Of a DNA stretch of 42,411 nt, positions 1-42,411 are shown in pieces. The DNA is from Bacteroides sp. Marseille-P3684 (GTDB lineage Bacteria; Bacteroidota; Bacteroidia; Bacteroidales; Bacteroidaceae), in NCBI RefSeq assembly GCF_900291465.1, contig NZ_LT985808.1:1347402-1389812 (forward strand), in the 5' to 3' direction. The stretch's first letter is position 1, and each line of letters starts with the position of its first letter. The translations under genes and the position numbers were made by a program. The notes under the pieces are model-generated. The model had not been told where the DNA came from, did no database searches, and was given only the letters and a program-made list of their open reading frames with translations.

Positions 1-54
1 TCGAGATCTACACGCGTAAGATCGTCGGCAGCGTCAGATGTGTATAAGAGACAG
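1..54 (+). other. Illumina Nextera i5 adapter (not genomic)
   Basis: Bases 1-13 match the end of the P5 oligo except for the first base. Bases 14-21 (gcgtaaga) are an 8-base i5 index that I recall as S517. Bases 22-35 are the Nextera read-1 linker and 36-54 the 19-base Tn5 mosaic end (agatgtgtataagagacag). Genomic sequence therefore begins at 55. The reading frame that opens at 40 starts inside the adapter and is an artefact. Confidence 0.97.
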
Positions 55-109
55 GGATGTCGGCAGGCGGGGCGTCCGCTGAACCCCGGAGAAGGGTGTG
101 AAAAAGGAA

Positions 110-149
110 ACGCGGACGAAGGGGAAGTGGAGATCCCTTTCGTCCGCGT
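110..149 (-). terminator. Intrinsic terminator after the GH31 gene
   Basis: Arms 110-120 (acgcggacgaa) and 139-149 (ttcgtccgcgt) are perfect complements. On the minus strand the hairpin lies just after the stop codon at 157-159 and is followed by a T-rich run (tttcctttttc). It closes the leftward operon. Confidence 0.75.
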
Positions 150-156
150 GTTTGCT

Positions 157-2790
157 TTACCAGCTCACCGTCACGGCACGTCCGTCGTAGGTCACCGGAC
201 GGGTGACGGGCTGTTGCCCCCTGTCGTGCAGGATGAGGCGGATGGGGCGTTCCGTCCGCATGCCTTCGAAGCTGCCCTGACGCGGATGCAGCGTCAGCGT
301 CCGCCGGGCATCATCCCACGTCAGGCGGACGGTGGCACAGGCGCCCTGCTCGTAGCGGTAGTTCGTGCCCTCGTCCTCGTAGAGCGTGAAGCTGCCGTCC
401 GCGCCGGCATAGATGTGTATCTCCCAGTCCGCGCGACGTGCCTCGACGGTCGACTGGAGCTCCCCTTCCGCCAAGGGAAGGATGCTGCCTGCACGGACGA
501 ACACGGGGATGTGCTCCGGACTGACGGGGAGGGTCCGGATGCCGTCGCCGTCCGTCGGGAGACCCGTCCAGAAGTCATACCAGCCGCCGGGCGTGGCAGG
601 AAGGTAGACGTCGGTGACAGACAGCCCGGGAGCGGTCACGGGAGCCACCAGCAGGGCGCTGCCGAACATGTATTCGGTGGTCTGACGCAGGGCGAGCGTG
701 TCGTGCGGGAAGTCCATCACGAGCGGACGCATCAGCGTGCCGTGGCGGAAGGTGATGTCCGCCGCTCCGGCATACAGGTAGGGGAAGAGGCGGTAGCGGA
801 CGGCAAGTGCGGCGCGTGCCTGACGGGTTACCTCGGGTCCGTAGTTCCAGAACTCCGTGTCCGTCATGTAGCCGTGGACGCGCATCAGGGGAAGGAAGAC
901 CGACGTCTGCAACCAGCGCAGGAAGCACTCCCGGTATGCCGCGTCGGCGTATTGGTTGGCGGGGCGGAAGAAGCCTCCGGCATCGTACGTCCACCAGGGC
1001 AGTCCCGACGCCATCATGCCCAGTCCCGCGGTGAGTTGCCGACGGAAGGTGTCCCAGTCATGCCCCACGTCGCCCGACCAGGTGGCGGCGGCGTAACGTT
1101 GCATGCCGGGAAAGCCGCTGCGGGTCAGAATCATCGTCCGTTTGTCGGGCACGTCGTGGCGCGACCCTTCATAGACCGTCCGTGTGACCAGCAGCGGGTA
1201 GACGTTGCGCAGCAGTTCGCCGGGCAGGCTGTCTCCGGCGATGCGCCGTCCCACGAGGTCGTCGTTCTCCGGTTCGGTGGCGTCCTGCCACCAGGCGTCG
1301 ATGCCGTAGGGGCGTAGCAGACGGGAGGAGAACTCCTGCCAGTAGCAGGCGGCGGCATGCGGGTTGAAGAAGTCGACCCACGACGTGCCGGGGATGTAGT
1401 AGCCCTTGTCGGTGAGCCGTTGCCCGACTTCCGACTGCGGGTCGACCTTGGACCACACCGAGACCATGAAGCGCAGGTCGCGGGCGTGCAGGTCCCGTAC
1501 CAGTGCCGCCGGGTCGGGATAGTGTTCCTCGTCGAAACGCATGGCGTTCCAGCCGTATTTGCCCCAGTACTGCCAGTCCTGCACGATGACATCCACGGGC
1601 AGCCGTTCGGCGCGGAAGCGGTTTGCCGTCGCGAGAATCTCCTCCTGCGAATGGAAGCGTTCGCGGCAGTGGATGTAGCCCAGTGCCCAGTCCGGCATCA
1701 GGGGAACGCCGCCCGTCAGGGTGCGGTATCCGGCGATGACCTCGTCGGGCGTTCCGGCAAAGAGGGTGTAGTCCACCGCGTCGGCGACGGGCGAGCGGAA
1801 GACGGTCCGGTCGTCCACGGGCTTATAATATAAGGTAGGGCGGTCGTCTTTCTCCAGCAGGGCGCGTACGGAGTGGGTTCCGGCATCCAGTTCCACGATC
1901 AGCGAGGTGGTGGGAGGCAGCCACGTGTTCCGTATGTCCACCAGCACCTTCCCGTCGATTTCCAGCTGATGCCGTCGCGCCATCGTCCGCCCGACATCGA
2001 GCAGCAGGGCGTAGCGTCCCTTTTGCGGGACGGTCCATGTGGCGGTGAAGGCAGCCCCTTCGCGTACTTCCTGCTTGCCGCCTTCGGTGGAGGTCACGTC
2101 GACCACCGTCTTCTCGCCCGACGCACCTTCCGGAGCCAGGGTGAGCCGTCCGTCGGCAGGGTTGAAGTCCGTCAGACCGTAGTTGTTCCACAGCAGTCCG
2201 TAGCCTTTGTTCGAGAGGATGAAGGGGATGGCTATCTGGGTGTTGACCTGCGTCAGCCGGCGCGTCAGTCCGCGGACGTTGAGCTGTCCGTCCTGGAACT
2301 GTCCCAGTCCGTAGAGGTATTCGTCCGCCGGGGAGCGGAATGTCTGTTGCGCTTCGTAGGTCTTCTCGTCCTGTACCCGGGCAGGGAGCAGGTGTCGTCC
2401 TTCCTCGCGCAGGAGTGTCTCACCCGCGGACGAGAAGTAGGCGAGGCGTCCGCTCGGCTTGTCGACCGTCACGGTGAGGCGTGGGAGGGTGAGGGTCAGG
2501 GTCTCTCCGTGCTCTTCCACACGGAAGTCCGGCGTCTGCCGGTTGATGTAAATCCACTCCGGCAAGTCATGGACCGGTTCCTTGACGAATTGGACGCGCA
2601 CGGCGTTGTCCGCCATCGGCAGGAGGCAGAGCGTCCCGCTGTCGGTGTGGCAGATGAGGCTCCGGTTCTCCTGACGGAAGGAGCGGATGGTTTGTCCGTC
2701 GGCTGACGAAGCCAGCAGCAAGGCTCCTGCCAGCAGCATCTTCGTGCGGAGGGACCGGAACAGTCGTAGTTTGTTGTACAGGTGTCTCAT
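157..2790 (-). CDS. GH31 family alpha-glycosidase, secreted (alpha-xylosidase/alpha-glucosidase type)
   Basis: This is an 877-residue exported glycoside hydrolase that should release alpha-linked xylose or glucose from the ends of glycans in the periplasm or at the cell surface. Residues 1-32 form a signal peptide ending in ASSADGQ. A PA14-like beta insert lies near 210-345, as in Bacteroides GH31 alpha-xylosidases. The catalytic (beta/alpha)8 barrel follows; the nucleophile is probably D503 in WWQDATEPE and the acid/base D574 in WSGDVGHDWD. A C-terminal beta region (VFVRAGSILPLAEG, LYEDEGTNY) is typical of the family. An upstream open frame reaches 3189, but it crosses the neighbouring gene; the ATG at 2788-2790 sits directly before the signal peptide. 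The gene lies 35 bp behind the GNAT gene, so it is probably the third gene of that operon. Exact sugar specificity cannot be told from sequence alone. Confidence 0.9.
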   Translation of the reverse strand: MRHLYNKLRLFRSLRTKMLLAGALLLASSADGQTIRSFRQENRSLICHTDSGTLCLLPMADNAVRVQFVKEPVHDLPEWIYINRQTPDFRVEEHGETLTLTLPRLTVTVDKPSGRLAYFSSAGETLLREEGRHLLPARVQDEKTYEAQQTFRSPADEYLYGLGQFQDGQLNVRGLTRRLTQVNTQIAIPFILSNKGYGLLWNNYGLTDFNPADGRLTLAPEGASGEKTVVDVTSTEGGKQEVREGAAFTATWTVPQKGRYALLLDVGRTMARRHQLEIDGKVLVDIRNTWLPPTTSLIVELDAGTHSVRALLEKDDRPTLYYKPVDDRTVFRSPVADAVDYTLFAGTPDEVIAGYRTLTGGVPLMPDWALGYIHCRERFHSQEEILATANRFRAERLPVDVIVQDWQYWGKYGWNAMRFDEEHYPDPAALVRDLHARDLRFMVSVWSKVDPQSEVGQRLTDKGYYIPGTSWVDFFNPHAAACYWQEFSSRLLRPYGIDAWWQDATEPENDDLVGRRIAGDSLPGELLRNVYPLLVTRTVYEGSRHDVPDKRTMILTRSGFPGMQRYAAATWSGDVGHDWDTFRRQLTAGLGMMASGLPWWTYDAGGFFRPANQYADAAYRECFLRWLQTSVFLPLMRVHGYMTDTEFWNYGPEVTRQARAALAVRYRLFPYLYAGAADITFRHGTLMRPLVMDFPHDTLALRQTTEYMFGSALLVAPVTAPGLSVTDVYLPATPGGWYDFWTGLPTDGDGIRTLPVSPEHIPVFVRAGSILPLAEGELQSTVEARRADWEIHIYAGADGSFTLYEDEGTNYRYEQGACATVRLTWDDARRTLTLHPRQGSFEGMRTERPIRLILHDRGQQPVTRPVTYDGRAVTVSW

Positions 2791-2825
2791 GGTTTGATGG
2801 TTTATGTTTGTGATTCGGTGGGGTG

Positions 2826-3836
2826 TCAGTTCAGCATCAGGCTCATGTAGGGGCGTTCGTCGCTCCACAGCCGGGCGGCAAGTTCGCCGATGCCTGTGGG
2901 GATGCCCTCGTCCGGAGCAGCCGGAGTGGCTGTGCCCTGCGAGAGGCGGACGCAGACGTTGTTTTCGGGGATGTCCGGGTCGGAGATGCGCCAGCAGGCT
3001 TCCGTGTCGGGGTGCGTCCGTGCATGGAGCGCCAGGACGTCTGCCACGCGGATGATGCGCAGCATGCCCAGCGGACGCCCCGCCTCGTCGGGAGCCACGG
3101 GATGCAGGCATTCCGTCTCCTGCATGAACGTGTGTTCGCAAGCCCGGTTGACCAGCGTCCGTGCCACGGCAGGCGTGTCGGCAAGGCACTCGCCGATGCG
3201 GCAGACGTCCGGTGTGGGAACACAGAAGGCAAGTCCCGTCACCGTCCCGTCGCGGCGGGCTACCCAGAGGCTGCCTTCGCTCAGGTAGAGGTCGGCGAGC
3301 ACCACGCCGAAGTCCTCCTCGGAGTGCAGGACGCAGCAGGGACGTTCCGCCATCTTCCGGCTGAAGTAGGCGTACACGTCCCGACTGTCTTCCCGGTATT
3401 CGCTGACCGTCACGGTGTCGTCCCCCGGCGCGATGGAGAGCCGGCGCCAGTCATAGACGAACAGCGGTGCATAGCCCGACGTCGCATAGCAGTCGAAGAG
3501 CCACGGCTCGGCGGGAATCAGGGAACTGACGGGGCAGCCCTCGGCATACAGCCGCCGGTGCGTCTGTCTGAGCAGACGGCGCATGAGCCCCTGTCTCCGT
3601 GCCTGCGGATGGGTGCAGACCCCTGAGAGGTAGGCGAGCGGAAGGCGGGCTCCCCACGTCTGCAGCTCGTAGGGGATGAGCTGAAGGGCGGACACCACCT
3701 GCCCGTCGCGGAGGATTGCCTCGTTGAGCGCGTCGCGGTAGCGCAGGCGGAAGTAGAGGTCGATGAACTCCGGCGTGTCGCGGAAGCACAGCTCCCACAG
3801 GTGGCGCACGGAGCTTTTCAGGTCAGCGGAAGTCAT
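2826..3836 (-). CDS. GNAT-family N-acetyltransferase (Eis-like layout)
   Basis: A 336-residue predicted cytoplasmic acetyltransferase. The N-terminal half carries a GNAT fold with the acetyl-CoA loop GVCTHPQARRQGLMRRLL (Q/R-x-x-G-x-G/A type). The long C-terminal part resembles the second GNAT/sterol-carrier-like region of Eis-type proteins. I chose the ATG at 3836 because it makes an ATGA overlap with the stop of the upstream gene (3833-3835), which implies translational coupling. An in-frame ATG at 3857 would add seven residues. The substrate is unknown. The pairing with a DUF2156 protein, itself of GNAT-like fold, suggests a shared aminoacyl or acyl transfer pathway, but that is inference. 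Confidence 0.75.
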   Translation of the reverse strand: MTSADLKSSVRHLWELCFRDTPEFIDLYFRLRYRDALNEAILRDGQVVSALQLIPYELQTWGARLPLAYLSGVCTHPQARRQGLMRRLLRQTHRRLYAEGCPVSSLIPAEPWLFDCYATSGYAPLFVYDWRRLSIAPGDDTVTVSEYREDSRDVYAYFSRKMAERPCCVLHSEEDFGVVLADLYLSEGSLWVARRDGTVTGLAFCVPTPDVCRIGECLADTPAVARTLVNRACEHTFMQETECLHPVAPDEAGRPLGMLRIIRVADVLALHARTHPDTEACWRISDPDIPENNVCVRLSQGTATPAAPDEGIPTGIGELAARLWSDERPYMSLMLN

Positions 3837-4732
3837 TTCGTGCATACGGCAATCCATTTTTCCAGGAGCACCTCGGGGTAGTAGGAAAGCTTTGCCTTGC
3901 GCAGGCCTTCCAGCCCCAGGTCCTCCTCGCGGTTGATGAAGAAGTACTGTTCGGGGATGTGGTTGGCAAACTCGTAGTTAATCATGGTGTACGAACCCTC
4001 GATGTCGACGTCCGCCTTCTCCACACAGACATCGAACGTGTTGGCGTTGATGGGCGCGCCGAAGGTGAACGCCACGATGCGTCCGCCGACATGGAGCACG
4101 CCGCCCAGCAACCCGAGCTCGTCGAAGTGGTTCAGGGCGTCGGTCAGCGAGCGGTGTTCGTCCTCCAGCTCCCGGCGCTCCTCTTCCGTGGTCTCGTTCA
4201 GGCGGCACCAGCGGTCGGCAAGCTCCAGGCACTCCGGCACGAGGGTGGCGTCCAGCGGAAGGTACTGATAGTCGGGGTAGGTGCGCAGGAACTTGTTGAT
4301 GTGGTTGCGCTTGGGCTGGTAGCGTTTGCCCTTCAGCGTGGCAAGGTCGGTGCGCAGGTAGATGTAGTCATAGTAGTCGCGGTCGGCAGTGAAGCGGAAG
4401 CAGTCGGGTGCGGCTTCCTCCAGGTCGGCACGCATGTGCGAGCATACGCCCATCATGCGGAAGGTCTCTCCCTCGGCTTCGGCATCCTCCTTCAGGTCGT
4501 GCAGGACCGCCCGCAGGTCGCCGTCGCCCACGGGCATCATGTAGCACGCATGTCCGTCGACTCGGAATTTAATTAACAGGAATCCGTCCTTCTCAGCCAG
4601 TTGGGTCTGGTACAGGAACCGCCAGCTGTAGAGGTTGGAGAAGGACAGGTCGCAGTTCCGTCGGGTACTCGTCAGTGTGTACCGCAACACCCTCTCCCGG
4701 TCGGAGAGGGAAATCTCGTTGAAAGCAATCAT
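3833..4732 (-). CDS. DUF2156 / phosphatidylglycerol lysyltransferase C-terminal-like protein
   Basis: A 299-residue protein with the DUF2156 fold, the GNAT-related domain found at the C-terminus of MprF-type aminoacyl-phosphatidylglycerol synthases. Recognisable family segments are NCDLSFSNLYSWRFLY near the N-terminus, DYIYLRTDLATLKGKRYQPKRNHINKFLR in the middle and GGRIVAFTFGAPINANTFDVCVEKAD near the C-terminus. There is no membrane domain, so it is a stand-alone soluble version; donor and acceptor are unknown. It is the first gene of the leftward operon, overlapping the GNAT gene by 4 bp. A TACCTTTG box lies 34 bp upstream. Confidence 0.8.
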   Translation of the reverse strand: MIAFNEISLSDRERVLRYTLTSTRRNCDLSFSNLYSWRFLYQTQLAEKDGFLLIKFRVDGHACYMMPVGDGDLRAVLHDLKEDAEAEGETFRMMGVCSHMRADLEEAAPDCFRFTADRDYYDYIYLRTDLATLKGKRYQPKRNHINKFLRTYPDYQYLPLDATLVPECLELADRWCRLNETTEEERRELEDEHRSLTDALNHFDELGLLGGVLHVGGRIVAFTFGAPINANTFDVCVEKADVDIEGSYTMINYEFANHIPEQYFFINREEDLGLEGLRKAKLSYYPEVLLEKWIAVCTK

Positions 4733-4765
4733 ATTCGGTCGTTCATCTTAAAGCATCAGAATGCG

Positions 4766-4773
4766 CAAAGGTA
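4766..4773 (-). promoter_or_regulatory. -7 box for the DUF2156-GNAT-GH31 operon
   Basis: On the minus strand this reads TACCTTTG, matching the Bacteroides -7 consensus TAnnTTTG, 34 bp before the start codon. A TTTG at 4802-4799 is 25 bp away, longer than the usual 19-21, so the -33 part is uncertain. Confidence 0.55.
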
Positions 4774-4851
4774 GGCAGAAGGGCGAAAAAAGTGTTATCA
4801 AACATAAGATATTTGCTTCCGCCGGGCAAAAAATGAGTGCGTATTGACATC

Positions 4852-4879
4852 TTGATATGGCAATAATTGAGTAATTTTG
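4852..4879 (+). promoter_or_regulatory. Promoter of pta-ackA
   Basis: TTG at 4852-4854 is followed after 17 bp by TAATTTTG (4872-4879), a Bacteroides-type -33/-7 pair. It leaves a 5' leader of about 45 nt before the pta start at 4933. Confidence 0.6.
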
Positions 4880-4932
4880 CGTCATCGAAACAACATTCAT
4901 GTGTAAGAGAACAACTTTTAATACATACCATC

Positions 4933-5946
4933 ATGGATTTAATCAGTGAAATAGTTGCGCGTGCGAAAGCCAACCCGCAACGCATCGTTCTTCCGGAAGG
5001 AACTGAAGAACGTACCCTGACTGCTGCCGACCGTGCGCTGGCAGACGGTGTAGCCAATCTCATCATCCTGGGAAACCCTGCTGAAATCAAGGCCCTCGCT
5101 GACAAACTGGGCTTGAAAAACATCGACAAAGCCACGATTATCGACCCTGAGAACCATCCGAAGAAGGAAGAGTATGCCCAACTGCTCTGCGAACTCCGCA
5201 AGAAGAAAGGCATGACCATCGAGGAGGCTCGGAAGCTGGTGCTTGACCCGCTCTACCTGGGCTGCCTCATCATCAAGTCCGGCGATGCCGACGGCCAGCT
5301 TGCCGGTGCCCGCAACACCACGGGTAACGTGCTCCGTCCGGCTCTCCAGATTATCAAGACCGCTCCGGGCATCACCTGCGTATCCGGCGCCATGCTGCTC
5401 ATCACGAAGACTCCGCAATACGGCGAGAACGGTGTATTGGTAGTAGGCGACGTGGCTGTGACTCCGGCTCCCGATGCCGACCAGCTGTCGCAGATTGCAG
5501 TCTGCACCGCCCGTACGGCTCAGGCTGTCGCAGGCTTCGAAGACCCGCGCGTTGCCATGTTGAGCTTCTCGACCAAAGGTTCTGCCAAGCACGAAGTGGT
5601 CGACAAGGTGGTTGAGGCACTCGGTCTGGCAAAGAAGCTCGACCCGACGTTGAAGATTGACGGCGAACTGCAGGCTGATGCCGCCCTCGTTCCGTCGGTA
5701 GGTGCCAGCAAGGCTCCGGGTTCGGAGATTGCCGGCAAGGCAAACGTCCTCGTATTCCCGAACCTCGAAGTGGGTAACATCGCCTACAAGCTGGTTCAAC
5801 GCCTGGGCAACGCCGATGCCATCGGTCCGATCCTTCAGGGTATCGCCCGTCCGGTGAACGACCTGTCACGCGGCTGCTCCGTGGACGATGTCTACAAGAT
5901 GATTGCCATCACCGCCAACCAGGCCATCGCTGCCAAGAAGGCGTAA
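4933..5946 (+). CDS. pta: Phosphate acetyltransferase
   Basis: A 337-residue cytoplasmic enzyme converting acetyl-CoA and phosphate to acetyl phosphate and CoA, the first step of acetate formation. The full-length short-form Pta/Ptb fold is present: RIVLPEGTEERTLTAADRAL at the N-terminus, then LAGARNTTGNVLRPALQIIK, DADQLSQIAV, FSTKGSAKHE, DGELQADAALV and LVFPNLEVGNIAYKLVQRLG, all typical of this family. It lacks the DRTGG/CobQ-like extension of the enterobacterial long form. The ATG at 4933 gives the canonical start MDLISEIVARAKANPQRIVLP; an upstream frame from 4867 would extend it through the promoter leader. ackA follows after 94 bp and is probably co-transcribed. Confidence 0.97.
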   Translation: MDLISEIVARAKANPQRIVLPEGTEERTLTAADRALADGVANLIILGNPAEIKALADKLGLKNIDKATIIDPENHPKKEEYAQLLCELRKKKGMTIEEARKLVLDPLYLGCLIIKSGDADGQLAGARNTTGNVLRPALQIIKTAPGITCVSGAMLLITKTPQYGENGVLVVGDVAVTPAPDADQLSQIAVCTARTAQAVAGFEDPRVAMLSFSTKGSAKHEVVDKVVEALGLAKKLDPTLKIDGELQADAALVPSVGASKAPGSEIAGKANVLVFPNLEVGNIAYKLVQRLGNADAIGPILQGIARPVNDLSRGCSVDDVYKMIAITANQAIAAKKA

Positions 5947-5953
5947 GAGTTTA

Positions 5954-5998
5954 GCGGGTGAGCCGGTGAGTTCCGCGAGGACTCATCCGCTCGTCCGC
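5954..5998 (+). other. Stem-loop between pta and ackA
   Basis: Three nested arms pair across a loop near 5972-5980: gcgg with ccgc, gagc with gctc, and ggtgagt with actcatc (one G-U), interrupted by small mismatches. No T-run follows, so it is unlikely to be a full terminator. It may be an RNA processing or stabilising site that sets the pta:ackA ratio; that role is inference. Confidence 0.4.
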
Positions 5999-6040
5999 TT
6001 CTGCATGTATAAACCCACAAACTTAAATCCCCGAAACCCA

Positions 6041-7240
6041 ATGAAGATATTAGTATTGAACTGCGGTAGTTCGTCCATCAAATACAAGCTGTTTGACATG
6101 ACTACCAAAGAGATTCTCGCACAGGGCGGTATCGAGAAGATTGGTCTGAAAGGCTCGTTCCTGAAGCTGACCCTCCCCAATGGCGAGAAAGTCATCCTCA
6201 ACAAGGACATCCCCGAACATACGGTAGGTGTGGAGTTCATCTTCCAGACACTGACCAGCGAGCAATACGGCGCCCTGAAGTCGCTCAAGGAGCTTGATGC
6301 CGTAGGTCACCGCATCGTGCACGGCGGCGAACGCTTCAGCGAGTCGGTCATCCTCAACAAGGAAGCCCTCGATGCCATCACTGCCTGCAACGACCTTGCC
6401 CCGCTGCATAATCCTGCCAACCTGAAGGGTGTGGCTGCCGTATCCGCCCTCCTTCCGGGTCTGCCTCAGGTCGGCGTGTTCGACACTGCCTTCCACCAGA
6501 CCATGCCTGACTACGCCTACATGTACGCCATCCCCTACGAGCTGTATGAGAAGTACGGAATCCGTCGCTACGGCTTCCACGGGACTTCCCACCGCTACGT
6601 GTCGAAGCGCGTGTGTGAGTTCCTGGGCATCCAGCCTGAAGGCACCCGCATCATCACTTGCCACGTGGGTAACGGCGGCTCTGTCTCTGCCATCAAGGAC
6701 GGCAAGTGCATCGACACCAGCATGGGTCTGACACCGCTCGAAGGACTGATGATGGGTACACGCAGCGGCGACATCGATGCCGGTGCCGTGACTTTCATCA
6801 TGGAGAAGGAAGGTCTGAACGCAACGGGCGTGTCGAACCTGCTCAACAAGAAGTCCGGTTTGCTGGGTGTCTCCGGCGTATCGTCCGACATGCGCGAGAT
6901 TCAGGCAGCTGTCGACGCAGGCAATGCGAAGGCGAACCTGGCACAGACGATGTACTACTACCGCATCAAGAAGTACATCGGTACGTACGCAGCTGCCCTG
7001 GGCGGTGTTGACGTAATCGTGTTCACCGGTGGTGTCGGCGAGAACAAGGACGACAGCCGCGAACGTGCCTGCGAAGGTCTGGAGTTCATGGGTGTGAAGC
7101 TCGACAAGGAACTGAACAAGACCATCCACGGCGAGGAAGCAGTCATCTCTACCCCGGATTCGAAAGTGAAAGTGGTTGTCATCCCGACCGACGAAGAGCT
7201 GATGATTGCCACCGACACGATGACCCTCTTGCGGAAATAA
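6041..7240 (+). CDS. ackA: Acetate kinase
   Basis: A 399-residue cytoplasmic enzyme that makes ATP and acetate from acetyl phosphate and ADP, completing the pta-ackA pathway of fermentative acetate excretion. ASKHA-fold motifs are intact: N-terminal LVLNCGSSSIKYKLF, the substrate loop VGHRIVHGGERF, the catalytic stretch VFDTAFHQTMP, RYGFHGTSHRYV, CHVGNGGS, GLMMGTRSGDID and FTGGVGEN. Length is normal for the family. The ATG at 6041 matches the universal MKILVLNCGSSS start, whereas the frame open from 5903 runs through the intergenic stem-loop. A strong terminator follows 33 bp after the stop codon. Confidence 0.98.
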   Translation: MKILVLNCGSSSIKYKLFDMTTKEILAQGGIEKIGLKGSFLKLTLPNGEKVILNKDIPEHTVGVEFIFQTLTSEQYGALKSLKELDAVGHRIVHGGERFSESVILNKEALDAITACNDLAPLHNPANLKGVAAVSALLPGLPQVGVFDTAFHQTMPDYAYMYAIPYELYEKYGIRRYGFHGTSHRYVSKRVCEFLGIQPEGTRIITCHVGNGGSVSAIKDGKCIDTSMGLTPLEGLMMGTRSGDIDAGAVTFIMEKEGLNATGVSNLLNKKSGLLGVSGVSSDMREIQAAVDAGNAKANLAQTMYYYRIKKYIGTYAAALGGVDVIVFTGGVGENKDDSRERACEGLEFMGVKLDKELNKTIHGEEAVISTPDSKVKVVVIPTDEELMIATDTMTLLRK

Positions 7241-7272
7241 GCGCGCTCCCCGCGAGCCGTCCCGTCATAAAA

Positions 7273-7310
7273 AATCCCCGGACAGTCCGTCATGCGATTG
7301 TCCGGGGATT
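7273..7310. terminator. Bidirectional intrinsic terminator, ackA / alpha-beta hydrolase
   Basis: Arms aatccccggaca (7273-7284) and tgtccggggatt (7299-7310) form a perfect 12-bp stem with a 14-nt loop. A-rich sequence on the left and gttgtat on the right flank it. It lies between two convergent genes and can serve both. Confidence 0.85.
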
Positions 7311-7325
7311 GTTGTATCGGTTCAC

Positions 7326-8489
7326 TTACAGCCACTTCTTGAAGAACTCCAGCGTCTCGCGCTGCATGTCCCGGCTGAAGAAGTGCGGGCCGTCCCACAG
7401 CTTGGTGACCAGACGTTCGGGGACACCCTGTGACTCCCATACGCGGTGCATCGTGCGGTAGGCATCTTCCACGCCAGCCACCGGGAAGAGCTTGTCCTTC
7501 CGTCCGTTGAAGAAGAGCGTCGGCTTGGGACAGGCGATGGATGCCACATGCGGATAGTCGAGGTAGCGGCGCAGTCCGGGGATGAGCATCGAGTAGGCGG
7601 AGCCGCCCTTGTTCTGGTTGTTGGTGAGGGTCATCAGGTGCTCGGTCGTGTTCATCCAGCAGACGGACGCTGACGCCTTCACGACATCGGTCAGTGCGGC
7701 GAGTATCCACGAGCGGTAAGCCCCCATGGAGAAGCCCAGGCAGCCAATGCGGTCCGGGTCGACGTAAGGCAGGGAGGCCAGGAGTTCGGCACTGCGCACA
7801 TCGTCCATGTTGATGCAGGCGCCCCACGAGCTTCCCATTTGCAGGAAGTTGCTTGCCACTGCCTGCTGACGGTCGTAGTCGAAGCCCTCCTTGCATCCCC
7901 GCTCGCCCCAGAAGAGCGCGTCCACGCAGAGGACGACGAAGCCGTTGGCTGCAAAGTAGTCCGCCGTATACTGTCCGTCGTAGCAGCGCACCGCCCAGTC
8001 GTCCGCATCCGCCAGCACCTCCTTGCTCACGCCGAAGGGGCGCACCATCTTCTCCTTGCCGATGGTGAAGTGTGCACCGTGGTCGTGGAGCATCACGACG
8101 GCAGGCAGCCGCTTGCCCTCGGCACCGTCAGGCACCAGCAGGTAGGCAGGGACACGGCTCCATGCCGAGATGTTGAATGTGATTTTGCGTACCTCATAGC
8201 CCTCGCGCTGCTCCGTCGCCACGGTCTGCACGGCATAGTCCTGTGGGGCAGGCGGAAGGTTCCGGAGGCATTCCGTCACGGTCTCGCGTGCCTTCGTGCG
8301 CCACTGTCCGAAATCGGTTTCAGGCGCGTTGCCCCAAGCCATCGGGTAGGTGAGCTGCTCCTTCATCTGCTGGTAGAACAGCGGCATGTTGTTCACAATC
8401 TCATAGCGCAGGGAGTCTGCCGGTTGCTGTGCCCGGACCGTCCCTGCGGTTGCCATCAGGGCAATCATGCCCAGTAAGACGTGTTTCAT
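7326..8489 (-). CDS. Secreted alpha/beta hydrolase (dienelactone hydrolase / acetyl esterase-like)
   Basis: A 387-residue exported alpha/beta hydrolase with signal peptide residues 1-20 (MKHVLLGMIALMATAGTVRA). The nucleophile elbow is G-F-S-M-G in RIGCLGFSMGAYRS; PAVVMLHDHGAH marks the oxyanion-hole strand; the late acid is probably in FFNGRKDKLFP and the histidine in LWDGPHFF. The layout resembles abhydrolase_7 and carbohydrate-esterase proteins that Bacteroidales use to remove acyl groups from plant glycans, but the substrate is not determinable here. It is a single gene with its own -7 box and shares a terminator with ackA. Confidence 0.82.
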   Translation of the reverse strand: MKHVLLGMIALMATAGTVRAQQPADSLRYEIVNNMPLFYQQMKEQLTYPMAWGNAPETDFGQWRTKARETVTECLRNLPPAPQDYAVQTVATEQREGYEVRKITFNISAWSRVPAYLLVPDGAEGKRLPAVVMLHDHGAHFTIGKEKMVRPFGVSKEVLADADDWAVRCYDGQYTADYFAANGFVVLCVDALFWGERGCKEGFDYDRQQAVASNFLQMGSSWGACINMDDVRSAELLASLPYVDPDRIGCLGFSMGAYRSWILAALTDVVKASASVCWMNTTEHLMTLTNNQNKGGSAYSMLIPGLRRYLDYPHVASIACPKPTLFFNGRKDKLFPVAGVEDAYRTMHRVWESQGVPERLVTKLWDGPHFFSRDMQRETLEFFKKWL

Positions 8490-8522
8490 ACGTAATAGGT
8501 CTTTAAGTTTCTGTCAGTGGGA

Positions 8523-8530
8523 CAAAGATA
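8523..8530 (-). promoter_or_regulatory. -7 box for the alpha/beta hydrolase gene
   Basis: The minus strand reads TATCTTTG (TAnnTTTG) 33 bp before the start codon. No well-spaced -33 TTG is evident; the nearest is only 13 bp away. Confidence 0.5.
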
Positions 8531-8638
8531 CAACGTATCTTGACAACCGGAGGGCGGCGGACGGACAATTTTTGTTCCCTTCTGTCGCCTGCCGGGCTTC
8601 TTTTTCCCTCCAATGACACGGGAATCATGCTTTTTGTC

Positions 8639-8646
8639 TAAATTTG
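8639..8646 (+). promoter_or_regulatory. -7 box for metG
   Basis: TAAATTTG matches TAnnTTTG and lies 48 bp upstream of the metG start. It diverges from the hydrolase promoter. A matching -33 TTG is not clear. Confidence 0.55.
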
Positions 8647-8694
8647 CAACATCTTACGAAAGGATATCACATAAAAGCTACATCAACATACTAC

Positions 8695-10734
8695 ATGGAA
8701 AAGAAATTCAAACGAACAACCGTCACTTCGGCGTTGCCCTACGCCAACGGTCCTGTACACATTGGCCACCTTGCCGGTGTGTATGTTCCTGCCGACATCT
8801 ACGTGCGTTACTTGCGCCTGAAGAAGGAAGATGTACTCTTCATCGGCGGGTCTGACGAACACGGAGTGCCCATCACCATCCGGGCACGCAAGGAGGGCGT
8901 TACCCCACAAGATATTGTTGACCGTTACCACAACCTCATCAAGAAGTCGTTCGAGGAATTTGGCATATCGTTCGATGTGTACTCGCGCACTTCGTCGGCA
9001 ACCCATCACCAGATGGCTTCCGACTTTTTCCGTACGCTTTACGATAAAGGCGAATTCATCGAGAAGACCAGCATGCAGTATTACGACGAGGAGGCGAAGA
9101 CCTTCCTTGCCGACCGCTACATCACCGGCGAGTGCCCGCACTGCCATGCCGAGGGCGCTTACGGCGACCAGTGCGAGAAGTGCGGCACCTCCCTTTCGCC
9201 TACCGAACTCATCAACCCGAAGAGCGCCATCAGCGGCAGCAAGCCCGTGATGCGCGAGACGAAGCACTGGTACCTTCCGCTCGACAAGCACGAGGCATGG
9301 CTCCGTCAATGGATTCTGGAAGACCACAAGGAATGGCGTCCGAACGTGTACGGACAGTGCAAGAGCTGGCTTGACATGGGTCTGCAGCCGCGTGCCGTAA
9401 GCCGCGACCTGGACTGGGGTATCCCTGTTCCCGTGGAGGGAGCCGAAGGCAAGGTGCTCTATGTGTGGTTTGACGCGCCCATCGGCTACATCTCCAACAC
9501 GAAGGAGCTTCTGCCCGACTCGTGGGAGAAATGGTGGAAGGACCCCGAGACACGCCTGATTCACTTCATCGGCAAGGACAACATCGTGTTCCACTGCATC
9601 GTCTTCCCCGCCATGCTGAAGGCGGAGGGAAGCTACATCCTGCCCGACAACGTGCCTGCCAACGAGTTCCTCAACCTCGAAGGCGACAAGATATCGACCT
9701 CGCGCAACTGGGCGGTTTGGCTCCACGAGTACCTGGTGGACTTCCCCGGCAAGCAGGACGTGCTGCGTTACGTGCTCACCGCCAATGCTCCCGAGACCAA
9801 GGACAACGACTTCACCTGGAAGGACTTCCAGGCACGCAACAACAACGAGCTGGTCGCCGTCTACGGCAACTTCGTCAACCGGGCACTGGTGCTGACGCAG
9901 AAATACTTCGACGGACGTGTACCCGAGTGCGGCGAACTGACCGACTACGACAAGGAGACCTTGCGCGAGTTCGCCGACGTGAAGACGCAGGTGGAGCGTC
10001 TGCTTGACGTCTTCAAGTTCCGCGATGCGCAGAAGGAAGCCATGAACCTGGCACGCATCGGAAACAAGTACCTGGCTGACACCGAGCCGTGGAAGCTTGC
10101 CAAGACCGACATGCCGCGCGTGGCAACGATTCTGAACATCGCCCTCCAGCTGGTTGCCAACCTCGCCATCGCCTTCGAACCCTTCCTGCCCTTCAGCTCG
10201 GAGAAGCTGCGCAAGATGCTCTGCATGGACAGCTTCGACTGGAACCAGCTGGGACATACGGACCTGCTCCCTGCCGGTCATCAGCTGGGCAAGCCCGAAC
10301 TGCTCTTCGAGAAGATTGACGACGAAGTCATTGCCGCACAGGTGGAAAAGCTCGAAGCGACCAAGAAGGCAAACGAGGAAGCCAGCTACAAGGCGAACCC
10401 CATCCGTCCGAACATTGAGTTCGACGACTTCCTGAAGCTGGACATCCGCGTGGGTACGGTGCTCGAGTGCACCAAGGTGCCCAAGGCTGACAAGCTCCTG
10501 CAATTCAAGATTGCCGACGGACTGGAGAACCGCACCATCGTCTCCGGTATCGCACAGCACTACAAGCCTGAGGAACTCGTGGGACGCCAGGTGTGCTTCA
10601 TCGCCAACCTGCCGCCGCGCAAGCTGAAAGGTATCGTGTCGGAGGGCATGATTCTTTCTGCCGAGAACTTCGACGGCAGCCTCTCCGTGATTGGCCCGAT
10701 GCGCGAAGTGAAGCCGGGCAGCGAAGTGAAATGA
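8695..10734 (+). CDS. metG: Methionyl-tRNA synthetase with C-terminal tRNA-binding domain
   Basis: A 679-residue class I aminoacyl-tRNA synthetase charging tRNA-Met. HIGH is at residues 22-25. The zinc knuckle has C147, C150, C160 and C163, and the KMSKS loop appears as KISTS at 332-336, a common MetG variant. After the anticodon-binding helical domain, a tRNA-binding OB fold (EMAPII/Trbp111-like) runs from about residue 575 ([27 protein letters not shown]) to the end. The start at 8695 gives [19 protein letters not shown], the standard beginning; the frame open from 8644 would start in the promoter. It leads a plus-strand series that continues into polysaccharide genes, though an inverted repeat separates it from the next gene. 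Confidence 0.98.
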
Positions 10735-10745
10735 TTTAATCCCTG

Positions 10746-10802
10746 ACAATTGACAATCGGCAACGGGGGCGCACCGTCCTTCCGTTGTCCCTTGTCAATT
10801 GT
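10746..10802. repeat. Interrupted inverted repeat after metG
   Basis: acaattgacaa (10746-10756) pairs exactly with ttgtcaattgt (10792-10802), and caacgg (10761-10766) with ccgttg (10782-10787). This makes a two-part hairpin spanning most of the 87-bp gap. The outer arms are built of the short unit caattga/tcaattg, which looks like an intergenic repeat module. It could act as a metG terminator or mRNA stabiliser. Confidence 0.6.
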
Positions 10803-10821
10803 TTGTTTCCCCACAACCATT

Positions 10822-11199
10822 ATGAAAGAAGTATTGCTTTATAACCTAAACAATGAGAAGGGAAAGCGCATCCGCGAAGTGTGTGCTTCCCTGTCCGTTT
10901 CGTGCCGCGACATTACCCCCGCGGACTATCTGGAAACCATCGGCGCACTGGCAGGCATCGTCGGCTATCCGCTCCGCCACACCCCTGCCGGACCGGCGTT
11001 CGGCGAGGAGATGATGATATTCTGTGATTTCAACAGCGACGACATCTACAACTTCCTCTCACGTTCCAAGGCGGCAGGCATCGCACCTGTCCACCTCAAG
11101 GCAGCCCTCACGCCCCACAATGTGCAATGGAACTCGCTGCAAATCCGCGAGGAACTGCTCAAGGAGCATGCTGCCATGAACGGCGGAAGCGCAAAGTGA
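10822..11199 (+). CDS. DUF3783 domain protein
   Basis: A 125-residue small cytoplasmic protein starting MKEVLLYNLNNEKGKRIREVC. The core matches DUF3783: EKGKRIREVCASLSVSCRDI, GEEMMIFCDFNSDDIYNFLSRSKAAGI and VHLKAALTPHNVQWNSLQIREELLKEH. Function is unknown; members occur widely in anaerobes. I chose the ATG at 10822 because an in-frame ATG at 10750 lies inside the inverted repeat. The next gene begins 5 bp after the stop, so they are probably co-transcribed, although I see no obvious functional link. Confidence 0.75.
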   Translation: MKEVLLYNLNNEKGKRIREVCASLSVSCRDITPADYLETIGALAGIVGYPLRHTPAGPAFGEEMMIFCDFNSDDIYNFLSRSKAAGIAPVHLKAALTPHNVQWNSLQIREELLKEHAAMNGGSAK

Positions 11200-11204
11200 C
11201 CGGC

Positions 11205-12014
11205 ATGAAGTATTTCATCACCTACGGCGACGAGAACTACACCCGCTCCGCACAGCGGCTCGCAGCGGAAGCCCGTTCGCTCGGCATCTTCGACGACGTC
11301 CGGACGTACGGACCGGCGGACCTGCCCGACGATGTGAAGCGGCATCCGCTCATGTGTCATGCCCGTGGGGGAGGATACTGGTACTGGAAACCCTGCCTTC
11401 TGCAGGCATGCCTGCGCTGGATGCAGGAGGGCGACATCCTGGTATACGCTGATGCAGGCTGCTCCGTGCAGCCGTCGCCAGAATGGGACCGCTTCTTCCG
11501 GGACCTGCGGACGAAGAGTGTCGTCGCCTTCCGGCTGGGCTACCGCAACAAGTTCTACTGCCGTCGCAGCCTGCTGGACTATGCACGCGCCGAGCAACCG
11601 CACTGGGGCGAGTACTACCAGGTGATGGGCGGCATCCTGCTGCTGAAGAAGAACGGGGCGAGCGTCCGGCTGGTGGACGACTGGCGACAGCTCATGGACG
11701 AGCATCCCGAGTTCGTGACCGATGTGCCGGCAGAAGAGCGGAAGCACGAGGCACCCTTCTTCCGCGAACACCGTCACGACCAGTGCGTGTTCAACGTCTG
11801 CCTCTACCGTTGCCGCGACCAGGTGCGCATCCGCTGGGAGAATGTGGAGCGCATCGCCCTCCTCGGACGGCAGGCGTTCCTGGCTTCCCGCCTCTCGGAC
11901 CGCAATCCCCACCGCGTCATGCCGCGCACCCCCCTTTCGAAATTCCTCACACGCACCTTCGCGGGGCGTCCGCTTTCCTCCCTGCGGCAATGGTACTGGG
12001 AGAAGAAACGCTAG
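11205..12014 (+). CDS. Putative polysaccharide glycosyltransferase (GT-A-like)
   Basis: A 269-residue protein resembling small glycosyltransferases of capsule and O-antigen clusters. It begins MKYFITYGDENYTRSAQRLAAEA, then RGGGYWYWKPCLLQACLRWMQEGDILVYADAGCSV, where D83 in YADAG takes the place of the acidic metal/nucleotide-sugar motif of GT-A enzymes. Later segments include YYQVMGGILLLKKNG and HRHDQCVFNVCLYR, consistent with an acceptor loop and a DQ motif. No membrane segment is visible. The start at 11205 follows the DUF3783 stop by 5 bp, and the flippase starts 3 bp after its own stop. Donor and acceptor sugars are unknown. The enzyme class is inferred from resemblance and context. Confidence 0.6.
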   Translation: MKYFITYGDENYTRSAQRLAAEARSLGIFDDVRTYGPADLPDDVKRHPLMCHARGGGYWYWKPCLLQACLRWMQEGDILVYADAGCSVQPSPEWDRFFRDLRTKSVVAFRLGYRNKFYCRRSLLDYARAEQPHWGEYYQVMGGILLLKKNGASVRLVDDWRQLMDEHPEFVTDVPAEERKHEAPFFREHRHDQCVFNVCLYRCRDQVRIRWENVERIALLGRQAFLASRLSDRNPHRVMPRTPLSKFLTRTFAGRPLSSLRQWYWEKKR

Positions 12015-12017
12015 CCT

Positions 12018-13469
12018 ATGGACTCACTCAAAGACAAGACGGCAAAAGGACTCTTCTGGGGCGGATTCAGCAATACGCTCCAGCAGGTGGCGAGCATGTT
12101 CTTCGGCATCGTGCTGGCACGCATCCTCTCGTCGCACGACTACGGACTGTTCAGCATGCTGCTCATCTTTACGTCCCTGGCCAACCTGCTTCAGGACAGC
12201 GGCTTCACCACGGCACTCATCAACAAGAAGGATGCTACCGACGAAGACTATAACTCCGTCTTCTGGTTCAGCTGCTCGATGGGAGCGGGGCTGTACGTCC
12301 TCTTCTTCCTTGCCGCACCGTGGATTGCCGAGTTCTATGGCGCGCCCGAACTGACGGCAGGCGCCCGGGTGCTCTTCCTGTGGTTCCTCTTCGGCTGTAC
12401 GGGGACGGTGCACAACGCCATCCTCATCAAGCGGCTGATGATGAAGGAGAAGACCCGTGCCGACCTCACGGCGTTCGTCGTGTCGTGCGTCGTTGCGGTG
12501 ACGATGGCACTCTGCGGCATGGCCTACTGGAGTCTCATAGTCCAGATGGTCGTGCAGGGAGCCGTGAGCGTCCTTCTGCGCTGGCACTACTCCCCCTGGC
12601 GTCCCTCGTTCCGCTTCCCCAAAGCCCCCATCCGGCGCATGCTGCCCTTCAGCAGCAAGCTGTTGATAACGGGGCTGTTCAACGTCGTCAACGACAACAT
12701 CTTCACCCTCATACTCGGCATCCGCTACTCCAAGGCGCAGGCAGGCTACTACTCGCAAGGACGTAAGTGGGGCTACATGGCATACTCCAGTCTGTGGGGC
12801 ATGATGTCGAACGTCTCGCAGTCGGTCCTGGCACAGGTCGCCGACACGCCCGGACGGCAGCAGGCGGTCTTCCGCAAGCTCGTGGGCTTCATGGCGTACG
12901 TCACCTGCCCCTGCATGCTCGGGCTGGCATTCGTGGCGCCGGAGCTGACCACCATCACCGTGACGGACAAGTGGGCGGCGAGCGTCCCCTACATGCAGCT
13001 GTTCTGCCTCTGGGGCATCATCGCGCCGCTGAACAACCTCTGCACGAACACGCTGCTCAGCCGCGGACATTCCGGCGTCTACATGTACGGGACGATTGCG
13101 CTCGACGTGGTGCAGCTGCTGGTCATCTACTTCTCCGCTCCGCTGGGCATCTATCAGATGGTCATCAACTACGTCGTGGTCAACTTCGCCTGGTTCTTCG
13201 TGTGGTTCTATTTCATCCGCCGGAGCATCCCCGTCAGCCTGGCGGGACTGCTGTTCCGGGACCTGCTGCCCTATGCCGCCCTGACCCTTGCTGCCATCGG
13301 GGTGGTGCACCTCGTGGTGGCACCGCTCGGGAATGTCTACCTGCGCTTCGGCTGCAAGATAGCCTTCGTCGCCCTGCTCTATGTCGGGACGCTCCATGCG
13401 CTGCGTTCCGAGATGCTCCGCGAGACCCTCGGCTACCTGCGGAAGCTGAAGGGCGGGGGACGGGGATGA
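12018..13469 (+). CDS. Wzx-type polysaccharide flippase (MOP superfamily)
   Basis: A 483-residue inner-membrane protein with about 12-14 hydrophobic helices and the family N-terminus KTAKGLFWGGFSNTLQQVASMFFGIVLARILSSHDYGLFSM. It should flip lipid-linked oligosaccharide repeat units across the inner membrane for capsule, O-antigen or exopolysaccharide assembly. The layout matches the WzxC/lipopolysaccharide biosynthesis subgroup, including a mid-protein segment YSKAQAGYYSQGRKWGYMAYSSLWG. It sits between glycosyltransferase genes with near-zero spacing on its 5' side. No Wzy polymerase or chain-length regulator is in the window, so the rest of the pathway lies elsewhere. Confidence 0.88.
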   Translation: MDSLKDKTAKGLFWGGFSNTLQQVASMFFGIVLARILSSHDYGLFSMLLIFTSLANLLQDSGFTTALINKKDATDEDYNSVFWFSCSMGAGLYVLFFLAAPWIAEFYGAPELTAGARVLFLWFLFGCTGTVHNAILIKRLMMKEKTRADLTAFVVSCVVAVTMALCGMAYWSLIVQMVVQGAVSVLLRWHYSPWRPSFRFPKAPIRRMLPFSSKLLITGLFNVVNDNIFTLILGIRYSKAQAGYYSQGRKWGYMAYSSLWGMMSNVSQSVLAQVADTPGRQQAVFRKLVGFMAYVTCPCMLGLAFVAPELTTITVTDKWAASVPYMQLFCLWGIIAPLNNLCTNTLLSRGHSGVYMYGTIALDVVQLLVIYFSAPLGIYQMVINYVVVNFAWFFVWFYFIRRSIPVSLAGLLFRDLLPYAALTLAAIGVVHLVVAPLGNVYLRFGCKIAFVALLYVGTLHALRSEMLRETLGYLRKLKGGGRG

Positions 13470-13476
13470 ACGGAGC

Positions 13477-13500
13477 GGTTGACCCGTCCGTCGGTCAACC
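13477..13500 (+). other. Short hairpin between flippase and fucosyltransferase-like genes
   Basis: ggttgacc (13477-13484) and ggtcaacc (13493-13500) form a perfect 8-bp stem with an 8-nt loop in the 93-bp gap. No T-run follows. It may be an mRNA processing or partial-attenuation site. Confidence 0.35.
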
Positions 13501-13562
13501 ACGCCGGAACAGTGAAAGGCGGACAGACACCCATCCCTGCAAACAGATAAACTCATATACTC

Positions 13563-14393
13563 ATGCTGACACTCATACCCATCGGAGGACTCGCCAACCG
13601 CCTGCGGAGCATCGCTTCGGGAGTGGCGCTGGCACGGGACTACGGACAGACACTGCACATCTACTGGTTCAAGGACGCGGGGCTGAACTGCCGCTTCGAC
13701 GACCTCTGCCTTCCGCTCGACGCACCGGACATCCGCCTGCACGAGGCATCGGCGCTGGACGCGCTGGTCTATGACCGTCCGCGCAAACGGAACGCACGGT
13801 TGCCGGGCGTGTTCCAGCGGCTGCTGTTCGACGGACGTCTCCATGAACAGGGACCCTGGACGGCGGACGCACCTGCCTTCGACTTCGGCGGATGGATGGC
13901 GCAGCACCGCCGTACGTACATCAGCAGCTGCCACTCGTTCTATCCTGCCGACCCTGCCCTCTATGGCGAGCTCTTCCGTCCGAATGAAACCGTCGGACGG
14001 CTCGTCGACGCCTACGTCGCGCGCTTCACGCCACACACCGTCGGGGTACACATCCGACGGACGGACAACGCCGCCTCCATCGCCCGCAGTCCCCTGTCGC
14101 TCTTTATCGAGGAGATGGAGCGCGAGGTAGCGGCGCACGCGGACACACTCTTCTTCGTGGCATCCGACTCCGAGGAGGACAAGCGTGCCCTGCGTGCACA
14201 CTTCGGCGACCGCATCCTCACGTCCGACCGTCCGGCAGACCGCTCCAGCCTGGCAGGCATGCAGGAGGGAGCCGTCGACTTCTTCACGCTCAGCCGTACC
14301 CGGCGCATCATCGGTTCCTACTACAGCTCCTTCTCCGAGGTTGCCGCGCTCATCTGCGGCATCCCTTACCACTGCACAGCCTCACGCCTATGA
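13563..14393 (+). CDS. Fucosyltransferase-like enzyme (HxRxxD motif)
   Basis: A 276-residue protein with the GT-B-type fucosyltransferase signature: N-terminal GGLANRLRSIASGVALARDYG (loop shared by alpha-1,2/alpha-1,6 and NodZ-like enzymes), H163-x-R165-x-x-D168 in GVHIRRTDN, then FFVASDSEEDKRAL and a C-terminal SRTRRIIGSYYSSFSEVAA. These match motifs I-III of the GDP-fucose-using superfamily. It probably adds fucose (or a related GDP-sugar) to a surface glycan repeat unit. The gene overlaps the following GT by 4 bp (ATGA), implying coupled translation. Exact linkage cannot be deduced. Confidence 0.72.
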   Translation: MLTLIPIGGLANRLRSIASGVALARDYGQTLHIYWFKDAGLNCRFDDLCLPLDAPDIRLHEASALDALVYDRPRKRNARLPGVFQRLLFDGRLHEQGPWTADAPAFDFGGWMAQHRRTYISSCHSFYPADPALYGELFRPNETVGRLVDAYVARFTPHTVGVHIRRTDNAASIARSPLSLFIEEMEREVAAHADTLFFVASDSEEDKRALRAHFGDRILTSDRPADRSSLAGMQEGAVDFFTLSRTRRIIGSYYSSFSEVAALICGIPYHCTASRL

Positions 14394-15412
14394 AAGTCAC
14401 CGTCTTCCCCTACCTGCAACCCCGTCCGGGCACACGCCCCAACCCCTACATCCACGACATGGTGCAGGCACTCTCCGCGCTGCCCGGCGTGGAAGTCGTC
14501 AATCCGCCCCACCGCAATCCGCTCCTCTCGCTCCTGAAGCCGGGACGGCAGGGCGACGTCGTCATCCTCAACTGGTTCGAGAGCATCCCCGACTTCCGTC
14601 ACGGATACATCCAGACGTTCATTGCCGTGCTGTGGTTCGTGTGGCTGAAGCTGCGGGGCAGGAAGGTGGTGTGGATGCTGCACAACAAGCATCCCCATCA
14701 CCCGCGCCGCCGTCGGCTGAAGGAACTGCTCACCCGACTGGCAGCACACGGGGCGGACCTCATCATCACCCATGCCACCGACGGCGTGGAGCTGGTCCGC
14801 CAACGCTTCCCCCGTCAGGCGGCAAAGGCGCACTTCCTCCATCACCCGACGAAGGACCGTCTGGGTGTCCCTGCCGACGTCCCGCCTGCCTGCGACTACC
14901 TCGTGTGGGGGCACATCACGGCGTACAAGGGCGTGCTCGAACTCCTGGAATACCTCGCCGCCCGTCCGCAGACCTTCCGTGTGTGCATCGTGGGTGGCTG
15001 TTCGGACGAGTCGCTCCGACGGCGGATTGAGGCGGTCCGCCTGCCGAACGTCGACTGCCGCTTCCACGCCCCCTCGTTCGAGGAGCTGCGGACGTACCTA
15101 GACCGGAGCCGCTTCGTCCTGGTGCCTTACCACGCCGCGTCGGTGCTCAGTTCGGGCATCCTCATGGATTCGCTGGCGTTCGGAGCGAAGGTCGTAGGGC
15201 CCGACACCGGCTCGTTCAAGGACTATGCACGCGAGCCGCGCCTGAAGGTCTATACCTTCCGCTCGTTCGACGACCTTGCCCCTCTGCTGGCGGCACATGG
15301 CGACGAGCCTGCCTCGATGGAGGCTTACCGCGACTTCCTGACGGAGAACGACTGGGCGCATTTCGTCCGTCGGCTCTGCCGCCTGCTGGAGGGCGGAAGG
15401 GACTCCTGCTGA
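14390..15412 (+). CDS. GT4-like glycosyltransferase (GT-B fold)
   Basis: A 340-residue glycosyltransferase. The N-terminal Rossmann half starts MKVTVFPYLQPRPGTRPNPYIHDMVQAL and contains VVWMLHNKHPH. The C-terminal nucleotide-sugar half contains VWGHITAYKGVLELLEYLA, FRVCIVGGCSDESLRRRI and the retaining GT-B segment VPYHAASVLSSGILMDSLAFGAKVVGPDTGSFKDY, whose SSG-x(n)-FG-x-VV pattern equals the EX7E-region loop with the first glutamate replaced. It is translationally coupled to the fucosyltransferase-like gene and is the last gene of the plus-strand block. No clear terminator follows; a promoter-like box starts 50 bp downstream. Confidence 0.78.
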   Translation: MKVTVFPYLQPRPGTRPNPYIHDMVQALSALPGVEVVNPPHRNPLLSLLKPGRQGDVVILNWFESIPDFRHGYIQTFIAVLWFVWLKLRGRKVVWMLHNKHPHHPRRRRLKELLTRLAAHGADLIITHATDGVELVRQRFPRQAAKAHFLHHPTKDRLGVPADVPPACDYLVWGHITAYKGVLELLEYLAARPQTFRVCIVGGCSDESLRRRIEAVRLPNVDCRFHAPSFEELRTYLDRSRFVLVPYHAASVLSSGILMDSLAFGAKVVGPDTGSFKDYAREPRLKVYTFRSFDDLAPLLAAHGDEPASMEAYRDFLTENDWAHFVRRLCRLLEGGRDSC

Positions 15413-15462
15413 CGCTGACGTTCTGACACGGAAATCCCCGTTTGGCTGTCTCTTTTTCCCGA

Positions 15463-15492
15463 TTGGGCGTTTTCAGCTGACGCGTACTTTGG
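15463..15492 (+). promoter_or_regulatory. Promoter-like box of repeat element copy 1
   Basis: TTG at 15463-15465, a 19-bp spacer, then TACTTTGG at 15485-15492 (one base off TAnnTTTG). The stretch cagctgacgcgtacttt (15474-15490) is 16/17 identical to 36116-36132 at copy 2, which has the same 19-bp spacing and a perfect -7 box. It points into the gene-free element. Confidence 0.5.
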
Positions 15493-15628
15493 TGATTTTC
15501 TCCCTTCTGGAGCGAAGTTGAATACACATTTTAAGATAATGCCGTCCGGACGAGGCTGTATTTTTATTTTATTCACATAAAAACGACCGTTTGCTTCCGT
15601 TTCCATCGCGGTGTCTACCCCTTTTCAC

Positions 15629-15694
15629 CGTCGTACGGACACGTCCGCACCACCGTACCGACCCATCCGCACCACCGTGCGGACACGTCCGTAC
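15629..15694 (+). repeat. 22-nt palindromic tandem array, 3 units (GC-rich)
   Basis: Units are 15629-15650, 15651-15672 and 15673-15694. Each holds a near-palindrome of form gt-r-cggac-ac-gtccg-y-ac; the centre unit is degenerate. Linkers repeat as cacc. Units 1 and 3 are also near inverted copies of each other (17 of 19 bases over 15632-15650 against 15677-15695), so the whole array can fold back on itself. The 22-nt period equals that of the AT-rich array at 36226-36357. Confidence 0.85.
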
Positions 15695-15883
15695 GAAAAG
15701 AAGGGTCTGTTTTGTCTGCATTCTTTACCTGTTTTCATTTTTAGACGGAAGTGGGCTTGTGTTTCCCAACTTTCGTTTGGATGTCTGTCCGGAGGATTTC
15801 ATACCGTCCGGATGGCGAAGGTGTGCGTGCGTAGAGAGAAAAGAAAGGAAAATGCAGGGTAAGGTGACAACCTGCATTCAGCA

Positions 15884-15954
15884 AATCGCCCGAGAAGGCC
15901 CTTCCCGCTCACCGATTCGTATTTCGGTGCAAGGAAGGCCCTTCTCGGGCGATT
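15884..15954. repeat. Long 3' hairpin of element copy 1
   Basis: aatcgcccgagaagg (15884-15898) pairs perfectly with 15940-15954. After one mismatch, 15900-15905 pairs with 15933-15938, giving a 22-nt stem with 21 pairs. The loop carries an inner stem caccga/tcggtg (15910-15915, 15924-15929). It could double as a terminator-like structure for the convergent PL11 gene, but lacks a T-run on either side. Confidence 0.85.
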
Positions 15955-15982
15955 CATTTGACGTTTTGACAAAATGCCAACT

Positions 15983-18046
15983 TTATCGGTTCATGTCGGC
16001 GCCCAGGTAGAAGCCCAGGTTCGTCTGCTGGTTGTACCCCATGTTCTGCATGGCCTGCGAGAGGTCATAGGTGTGGTCCTCCATGAGGTGGGTGAAGCGG
16101 TGGTGCGTCGGGTAGTTGGTGGAAAAGACCAGGATGGACTTGTTGTCTTCGGAGCCCAGGATAACCTCTTCGCGCCAGTCGCCGAGGAAGTCGCCGTAGT
16201 AGCACGGGTTGTACTTCGTGCTGTGGTTACCCTGGTTGCTGCCGTAGCCTGTGCTGAAGTTCACCAGCCGGTTGCGCTTCGTGAGCGGGTTCGTCCGGTA
16301 GCTCATGATGAGTCCGCGGTCCCAAAGGTCACGCGTCAGCTCGCCGCTCCAGTAGATGGCGGCGTTGTACATCGTCCCCCCGCCGATGCCCTTCGGCAGG
16401 TCGGCAGTGACGGGTGCGTCCGACGGACCGGCGCAGTTGTAGAGCCCCGAGTTGATGGACGACCAGTATTCGAAGTTCGGGCTGTCGGGGTCGATGTCTG
16501 CCACGATGCTGCGCCCGACGTCCCCGTGGTCCCCGGCTCCGTGTCCGGCGATGAGCGAGCCGTCGCGTGCGTCAATCACCTGGCAGGCATAGCCGTGCCC
16601 TTGTCCCGCATAGTTCCCCGGCTCCTCGAAGGAAGCGACGATTTGCAGTCCCTCGCGGTTCTTCACGAATTTGCCCACGCTCAGGCAGTCGCCGTGCCCG
16701 TTGCCCGTGCACCAGAGCTCGTTGCCGTTGTCGTCGATGGCAGCAGAGCCGTAGAGCACCTCGTCGCGTCCGTCCCCGTCGAGGTCGGCAACGCGGAAGG
16801 CATGCGAGCACATAGCGAGCCACTTGTCGCTGTGTTCGGCGGTGTCGAAGGTCCAGCGTGTCTGCAGGCCGTCCTCCCGCAGGTCGAGGGCGCGGACCTG
16901 CCAGTTCTTGTAGATGCCGCGCGAGATGATGAGGCTGGGGTTGGTCGTGCGGACGCCGGTGGATGGGTCGGGGATGCCGTCGAGGTAGGCGACGCCGATG
17001 AAGAAGCGGTCCATGCGGTTGCCGTAGTCATCGCCCCAATAGTCAATCCAGTGTTGGGCGCGGTCCTTCTTCGAGCCGCTTCCGCCGCGGGCGATGTTGT
17101 CGGTACGTGCTATCTCCCGTCCGTCGAACGCCCGGCAGACGGAGATGTACTCCGGTCCGTCAAAGACGAGTCCGCAGGTTGTCGGGAGCGAAGCGCCCGA
17201 AGCCCAGCCCGCCCCGTTGCTTTCGCGGATGCGGTAGTCATGCACCCGGCCGTCGGCGTTGGTGATGGTCTTCCCGTCGGCAAAGGTCGTTCCCTCTGAC
17301 GAGCGGAAGGCAATCTCGGGCAGCCCGTCGCCGTTGAAGTCGTAGACGATGTAGGACGTGTAGTGGGAGCCCGAGCGGATGTTGATGCCCAGGTCAATCT
17401 GCCACAGGAGGGTGCCGTCCATCTTGTATGCCTGCAGGAGGGTGGTGCCGTTGTGCCAGCCGCCCTGGTTGGCGCCGTCATAGGGTTCGCGCTTCACGAC
17501 CAGCTCCATGACGCCGTCGCCGTCAAGGTCTGCCGGCTGGATGTCGTCGATGGTGTAGGTCAGCGAGGGGTCGGGCAGCCGCGAGTCGTCGACGGGAATC
17601 CGGTAGTAGAACGTCTTGGCGCGTTGCGGTGTGAAGGTGTAGGCGCATAGCGTCTCCGCCTGGTTGGCAAGGGTGACGCGGTAGCGCGTGGTCTGTGCGG
17701 GGTCGATGGTCTCGTCCAGCCAGCAGGAGGCATCGGCGATGGGTGCGGCGTTCAGCTTCGTTTCCGTCCCGTCGTTGACGGACTTGTAGAGGTCGAAGGC
17801 GGTGTTTGCCGGGTCAGTCGGCAGCATGCGCCAGCTGACGAGGGCACCGTGGATGCCGGTGGTGGCGTTGGCGTCCGCGTCCGGTGTCGGGTCGTAGCTG
17901 ACCCACATGGCACGGTCGCCGGTGATGATGTCGGTCGGCAGGGGCGGCAGCTCGTCCGATGGAAGGAGGGTGTCGGTGTCGTCCTTGCAGGCGGTGAGGC
18001 TCGCCGTGAGGCAGCAAGCCCACAAGAGTTTATGAAGGATTTTCAT
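15983..18046 (-). CDS. PL11 rhamnogalacturonan lyase, surface lipoprotein
   Basis: A 687-residue polysaccharide lyase cutting the rhamnogalacturonan I backbone of pectin by beta-elimination. The lipobox LTASLTAC is followed by KDDTD, an acidic patch like those that send Bacteroidetes lipoproteins to the outer surface. After a fibronectin-like N-terminal part comes the eight-bladed PL11 propeller, with calcium-type loops DLDGDG near 173, DFNGDG near 235, DLDGDG near 421 and the related DFLGDW near 619. FYYRIPVDD, GWHNGTTLLQAYKMDG and YNPCYYGDFLGDWREEV are typical of YesW/YesX-like lyases. It is last in the polysaccharide utilisation operon, 133 bp behind the second susD gene with a strong hairpin between, so it may be expressed at a lower level. 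Its 3' end abuts repeat element copy 1. Confidence 0.93.
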   Translation of the reverse strand: MKILHKLLWACCLTASLTACKDDTDTLLPSDELPPLPTDIITGDRAMWVSYDPTPDADANATTGIHGALVSWRMLPTDPANTAFDLYKSVNDGTETKLNAAPIADASCWLDETIDPAQTTRYRVTLANQAETLCAYTFTPQRAKTFYYRIPVDDSRLPDPSLTYTIDDIQPADLDGDGVMELVVKREPYDGANQGGWHNGTTLLQAYKMDGTLLWQIDLGINIRSGSHYTSYIVYDFNGDGLPEIAFRSSEGTTFADGKTITNADGRVHDYRIRESNGAGWASGASLPTTCGLVFDGPEYISVCRAFDGREIARTDNIARGGSGSKKDRAQHWIDYWGDDYGNRMDRFFIGVAYLDGIPDPSTGVRTTNPSLIISRGIYKNWQVRALDLREDGLQTRWTFDTAEHSDKWLAMCSHAFRVADLDGDGRDEVLYGSAAIDDNGNELWCTGNGHGDCLSVGKFVKNREGLQIVASFEEPGNYAGQGHGYACQVIDARDGSLIAGHGAGDHGDVGRSIVADIDPDSPNFEYWSSINSGLYNCAGPSDAPVTADLPKGIGGGTMYNAAIYWSGELTRDLWDRGLIMSYRTNPLTKRNRLVNFSTGYGSNQGNHSTKYNPCYYGDFLGDWREEVILGSEDNKSILVFSTNYPTHHRFTHLMEDHTYDLSQAMQNMGYNQQTNLGFYLGADMNR

Positions 18047-18104
18047 AAGCGGTAGTCTGTATGGTTAATGGTTCTGTGTGGTTTGTGATGTGTCGGACGG
18101 AGCT

Positions 18105-18155
18105 TCCCGGTCCGGCACCGGTCGGGCGGTCTCCTGCCGGTGCCGGGAGCCGGGA
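18105..18155 (-). promoter_or_regulatory. GC-rich hairpin between susD2 and the PL11 gene
   Basis: ccggcaccgg (18112-18121) pairs perfectly with ccggtgccgg (18137-18146), and tcccgg (18105-18110) with ccggga (18150-18155). On the minus-strand mRNA it lies just after the susD stop. With no T-run it is more likely a 3'-end stabiliser or partial attenuator than a full terminator. Confidence 0.55.
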
Positions 18156-18179
18156 GGGTGTCCGGCGGACGCCCGTCGG

Positions 18180-19904
18180 TCAGTCACCCCAGCCCGGGTT
18201 CTGCCCGAGGTTCGGGTTCTTGAGCTTGTCCGCCTGGGGGATGGGGAAGAAGTACATCTTGTCGTCCCATTGGCGGGCTACTTCCTTGCGGGTGTAGGCG
18301 AACGTGCCGTCCGTCTGCCGGGTAATCTTCATCTCGGTGATGCTCCTGAAGTACTTGTCAGCCTCTTTCCAGCGACGGACGTCCCAGAAGCGGTGCCCCT
18401 CGAAGGCGAGCTCGACCATCCGTTCGTTCTTGTACTTCGTCCAGAACTCGTCGTTGCTCATGCCGGTGGGGAAGGGTGGCATGTTGACGCTCTTGCGGGC
18501 GCGGGTCCGGCTGGCTGCCTCCCGGGCGGAAAGGGGGAACTCCGCACTGGTGGCGTCGGCACTGCCCAGGTAGCGGAAGACTGCCTCGGCATAGTTGAGG
18601 TAGAACTCTCCCAGGCGGAAGGTAATCCACGTGTGGTATGCCGACTTGTTGGTGCTGTTCGAGCGCGGGTCGATGTCGCCCTGGCAGTACTTCTTCAGGT
18701 AGTAGCCCGTGGGAGTGCCCCCGTTGACCGGTTCGCCGTTGGCTCCTCCCTGGAAGGTCTCCAGCGGGGCTTCGTTCCAGGCGGGCCAGCCCGTCTCCCC
18801 GTTGACGGCAATGGTTGCGGCGAGGCGCGGGTCGCGGTTGGCACAGGGGTTGGCGGGATCGTAGAACGCGCTCTGGTCCCAAGGCTTCCCGTCCACCATC
18901 TCATAGGCATCCACGAGGTTCTGCGTCGGGCAGTTGCCACCCTTGCAGTTCTCCAGTCCGGCGGGGAAGTTGGAGGTCTCCATGCTGCTGCTTTCGCGGT
19001 CCGCCCTTCTGCCGAAGATGATTTCCGAGGTGGCGTCCTTGTAGTTGTTCTTGGTCCACAGCTTGGCATAGTCGTCGATGAGCTTCATCTTCGCGGCGTC
19101 GGCGGCGTCGAGCAGCTCCTTGTTGGCAAGTGCGGCGCGGTGCCACAGTTCCTTGTTGCCCGTCGGGTTGAACAGCGGACTGGCGGCGTAGAGGGCGGCA
19201 CGCGCCTTCAGGGCGAGCACGGTCAGGCGGTTGACCCGTCCCGTCTCGGGTGACTCGGCAGGCAGGGCGACGTCGGCGGGCAGGTTGGCATAGTCGGCGA
19301 TGATGGAGTCCTTCACGGCGTCACACTCGGCAATGATGTAGTCGAAGATGTCCTGTGCCGGGGTGCGCGGGAGGCTGTTGCTCTCGTCGGCAGTGAGTAC
19401 ATGGTCGCTGAAGGGCACGTCGCCATATTGGCGCACGAGCAGGAAGTAGTAGTAGGCTCTCAGGCAGCGGACCTCGTAACGGTAGTTGTTGTAGCGGTAC
19501 ATCTGCGGTTTGTAGTCGGCATTCATCTCCAGTTCGGGGAAGGTCAGTCCGGTGAACCGTTCCAGGTAGAGGTTGCAGTTGGAGATGGCGCGGTAGCAGG
19601 AGCTCCATGCGCCGGCGGGCGTGTTGACCGGACTCCAGGTGCCGTTGTAGAACGTCTCGATGGCACCGCCGGAGTACGCGTACTCCGCTTCGTCGGTCGC
19701 GGCGCCGAGGACCGCGCCGGAGTAGGAGCCGAAGTCGGTGTCCAGGTCCGAGTAGATGTTGGTTATCAGGCCGCCGACATTGCCGAAGTTCAGCTTCACG
19801 AAGTCCTCATCGTAGTTGTTGTATTCGTGGTAGTCCATCTCTTCGGAGCAGGCAGACAGCGCTCCCAGGCACAGGACGCCACAGAGGAATGTATTCAGTT
19901 TCAT
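18180..19904 (-). CDS. SusD/RagB-family glycan-binding lipoprotein (pair 2)
   Basis: A 574-residue outer-membrane lipoprotein with lipobox LGALSAC followed by SEEMD. The RagB/SusD fold is evident from VGGLITNIYSDLDTDF near the N-terminus, TPR-like helices in the middle (YRYEVRCLRAYYYFLLVRQYGDVPF, LALKARAALYAASPLFNP) and the C-terminal signature RLGEFYLNYAEAVFRYLGS, ERMVELAFEGHRFWDVRRW, ending in FFPIPQADKLKNPNLGQNPGWGD. It caps the SusC barrel encoded 21 bp upstream and captures oligosaccharides at the surface. With PL11 next in line the likely ligand is rhamnogalacturonan I fragments. Confidence 0.95.
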   Translation of the reverse strand: MKLNTFLCGVLCLGALSACSEEMDYHEYNNYDEDFVKLNFGNVGGLITNIYSDLDTDFGSYSGAVLGAATDEAEYAYSGGAIETFYNGTWSPVNTPAGAWSSCYRAISNCNLYLERFTGLTFPELEMNADYKPQMYRYNNYRYEVRCLRAYYYFLLVRQYGDVPFSDHVLTADESNSLPRTPAQDIFDYIIAECDAVKDSIIADYANLPADVALPAESPETGRVNRLTVLALKARAALYAASPLFNPTGNKELWHRAALANKELLDAADAAKMKLIDDYAKLWTKNNYKDATSEIIFGRRADRESSSMETSNFPAGLENCKGGNCPTQNLVDAYEMVDGKPWDQSAFYDPANPCANRDPRLAATIAVNGETGWPAWNEAPLETFQGGANGEPVNGGTPTGYYLKKYCQGDIDPRSNSTNKSAYHTWITFRLGEFYLNYAEAVFRYLGSADATSAEFPLSAREAASRTRARKSVNMPPFPTGMSNDEFWTKYKNERMVELAFEGHRFWDVRRWKEADKYFRSITEMKITRQTDGTFAYTRKEVARQWDDKMYFFPIPQADKLKNPNLGQNPGWGD

Positions 19905-19925
19905 AGTTCGTCTTGTCTTAAAGGA

Positions 19926-22900
19926 TTAAAAACCTATTTGCAGTCCCACGACCAGGCTCTTGTTCAGCGGGTTGGTGGCGCCGTACGCTTCCGGGTCCGC
20001 CACGTCGATGTGGTCCAGACACAGCAGGTCCACTCCCCGGGCATAGAGTTTGGCGTCGCCGATGAAGCGTGTCTTCTGGAGCAGGCTCTTGGGGAAGCGG
20101 TAGTACACCTCGACGTTGCGGAGCTTCAGGAACGACCGGTCGGCAAGCCACAGGGTACTCGTCTGGTAGTTGTTGTTCGAGCTCTGGGTGGCGAGACGCG
20201 GATAACGGGCATCGGGATGCTCGGGTGTCCAGCGGTTGTCATAGTAGTGGCTGGAGAGCGTGGTGGTGTTCAGCAGCGGACGGAAGAGGCTCTTCGTGTT
20301 CAGCAGTGCCGAGTACTGTGCCGTCCCCTGGAACAGGGCGTCGACCCCCCATCCCTTCCATTCCGCTCCGAGGTGGAAGGAGTAGAAGATGCGGGGCGCG
20401 GTGGTGCTGTAGCCGATGGCGGTCCGGTCGTTGCTGTCGATGAGGTGGTCTCCGTTGATGTCCTTATACTTCACGTCGCCAGCGTAGAGCGTGCTGAAGT
20501 TCTGGGGCAGCGTCTGCTGTCGCTGTGCCACTTCGTCAGCGTCCCTGAACAGTCCGTCGGCAACCAGTCCGTAGAGCTGGTTGAGGCTATGTCCCGTCTG
20601 GACCAGGTTGGGATACTGGCGCGGCTCCTCCAGCTGCTCCTTGATTTCATTGCGGTTCCAGTTGAAGTTCCCGCCGGCATTCACGATGACGGAGCCGAGC
20701 CGGGCGGTGTAGTTCGCTCCGACCTCCACGCCCCAGCTGTCGACGATACCGGCATTCTCGAACGGGGCACCCATGCCCAGCACGGCGGTGTATTTGCCGT
20801 CGGACGACACCCAGATGTCCTTCCTCCGCTGGTAGTATCCTTCCAGGGTCACGTCCAGACCGCCCCACAACGTGGCGTCTACGCCCAGGTTGTATTTGTA
20901 CGCTTTCTCGTGGGTGGAGTTCACCGAGGCGAGACGGCTGATGGCAGTCGTTCCGAACGAAGAGTCATAGGCGCTGTTGAACATGTAGCGCACGCCGCTC
21001 GTGGTGTAAATCTGGTCCCAGTAGTCGAGCACGGTGTCGCTCCCGTCCTTCGGCAGGTAGTCGGCGTTGATGACACCGAAGGAGGCGCGCAGCTTCAGGA
21101 AGTCGACCCAGGACGCACGCTGCATGAAGTCCTCTTCCGACAACACCCATGCCGCAGAGACCGTCGGCGAGAACGCCCACTTGTGTCCCGGAGCCAGCAG
21201 GCTGGAGGCGGAACCTGACAGGGCGAGGTCGGCAAAGTAACGCTTGGCATAGCCGTAGTGGGTGAACCACGAGAGGTTCTGCCGGAAGATGGTCGTGTTC
21301 AGTCCGTAGGCATCGCGGAACTCATATTCCCACTTGGCCTGTGAGAACACATCGTGCTTCCCGGCGAAGGTGCGGCTGTAGTCGATGCTTCCGGCGAAGT
21401 TGAAGAGCCGCATCCAGCTGTTGATGTTGGCGCTCTTGCCCATGGTGCCCGGCTCGCCTCCGGTGGTCTGGGTGTAGAACGGTCCGTTCACCTCGTCGTA
21501 GGTCACGACGTAGCCGCCGTACTGGTATGCCTGGCTGTGGTCTTCCCAGATGGAGGAGTAGTTGTCGTATGCCAGGCGGAGGGTCGCTCCCAGCCCTTTG
21601 ACGAACCCGGAGAGGTCCTGTGTCAGGGTGAGGTCGGCATAAAGGCTCTTGGTGTGTCCCTTCGAGTAGGCGGCTCCCTGTGCCTGTGCTACCGGGTTGA
21701 GTGTGCCCGTGAAGGTATTGTTGTTGCCGCCCCAGAGCCCGTCTTCGTTGCGGATGGGGAAGGCGCCGGCAGGCACGGTGTAAATCATGTCCCACAGGTT
21801 GGCGGACGCGCCGGGCCGGCTCGACTCGGACAGCGTTCCCAGCAGGTTGAGTTTCAGCCGGGTGCTGTTGGACACGTCGATGTCCAGGTTGGAACGCAGG
21901 TTGCCGCGTGCGTATTTGTTCTGTGTGGAGTAGCCGTCGTTCACGTCGGGGTGCTTGATGAAGCCTTTGTCGGTCACCAGTCCGAGCAACGTGTAGTAGC
22001 GGAACTTGGACCCTCCCCCGCGTATCTCCATCGTGTACTTGTTCGACACGCCGGTGTTCCTGAACGTCTCGTCGAGCCAGTTCACGTTGGGATAGAGGTA
22101 GGGAAACTCTCCGTTGCCGAAGTATTCGATTTCCTTGTCGGCATAGCGCGGTGCCAGTCCCTCGTTGGCGCGTGCCTCGTTCATGGCGCGTGCATAGGTC
22201 GGCGCGTCGACGAACTCCGGTTTGCGTGAGAGGAAGTTGGTGACATGGTCGTAGGTGAACCGCATCTCGCGCGTGTTGTACTTGCCCCGTTTGGTCGTCA
22301 CGAGGATGGCTCCGTTGACCGCCTTGTAGCCATACAATGCCACGGCAGGTGCGTCCTTCAGTACCGAGACGGACTCCACCTCCTCCGGACTGACGAACGA
22401 GAGGTCACGCTCCACGCCGTCGACGAGGAGCAACGGGGCACTGCTCGACAGGCTTTGCAAGCCACGGACGTAGAACGTCGGTTCGACAGCCGCGTAGTTG
22501 CCGGCATTCTGCAGGGAGATGAGCCCGAGCCCCTGTCCCAGCAACGCATTGGCTATGTCCTTGGCAGCGCGTTTGTCGAGTGCCGGAGCAGAGACCGTCG
22601 AGACTGCCATGGTCGACTCTCCGCGGGTAAACGTGCGGTCGGCGCCCACGTCGACCGTTTCCGCCTTATAGCCCATGACCACCTTCGTCAGTGAGTCGTC
22701 CACCCGGACAGTGGTTGTCCCTTTGTCGGGACTGAACACGACAAGCTTTTCGTTTTTGGCAGCCTTGATGGAGAACTTGCCGTCTTTGTCGGTCTCCACC
22801 CGCGTACCGGGCGCACCGATGACCATGACCGACGCGCCATAGACGGGGCGTCCTGCCGGGTCGACGACCACTCCCGTGACATTCCCGACGGCTTCTTGCG

Positions 22901-22988
22901 CCAGTGCAGGCAGGTTCGCGCACATCAGTCCTGCTACTATCAGATATCTATATGTTTTCATAAATCCATTCATCGTTTGGTTATTCAC
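19926..22988 (-). CDS. SusC/RagA-family TonB-dependent transporter (pair 2)
   Basis: A 1020-residue outer-membrane importer. The signal peptide ends at LPALAQ; a carboxypeptidase-D-like domain follows (GNVTGVVVDPAGRPVYGASVMVIGAPGTRVETDKDGKFSI), then the plug with FYVRGLQSLSSSAPLLLVDGVERDLSFVSPEEVESVSVLKDAPAVALYGYKAVNGAILVTTKRG, and a 22-strand barrel ending in aromatic SLVVGLQIGF. In-frame ATGs at 22988, 22973 and 22961 are possible starts; the one at 22961 (MKTYRYLIVAGL) is best placed for the signal peptide. It lies 18 bp after the first SusD stop and is clearly diverged from the upstream SusC, so the pairs may take different oligosaccharides of one polymer. Confidence 0.95.
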   Translation of the reverse strand: MNNQTMNGFMKTYRYLIVAGLMCANLPALAQEAVGNVTGVVVDPAGRPVYGASVMVIGAPGTRVETDKDGKFSIKAAKNEKLVVFSPDKGTTTVRVDDSLTKVVMGYKAETVDVGADRTFTRGESTMAVSTVSAPALDKRAAKDIANALLGQGLGLISLQNAGNYAAVEPTFYVRGLQSLSSSAPLLLVDGVERDLSFVSPEEVESVSVLKDAPAVALYGYKAVNGAILVTTKRGKYNTREMRFTYDHVTNFLSRKPEFVDAPTYARAMNEARANEGLAPRYADKEIEYFGNGEFPYLYPNVNWLDETFRNTGVSNKYTMEIRGGGSKFRYYTLLGLVTDKGFIKHPDVNDGYSTQNKYARGNLRSNLDIDVSNSTRLKLNLLGTLSESSRPGASANLWDMIYTVPAGAFPIRNEDGLWGGNNNTFTGTLNPVAQAQGAAYSKGHTKSLYADLTLTQDLSGFVKGLGATLRLAYDNYSSIWEDHSQAYQYGGYVVTYDEVNGPFYTQTTGGEPGTMGKSANINSWMRLFNFAGSIDYSRTFAGKHDVFSQAKWEYEFRDAYGLNTTIFRQNLSWFTHYGYAKRYFADLALSGSASSLLAPGHKWAFSPTVSAAWVLSEEDFMQRASWVDFLKLRASFGVINADYLPKDGSDTVLDYWDQIYTTSGVRYMFNSAYDSSFGTTAISRLASVNSTHEKAYKYNLGVDATLWGGLDVTLEGYYQRRKDIWVSSDGKYTAVLGMGAPFENAGIVDSWGVEVGANYTARLGSVIVNAGGNFNWNRNEIKEQLEEPRQYPNLVQTGHSLNQLYGLVADGLFRDADEVAQRQQTLPQNFSTLYAGDVKYKDINGDHLIDSNDRTAIGYSTTAPRIFYSFHLGAEWKGWGVDALFQGTAQYSALLNTKSLFRPLLNTTTLSSHYYDNRWTPEHPDARYPRLATQSSNNNYQTSTLWLADRSFLKLRNVEVYYRFPKSLLQKTRFIGDAKLYARGVDLLCLDHIDVADPEAYGATNPLNKSLVVGLQIGF

Positions 22989-23006
22989 TTCTCGTCTTGC
23001 CGGACC

Positions 23007-24992
23007 TTACCATCCCGGGTTCTGTACGAGACCATACTTCTTGTTGATTTCTATTTCCGGGATGGGCGACAGGTACCATTTGGCATCGAAGCCGTTATCC
23101 CACCAGTAGCGGCGGATGTTCTTCAGGACGAACTTCTCATAGTCGAAGCGGGTCGGCTGCTTCGCGCCCTTGTTCTGGTCGCCCTCAAACCACTTCGTGT
23201 AGATGCGGTTGCCGTTCTCGTCGAGCCGATAGATGAGCAGTCCGTGCAGCTCCTTCTCGAAGAGGTCCTTCCGCTTGTAACGGATGAGGTCGAAGAATCG
23301 TGAATCCTCCAGTCCCAGTTCGCAGGCACGCTCGCGGAGCAGCTCCTGCAGGAGGTTGGCCTTGTTGCTGCGCAGGTTCTTGTCCGGGTTGCAGTCCTCT
23401 AGCTTGCCCAGTCCGACACGTGCCCTTACCTTATTTATATACTCCAGTGCACCGGCATTGTCGTTGCGTGCCTGCAGGAGTGCTTCGGCATAGGTGAGGT
23501 AGATGTCCGACAGGCGGAGCGTCACCCACTGGGTGTACTGGCGCAGGTAGTCGTTCCCCAAGTAATACTTCATGTTGTCATAACCGGTGGCGTATTGTCC
23601 CGTCTCGTTCTTCGAGTTGTTTCCGGCATCATAGCCTCCCACCCAGAGCTCGTAGGGCTGTCCGCCCATCACGCCTGCAGGAGTCGACCAGTCGAGCATT
23701 TTCGGCAGTCCGTTGACGCGGGCACTCTCATAGAGACGCGGGTCACGAGTCAGCGTCAGGTCGCCCCCTTCGAGCGTGCCGGTCATGAACATGGCGTCCA
23801 GCCTTCCTTCCGCCTTGGTCTTGTCCCAGTCGAAAGGTTTGCCGTCAGCCCACGGGAACATCTCGACATACTCCTGCGTCGGAGTGTAGGAGTTGCGTCC
23901 CAGGTCCGCCCAATAGTGCCACATGTAGGTGGCGGACTTGAAGGCATCATAGCCATTGGTGCGGACGGAGTGCAGAATCTCGCGGCTGTCCTGTGCGATG
24001 TACGCCATGCGGTAAGCCCAGCGATAGCCTGCCGGGGTGTTGTTGACCGACTGCTTCAGTTCGTAGAACCCGTTCTGCCGGAGCGCGTTCATGAAGTCCT
24101 CGCAAGCCTTCAGGCAGTTGTCCCACAACTCTTTCCTGTAGCCTCCGTACCACACGAGATGTTTCTGTTCCGCCTCCGACGAACCCCCGGCGTAGCCTTG
24201 CGCATCGTTGAACAGAGGAGAAGCGGCAAACTGCCAGATTTTGCACTTCAGCGCCATGGCTCCCGCCTTCGTCCATCGTCCCGTGTAAGTCGGACTGGTG
24301 GCTGCGGTGGAGCCGTCGTAAGCCCAGGGCAGTGCGCCCGAGTTGATGGCGTCGTCGAGCATCTCAATCATGAAGTTCACGGTCTCCTCCACCGTTGCCC
24401 GCGGATTACTGTAGCTCGATTCGTTGCCGATGAATGAAGAGCGCAGGATGGGCAGTCCGCCATAGTGTCGGAACATGTCGAAGTAGCGGGTTGCGATGAG
24501 GCACTTTGCCTCTGCCACCATGCGGGCTTTCTCGGAGGCACTCAGGTCGGGCACCTTGTCGATGTTTTCGATGAGCAGCCAGCACCAGCGTGTGACCTCC
24601 CAGACCTTTTCGTCGTTCCAGCAGAACTTGTCCTCGCGACGGACGTAGTTCGCCTTGTGGATGCCCGTGTAGTATTGCGAATAGATGGTCGGTGCCGCCC
24701 AGTGCAGCTGCCAGCAGTCGGACAAGGCTTCCGCTTTGCCCACATAGGCGCTGCTGGAGACGGGCAGCGAGGTGTCGTCCTTGTACGGCAGTCCGTAGTA
24801 TTGCCGTCCGTAGATGGCGTTCAGGAACTGCTGGGTGTAGAGCGCACTGGAGAACACCGTGTCTTTGGTGGCTGTTCCTCCCGGTGCCTTGTCCAGGAAG
24901 GCATTCCCGAATTTGATGTCATCCACGCACGAGGCAGCTCCGACGGACGCGAAGAGCAGGGCGCCGATGACCCAGGTATATGTAGTTCTCAT
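23007..24992 (-). CDS. SusD/RagB-family glycan-binding lipoprotein (pair 1)
   Basis: A 661-residue outer-membrane lipoprotein with lipobox SVGAASC followed by VDD. SusD features are FLNAIYGRQYYGLPYKDD, EARNLIATRYFDMFRHYGGLPI-type helices (AEAKCLIATRYFDMFRHYGGLPIL), VTLRLSDIYLTYAEALLQARND, ERACELGLEDSRFFDLIRYKRKDLFEKELHG and the ending LSPIPEIEINKKYGLVQNPGW. It is longer than pair 2 and only distantly similar. It works with the SusC encoded 17 bp upstream as a surface glycan capture and import complex. Confidence 0.95.
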   Translation of the reverse strand: MRTTYTWVIGALLFASVGAASCVDDIKFGNAFLDKAPGGTATKDTVFSSALYTQQFLNAIYGRQYYGLPYKDDTSLPVSSSAYVGKAEALSDCWQLHWAAPTIYSQYYTGIHKANYVRREDKFCWNDEKVWEVTRWCWLLIENIDKVPDLSASEKARMVAEAKCLIATRYFDMFRHYGGLPILRSSFIGNESSYSNPRATVEETVNFMIEMLDDAINSGALPWAYDGSTAATSPTYTGRWTKAGAMALKCKIWQFAASPLFNDAQGYAGGSSEAEQKHLVWYGGYRKELWDNCLKACEDFMNALRQNGFYELKQSVNNTPAGYRWAYRMAYIAQDSREILHSVRTNGYDAFKSATYMWHYWADLGRNSYTPTQEYVEMFPWADGKPFDWDKTKAEGRLDAMFMTGTLEGGDLTLTRDPRLYESARVNGLPKMLDWSTPAGVMGGQPYELWVGGYDAGNNSKNETGQYATGYDNMKYYLGNDYLRQYTQWVTLRLSDIYLTYAEALLQARNDNAGALEYINKVRARVGLGKLEDCNPDKNLRSNKANLLQELLRERACELGLEDSRFFDLIRYKRKDLFEKELHGLLIYRLDENGNRIYTKWFEGDQNKGAKQPTRFDYEKFVLKNIRRYWWDNGFDAKWYLSPIPEIEINKKYGLVQNPGW

Positions 24993-25009
24993 AGTTGTTT
25001 GCTTTTAAG

Positions 25010-28000
25010 TTAGAATCCCAGTTTTAAGCTCAGTGTGTAAGTGCGTGCCAGTGGGTAGGACGGGGCATTGCTAGCCCGGGTCTCCGGGTCTCCCCAGAGA
25101 TAGGGTGTGAAGGTCAGCAGGTTGTAGCCGCTCAGGGCAAGCTGGCAGGTGTTCATCTTCAGCTTCTTCATCCAGGGGAAGTTGAAGTTGTAGGCCAGCT
25201 GGAGCGTCTTCAGGCGCAGGTACTTCGAATCCTTCTCATAGAGCGTGCTCGATGCGTAGTTGTTGGTCGCATTCTCCCAGGTCGGACGCGGATACTTGGC
25301 GCTCTGCGACGGATTGTCGGGTGTCCATGTGTTGTCGAGGTGGTAGGCCAGCAGACCGCCCGTCGTGGGTCCCGTTGCCGAGGTGAAGGGCTGTCGGAAC
25401 ACATCGGAAATCATGCGCGACACGTTCCACGCGGCTGTCCACTGGCTGTTGAACTCCCAGTTCTTCCAGCTGAAGCCGAAGTTGAAGCCGAGCATGTACT
25501 CCGGGTCGTCGGTGTAGCCGTAGTCGCGGCTCATGTCGTTCACGTCAATCTTGCGGTCACCGTTCAGGTCCACATAAACGGCGTCACCCGGACGCAGTTC
25601 CGCCATCTGTTGCGGATAGGGGCGGTGGAAAGTCTGCTCATACAGGTCCGGCGTCTGTTCGTCGTAGTAGCGCCAGAACACATATTGCGACCGCGCCCCG
25701 ATGCGGTGTCCCTTCTGATACTGGTAGAGGTTGCTTTGCGGAGCTTCCTTGCGGTCGATGACCTCGTTCTGGTTCTGCGACAAGTTGAGGTTTGCCCAGT
25801 AGCGGAAGTCGTCGCCGAACTTGTCGTTCCACTTCAGGGACAGTTCCCATCCCCAGCTGTCGACAGCTCCCAGGTTGGCAAAAGGCACGCTGAAGCCGAT
25901 GATGCTGGGAGCGGTCCCGTCCTGCAGCAGGATGTTGGTGCGGTGTTCCCGGTAGTACTCGAAGGTCGCGCGCAAGCGGTCGTCGAAGAAGTTGGCGTCG
26001 ATACCGTAGTTCTGTTTGAAGGCTTTCTCCCAACCGACGTCGGCATTGTTCTTCGATGCTTCGCGGGCGCCCAGGCTGATGGTTCCGTTCTCGATGCCGA
26101 AGTTGTATCCATAGCCTCCGTTGCGGTTGGGGGACTCGCTGTTGTTGATTTCATACGGGTCTGCCAGGTAGAGGAAGCGCAGGTCCTTGTTTGTGGTCTT
26201 GTCGTTGCCCACAAATCCGAAGCTGACGCGCAGCTTGAGGAAGCTGACGTACTTTTTCAGCGGTTTGAAGAAGTTCTCCTCGCTGAGTATCCATCCCGCT
26301 GAGCCGGCAGGGAACGTACCGAAGCGACGTTCCGGAGCGAAGTTCTCCGAGCCGTTGTAGCCGATGTTGAACTCAGCCATGTAGCGGTTCTTGTAGTCAT
26401 AGGTTGCACGTCCGACCAATCCGACATAGCCGCGGGGAATGTCGCTGTAGGTCGAGCCGTAGTAGTACTCCTTCGACTGGTTGTAGAGCACCAGGGCGCT
26501 GACACTGTGGTCGCCGAAGGTGCGTGCGTAGTTGAAGCCAGCCTCCATGTACCAGTCGCGTCCTTTGCCGGTCTTCTGGCTGTATCGGATGTCGGTGTTC
26601 TCGCCCGACTTGCGGTACTTCAGTGAACCGTCCTCCTGAATGACCGGCGTATAGACTGCCACGGCGCCACCTTCGCCATACTTGTAGATGGTGAAGTCGC
26701 TGTTGTAGGAACCTTTCAGCTTGAACGAGAGTCCCTTGGTCAGGAAGTCGAGCTTTTGGTCTATGACGAGGTCGGCGTTCAGCTTGTTGTTGCTCTGATG
26801 ATTGGTGCCGGTACCGTAGTAAGCCATGCCGGTGCCTCCCGTGAACGGCAGCTGCAGGTCGCTGTAGTCGGTGGCGGTCACGATGTAGCGTCCGTCGATG
26901 ATGCCGGGGCTGGAGAACGGTGTGGCATAGTACATGTTCTTGATCATGCCCGACGCGCCCTGGCTGGTGTGCGGCTTGTCGGAGTTGTCCACGTTGCCGC
27001 TCAGGTTGATTTGCAGCGTGGTGCTCTTTGTCACGGTGAAGTCGAGGTTCGAGCGGTAGTTGAACCGCTGGTAGGAGTAGTCCAGGTTATAGGGGAGGCT
27101 GAAGTTGTTGAACAGGCCGCCCTGCGTATAGGCTCCGGCAGAGATGAAGTAGCGCACCGTCTTCGTGCCGCCCGAGATGCTCAGGTTGTGCTGGCTCTGG
27201 AGCGTCCGGTCCTTCATGATGTAGTCCGCCCAACGGGTGTCGGGGAAGCGGATGGGGTCGGAGTGGTCCTTGAACTTCTGGATAATCTCGTCCGAGAACA
27301 TCGGTGTCATCCCGTCCAGCTCGCGCATCCGGTTGTAGAACGTGGCATAGTCGTAAGAGTCTGCCTGTTCCACCATCTTTGTCGGTGTCAGGATACTGGC
27401 AGACGTGGTGAAGGATATCTTCGCCTTGCCTTCTGCGCCACGTTTGGTCGTTATCAGGACGACGCCGTTTGCCCCTCGGATGCCGAATACAGCCGTGGCG
27501 GAAGCATCCTTCAGGACGGTGATGCTCTCGATTTCATTCGGGTCGATGTCGTTCATGCTGCGTTCCACGCCGTCGACCTGAATCAGCGGCGATGAATCCC
27601 CGAAGGTCGCCTTGCCGCGGACGAAGATGCTCGCCGCATCCGAGCCCGGCTCTCCGGAATACTGCACGGTGGTCAGACCGGTCATCTGTCCGCCCAGGAC
27701 ATTCGATACCGAGCCTACCGGTGTACGGGTCAGGTCTTCGGTCTTCACACTGGCGACTGCACCGGTCACGGTCACTTTCTTCTGCACACCGTAGGCGACG
27801 ACCTGCACCTCCTGAATCATCTGTGTATCCTCGTGCAGGGTGATTGTCATGCCCGGACGGGCCTCCATGGTCACCGTCTGATAGCCGATGAAAGAGATGG
27901 TGAGCCTTGTGCCCGGTTTGACTTTGATGGAGAAGTTTCCGTCGATATCGGTGATGGCACCCGCCTTTACACCTTGCACCTGTACGCTTGCACCGATGAC

Positions 28001-28165
28001 CGGTTCGCCTTTATCGTCCACGACCGTACCCTTGAGGATGCCCTGCTGCTGTTCCATCCGTGTCTCGGCAAGGACCCTGCTCCCGGCGAGGGGCGAGGCT
28101 GCAAATGCCGACACAAACAGGACCAGGGGTAGGGTCGTGCCTGTTATGTAGTTTTTCTTGTTCAT
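25010..28165 (-). CDS. SusC/RagA-family TonB-dependent transporter (pair 1)
   Basis: A 1051-residue outer-membrane transporter. After a signal peptide (cleavage near SRVLA) comes the carboxypeptidase-D-like domain LKGTVVDDKGEPVIGASVQVQGVKAGAITDIDGNFSI, the plug (VVAYGVQKKVTVTGAVASVKTEDL, IFVRGKATFGDSSPLIQVDGVERSMNDIDPNEIESITVLKDASATAVFGIRGANGVVLITTKRG) and the barrel ending RTYTLSLKLGF. TonB-ExbBD energises import of bound oligosaccharide. It follows the fimbrillin-like lipoprotein gene by only 37 bp, so that gene probably belongs to the same transcript. Confidence 0.96.
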   Translation of the reverse strand: MNKKNYITGTTLPLVLFVSAFAASPLAGSRVLAETRMEQQQGILKGTVVDDKGEPVIGASVQVQGVKAGAITDIDGNFSIKVKPGTRLTISFIGYQTVTMEARPGMTITLHEDTQMIQEVQVVAYGVQKKVTVTGAVASVKTEDLTRTPVGSVSNVLGGQMTGLTTVQYSGEPGSDAASIFVRGKATFGDSSPLIQVDGVERSMNDIDPNEIESITVLKDASATAVFGIRGANGVVLITTKRGAEGKAKISFTTSASILTPTKMVEQADSYDYATFYNRMRELDGMTPMFSDEIIQKFKDHSDPIRFPDTRWADYIMKDRTLQSQHNLSISGGTKTVRYFISAGAYTQGGLFNNFSLPYNLDYSYQRFNYRSNLDFTVTKSTTLQINLSGNVDNSDKPHTSQGASGMIKNMYYATPFSSPGIIDGRYIVTATDYSDLQLPFTGGTGMAYYGTGTNHQSNNKLNADLVIDQKLDFLTKGLSFKLKGSYNSDFTIYKYGEGGAVAVYTPVIQEDGSLKYRKSGENTDIRYSQKTGKGRDWYMEAGFNYARTFGDHSVSALVLYNQSKEYYYGSTYSDIPRGYVGLVGRATYDYKNRYMAEFNIGYNGSENFAPERRFGTFPAGSAGWILSEENFFKPLKKYVSFLKLRVSFGFVGNDKTTNKDLRFLYLADPYEINNSESPNRNGGYGYNFGIENGTISLGAREASKNNADVGWEKAFKQNYGIDANFFDDRLRATFEYYREHRTNILLQDGTAPSIIGFSVPFANLGAVDSWGWELSLKWNDKFGDDFRYWANLNLSQNQNEVIDRKEAPQSNLYQYQKGHRIGARSQYVFWRYYDEQTPDLYEQTFHRPYPQQMAELRPGDAVYVDLNGDRKIDVNDMSRDYGYTDDPEYMLGFNFGFSWKNWEFNSQWTAAWNVSRMISDVFRQPFTSATGPTTGGLLAYHLDNTWTPDNPSQSAKYPRPTWENATNNYASSTLYEKDSKYLRLKTLQLAYNFNFPWMKKLKMNTCQLALSGYNLLTFTPYLWGDPETRASNAPSYPLARTYTLSLKLGF

Positions 28166-28202
28166 AGATATCTGTCTTTAGGAGTAAGGAAGCATGCGGC
28201 AA

Positions 28203-29819
28203 TCAGAAGGCTGCCATCATGCGGAATTGTCCGGCTCGTGAGCCGCGTTCAGCCAGGACGGTATAGAGCCCGCCTTCCATGCCGTGGGTCCATTGGTATA
28301 CCTCGCTGCGCAGGACGCTCGTCCAGTAGTGTCCGGACTGTGCGGTAGTGGAGACGAGTTCCTGTCCGCCGGCTTTCGTCAGGCTGCTGTTGAGCTGGCT
28401 CAGGTTGTCTGCTACCTGTTGCAGACCTTTGGCGGACGGGAGGTACCACGGACTTGCCGATGCAGGAAGTTCCACGGCGGAGCGGTATGCCTGGATGAAC
28501 TTGCAGGCATAGTCGCAGGTCGAGGGAGAACCTTTTCCCTCTTCCGTCACCATGGTCATGAGGACCGTGTTGTTGTAACCGAAGAAGGCGGGATACATGG
28601 CGAGCACATCGTTCTTCAGGCTGCCGTTGCGGCTGGTGTTGCAGTAAACGAACTTGCCTGCCCATTCCGCATCGTCATCGAACCAGGTATCATACGTACC
28701 TGACTTGCCGGAGTGGTATTGGGAAGTGGTGGAGCCGTCTTCCAGCGCAGCATTGTTCAGCGCCAGTATCAGTCCGTGAGAAGCGGAAGGATAGTCGCGG
28801 AAGAGCGCGTCCTGCACATCGCTGCAGGCATCCGGAGCCATGACGTGCGGCTGCGGATTGCCGGCGTATGCCACGATGCCCACGACATTTGCCGGGACCG
28901 TCTCCGCATCCTTGCTTACCAGGGAGCCGTCGGCGCAGAAATAGTCGCCTATGGCAAGGGTATAGCTGATCTTGCCTGCATCCTTTATGGTGTATTTCTT
29001 TGCGTTGCCACCTTGCAGGTTCCCTTTGGCGCTGTACTCCATCAGTTGGGTACCGGTGTAGGAACCGCCGATGGTGAAGTCCTTGCCGGGATTGACCAGT
29101 GCCAGGTAGGTATGGGTCGCTGCGTCGTAATGCGGATGTGCTGCCTTGCCGTTGATTTGGAAGTCCGCAGGTGAAACGTTCATCTGATAGTCGTCCAGTC
29201 CCGGATTGGTGAAGTCATAGGTCAGCTTCGGCATCTCCAGCACGACGAGGCTCATGCGGTGGGTCATCGTGAAGGCTACTTTGCCTTGCAGACGTTCCCC
29301 CTCGGCATCGCTTGAACTGGTCATGAGGTCTTGCTTCGTGTAGTTGTCGCCGCTTTGGTCGGACTGGATGTTCCAGGTGTTGACATACGATTCGAACGGG
29401 TCGCCCGTCTGTGTGGCTGCATCCCATTTCCCGGCGTCGAACTTCACATCTTCGCTGTAGGGATAGTAGGCGAAGAACTTCATGTATTTGAATTCCGTGC
29501 CCTTGTATTCGATGGGTTCACCCTCCAGCTCCCAGTTTCCCTCCTTGAAGGTGAACTTGCGGTTGGATATTTTCTCGACCACCTTGCCGCTGCGTACGGC
29601 AAACACGCCGATGGCATCCCCATCGGTGAAAGTGGTCTTGTAGGCTTGGTCGATGGCACGTGTGCCGTCGGTCGTGGCATAGCCGGAATCGGAGATGCTG
29701 ATGGTCAGTCCTTGTACGGAAGAGGCGGTCAGGTCAGGCTCGTTCTCTTGGGAACAGGAAACGGTGGCAGACATACCGGCTGCCAGCAACGCGATGGATA
29801 AGTATGCGGATAGTTTCAT
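28203..29819 (-). CDS. Fimbrillin-family lipoprotein
   Basis: A 538-residue surface lipoprotein: signal peptide and lipobox SATVSC, then SQENEPDLT. The first half has fimbrillin (Mfa/FimA-like) features: TRAIDQAYKTTFTDGDAIGVFAVRSGKVV, NRKFTFKEGNWELEGEPIEY, FKYMKFFAYYPYSED, KVAFTMTHRMSLVVLEMPKL. The C-terminal ~200 residues (HVMAPDACSDVQDALFRDYPSASHGLILALNNA, WYLPSAKGLQQVADNLSQLNSSL, HYWTSVLRSEVYQW, FRMMAAF) look like the 'fimbrillin plus C-lectin/tip-like' tail common in Bacteroides. It is encoded just upstream of susC, where it may serve as an adhesin or surface glycan binder for the locus. Its exact role is unknown. Confidence 0.75.
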   Translation of the reverse strand: MKLSAYLSIALLAAGMSATVSCSQENEPDLTASSVQGLTISISDSGYATTDGTRAIDQAYKTTFTDGDAIGVFAVRSGKVVEKISNRKFTFKEGNWELEGEPIEYKGTEFKYMKFFAYYPYSEDVKFDAGKWDAATQTGDPFESYVNTWNIQSDQSGDNYTKQDLMTSSSDAEGERLQGKVAFTMTHRMSLVVLEMPKLTYDFTNPGLDDYQMNVSPADFQINGKAAHPHYDAATHTYLALVNPGKDFTIGGSYTGTQLMEYSAKGNLQGGNAKKYTIKDAGKISYTLAIGDYFCADGSLVSKDAETVPANVVGIVAYAGNPQPHVMAPDACSDVQDALFRDYPSASHGLILALNNAALEDGSTTSQYHSGKSGTYDTWFDDDAEWAGKFVYCNTSRNGSLKNDVLAMYPAFFGYNNTVLMTMVTEEGKGSPSTCDYACKFIQAYRSAVELPASASPWYLPSAKGLQQVADNLSQLNSSLTKAGGQELVSTTAQSGHYWTSVLRSEVYQWTHGMEGGLYTVLAERGSRAGQFRMMAAF

Positions 29820-29861
29820 GATATGAACTTGTCTTAGTCTGTTAATAAGATGAGATAAAGG

Positions 29862-30347
29862 CTATTTCTTCGGGGTTGCCTCGATGTCCTCGTTGGTGAT
29901 GGTGCCCCAGTCTGAAGGGGTCATGGTGGTCTCTGTACCCACTACGCCCGGGTCAGGCTCCAGGTTGCCGCCGTCGACATCTTTCCACGGGCTGATTTGC
30001 GTCCCGGTGATGGTCAGGCGAATCGGGCTGTCGTTGTAGTCGTTGGCTGTCAGGGTGTAGTTGTAGGAGTAGCCCGGAAGCAGCTCTTTCAGGTTGGTGA
30101 TTTCCACCTTATAATATACGCGGGTTGTTTTCGTGCTCATGGCACCCTCGATGAGCAAACCTTCGCTTCCGAGAGTCTGCGGAAGGAAGAAGCCGGTGAA
30201 GGTGTGGTTGTTCGCATCGGTCAGGCTCTGGTAGACACTGGCGCCGGCAGCGTCCTCGTCGACAGCGGTCTGTCCTGTCTTGGGGTCGAAAGTTCCGTTG
30301 AGTTTCGTCAACTCTTCACAAATGTATGTAAAAAGCGTTATCTGCAA
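29862..30347 (-). pseudogene. 5'-truncated fimbrillin-like gene (C-terminal remnant)
   Basis: The frame encodes about 160 residues matching only the C-terminal part of fimbrillins: HTFTGFFLPQTLGSEGLLIEGAMSTKTTRVYYKVEITNLKELLPGYSYNYTLTANDYNDSPIRLTITGTQISPWKDVDGG. No ATG, signal peptide or lipobox precedes it. The only upstream initiation codon is a TTG at 30347, 12 bases after an in-frame TGA. No matching N-terminal half is found in the other minus-strand frames to about 30700. I read it as a remnant left by a 5' deletion. It could still be translated from an internal start, but would not be exported. Confidence 0.65.
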
Positions 30348-30698
30348 GAGATTTCCCGGTCATTCTGCTAAAAGGGGCAGAAAATACATGCTTTTGGTAA
30401 ATATTCCATGTCCGCTTCCTTCCCGTACAGCCCGTAATGGGGCGGTTTTAACGATTCCGGGACTCCTGAAGAGGAGAGACTATGTACTGTTTGTTGGATA
30501 AATAGGATGTTTGGTATGTTAAGAATTTTTCTTGCGTCCGCTTCCCTTGTTTCCTTCTTCGTTTCTATTTTGTCCGCTGCTCTGAACTGCATTTCAGACC
30601 TTGCCAATATAGGCGATGCTGTGCCTTTCTACCTTCTTTCTGCTGCTGTCTGAAGAAAAATACGGTCATTTTTGTATAGCTATGCCGCGAGATTCTTC
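30348..30698. other. AT-rich gap between the PUL and the partner-switching module
   Basis: About 350 bp separating divergent blocks, visibly richer in A/T than its surroundings. It holds no convincing gene. A direct repeat gtccgcttcc(c/t) occurs at 30410-30420 and 30536-30546. I find no TAnnTTTG box on the minus strand, so the promoter of the PUL is not identified; it may lie here in a non-consensus form or have been lost with the 5' end of the fimbrillin remnant. Confidence 0.5.
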
Positions 30699-30706
30699 TA
30701 AATTTG
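30699..30706 (+). promoter_or_regulatory. -7 box of the partner-switching operon
   Basis: TAAATTTG matches TAnnTTTG, with a TTTG at 30671-30674 (24-bp spacer, slightly long). It leaves a leader of roughly 110 nt before the ATG at 30822. Confidence 0.5.
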
Positions 30707-30821
30707 CACGGTTAATAGAATGGACAGGGTCTGCTTGCGAGCCGGAACTTATCCATTTGTAGCTGAAGAGTTATCTTGTTGCTTTAGTCCGGTTATACCC
30801 GGAAAGAAACATACACATCAC

Positions 30822-33176
30822 ATGAAAAGATGGAACCCCGACTTCATGAGCCATTCCTTTACGGCTCGTTTGCGCGTTTATGTCGTAGGCTTCACCGCCT
30901 TGCTGTTCATTCTCGCCTTTTACGTGATTTTTCGTTTTTCCTACCGCTTCATCCGTGAAGAGGCGGTACACCGTGCCGATGCACAGCTCGATAACACCAT
31001 CCTGCGCATTGACGGTGTGCTCAACTCCGTGGAGACGGCAGTTGCCAATTCCTCTTGGGCGGTCGGCGAAGAGCTGAACAAGCCCGACTCCCTCTATACA
31101 CTCCTGACCCGTTTCGTGGAACGCAATCCCATCATCAGCGGGAGTGCCGTTGCCTTCCGCGAAGACTTCTTCCGCGACAAGGGCTCCTACTACTCACCCT
31201 ATGTGTTCAAGGACGCCAATGGGGATATCCGTCGGCGACAGCTGGGAACCGAACGCTACAATTACAGCGAAAAGGAGTGGTTCTCCCGTCCGATGCAGAC
31301 CGGAAAGGCGCATTGGAGCGAACCTTACTACGACACCGGAGGAGGAGAGATGCTCATGACGACTTATTCCCAACCTCTCTATGATGCCGATCACCGCATG
31401 TACGGCGTCTTTACGGCAGACATCTCGCTGGCATGGCTAACCGAGCTGGTGAACGGAATACGCCCTTATCCGCGTTCCTACAACCTGATGATTGGCAGGG
31501 AGGGAACCTACATTGTCCATCACCGTCCGGAACGTATCCTGCATGAGACCATCTTTTCCGCTACCAAGACCATGAAGGACTCGACTACGCAGAAAATCGG
31601 GCGCGACATGCTGGCAGGCAGACGGGGTATGGAGGTGTTGCAGAACGACGACACGCTCTCCTACGTGTTTTATGCACCCATCGAGACGACGGGATGGTCG
31701 GTCGCCACGGTCTGTCCACGCGAGGAAATCTTTGCCAGTCTGGACAAGATACAGTGGTGCGTGGTGCTGATTGCCGTAGTGGGACTGGTGGTGCTCGGAC
31801 TGGTCTGCGGACACATTATCCGTCACATTCTGAACCCTTTGTCACGCTTTGCACAGGCGGCCCGGCAGATTGCGGGAGGAGACTTCCAGACACCGTTGCC
31901 TCCGAGCCCGTATGACGATGAGATGGGACAGCTGCGCGATGCGTTCGAGTACATGAAGCGCGAGCTGGCGGAATACATGGAGGAGCTGCAACAGACGACG
32001 GTCCGCAAGGAGCGCATCGAGAGTGAGTTGCGCATTGCCAGTGAGATACAGATGGGCATGATTCCCAAACTTTTCCCGCCTTTCCCGGAACGGAAGGACA
32101 TCGACCTCTATGCCATCCTGAAGCCGGCAAAGGAGGTGGGCGGCGACCTGTATGACTTCTTTATCCACGAGGAGAAGCTGCTCTTCGTGATTGGCGACGT
32201 GTCGGGCAAGGGGATTCCTGCCTCACTGCTGATGGCGGTTACCCGAAGCCTGTTCCGTACGATTGCCGTTCACCGGAAGACGGCGGGTGAAATAGTTGCT
32301 GCCCTGAACCGTGCGGTGGCGGACAACAACGAGTCGAACATGTTCATCACCCTGTTCGTCGGAGTGCTCGACCTGGCATCCGGCGAACTGGACTACTGCA
32401 ATGCGGGGCACAATCCCCCGGTGTTCCTGCAGACGGGGGGGAAGCCGCGCCTGTTGTCCTGCCTGCCCAATATACCGATAGGTGTATTCAAGGACTTCGA
32501 CTACGTGGCGGAGTCCGGACGTCTGGATAACGGCAGCCTCCTGTTGCTCTACACCGACGGACTGACCGAGGCGGAGAACCCGTCGGAGGAGTTGTACTCC
32601 GTGGAACGTCTGCTGGCGACCCTCGAAGGCATGCAGGAACTGCCGGCACAGGAAATTATCCGTACACTGGAGCGGAGCGTGAAGGACTTTGCCGGTGAGG
32701 CGGAACAGAACGACGACCTGACCATGCTGGCTCTCCGCTTGAAGCACGACCCGGATTCGCAGGAGATGGAACTGGTGCTGGAGAACCGGCTCACGGAGAT
32801 TCTCCGTCTGGAGGACTTCGTCAAGCAGGCGGGGCAACGTGCCGGTATCCCTGCCGATGAGACGGAGATGGTGCTCCTGGCAGTAGAGGAGGCGGTCACG
32901 AACGTTATCCGTTATGCATACGGTGACGGGGAGGGTCTTATCCGTCTGACGGCAGCATGCCGGGACGGCAACCTGGTTTTCGAGTTGCGGGACAGCGGAC
33001 AGGCTTTTGACCCGACACAGGTTCCGGAAGCCGACGTGACGCTTCCCGCAGAAGAGAGGACGCCGGGAGGACTGGGACTTCTGCTGGTGCGGCGCATCAT
33101 GGACGAGGTCCGCTACCAACGGACGGACGGTGAAAACCGGCTGACACTGGTGAAGAGGGGCAAGCTGACAAGCTGA
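30822..33176 (+). CDS. Membrane SpoIIE/RsbU-type phosphatase fused to RsbW-like kinase domain
   Basis: A 784-residue sensor protein. One helix (about residues 18-40) and a second near 310-332 flank a periplasmic sensing region of dCache type (SGSAVAFREDFF, YSEKEWFSRPMQTGKAHWSEPYYDTGGGEMLMTTYSQPLYD). A HAMP segment (HILNPLSRFAQAARQIAGGDFQTPL) and coiled coil lead to a PP2C/SpoIIE phosphatase domain (about 426-640) with metal motifs VGGDLYDFF and GDVSGKGIPASLLM, then DGLTEAENPSEELY and QNDDLTMLALR. The last ~135 residues are a HATPase_c_2 domain with EEAVTNVIRYAYGD (N box) and GGLGLLLVRR (G box), like the anti-sigma kinase RsbW. Kinase and phosphatase of a partner switch are thus in one chain, and their STAS target is encoded two genes downstream. 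I chose the ATG at 30822 because it directly precedes the first helix. Confidence 0.9.
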   Translation: MKRWNPDFMSHSFTARLRVYVVGFTALLFILAFYVIFRFSYRFIREEAVHRADAQLDNTILRIDGVLNSVETAVANSSWAVGEELNKPDSLYTLLTRFVERNPIISGSAVAFREDFFRDKGSYYSPYVFKDANGDIRRRQLGTERYNYSEKEWFSRPMQTGKAHWSEPYYDTGGGEMLMTTYSQPLYDADHRMYGVFTADISLAWLTELVNGIRPYPRSYNLMIGREGTYIVHHRPERILHETIFSATKTMKDSTTQKIGRDMLAGRRGMEVLQNDDTLSYVFYAPIETTGWSVATVCPREEIFASLDKIQWCVVLIAVVGLVVLGLVCGHIIRHILNPLSRFAQAARQIAGGDFQTPLPPSPYDDEMGQLRDAFEYMKRELAEYMEELQQTTVRKERIESELRIASEIQMGMIPKLFPPFPERKDIDLYAILKPAKEVGGDLYDFFIHEEKLLFVIGDVSGKGIPASLLMAVTRSLFRTIAVHRKTAGEIVAALNRAVADNNESNMFITLFVGVLDLASGELDYCNAGHNPPVFLQTGGKPRLLSCLPNIPIGVFKDFDYVAESGRLDNGSLLLLYTDGLTEAENPSEELYSVERLLATLEGMQELPAQEIIRTLERSVKDFAGEAEQNDDLTMLALRLKHDPDSQEMELVLENRLTEILRLEDFVKQAGQRAGIPADETEMVLLAVEEAVTNVIRYAYGDGEGLIRLTAACRDGNLVFELRDSGQAFDPTQVPEADVTLPAEERTPGGLGLLLVRRIMDEVRYQRTDGENRLTLVKRGKLTS

Positions 33177-33207
33177 AACAACATTTCTAACTAAATAAAG
33201 CAAAACG

Positions 33208-34995
33208 ATGGAAAGTATCATTTTTCTAGGAATGAATCCGGATATGTGGATTGTCTTGCTGACCATACTGGTGGTCTTCGGCTTGATGCTCTTCACAAAA
33301 CTGCCGGGTGATTATGTGTTTATGGGCAGCATGGTGGTGTTTGTCACTACGGGTGTCCTTCCGGTGGACGAAGCGCTCAGCAGCTTCAGTTCGGAGTCGG
33401 TCATCATGACGGGCGCCCTGTTTGTCATCATTGCCGGACTGGTCTATTCCGGTGTCCTGCAATGGATTGTCAAATACTGCCTGGGCATGCCCAAGACGTA
33501 CGGGAAGGCACTGTTGCGCCTCATGTTTCCCGTGGCCATGCTGAGCACGGTGTTGAGCAATACGACGGTGGTTGCCCTGTTCCTGCGTGCGGTGAAGATG
33601 TGGGCAAGAAGGTTGGGCATCGCCCCTTCAAAACTGTTGATTCCCTTGAGCTATGCCTCGTGCATGGGAGGAACCATCACGCTCATCGGTTCGCCTACCA
33701 ACCTGGTGATTGCCGGTTTTTATGCCGACGATACGGGGGAGGCGATGGGACTGTTTACACCGACGGTCGTGGGTGTGTTCTGCCTGGTGGTCGGTATTCT
33801 CTCCACACTGGCATTGAGCCGGTTGCTGCCTGTACGGAAATCGCAGGAGGATGCGTTGGAGAATGTCTCTGACTACACGGTCGAGCTGCTGGTGCCGACG
33901 GAATGTCCTCATGTGGGAGAGACTGTCGAGGAAGCCGGGCTTTACAAGGTCCCCGGCGGACACATCATTGAGATTATCCGTTTTGACCATGAAATCATCT
34001 CCCCGGTGAGCAAGGACGAGTTCATCTTCGGTGGTGACCGTCTGGTGTTCTCCGGTGATGTCGAGCGGATTCTGGAACTGCGGAAGTCCCATCAGCTGGT
34101 CAATGCCACCCACCACGTGTTTACTCTGGATGAAGTCGACCGCAACCGGCGCCTGCAGATGGCGAACGTCCGTTTCACCAGTCCGCTGGTGGGCAAGAAG
34201 ATGGAGGACACTGACTTTGAAGAGAAGAATGATGTGGTCCTGATTGCCGTTGCCCGGGAGGGAGAACGCATCCAGCAGAGTCCCCGTGAGGTCGTGCTGG
34301 AGAAGGGAGACACGCTGCTGCTGGAGTGCAGCCCCTCGTTCCTGAAGCATCCTGCCAATTACCAGGCGGACCTGCAGTTGTTTGATTCGGAGAAAGTGCC
34401 CAACATCGGTTCCAAGACCATTGTGTCTTCGCTGATTATGGTGGCGATGATTCTGCTGTCGTCATTCAATGTGCTGCCTCTCATGACCTCCTGTTTCCTG
34501 GCAGCCTTTGCCATGATTATCACCCACTGTTGCAGCATCCGGCAGGCACGCGAAAGCATCGACTGGGGCATCCTGCTGATTTTTGCAGGTTCCGTCTGCA
34601 TGGGACTTGCCATTGAGAAGGTGGGTCTTGCCGAACTCCTGGCAGCCAAATTGTTGTCCTTCTCGGGGAACAGTCCGCTGCTGACCCTGACCTGCGTCTG
34701 CCTGTGTGCTATCATCCTGTCCGAGCTGGTCAGCAATACGGCGGCTGCCGCCATCCTCTATCCGGTTGCCTATCAGGCTGCACTGACGATGAACGTCAAC
34801 CCCATGACATTCTGCATCGGGCTGCTCATTGCCGTCAGCTGCTGCTTCGCTTCTCCCGTGGGTTCACCGACACACATGCTGGTGTACGGTCCCGGCGGTT
34901 ACCGTTTCTCCGACTTCATGCGGCTGGGTCTCATCATGAATGTCATCATCCTGGCAGCTACCTTGTTCATAACCCCGATTGTTTTCCCTTTTTAA
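33208..34995 (+). CDS. DASS/SLC13-type transporter with two RCK_C domains
   Basis: A 595-residue inner-membrane permease of the divalent anion:Na+ symporter (ArsB/NhaD, SLC13) superfamily. The paired SNT motifs, LSNTTVVALF near residue 116 and VSNTAAAAILYP near 509, mark the two inverted-repeat substrate sites; GSPTNLVIAGFY and GSPTHMLVYGPGGY are the matching hairpins. Between the halves (about 215-385) are two TrkA_C/RCK_C cytosolic domains (VELLVPTECPHVGETVEEAGLYK..., VRFTSPLVGKKMEDTDFEEKNDVVLIAVAREGERI...), typical of sulfate, citrate or other anion permeases of this subgroup. It is the middle gene of a three-gene unit (31 bp and 12 bp spacers) with partner-switch proteins on both sides, suggesting its activity or expression is linked to that switch. 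The substrate is unknown. Confidence 0.88.
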   Translation: MESIIFLGMNPDMWIVLLTILVVFGLMLFTKLPGDYVFMGSMVVFVTTGVLPVDEALSSFSSESVIMTGALFVIIAGLVYSGVLQWIVKYCLGMPKTYGKALLRLMFPVAMLSTVLSNTTVVALFLRAVKMWARRLGIAPSKLLIPLSYASCMGGTITLIGSPTNLVIAGFYADDTGEAMGLFTPTVVGVFCLVVGILSTLALSRLLPVRKSQEDALENVSDYTVELLVPTECPHVGETVEEAGLYKVPGGHIIEIIRFDHEIISPVSKDEFIFGGDRLVFSGDVERILELRKSHQLVNATHHVFTLDEVDRNRRLQMANVRFTSPLVGKKMEDTDFEEKNDVVLIAVAREGERIQQSPREVVLEKGDTLLLECSPSFLKHPANYQADLQLFDSEKVPNIGSKTIVSSLIMVAMILLSSFNVLPLMTSCFLAAFAMIITHCCSIRQARESIDWGILLIFAGSVCMGLAIEKVGLAELLAAKLLSFSGNSPLLTLTCVCLCAIILSELVSNTAAAAILYPVAYQAALTMNVNPMTFCIGLLIAVSCCFASPVGSPTHMLVYGPGGYRFSDFMRLGLIMNVIILAATLFITPIVFPF

Positions 34996-35007
34996 CTCGA
35001 TAAAATC

Positions 35008-35307
35008 ATGAAAGTATCTCTTACAACCAACGATTCAAAAACGACCGTCCGCATTGAAGGCCGGCTGGACACGGTTGCAGCGAACGACCTGGAACAGGCA
35101 TTGTCCCCGGTGTGGGAACAGAGCCATCCCGATTTGTACCTCGACTGCCGTGACATGGAGTACATCAGCAGTTCCGGCTTGCGTGTGTTTTTGAAGCTGA
35201 AGAAATATGTGTTGGCTCAGAACGGACGTCTTGAAGTCAGTGAACTACAGCCGATGGTGAAAGGCGTGTTCGAAATGACCGGCTTCGCCAAGTTGCTGCT
35301 CAGCTGA
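35008..35307 (+). CDS. STAS-domain anti-sigma-factor antagonist (RsbV/SpoIIAA-like)
   Basis: A 99-residue single STAS domain: TVRIEGRLDTVAANDLEQAL, LDCRDMEYISSSGLRVFLKLKKYVL. The phospho-acceptor serine is probably S56 (or S55) in SSSGLR. It should be phosphorylated by the RsbW-like domain and dephosphorylated by the SpoIIE domain of the protein encoded at 30822-33176, so that its phospho-state reports the sensed signal. No sigma factor of the SigB type is adjacent, and the downstream target is unknown. It starts 12 bp after the transporter gene and ends before a strong terminator. Confidence 0.92.
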   Translation: MKVSLTTNDSKTTVRIEGRLDTVAANDLEQALSPVWEQSHPDLYLDCRDMEYISSSGLRVFLKLKKYVLAQNGRLEVSELQPMVKGVFEMTGFAKLLLS

Positions 35308-35319
35308 CGGGTAAACAAG

Positions 35320-35393
35320 CGGACAAGGAGGTTGCAGCCGTATCCCGACACGTTCGTTGTCTCGGGACAGCTGAAACCTCCTTGTCCGTTTTT
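35320..35393. terminator. Bidirectional intrinsic terminator, STAS operon / mgsA
   Basis: cggacaaggaggtt (35320-35333) pairs perfectly with aacctccttgtccg (35375-35388), followed by ttttt. Inner arms (gcagc/gctg and tcccgaca/tgtctcggga) extend the stem. It lies between convergent genes. The minus-strand exit is less U-rich, so it is strongest for the plus strand. Confidence 0.88.
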
Positions 35394-35429
35394 CAATGTT
35401 TTCGTTTCCGGTCCGACTTTCTCCCTCCG

Positions 35430-35960
35430 TTAGTCCTCGGACTTCTTTCTGTTTTTCCGCTTTTTCACCTGTTCTACAGCCTCCGAAACGATGGGGCGGT
35501 TGGCGAAACGTTGGGCATAGTTGGTATAGTCGGGATGGATGCGTTCATACGTCGGGTCGGTGAAGAGCGGACTGGTAATGATGTGGTCCGCTGTCGAGCG
35601 GTTGCAGCAGAACACGATGTTCTCCACGCCGGCAAGACGGGTCAGTGCCTTCACATCGGTGTCGTGCGGCTGCAAGGTCATGGGGTCGGTGAAGAAGAAC
35701 AGGTAGTCGATCTCCCCCTCCACGATGCGCGAACCAATCTGCTGGTCTCCTCCCAGGGGTCCCGATTTCAGGAGGGTGATGTCCCATTCGATGTCGGGAT
35801 GCTTTTCCTCCAACGCCTTCTTGATGAATGTTCCCGTAGTACCGGTGCAGTAGAATTTATGTCCGATGAGGCGTTCCGAGTTCCACAGCACCCATTCAAT
35901 CATGTCTTTCTTCATGGCATCGTGCGCCACCAATCCGATTTTTCGAATAACTTTTGTCAT
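35430..35960 (-). CDS. mgsA: Methylglyoxal synthase
   Basis: A 176-residue cytoplasmic enzyme converting dihydroxyacetone phosphate to methylglyoxal and phosphate, a bypass of lower glycolysis when phosphate is short. Family motifs: GLVAHDAMKKDMIEWV, CTGTTGTFIKKAL, LLKSGPLGGDQQIGSRIVEGEIDYLFFFTDPMTLQPHDTDVKAL and CNRSTADHIITSPLF; the catalytic aspartate lies in GGDQQIG. A basic tail (QVKKRKNRKKSED) extends past the usual end. The ATG at 35960 (MTKVIRKIGLVAHD) is the family-like start; the longer frame to 36104 crosses the promoter. Confidence 0.96.
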   Translation of the reverse strand: MTKVIRKIGLVAHDAMKKDMIEWVLWNSERLIGHKFYCTGTTGTFIKKALEEKHPDIEWDITLLKSGPLGGDQQIGSRIVEGEIDYLFFFTDPMTLQPHDTDVKALTRLAGVENIVFCCNRSTADHIITSPLFTDPTYERIHPDYTNYAQRFANRPIVSEAVEQVKKRKNRKKSED

Positions 35961-35990
35961 AAGTATTTCATTTTTAGTGAACTTCCAGCA

Positions 35991-36020
35991 CAAAGGTAGC
36001 GAATCGCCGGAAATGTGCAA
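35991..36020 (-). promoter_or_regulatory. Promoter of mgsA
   Basis: On the minus strand TTG (36020-36018), 19 bp, then TACCTTTG (35998-35991). This is an exact Bacteroides -33/-7 arrangement, 30 bp before the start codon. Confidence 0.75.
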
Positions 36021-36103
36021 GCAAGTCCTGACGAAAAGTTCTGGACGAGGTCCTGAAAACAGAATGTAAGCGATTCCTCTGTTTTGCTTGACAGAATTTC
36101 TCA

Positions 36104-36134
36104 TTTGACTGTTTCCAGCTAACGCGTACTTTTG
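36104..36134 (+). promoter_or_regulatory. Promoter-like box of repeat element copy 2
   Basis: TTTG (36104-36107), 19 bp, then TACTTTTG (36127-36134): a full match to the Bacteroides consensus, reading right into gene-free sequence and diverging from mgsA. cagctaacgcgtacttt within it is 16/17 identical to copy 1 at 15474-15490. Confidence 0.65.
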
Positions 36135-36225
36135 AAAAATCGGGCAAGATAGGCTTTTTTAGGAATATTCATGCGATGGCTCGTGCATACTTATTCCAAA
36201 TCCGGGTCAAAAACGAATAATTATA

Positions 36226-36357
36226 CCGCGAAACAATATTGTTTGGGAAGTCAAACACTTGTGTTTGGTACGTCAAACAATATTGTTTGATGAGTGAAAC
36301 AATATTGTTTCATCCGTCGAAGTCAAGATTTCGAACAGTGAAACACTTGTTTTATGG
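36226..36357 (+). repeat. 22-nt palindromic tandem array, 6 units (AT-rich)
   Basis: Six units of exactly 22 nt (36226, 36248, 36270, 36292, 36314, 36336). Each has a 16-nt palindromic core: gaaacaatattgtttg, caaacacttgtgtttg, caaacaatattgtttg, gaaacaatattgtttc, cgaagtcaagatttcg, gaaacacttgttttat. Six-nt linkers all end in gt (ggaagt, gtacgt, atgagt, atccgt, aacagt). As RNA each core folds into a 6-bp stem with a tetraloop. Units 3 and 4 differ by a compensatory C-G to G-C swap, and unit 5 has a different sequence but remains paired; unit 6 is degenerate. Confidence 0.92.
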
Positions 36358-36533
36358 TTTGGGAACAATTATTTAGTGATTTTTGCCTCTGGCTTGTTCC
36401 GGAAGACGTTCGATTGGGAACTATGATATTGACAGGTATGTGTTTCATTCTCCTTTCTTGCTGATGATATTTTCGTCCCAGTTTGTGTATGTATGCAGGC
36501 AATTATTTCCCGGTTCTGACAATGTGTATTTTG

Positions 36534-36608
36534 CGAATCGCCCGAGAAGGCCCGTTTTGCGCACAAACTTGCAGTTGGCTGCGAGGAAGGGCACTCTCAG
36601 GCGATTCG
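36534..36608. repeat. Long 3' hairpin of element copy 2
   Basis: 36534-36553 pairs with 36589-36608 at 17 of 20 positions. The left arm aatcgcccgagaaggccc is identical to copy 1. The loop holds a 7-bp stem (cttgcag/ctgcgag with one G-U) that replaces the unrelated caccga/tcggtg stem in copy 1, so shape is kept while sequence changes. Confidence 0.8.
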
Positions 36609-36649
36609 TTTGACACTTTGACAAAGTGATAGTTGGGGGTGGAATGCAA

Positions 36650-37255
36650 TCACCCCATAAGCAGCAACCAGAGCATCCATTTCCCTCCCAGTTTCTTGCG
36701 GAGCTGCGAGAGGGCATAGGCATAATGGTTGCGGACCGTGTGGGGTGAAATGTCCAGTTGGCTGGCAACTTCCCGGTAGGAGAGTCCCTGGAAGATAATG
36801 AGTCGGAGTACCTGACGGGCACGGTCAGGCAGGGCATCGATGGCACGGTGAAGTCGCCCGAGGATACGCTCGCGGTCGGAATCACTCTCGGCAGTCAGCT
36901 CGTCGATGAGGCTGTCGGTCACGCTCTCCAGGTCGACGAAAAAATAGCGTTGCTCCTCCTCCATGCGTTTCAGAGAAGCCTTTGCCACTGCCCCGAACAG
37001 GTAGGCACGCACCGAACCGGTGAAGAAACGTCCGCGATGATTGCGCCACAGCGAGATGAAGGCCCCTTGCACGAGGTCCTCGATGTCGTCGGGGGACAGC
37101 AGGTAACGGGTGGCATAGAGGCAGAGCGGACGGTAATAGTGACTGAAGGCAAGGCGCAGGCACGTCTCGTCATCCTGTTGCAGCAGGGCGGCAATCTGTC
37201 TGTCCAGGTCAGAGACGGACGGACATCGGGTGGACTTGAGGGTATCGGTTGTCAT
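36650..37255 (-). CDS. ECF RNA polymerase sigma-70 factor (Bacteroidetes type)
   Basis: A 201-residue ECF sigma factor. Region 2: CLRLAFSHYYRPLCLYATRYLLSPDDIEDLVQGAFISLWRN. Region 4 HTH: ALPDRARQVLRLIIFQGLSYREVASQLDISPHTVRNHYAYALSQLRKKLG. The sequence matches the group expanded in Bacteroidetes that commonly controls glycan and TonB loci. There is no FecR-type anti-sigma factor here; its start codon overlaps the stop of a DUF4476 gene (ATGA), so that protein is the only partner encoded in cis. The C-terminus ends in a hydrophobic MLWLLLMG, which is unusual for a soluble sigma factor. Target promoters are unknown; the nearby SusC/SusD locus is a possibility only. Confidence 0.9.
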   Translation of the reverse strand: MTTDTLKSTRCPSVSDLDRQIAALLQQDDETCLRLAFSHYYRPLCLYATRYLLSPDDIEDLVQGAFISLWRNHRGRFFTGSVRAYLFGAVAKASLKRMEEEQRYFFVDLESVTDSLIDELTAESDSDRERILGRLHRAIDALPDRARQVLRLIIFQGLSYREVASQLDISPHTVRNHYAYALSQLRKKLGGKWMLWLLLMG

Positions 37256-37683
37256 CGGCGGGGACGGAGCAGCTCACGGGCTGTGTCGCGGTTGGAGGAG
37301 AAGGAGAATTCGTCCAGGATGTCGATGATGTTTTCCGGGTCAGCAAGGTTTCCGCGGACGAGGCGTACGATGTCCAGCCGTTCGTCGTCAAAGTCTGCCA
37401 GCTCTTTCATCAGACGGATGCACTGGTCGCAGGTGATGTGGCGTTCGATCAGGGCAGCTTCGAGCAGACAGCGGCGGTCGTCGCTGAAGGAGACTTCTTT
37501 TGCCAGCTTGATGATGCGTCCGAGTGCATGGTTGCTCAGCACCTGCATCCGGTAGTGGTGGGGGTACTGTTCCACGGAAGTCCGTTCCGGAACAGACGGA
37601 CGGGTGGCGTTGTCGTTCCCGTCTGCAGAAACGGAGACGGACAGGAGCAACAGACCGAGAACGGGAAAGAGGATTTTTTTCAT
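37252..37683 (-). CDS. Exported DUF4476-like protein
   Basis: A 143-residue protein with signal peptide residues 1-20 (MKKILFPVLGLLLLSVSVSA). The mature part is helical and fits DUF4476: ALGRIIKLAKEVSFSDDRRCLLEAALIERHITCDQCIRLMKELADFDDERLDIVRLVRGNLADPENIIDILDEFSFSSNRDTARELL, with the repeated F-D/S-D pattern of that family. Function is unknown. Translational coupling to the ECF sigma gene makes a role in sensing or sigma control possible. I chose the ATG at 37683 because it directly precedes the signal peptide; the frame is open much further upstream into rplS but codes nothing recognisable. Confidence 0.75.
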   Translation of the reverse strand: MKKILFPVLGLLLLSVSVSADGNDNATRPSVPERTSVEQYPHHYRMQVLSNHALGRIIKLAKEVSFSDDRRCLLEAALIERHITCDQCIRLMKELADFDDERLDIVRLVRGNLADPENIIDILDEFSFSSNRDTARELLRPRR

Positions 37684-37791
37684 CGGTATGAATGGTTTGC
37701 AACGGGTTGGTGTCGTGAGAGGCACCGTTGGTTGGGGTTTAGGGCGGCAAGATAGCCAATTCGTGTGAGAAGACCATAGGGACGAGGCAAT

Positions 37792-37827
37792 AAAAAAGGG
37801 AATCCGTAGTTTCGGACTCCCTTTTTT
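37792..37827. terminator. Intrinsic terminator after rplS
   Basis: aaaaaagggaatccg (37792-37806) pairs with cggactccctttttt (37813-37827) with a single mismatch and a 6-nt loop. Both sides end in A/T runs, so it works for the leftward rplS transcript and could act in either direction. Confidence 0.88.
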
Positions 37828-37846
37828 ATGCTGTTTAGCCAACGAA

Positions 37847-38200
37847 TTAGAGGCTGACTCTCTTTTCTTTGATTCTGGCTTTCTTACCGGTAAGTGCACG
37901 CAGATAGTACAATTTGGCGCGACGTACTTTACCGATTTTGTTGACAGTGATGCTGTCGATGGCCGGAGACTCGATGGGGAAGATACGCTCAACACCCACT
38001 GTGCCGGACATTTTGCGAACCGTGAAACGCTTTTTGTTTCCGTGTCCTGCGATTTTGATAACAACACCGCGGTACATCTGTACACGCTCCTTGTTACCCT
38101 CGACGATACGATAAGCTACGGTAACGGTGTCACCAGCTTTGAATTTCGGATGCTCTTTACCGGTAGCAAATGCTTCTTCTGCAATTTTAATTAAATCCAT
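37847..38200 (-). CDS. rplS: 50S ribosomal protein L19
   Basis: A 117-residue ribosomal protein at the 30S-50S interface. Family motifs: [92 protein letters not shown]. Length is normal. It is a single gene with a consensus promoter and an ~80-nt leader, and ends in a strong terminator. Codon use is less GC-biased than its neighbours, as expected for a highly expressed gene. Confidence 0.98.
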
Positions 38201-38286
38201 TTGTTCGTTTTATTAAATTGTTTATCGTGACCAACGCAACATATCAAGTTACTCTTCCTGTGACAGCGATTGCGCGGAAAGCGGTG

Positions 38287-38317
38287 CAAAAGTACACGAT
38301 ATTTGTCACACTCACAA
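38287..38317 (-). promoter_or_regulatory. Promoter of rplS
   Basis: Minus strand: TTG (38317-38315), 20 bp, TACTTTTG (38294-38287). A leader of about 80 nt follows before the rplS ATG. L19 leaders are known regulatory elements in some bacteria, but I cannot identify one here. Confidence 0.7.
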
Positions 38318-38368
38318 GGCTTCCCTTCAAATATTTTCCTGAAAGAGTGTGATTCTTTGCTTTTTACG

Positions 38369-38376
38369 TACCTTTG
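38369..38376 (+). promoter_or_regulatory. -7 box of the split 5'-nucleotidase operon
   Basis: TACCTTTG matches TAnnTTTG, 38 bp upstream of the ATG at 38415. No good -33 element is visible at 19-21 bp. Confidence 0.5.
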
Positions 38377-38414
38377 CACGTCTTTCCGCCCGGATGCGGT
38401 CTGAAATTGTTTTT

Positions 38415-39203
38415 ATGAAGAGAAGCATAAACCCCCGACTGACCCTGATTTACAGCATCGCCTTGCTGCTGTCTGCCTCCTGTACGTCGTCCCGTCCGCC
38501 GGTCATCCATTCGCTGACGGGTGGACGGTTGGAACTGACAGCTGCCCTTGATGCGGCTCCCGACACGGCGGTGCAGAGGTTGGTCCACACTTATAAGAAT
38601 CGCATAGACCGTGTGATGAGTCCGGTGATAGGTCGTGCCGCCGTACCGTTGACGGCAGACAGCATGGACAGTCCATTGTCCCTACTGGTGGCGGATGTGT
38701 TGCGTGAGGCGGCTGTCCGTCACTGTGGCAGGAAGGCGGACGTCGGCATCATCAACATCGGTGCCATCCGGAGTGCATTGCCTGCCGGCGACATTACGTT
38801 GCGCCACCTTTATGAGGTGCTTCCTTTCGATAACCGTTTCTGTGTGCTCACCCTGTCGGGCAGCCAGCTTCGGGAGTTGTTTGCCGCGGCGGTGCGCGAA
38901 CGGTCGGTTGCCGTTTCGGGTTGCACACTGACGGCGGATGCGTCGGGACATCTGTTGGCAGCGACGGTCGGCGGAAGTCCGCTGGATGACACATGCACCT
39001 ATCGGGTGGCGACCATCGACTATCTGGCGGAAGGAAACAGCAGGATGGTGGTCCTCGGGACCGTGACACAGAAGGAATTTCCGCCGGGTGTCTACCTGCG
39101 CGACCTTTTCGCTGACCATCTCTCGTCCCTCCGTGCTGCCGGAGACTCGCTGACAGCTCCGTCACAGCGCCGTATCCTCTTACAATCAGAAACAGCACCA
39201 TGA
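38415..39203 (+). CDS. 5'-nucleotidase C-terminal domain lipoprotein (split UshA-type, substrate half)
   Basis: A 262-residue lipoprotein: lipobox LLLSASC followed by TSSRPP. The rest is the 5_nucleotid_C domain, which binds the nucleoside part of substrates: SPLSLLVADVLREAAVRHCGRKADVGIINIGAIRSALPAGDITLRHLYEVLPFDNRFCVLTLSGSQLRELF and YRVATIDYLAEGNSRM. The N-terminal metallophosphatase domain that normally precedes it in UshA-type enzymes is missing and is encoded by the next gene. The stop overlaps the next start by 4 bp (ATGA), so the two halves are made together and probably form one enzyme. Start at 38415 directly precedes the signal peptide. Confidence 0.9.
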   Translation: MKRSINPRLTLIYSIALLLSASCTSSRPPVIHSLTGGRLELTAALDAAPDTAVQRLVHTYKNRIDRVMSPVIGRAAVPLTADSMDSPLSLLVADVLREAAVRHCGRKADVGIINIGAIRSALPAGDITLRHLYEVLPFDNRFCVLTLSGSQLRELFAAAVRERSVAVSGCTLTADASGHLLAATVGGSPLDDTCTYRVATIDYLAEGNSRMVVLGTVTQKEFPPGVYLRDLFADHLSSLRAAGDSLTAPSQRRILLQSETAP

Positions 39204-40069
39204 ACCGTTTGAACATCTTCCTGCTCTGCCTGCTGATGGGGTGGTGTGTCGTCCTCCCGACGGTGCAGGCACAAGACAAACTCTACATCTATCACACGAA
39301 CGACACCCACAGCACCATCGACCCGGTGGAACCTGCTTATCCCGACACGGCATTGGCAGGCAAGGCAGGAGCCGTCCGTCGTGCCACCCTGCTTCATCGG
39401 CTGCGCAAAGAGCATGGCGCCGACCGGGTGCTGCTGTTTGATTCGGGCGACTTCTCGCAAGGCTCCCCTTACTACGCCCTGTTTAAGGGAGAGGTGGAGA
39501 TAGACCTGATGAACGCGATGGGCTATGATGCCTGCACCCTGGGCAACCATGAATTTGATTTCGGGTTGGACAACCTGGCACGTCTCGTTCGCCGGGCACA
39601 CTTTCCTGTGGTCTGTGCCAACTACCACTTCGAAAACACACCGCTCGACGGGCTCATCAAGCCCTACGTCATCCTGCATCGGGGCGGACTGAAGATAGGC
39701 GTATTCGGACTCAGCCCGCGTCCGCAAGGACTTATTTTCTCGGAGTACTACCGTGGCGTACGTTACGAGGACCCTGTCGTTGCAGCCAACCGGGTCGCTG
39801 CCCTGCTGAAGCGGAAGAAACATTGTGACCTGGTGATTTGCCTCTCTCATTTGGGTTGGAAGGGAGCGGAGAGCGACGAGACGCTGATAGCCTCCACCCG
39901 TCATATCGACCTGGTGCTGGGCGGTCATTCGCATTCCTACTTCGAACATCCGTTGACTTATCTCAACCTGGACGGACTCCCTGTCCCGGTGCAGCAGATG
40001 GGCAAGTACGGACGTTTCCTGGGCTGGATAGAGGTGGATTATAGCCGGGAATCCTCCCGCTCGGAGTGA
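39200..40069 (+). CDS. 5'-nucleotidase metallophosphoesterase domain (split UshA-type, catalytic half)
   Basis: A 289-residue exported metallophosphoesterase with signal peptide through about residue 24 (LPTVQAQ). Dinuclear metal motifs: YHTNDTHS, LLFDSGDFSQGSPYY, GNHEFDFG, CLSHLGWKG and GGHSHSYF; together these are the complete calcineurin-type set of 5'-nucleotidases. The C-terminal substrate domain is absent and supplied by the preceding gene. The pair should dephosphorylate nucleotides in the periplasm for purine/pyrimidine and phosphate salvage. Domain order on the operon is the reverse of the fused enzyme. Confidence 0.92.
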   Translation: MNRLNIFLLCLLMGWCVVLPTVQAQDKLYIYHTNDTHSTIDPVEPAYPDTALAGKAGAVRRATLLHRLRKEHGADRVLLFDSGDFSQGSPYYALFKGEVEIDLMNAMGYDACTLGNHEFDFGLDNLARLVRRAHFPVVCANYHFENTPLDGLIKPYVILHRGGLKIGVFGLSPRPQGLIFSEYYRGVRYEDPVVAANRVAALLKRKKHCDLVICLSHLGWKGAESDETLIASTRHIDLVLGGHSHSYFEHPLTYLNLDGLPVPVQQMGKYGRFLGWIEVDYSRESSRSE

Positions 40070-40098
40070 TGCTTGTTTAGAAACACTTTTTTTGAAAT

Positions 40099-40118
40099 GA
40101 CGGAAGCAACCTTCCGTC
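40099..40118 (+). terminator. Short hairpin after the 5'-nucleotidase genes
   Basis: gacggaag (40099-40106) and cttccgtc (40111-40118) form a perfect 8-bp stem with a caac loop 30 bp after the stop codon. The downstream run is not T-rich (gtaccgttc), while an A/T-rich run precedes it; a weak terminator or 3'-end stabiliser. Confidence 0.45.
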
Positions 40119-40285
40119 GTACCGTTCATCCCGAAACCTATCTTCCTGCAATCCTTTTCCTTACAAACGGTTAAAGACGAATAACGAACAGTAGTTCCCT
40201 GTCCGTCCTCCGATGCCGTTATTTAGAACGGATACAAATTATCCCGTTTTGCCTAGTAGAGATTACAATCAATGGAAGAAAGGTG

Positions 40286-40293
40286 TATATTTG
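40286..40293 (+). promoter_or_regulatory. -7 box of the ferredoxin gene
   Basis: TATATTTG fits TAnnTTTG, 40 bp before the ATG at 40334. The leader reads gcagcgttgaattgg, a pattern often seen in strongly expressed Bacteroides genes. Confidence 0.55.
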
Positions 40294-40333
40294 CAGCGTT
40301 GAATTGGTACTAACAACTTAAATTGATAAGAAA

Positions 40334-40501
40334 ATGGCTTACGTAATTAGTGACGATTGTATCGCTTGCGGTACTTGTATTGACGAATGTCCGGTTGGAG
40401 CAATCTCTGAAGGTGACAAATACTCTATCAACCCGGATATGTGCACCGAGTGTGGTACTTGTGCAGATGTTTGTCCTTCTGAAGCTATCAGCTTGGGCTA
40501 A
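40334..40501 (+). CDS. 2[4Fe-4S] ferredoxin
   Basis: A 55-residue clostridial-type ferredoxin. Two CxxCxxCxxxCP motifs: C9, C12, C15, C19 and C37, C40, C43, C47, each set completing a [4Fe-4S] cluster with its partner's fourth cysteine. It carries low-potential electrons for pyruvate:ferredoxin oxidoreductase, hydrogenase or Rnf-type complexes in anaerobic metabolism. Codon use is less GC-biased than the polysaccharide genes, which fits high expression. It has its own promoter and a strong terminator, so it is monocistronic. Confidence 0.97.
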   Translation: MAYVISDDCIACGTCIDECPVGAISEGDKYSINPDMCTECGTCADVCPSEAISLG

Positions 40502-40538
40502 TATCCGAAGAACTACAAAGTCAGACAAAGATTTAGAC

Positions 40539-40575
40539 GAAGGGTGCGTCGCACGAAGCGATGCACCCTTCTTTT
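40539..40575 (+). terminator. Intrinsic terminator of the ferredoxin gene
   Basis: gaagggtgcgtcgc (40539-40552) pairs with gcgatgcacccttc (40558-40571), 14 bp with one G-U, loop acgaa, then tttt. It is 37 bp after the stop codon. The group II intron starts about 20 bp further on. Confidence 0.92.
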
Positions 40576-40591
40576 AGTACGCTCGGCATGA

Positions 40592-42411
40592 GTGTTGTCT
40601 AACGGGTGCAAGTCCCGAGTAAGCCCTAATAGCGGGAATTACATAGCCCCAGGCAAGGGTGTTCATCGCGAGGTGAAATCTGAAGGAAGCCGTCGGCAAA
40701 CATCTGGCCTAACGAACAGAAACTTCATACAAGGCATATGACCGTGGGTAAGATTGCTAAACAAATCGAAGCCCTATAGCTATTCGGAACGGTCGGTGTA
40801 GATGAAGTAGGTATAAGATGGAAAGACAACGCCCTTATCCGAGGAGGTCTCACGGACACTTCGAATAGTTTTTTTTTTTTACGAAAGAAGTGGAGTAAAG
40901 CTTGTCGTGAGAAGTCAGCAGACGCCATAGTAGTGCAGCTGTCGATAGAGTTTCATGAAGGGCAGAACCTAGCAATTAAACGATAGTAATTTAAAAATAC
41001 CATATGAAGGACAGAATGCAGAAAACAATATCACGTTTGTATGGCTGCCCTCAAAGGAATAGGTTGGAAGCCGAAAGATATGGGGGAGTGCAGACCTTTA
41101 TGTGAATGTGTGAAGACAACATCGTGGAAGTACCATTCGACAAGGAACACCTTTTCGAGCAAATTCTCAGTCCGTCAAATCTCAACAGAGCCTACAAAAC
41201 AGTGGTGAGAAACAAGGGATGTGGTGGTATCGACAAGATGTCGTGCGAGCAATTGCTCCCATGGCTCCTGACCAATAGGGAAATGCTCCTTAGTTCCTTG
41301 ATGGACGGCTCTTACCGTCCGAACCCGGTAAGAAGGGTAGAAATCCCCAAAGACAATGGCAAGATGCGCCTTTTAGGTATCCCCACCGTGATAGACCGAT
41401 TGGTGCAACAAGCCATAAACCAAGTGTTGACTCCCATCTATGAGAACCAATTCTCCAAGACAAGCTACGGCTTCCGTCCGAGAAGAGGATGCCATGACGC
41501 ACTACGTGAAGCGCAGAGGATAATCAATGAAGGCTACGTATATGTTGTAGACCTTGACCTTGAACTCTTCTTCGACACGGTGTGCCACAGCAAGCTCATA
41601 GAAATCCTCAGCCGTACCATAAAAGACGGCAGAGTGGTCAGTCTTATACATAAGTATCTCCGTAGCGGTGTAATGAATAAAGGCTTGTTTGAAGCGAGCG
41701 AGGAAGGAACTCCCCAAGGAGGTCCGCTAAGTCCCTTGTTGAGCAACATTATGCTCAATGAACTGGACAAAGAGCTGGAACTCAGAGGCCTCCCTTTTGT
41801 GCGCTATGCGGATGACTCGATGATATTCTGCAGGTCCCGAAGGGCAGCAATGCGAGTGAAGGAGAGCATAACCCGATTTATAGAGAACAATCTATATCTC
41901 AAAGTCAACCAGGAGAAGACCGTAGTGTCGTATGTGCGCGGAGTGAAATATCTCGGCTATTCCTTTAATGTAATGAAAGGTAAATGCCAACTTACGGTAC
42001 ACCCGACATCCAAAGCCAAGATGAAGTCAAGACTAAAAGAACTGACAAGTCGCAGCAATGGATGGGGATATTCCAAGAGAAAGCAAAAGCTCAAAGAATA
42101 CATAAGAGGATGGGTCGGCTATTATCATCTTGCCAATATGAAACGTCTTCTACTTACCACTGACGAATGGTTAAGGCGTAGAATACGTATGTGTATATGG
42201 AAAGCATGGAAGAAAGTCAAGACAAAAGTGGCAAACCTCATTAGATGCGGTATCGATAAGTACAAGGCATATGAATGGGGTAATACTCGCAAGGGCTGCT
42301 GGCGCATAGCAGACAGCCACATAATGCACAGGGCAATCACAAATGAGAACTTGCGCAAAGCAGGGTATGCTACTTTAATGGGTGAATATCTCGAATGGTA
42401 CCCAAAATAGG
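40592..42411 (+). mobile_element. Group II intron (3' end missing)
   Basis: A self-splicing retroelement. The 5' end is placed at GTGTTGTC (40592), close to the GUGYG consensus, followed by aacgggtgcaagtcccg (40601-40617), a hairpin typical of intron domain I, and a ~500-nt structured RNA before the intron-encoded reverse transcriptase. Domains V and VI would lie past the ORF and are outside the window. Composition is clearly more A/T-rich than the host. Insertion just downstream of an intrinsic terminator resembles the habit of class C introns, but the hairpin-to-intron gap here (about 20 nt) is longer than I would expect. The exact 5' border is inferred. A run of twelve T at 40869-40880 lies inside the RNA part. 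Confidence 0.85.
41106..42410 (+). CDS. ltrA: Group II intron reverse transcriptase/maturase
   Basis: A 434-residue intron-encoded protein. RT domain: LNRAYKTVVRNKGCGGIDKM, the conserved GKMRLLGIPTVIDRLVQQAINQVL, SYGFRPRRGCHDAL, EEGTPQGGPLSPLLSNIMLNELD and the active-site Y234-A-D-D237. A maturase (X) domain follows (SNGWGYSKRKQKLKEYIRGWVGYYHLANMKRLLLTTDEWLRRRIRMCIWKAWKK), then RIADSHIMHRAITNENLRKAGY. No HNH endonuclease domain follows; it ends at residue 434, so mobility would rely on other priming. The protein binds and splices its own intron RNA and reverse-transcribes it at new sites. The gene is complete (stop 42408-42410). Confidence 0.95.
   Translation: MCEDNIVEVPFDKEHLFEQILSPSNLNRAYKTVVRNKGCGGIDKMSCEQLLPWLLTNREMLLSSLMDGSYRPNPVRRVEIPKDNGKMRLLGIPTVIDRLVQQAINQVLTPIYENQFSKTSYGFRPRRGCHDALREAQRIINEGYVYVVDLDLELFFDTVCHSKLIEILSRTIKDGRVVSLIHKYLRSGVMNKGLFEASEEGTPQGGPLSPLLSNIMLNELDKELELRGLPFVRYADDSMIFCRSRRAAMRVKESITRFIENNLYLKVNQEKTVVSYVRGVKYLGYSFNVMKGKCQLTVHPTSKAKMKSRLKELTSRSNGWGYSKRKQKLKEYIRGWVGYYHLANMKRLLLTTDEWLRRRIRMCIWKAWKKVKTKVANLIRCGIDKYKAYEWGNTRKGCWRIADSHIMHRAITNENLRKAGYATLMGEYLEWYPK

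Follow-up and report, generated by a model that had tools for sequence, protein, structure and literature searches.

Like the element presented in this work, the BrickBuilt MITE of Porphyromonas gingivalis occurs in the Bacteroidales, is intergenic and restricted to one lineage, and is built from a leader, a tandem array, and a tail. According to the available part of its description, BrickBuilt is present in 19 copies of 84-991 nt that contain 1 to 22.8 units of 23 nt and have no fixed length; its repeats are direct, and it has terminal inverted repeats like those of IS5-family elements (PMC4596501). The present element, in contrast, is found at 111 places or more, has a near-fixed length, palindromic units, and locally even spacing, and inverted ends are not established for it. 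The BOX elements of Streptococcus pneumoniae are similar in that many modular copies (70 + 16) with a repeated middle module are found between genes in a lineage-restricted manner. They differ in their length (67-637 bp) and variable module number, and also in being enriched between convergent genes and often clustered with other repeats, as stated in the accessible portion of the source (PMC3049150).

REP/BIME sequences are arrays of extragenic palindromes with more than 100 copies per genome, which is likewise the case here, and a role in supercoiling has been hypothesized for them; REPs are 20-40 bp long, however, and a frame of ~600 bp with a fixed end-to-end distance is not described in the sections available to us (PMC3733652, PMC2817692). 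The FopS sRNAs of Bacteroides are also a multicopy noncoding family of the Bacteroidaceae. Unlike the element presented here, the 14 FopS copies possess a single-stranded 5' seed stretch and a terminator hairpin, have canonical promoters, and are conserved across the Bacteroidaceae, at least in the part of the report at hand (PMC11697453). A length that is kept while the sequence is free, one lattice for three array vocabularies, and local evenness are absent from the available descriptions of BrickBuilt, BOX, and REP/BIME, and a literature search yielded no description of this element. It belongs to a lineage-restricted family of at least 111 places, whose conserved trait is its geometry, namely two boxes, two distances, and a 22-bp array lattice.

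The element in the window

The window (the whole analyzed stretch of 42,411 nucleotides) harbors two copies, copy 1 and copy 2, which have different array classes (GC and AT, respectively) and a common frame. The first-pass annotation had placed copy 2 at 36101-36628. This block is real but represents only the core of an element of ~595 bp, as delimited by nhmmer with a family model from 39 copies (Table 1). Within it, the TTTG at 36104-36107 and, after 19 bases, TACTTTTG are present as claimed and were read directly in the sequence. A 22-bp palindromic array was also correctly recognized (TRF repeat at 36231-36310, period 22), yet instead of the six units proposed there are four clear ones (starts 36231, 36253, 36275, and 36297) and a decayed one near 36341 that keeps to the lattice. 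The 3' hairpin arms are found as an inverted repeat (about 36534-36556 and 36588-36608), and the tail is indeed common to copy 1.

The described absence of a reading frame holds as well, as no ORF of at least 80 aa lies wholly within the block; one minus-strand ORF (36445-36885) reaches into it from the side of the sigma gene. The same is true of the flanking genes: mgsA (methylglyoxal synthase) is divergent on one flank, while the other flank carries an ECF sigma gene on the minus strand (36650-37255), which is oriented tail-to-tail and separated by 21 bp from the point where the 3' domain match stops (36628). Elsewhere in the window, group II intron D1-D4 matches are located on the plus strand at 40662-40963 (Rfam RF02001, RF01998).

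Table 1. Features of the two element copies, in window positions.
Feature	Position	Strand	Remarks
Whole element, copy 2	36047..36641	+	AT class, 485-489-bp group, 5'-3' box distance 488; 508.7 bits
Conserved left motif TTTTGCTTGAC	36082..36092	+	Inside the left end; AT and C class consensus TTTGCTTGACAgAATT
5' box TTTCCAGCTAACGCGTACTTT	36112..36132	+	19/21 match to the family box
-7 motif TACTTTTG	36127-36134	+	Named in the first-pass annotation; overlaps the 5' box; not family-wide as promoter motif
Array, four palindromes every 22 bp (AAACAATATTGTTT, AAACACTTGTGTTT)	36230..36312	.	TRF and dyad lattice
Filler, length conserved, sequence nearly unconserved	36450..36515	.	AT-class pairwise identity 0.28 vs 0.25 shuffled, 21 copies
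3' domain (CAATGTGTATTTTGCGAATCGCCCGAGAA ... GGCGATTCGTTTGACACTTTGACA), basis of model R1	36519..36628	+	98.2 bits, E 6.7e-28
3' box / right end	36600..36623	+	23/24 match
Copy 1, GC class	15401..15982	+	229.3 bits (family model); 3' domain E 1.1e-25; array CGTACGGACACGTCCG at 15632-15691 (TRF)

Family size and sequence classes

A DNA search with copy 2 gave about 40 places in its own genome, copy 2 included. When 40 copies were used to build a sequence-only 3' domain model, it detected at least 111 places at E<=9e-11 in the 3.7-Mb Bacteroidales chromosome, in addition to three weaker ones. This is far beyond chance and bears out that copy 2 is a member of a family. Echoes on the opposite strand were removed by hand, and since 150 of the 1017 candidates were scored, weaker copies may be missing. 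The 114 places can be sorted by their array vocabulary into an AT class (39 copies, AAACAATATTGTTT), a C class (38 copies, CCCGGAACAATA ... AACAATATAGTTT), and a GC class (28 copies, CGTACGGACGCGTCCG), while nine copies are unclassified and were omitted from most class statistics. The elements are mostly intergenic and ~600 bp long.

Some copies deviate from this scheme. In the element at 910057, the 5' end is apparently replaced by a long hairpin and the 5' box is barely recognizable (14/21), and at 965198 the 3' part only is present, adjoining what by eye appears to be the end of a transposase gene. At five loci (L037, L045, L057, L061, and L064), the AT arrays match the family model on the opposite strand with up to 99.7 bits, which looks as if units had been inverted or shuffled within a fixed frame.

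Conserved distances and the array lattice

The distance from the 5' box to the 3' box was obtained for the 105 copies in which both boxes were scored. It amounts to 485-489 bp in 57, 475-480 bp in 36, and 497-499 bp in 6 of them; the remaining distances are 466, 466, 470, 510, 579, and 625 bp. Two narrow length groups, about one helical turn apart, therefore take 93/105 copies, so that the conserved length suggested from the two window copies is confirmed more strongly than two copies could show. Within the C class, 36 of the 38 copies fall in the 485-489-bp group. Counted from 487 bp, 100 of the 105 classified copies are at most 2 bp away from whole turns of 10.5 bp, with the out-of-phase copies being those at 479, 479, 480, 563, and 579 bp. 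The resultant of the distances is 0.834 at a period of 10.5, 0.827 at 10, 0.792 at 11, and 0.773 at 9.5, that is, the helical period is not sharply set by the distances alone. Important to note here is that the 105 distances are not independent events because the copies have common descent and 22-bp units come and go, and both account for part of the length steps.

The filler of ~65 bp upstream of the 3' domain was compared among copies of modal length only. For the C class, the pairwise identity is 0.32 vs 0.26 after shuffling (34 copies), with 14 of 561 pairs above 0.5; for the AT class (Table 1) this applies to 1 of 210 pairs. The C-class arrays, in comparison, are 0.83 identical, and the 3' domains 0.73 (C) and 0.60 (AT). 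Hence, the AT and C class filler is free in sequence and fixed in length, with conserved boxes. The GC-class filler is still 0.59 identical (0.36 shuffled), for which reason this class looks younger, which in turn suggests that copies have spread.

When measured from the 5' box, the dyad centers of the arrays are located at 126/148/170/192 (AT), 147/169/191/213 (C), and 193/215 (GC). Most dyads of three unrelated vocabularies are thus positioned on one 22-bp lattice within about 1 bp; off-lattice peaks occur at 242 in the GC class and early in the C class (95, 103, and 117). The offset between the 5' box and the start of the AT array is 119, 130, 132, or 140 bp in 34/38 copies. Furthermore, AA/TT dinucleotides recur most strongly with a period of 10.75 bp in the AT, C, and GC classes alike (power 10.5, 9.4, and 6.4, respectively), as compared with maxima of 1.7-1.9 in the flanks. 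Outside or behind the array, the period is weak in the AT class (2.9 at 11.0), absent in the C class (2.35 at 13.75), and clear only in the GC class (5.6 at 11.0). Periods close to 11 bp are commonly associated with the pitch of DNA under negative supercoiling, according to the available part of a published account (PMC4132750).

Chromosomal placement and gene context

Along the chromosome, the copies keep apart. The local spacing statistic Lv of the 111 places is 0.394, compared with a null value of 0.99 (sd about 0.10), and was reached in none of 20,000 simulations; five nulls of 5,000 simulations each gave 1.00-1.03, and again none of the 25,000 reached the observed value. Lv becomes 0.420 when the five rRNA-linked copies are excluded. 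No neighbors are found within 5 kb of each other, where 15-20 would be expected, and the smallest distance between two copies is 5.4 kb (the three weak places at 460651, 2075539, and 3464070 were omitted from the spacing tests). This evenness is local only, as the density varies globally (spacing CV 1.11). In the zone from 0.81 to 1.03 Mb, which was picked after viewing the map, 15 copies follow each other at a mean spacing of 14.9 kb (sd 3.6 kb). A decayed C-class copy that is absent from the list of the 3' domain search lies in a sparse zone, at about 2166.5 kb.

The GC skew of the stretches read, together with the strand on which each of six 16S genes lies, places the predicted origin of replication near 0.5-0.8 Mb. 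With increasing distance from this origin the element density drops, with rho between -0.44 and -0.53 depending on which of three assumed origins is used. The dnaA gene of this genome is located at 2.947 Mb (2947344), far from this predicted origin, and lends the placement no support. A strand bias by replichore was not found (34+/28- and 24+/25-). The GC-class copies are concentrated at 0.63-1.03 Mb (20/28), and none lies past 1.5 Mb. At 1.23-1.95 Mb, a zone selected once the order was known, AT and C copies alternate more often than in shuffled orders (20 runs vs 13.9, p 0.012); the 77 AT/C copies as a whole give 46 runs vs 39.5 (p 0.08). Local spread was examined by Mantel tests on modal-length copies, for which six rRNA-linked or near-identical copies were named for exclusion. 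The GC class gave rho -0.239 for the whole element (42/1000 permutations, 26 copies) and -0.162 for the filler (126/1000); the C and AT classes gave no such correlation.

In the window, both copies had been described as facing a minus-strand gene. As a family trait this does not hold: the four flanking-gene orientations are represented by 22/21/19/19 copies, near the background of intergenic gaps, among the 81 of 114 copies that were scorable with a gene finder that called 61% of the examined DNA as genes. The GC class leans to convergent genes (11/26). C-class elements are also found about 560-710 bp upstream of 16S in five of the six rRNA operons (945219, 1677154, 2609427, 3314271, and 3620004). 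Because the upstream regions at the four of these operons that were read are homologous (mostly 86-95% identical over the aligned pieces), this linkage possibly goes back to one event.

Occurrence in related genomes

A BLASTN search with copy 2 gave no match in 60 other genomes. Among 14 congeners, the 3' domain model yielded one strong match, in the genome G003 (E 9e-13), with all others at E>=0.01; under stricter filters, none was found in 199 of 201 family-level genomes, the exceptions being the own genome and G003. Likewise, no match to copy 2 was found in plasmid and phage collections, and none to two short motifs in viral contigs. G003 has intergenic arrays of its own (39 matches). All of the 20 places read there contain GAAAGGA-type units, which are in most cases arranged in tandem at about 22 nt, and none of them matches the family model below E 1. 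The single 3' domain of G003 also has a GAAAGGA-type array upstream. In the own genome, free 22-bp palindromic arrays were detected at 12 merged places outside the elements in 1.6 Mb searched (304788, 393333, 398944, 458460, 481325, 491291, 589417, 589681, 617647, 1037298, 3631726, and 3651451). At 589 kb, AAACACAAGTGTTT units are mixed with a run of TAAGTATAATACTTT units in one period. Judging from these arrays, array formation may be a wider habit within the genus, with the ~600-bp frame as a putative development of this lineage.

The order mgsA-element-sigma factor, which had been put forward for comparison, is not preserved in the two congeners where both genes were found and synteny was judged, as they are 53 kb apart on a single contig in G003 and on separate contigs in G008. 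The stretches read around these genes contain no element according to the family model. A genome scan with the sigma protein gave distant relatives, and its 21 loci were left out.

A putative nucleoprotein site

We tentatively read the element as a site that functions at the DNA level by assembling a nucleoprotein complex with a putative partner and that possibly organizes supercoil domains; this architectural reading is ranked first, ahead of a MITE-like origin, while falling somewhat short of being probable. The element would serve as a docking site, at which protein dimers bound to the dyads would line up two turns apart along the same helical face and the two ends would be brought together by wrapping or looping. 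It is proposed that whole turns matter for this reason, namely that the ends come together. Placed about every 10-40 kb, such sites could then provide the nucleoid with architectural points and might work, for example, as supercoil-domain or gyrase-type sites. High-copy extragenic palindrome arrays, by which BIME/gyrase-type sites may be judged, are found in this family. The copy number, the box distances in whole turns, the length-fixed filler, the array lattice, the AA/TT period, the local evenness, and the drop in density away from the predicted origin are in line with such a site, as are the near-background gene orientations, the almost complete lack of open frames, and the lack of a clear RNA structure. 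On the other hand, the near absence of the family from congeners and from the family-level genomes is odd for a core architectural site, and a single sequence-specific protein would not easily account for palindromes of three unrelated vocabularies. The spread of the GC class, the length steps partly due to descent and unit turnover, the loosely set helical period, the out-of-phase copies and off-lattice peaks, the weak or absent AA/TT period outside the AT and C arrays, the uneven overall spacing, and the position of dnaA also count against it. The keeping of distances fits the organization of the host chromosome and the target immunity of a mobile element alike.

An extended form of the architectural reading, which we consider possible yet rather unlikely, is a chromosome-wide grid in which ~111 helically phased platforms of fixed length would set the topological domains of a Bacteroidales nucleoid. 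The grid would be kept at locally regular intervals and be densest towards the origin, with a region-specific vocabulary (20/28 GC-class copies at 0.63-1.03 Mb). What sets the family apart is that the sequence drifts while the geometry stays and the copies keep apart; the lengths of BrickBuilt and BOX vary by contrast. A host function of the element would open a direct way to study the division of a Bacteroidales chromosome into domains, and a selfish element would clearly exemplify constraints on both the length and the spacing of short elements. In both cases, the family turns a single genome into a testable system.

Possible mobility

The second explanation, for which we see a limited though real chance, is a selfish, nonautonomous MITE-like family (BrickBuilt- or BOX-like) that is moved in trans by a transposase. 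Under this less favored explanation, the even spacing might result from target immunity and the fixed length from the need of the ends to synapse on one helical face. The intergenic positions with orientations near background would suit such an element, and the lineage restriction together with the younger GC class points to spread at some time. The left and the right end of the GC class also have a 15-mer in common that reaches at least 12 inverted matches in 11/28 copies (0/28 after shuffling, 1 in the outside flank), but direct matches are equally good (12/28). For the AT and C ends, the mean matches of 9.6 and 9.7 are about the same as those of shuffled ends (9.3 and 9.1), and terminal inverted repeats are therefore not established.

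Moreover, when offsets around the two ends of 104 copies were scanned, a common TGACA-type motif was the only signal, and no target duplication emerged. For the right-end motif, 109 occurrences were counted (control 0), and among the matches listed, all but a few are at elements and none reveals an autonomous parent. The older classes combine saturated filler with conserved boxes, and neither internal repeat number nor length varies as it does in BrickBuilt-like MITEs, given the two narrow groups described above. The searches of plasmids, phages, and viral contigs also provided no match. Taken together, the absent target duplications, the parent unseen among the matches listed, and the dissimilar filler of the older classes argue against recent mobility.

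Transcription and gene-end functions as unlikely alternatives

The first-pass annotation had taken copy 2 for one of a family of promoter-driven RNAs. A family of structured ncRNA genes driven by the 5' box and terminated at the 3' hairpin is improbable in our estimate. In its favor, copy 2 carries TTTG-N19-TACTTTTG, and TANNTTTG is found in the 5' box of 13/38 AT copies, in addition to 2/36 C, 0/28 GC, and 0/2 unclassified copies (15/104 in all). This exceeds the 0.4% rate of random 18-mers because the motif is part of a conserved box. The pair of TANNTTTG and a TTTG 17-22 bases upstream, however, occurs in 1/104 copies, which must be copy 2 itself as it has the pair. The conserved box expected next to other copies is accordingly kept as a 5' box, but not as a full promoter.

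The folding results are similarly divided. The predicted fold of the 3' domain is very stable in some copies (MFE -63.1 to -18.5 kcal/mol over 40 copies), yet RNAalifold returned 0 consensus pairs for the 3' domain (40 copies) and 5 for the first half (39 copies). When the hairpin was imposed on the alignment, it slightly exceeded shuffled alignments on two of five measures, with 70.8% vs 69.5% paired cells (reached by 3/500 shuffles) and a covariation score of 0.131 vs 0.113 (6/500); double-changed pairs numbered 14 vs 12.0 (108/500). As related sequences exceed shuffles even without structure, the support for the hairpin is at most weak. A search of Rfam gave no family for the window elements, and none was found in the other sources searched. 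In addition, a nearly random filler of fixed length has no obvious reason in an RNA. Together, the promoter, folding, and Rfam results argue against the idea that the conserved role is that of an RNA gene.

BIME/REP-like arrays at gene ends, which would act on termination or mRNA stability and be embedded in a longer inherited frame, are a similarly remote explanation. The free-standing arrays in the own genome and in G003 and the lean of the GC class towards convergent genes would agree with it. The full elements are not limited to gene 3' ends, however, given the even orientation counts, and a fixed-length frame of ~600 bp is not needed for such a role.

The remaining candidates were rejected: protein coding, with a stop-free frame in 1/102 copies and a gene-finder ORF inside the element in 3/81; cis-regulation of mgsA or the sigma gene, whose neighborhood is unconserved in two congeners, with orientations near background; and parS, for which one place with 2 mismatches (463671) is meaningless because the reversed control gave 2 and 2. 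Other intergenic repeats were observed in the flanks of the elements, for example GTAGGGGCGACCGGTC...GGTCGCCCGGTCC inverted repeats and TTGACAATTGTCAATTG runs upstream of 16S genes.
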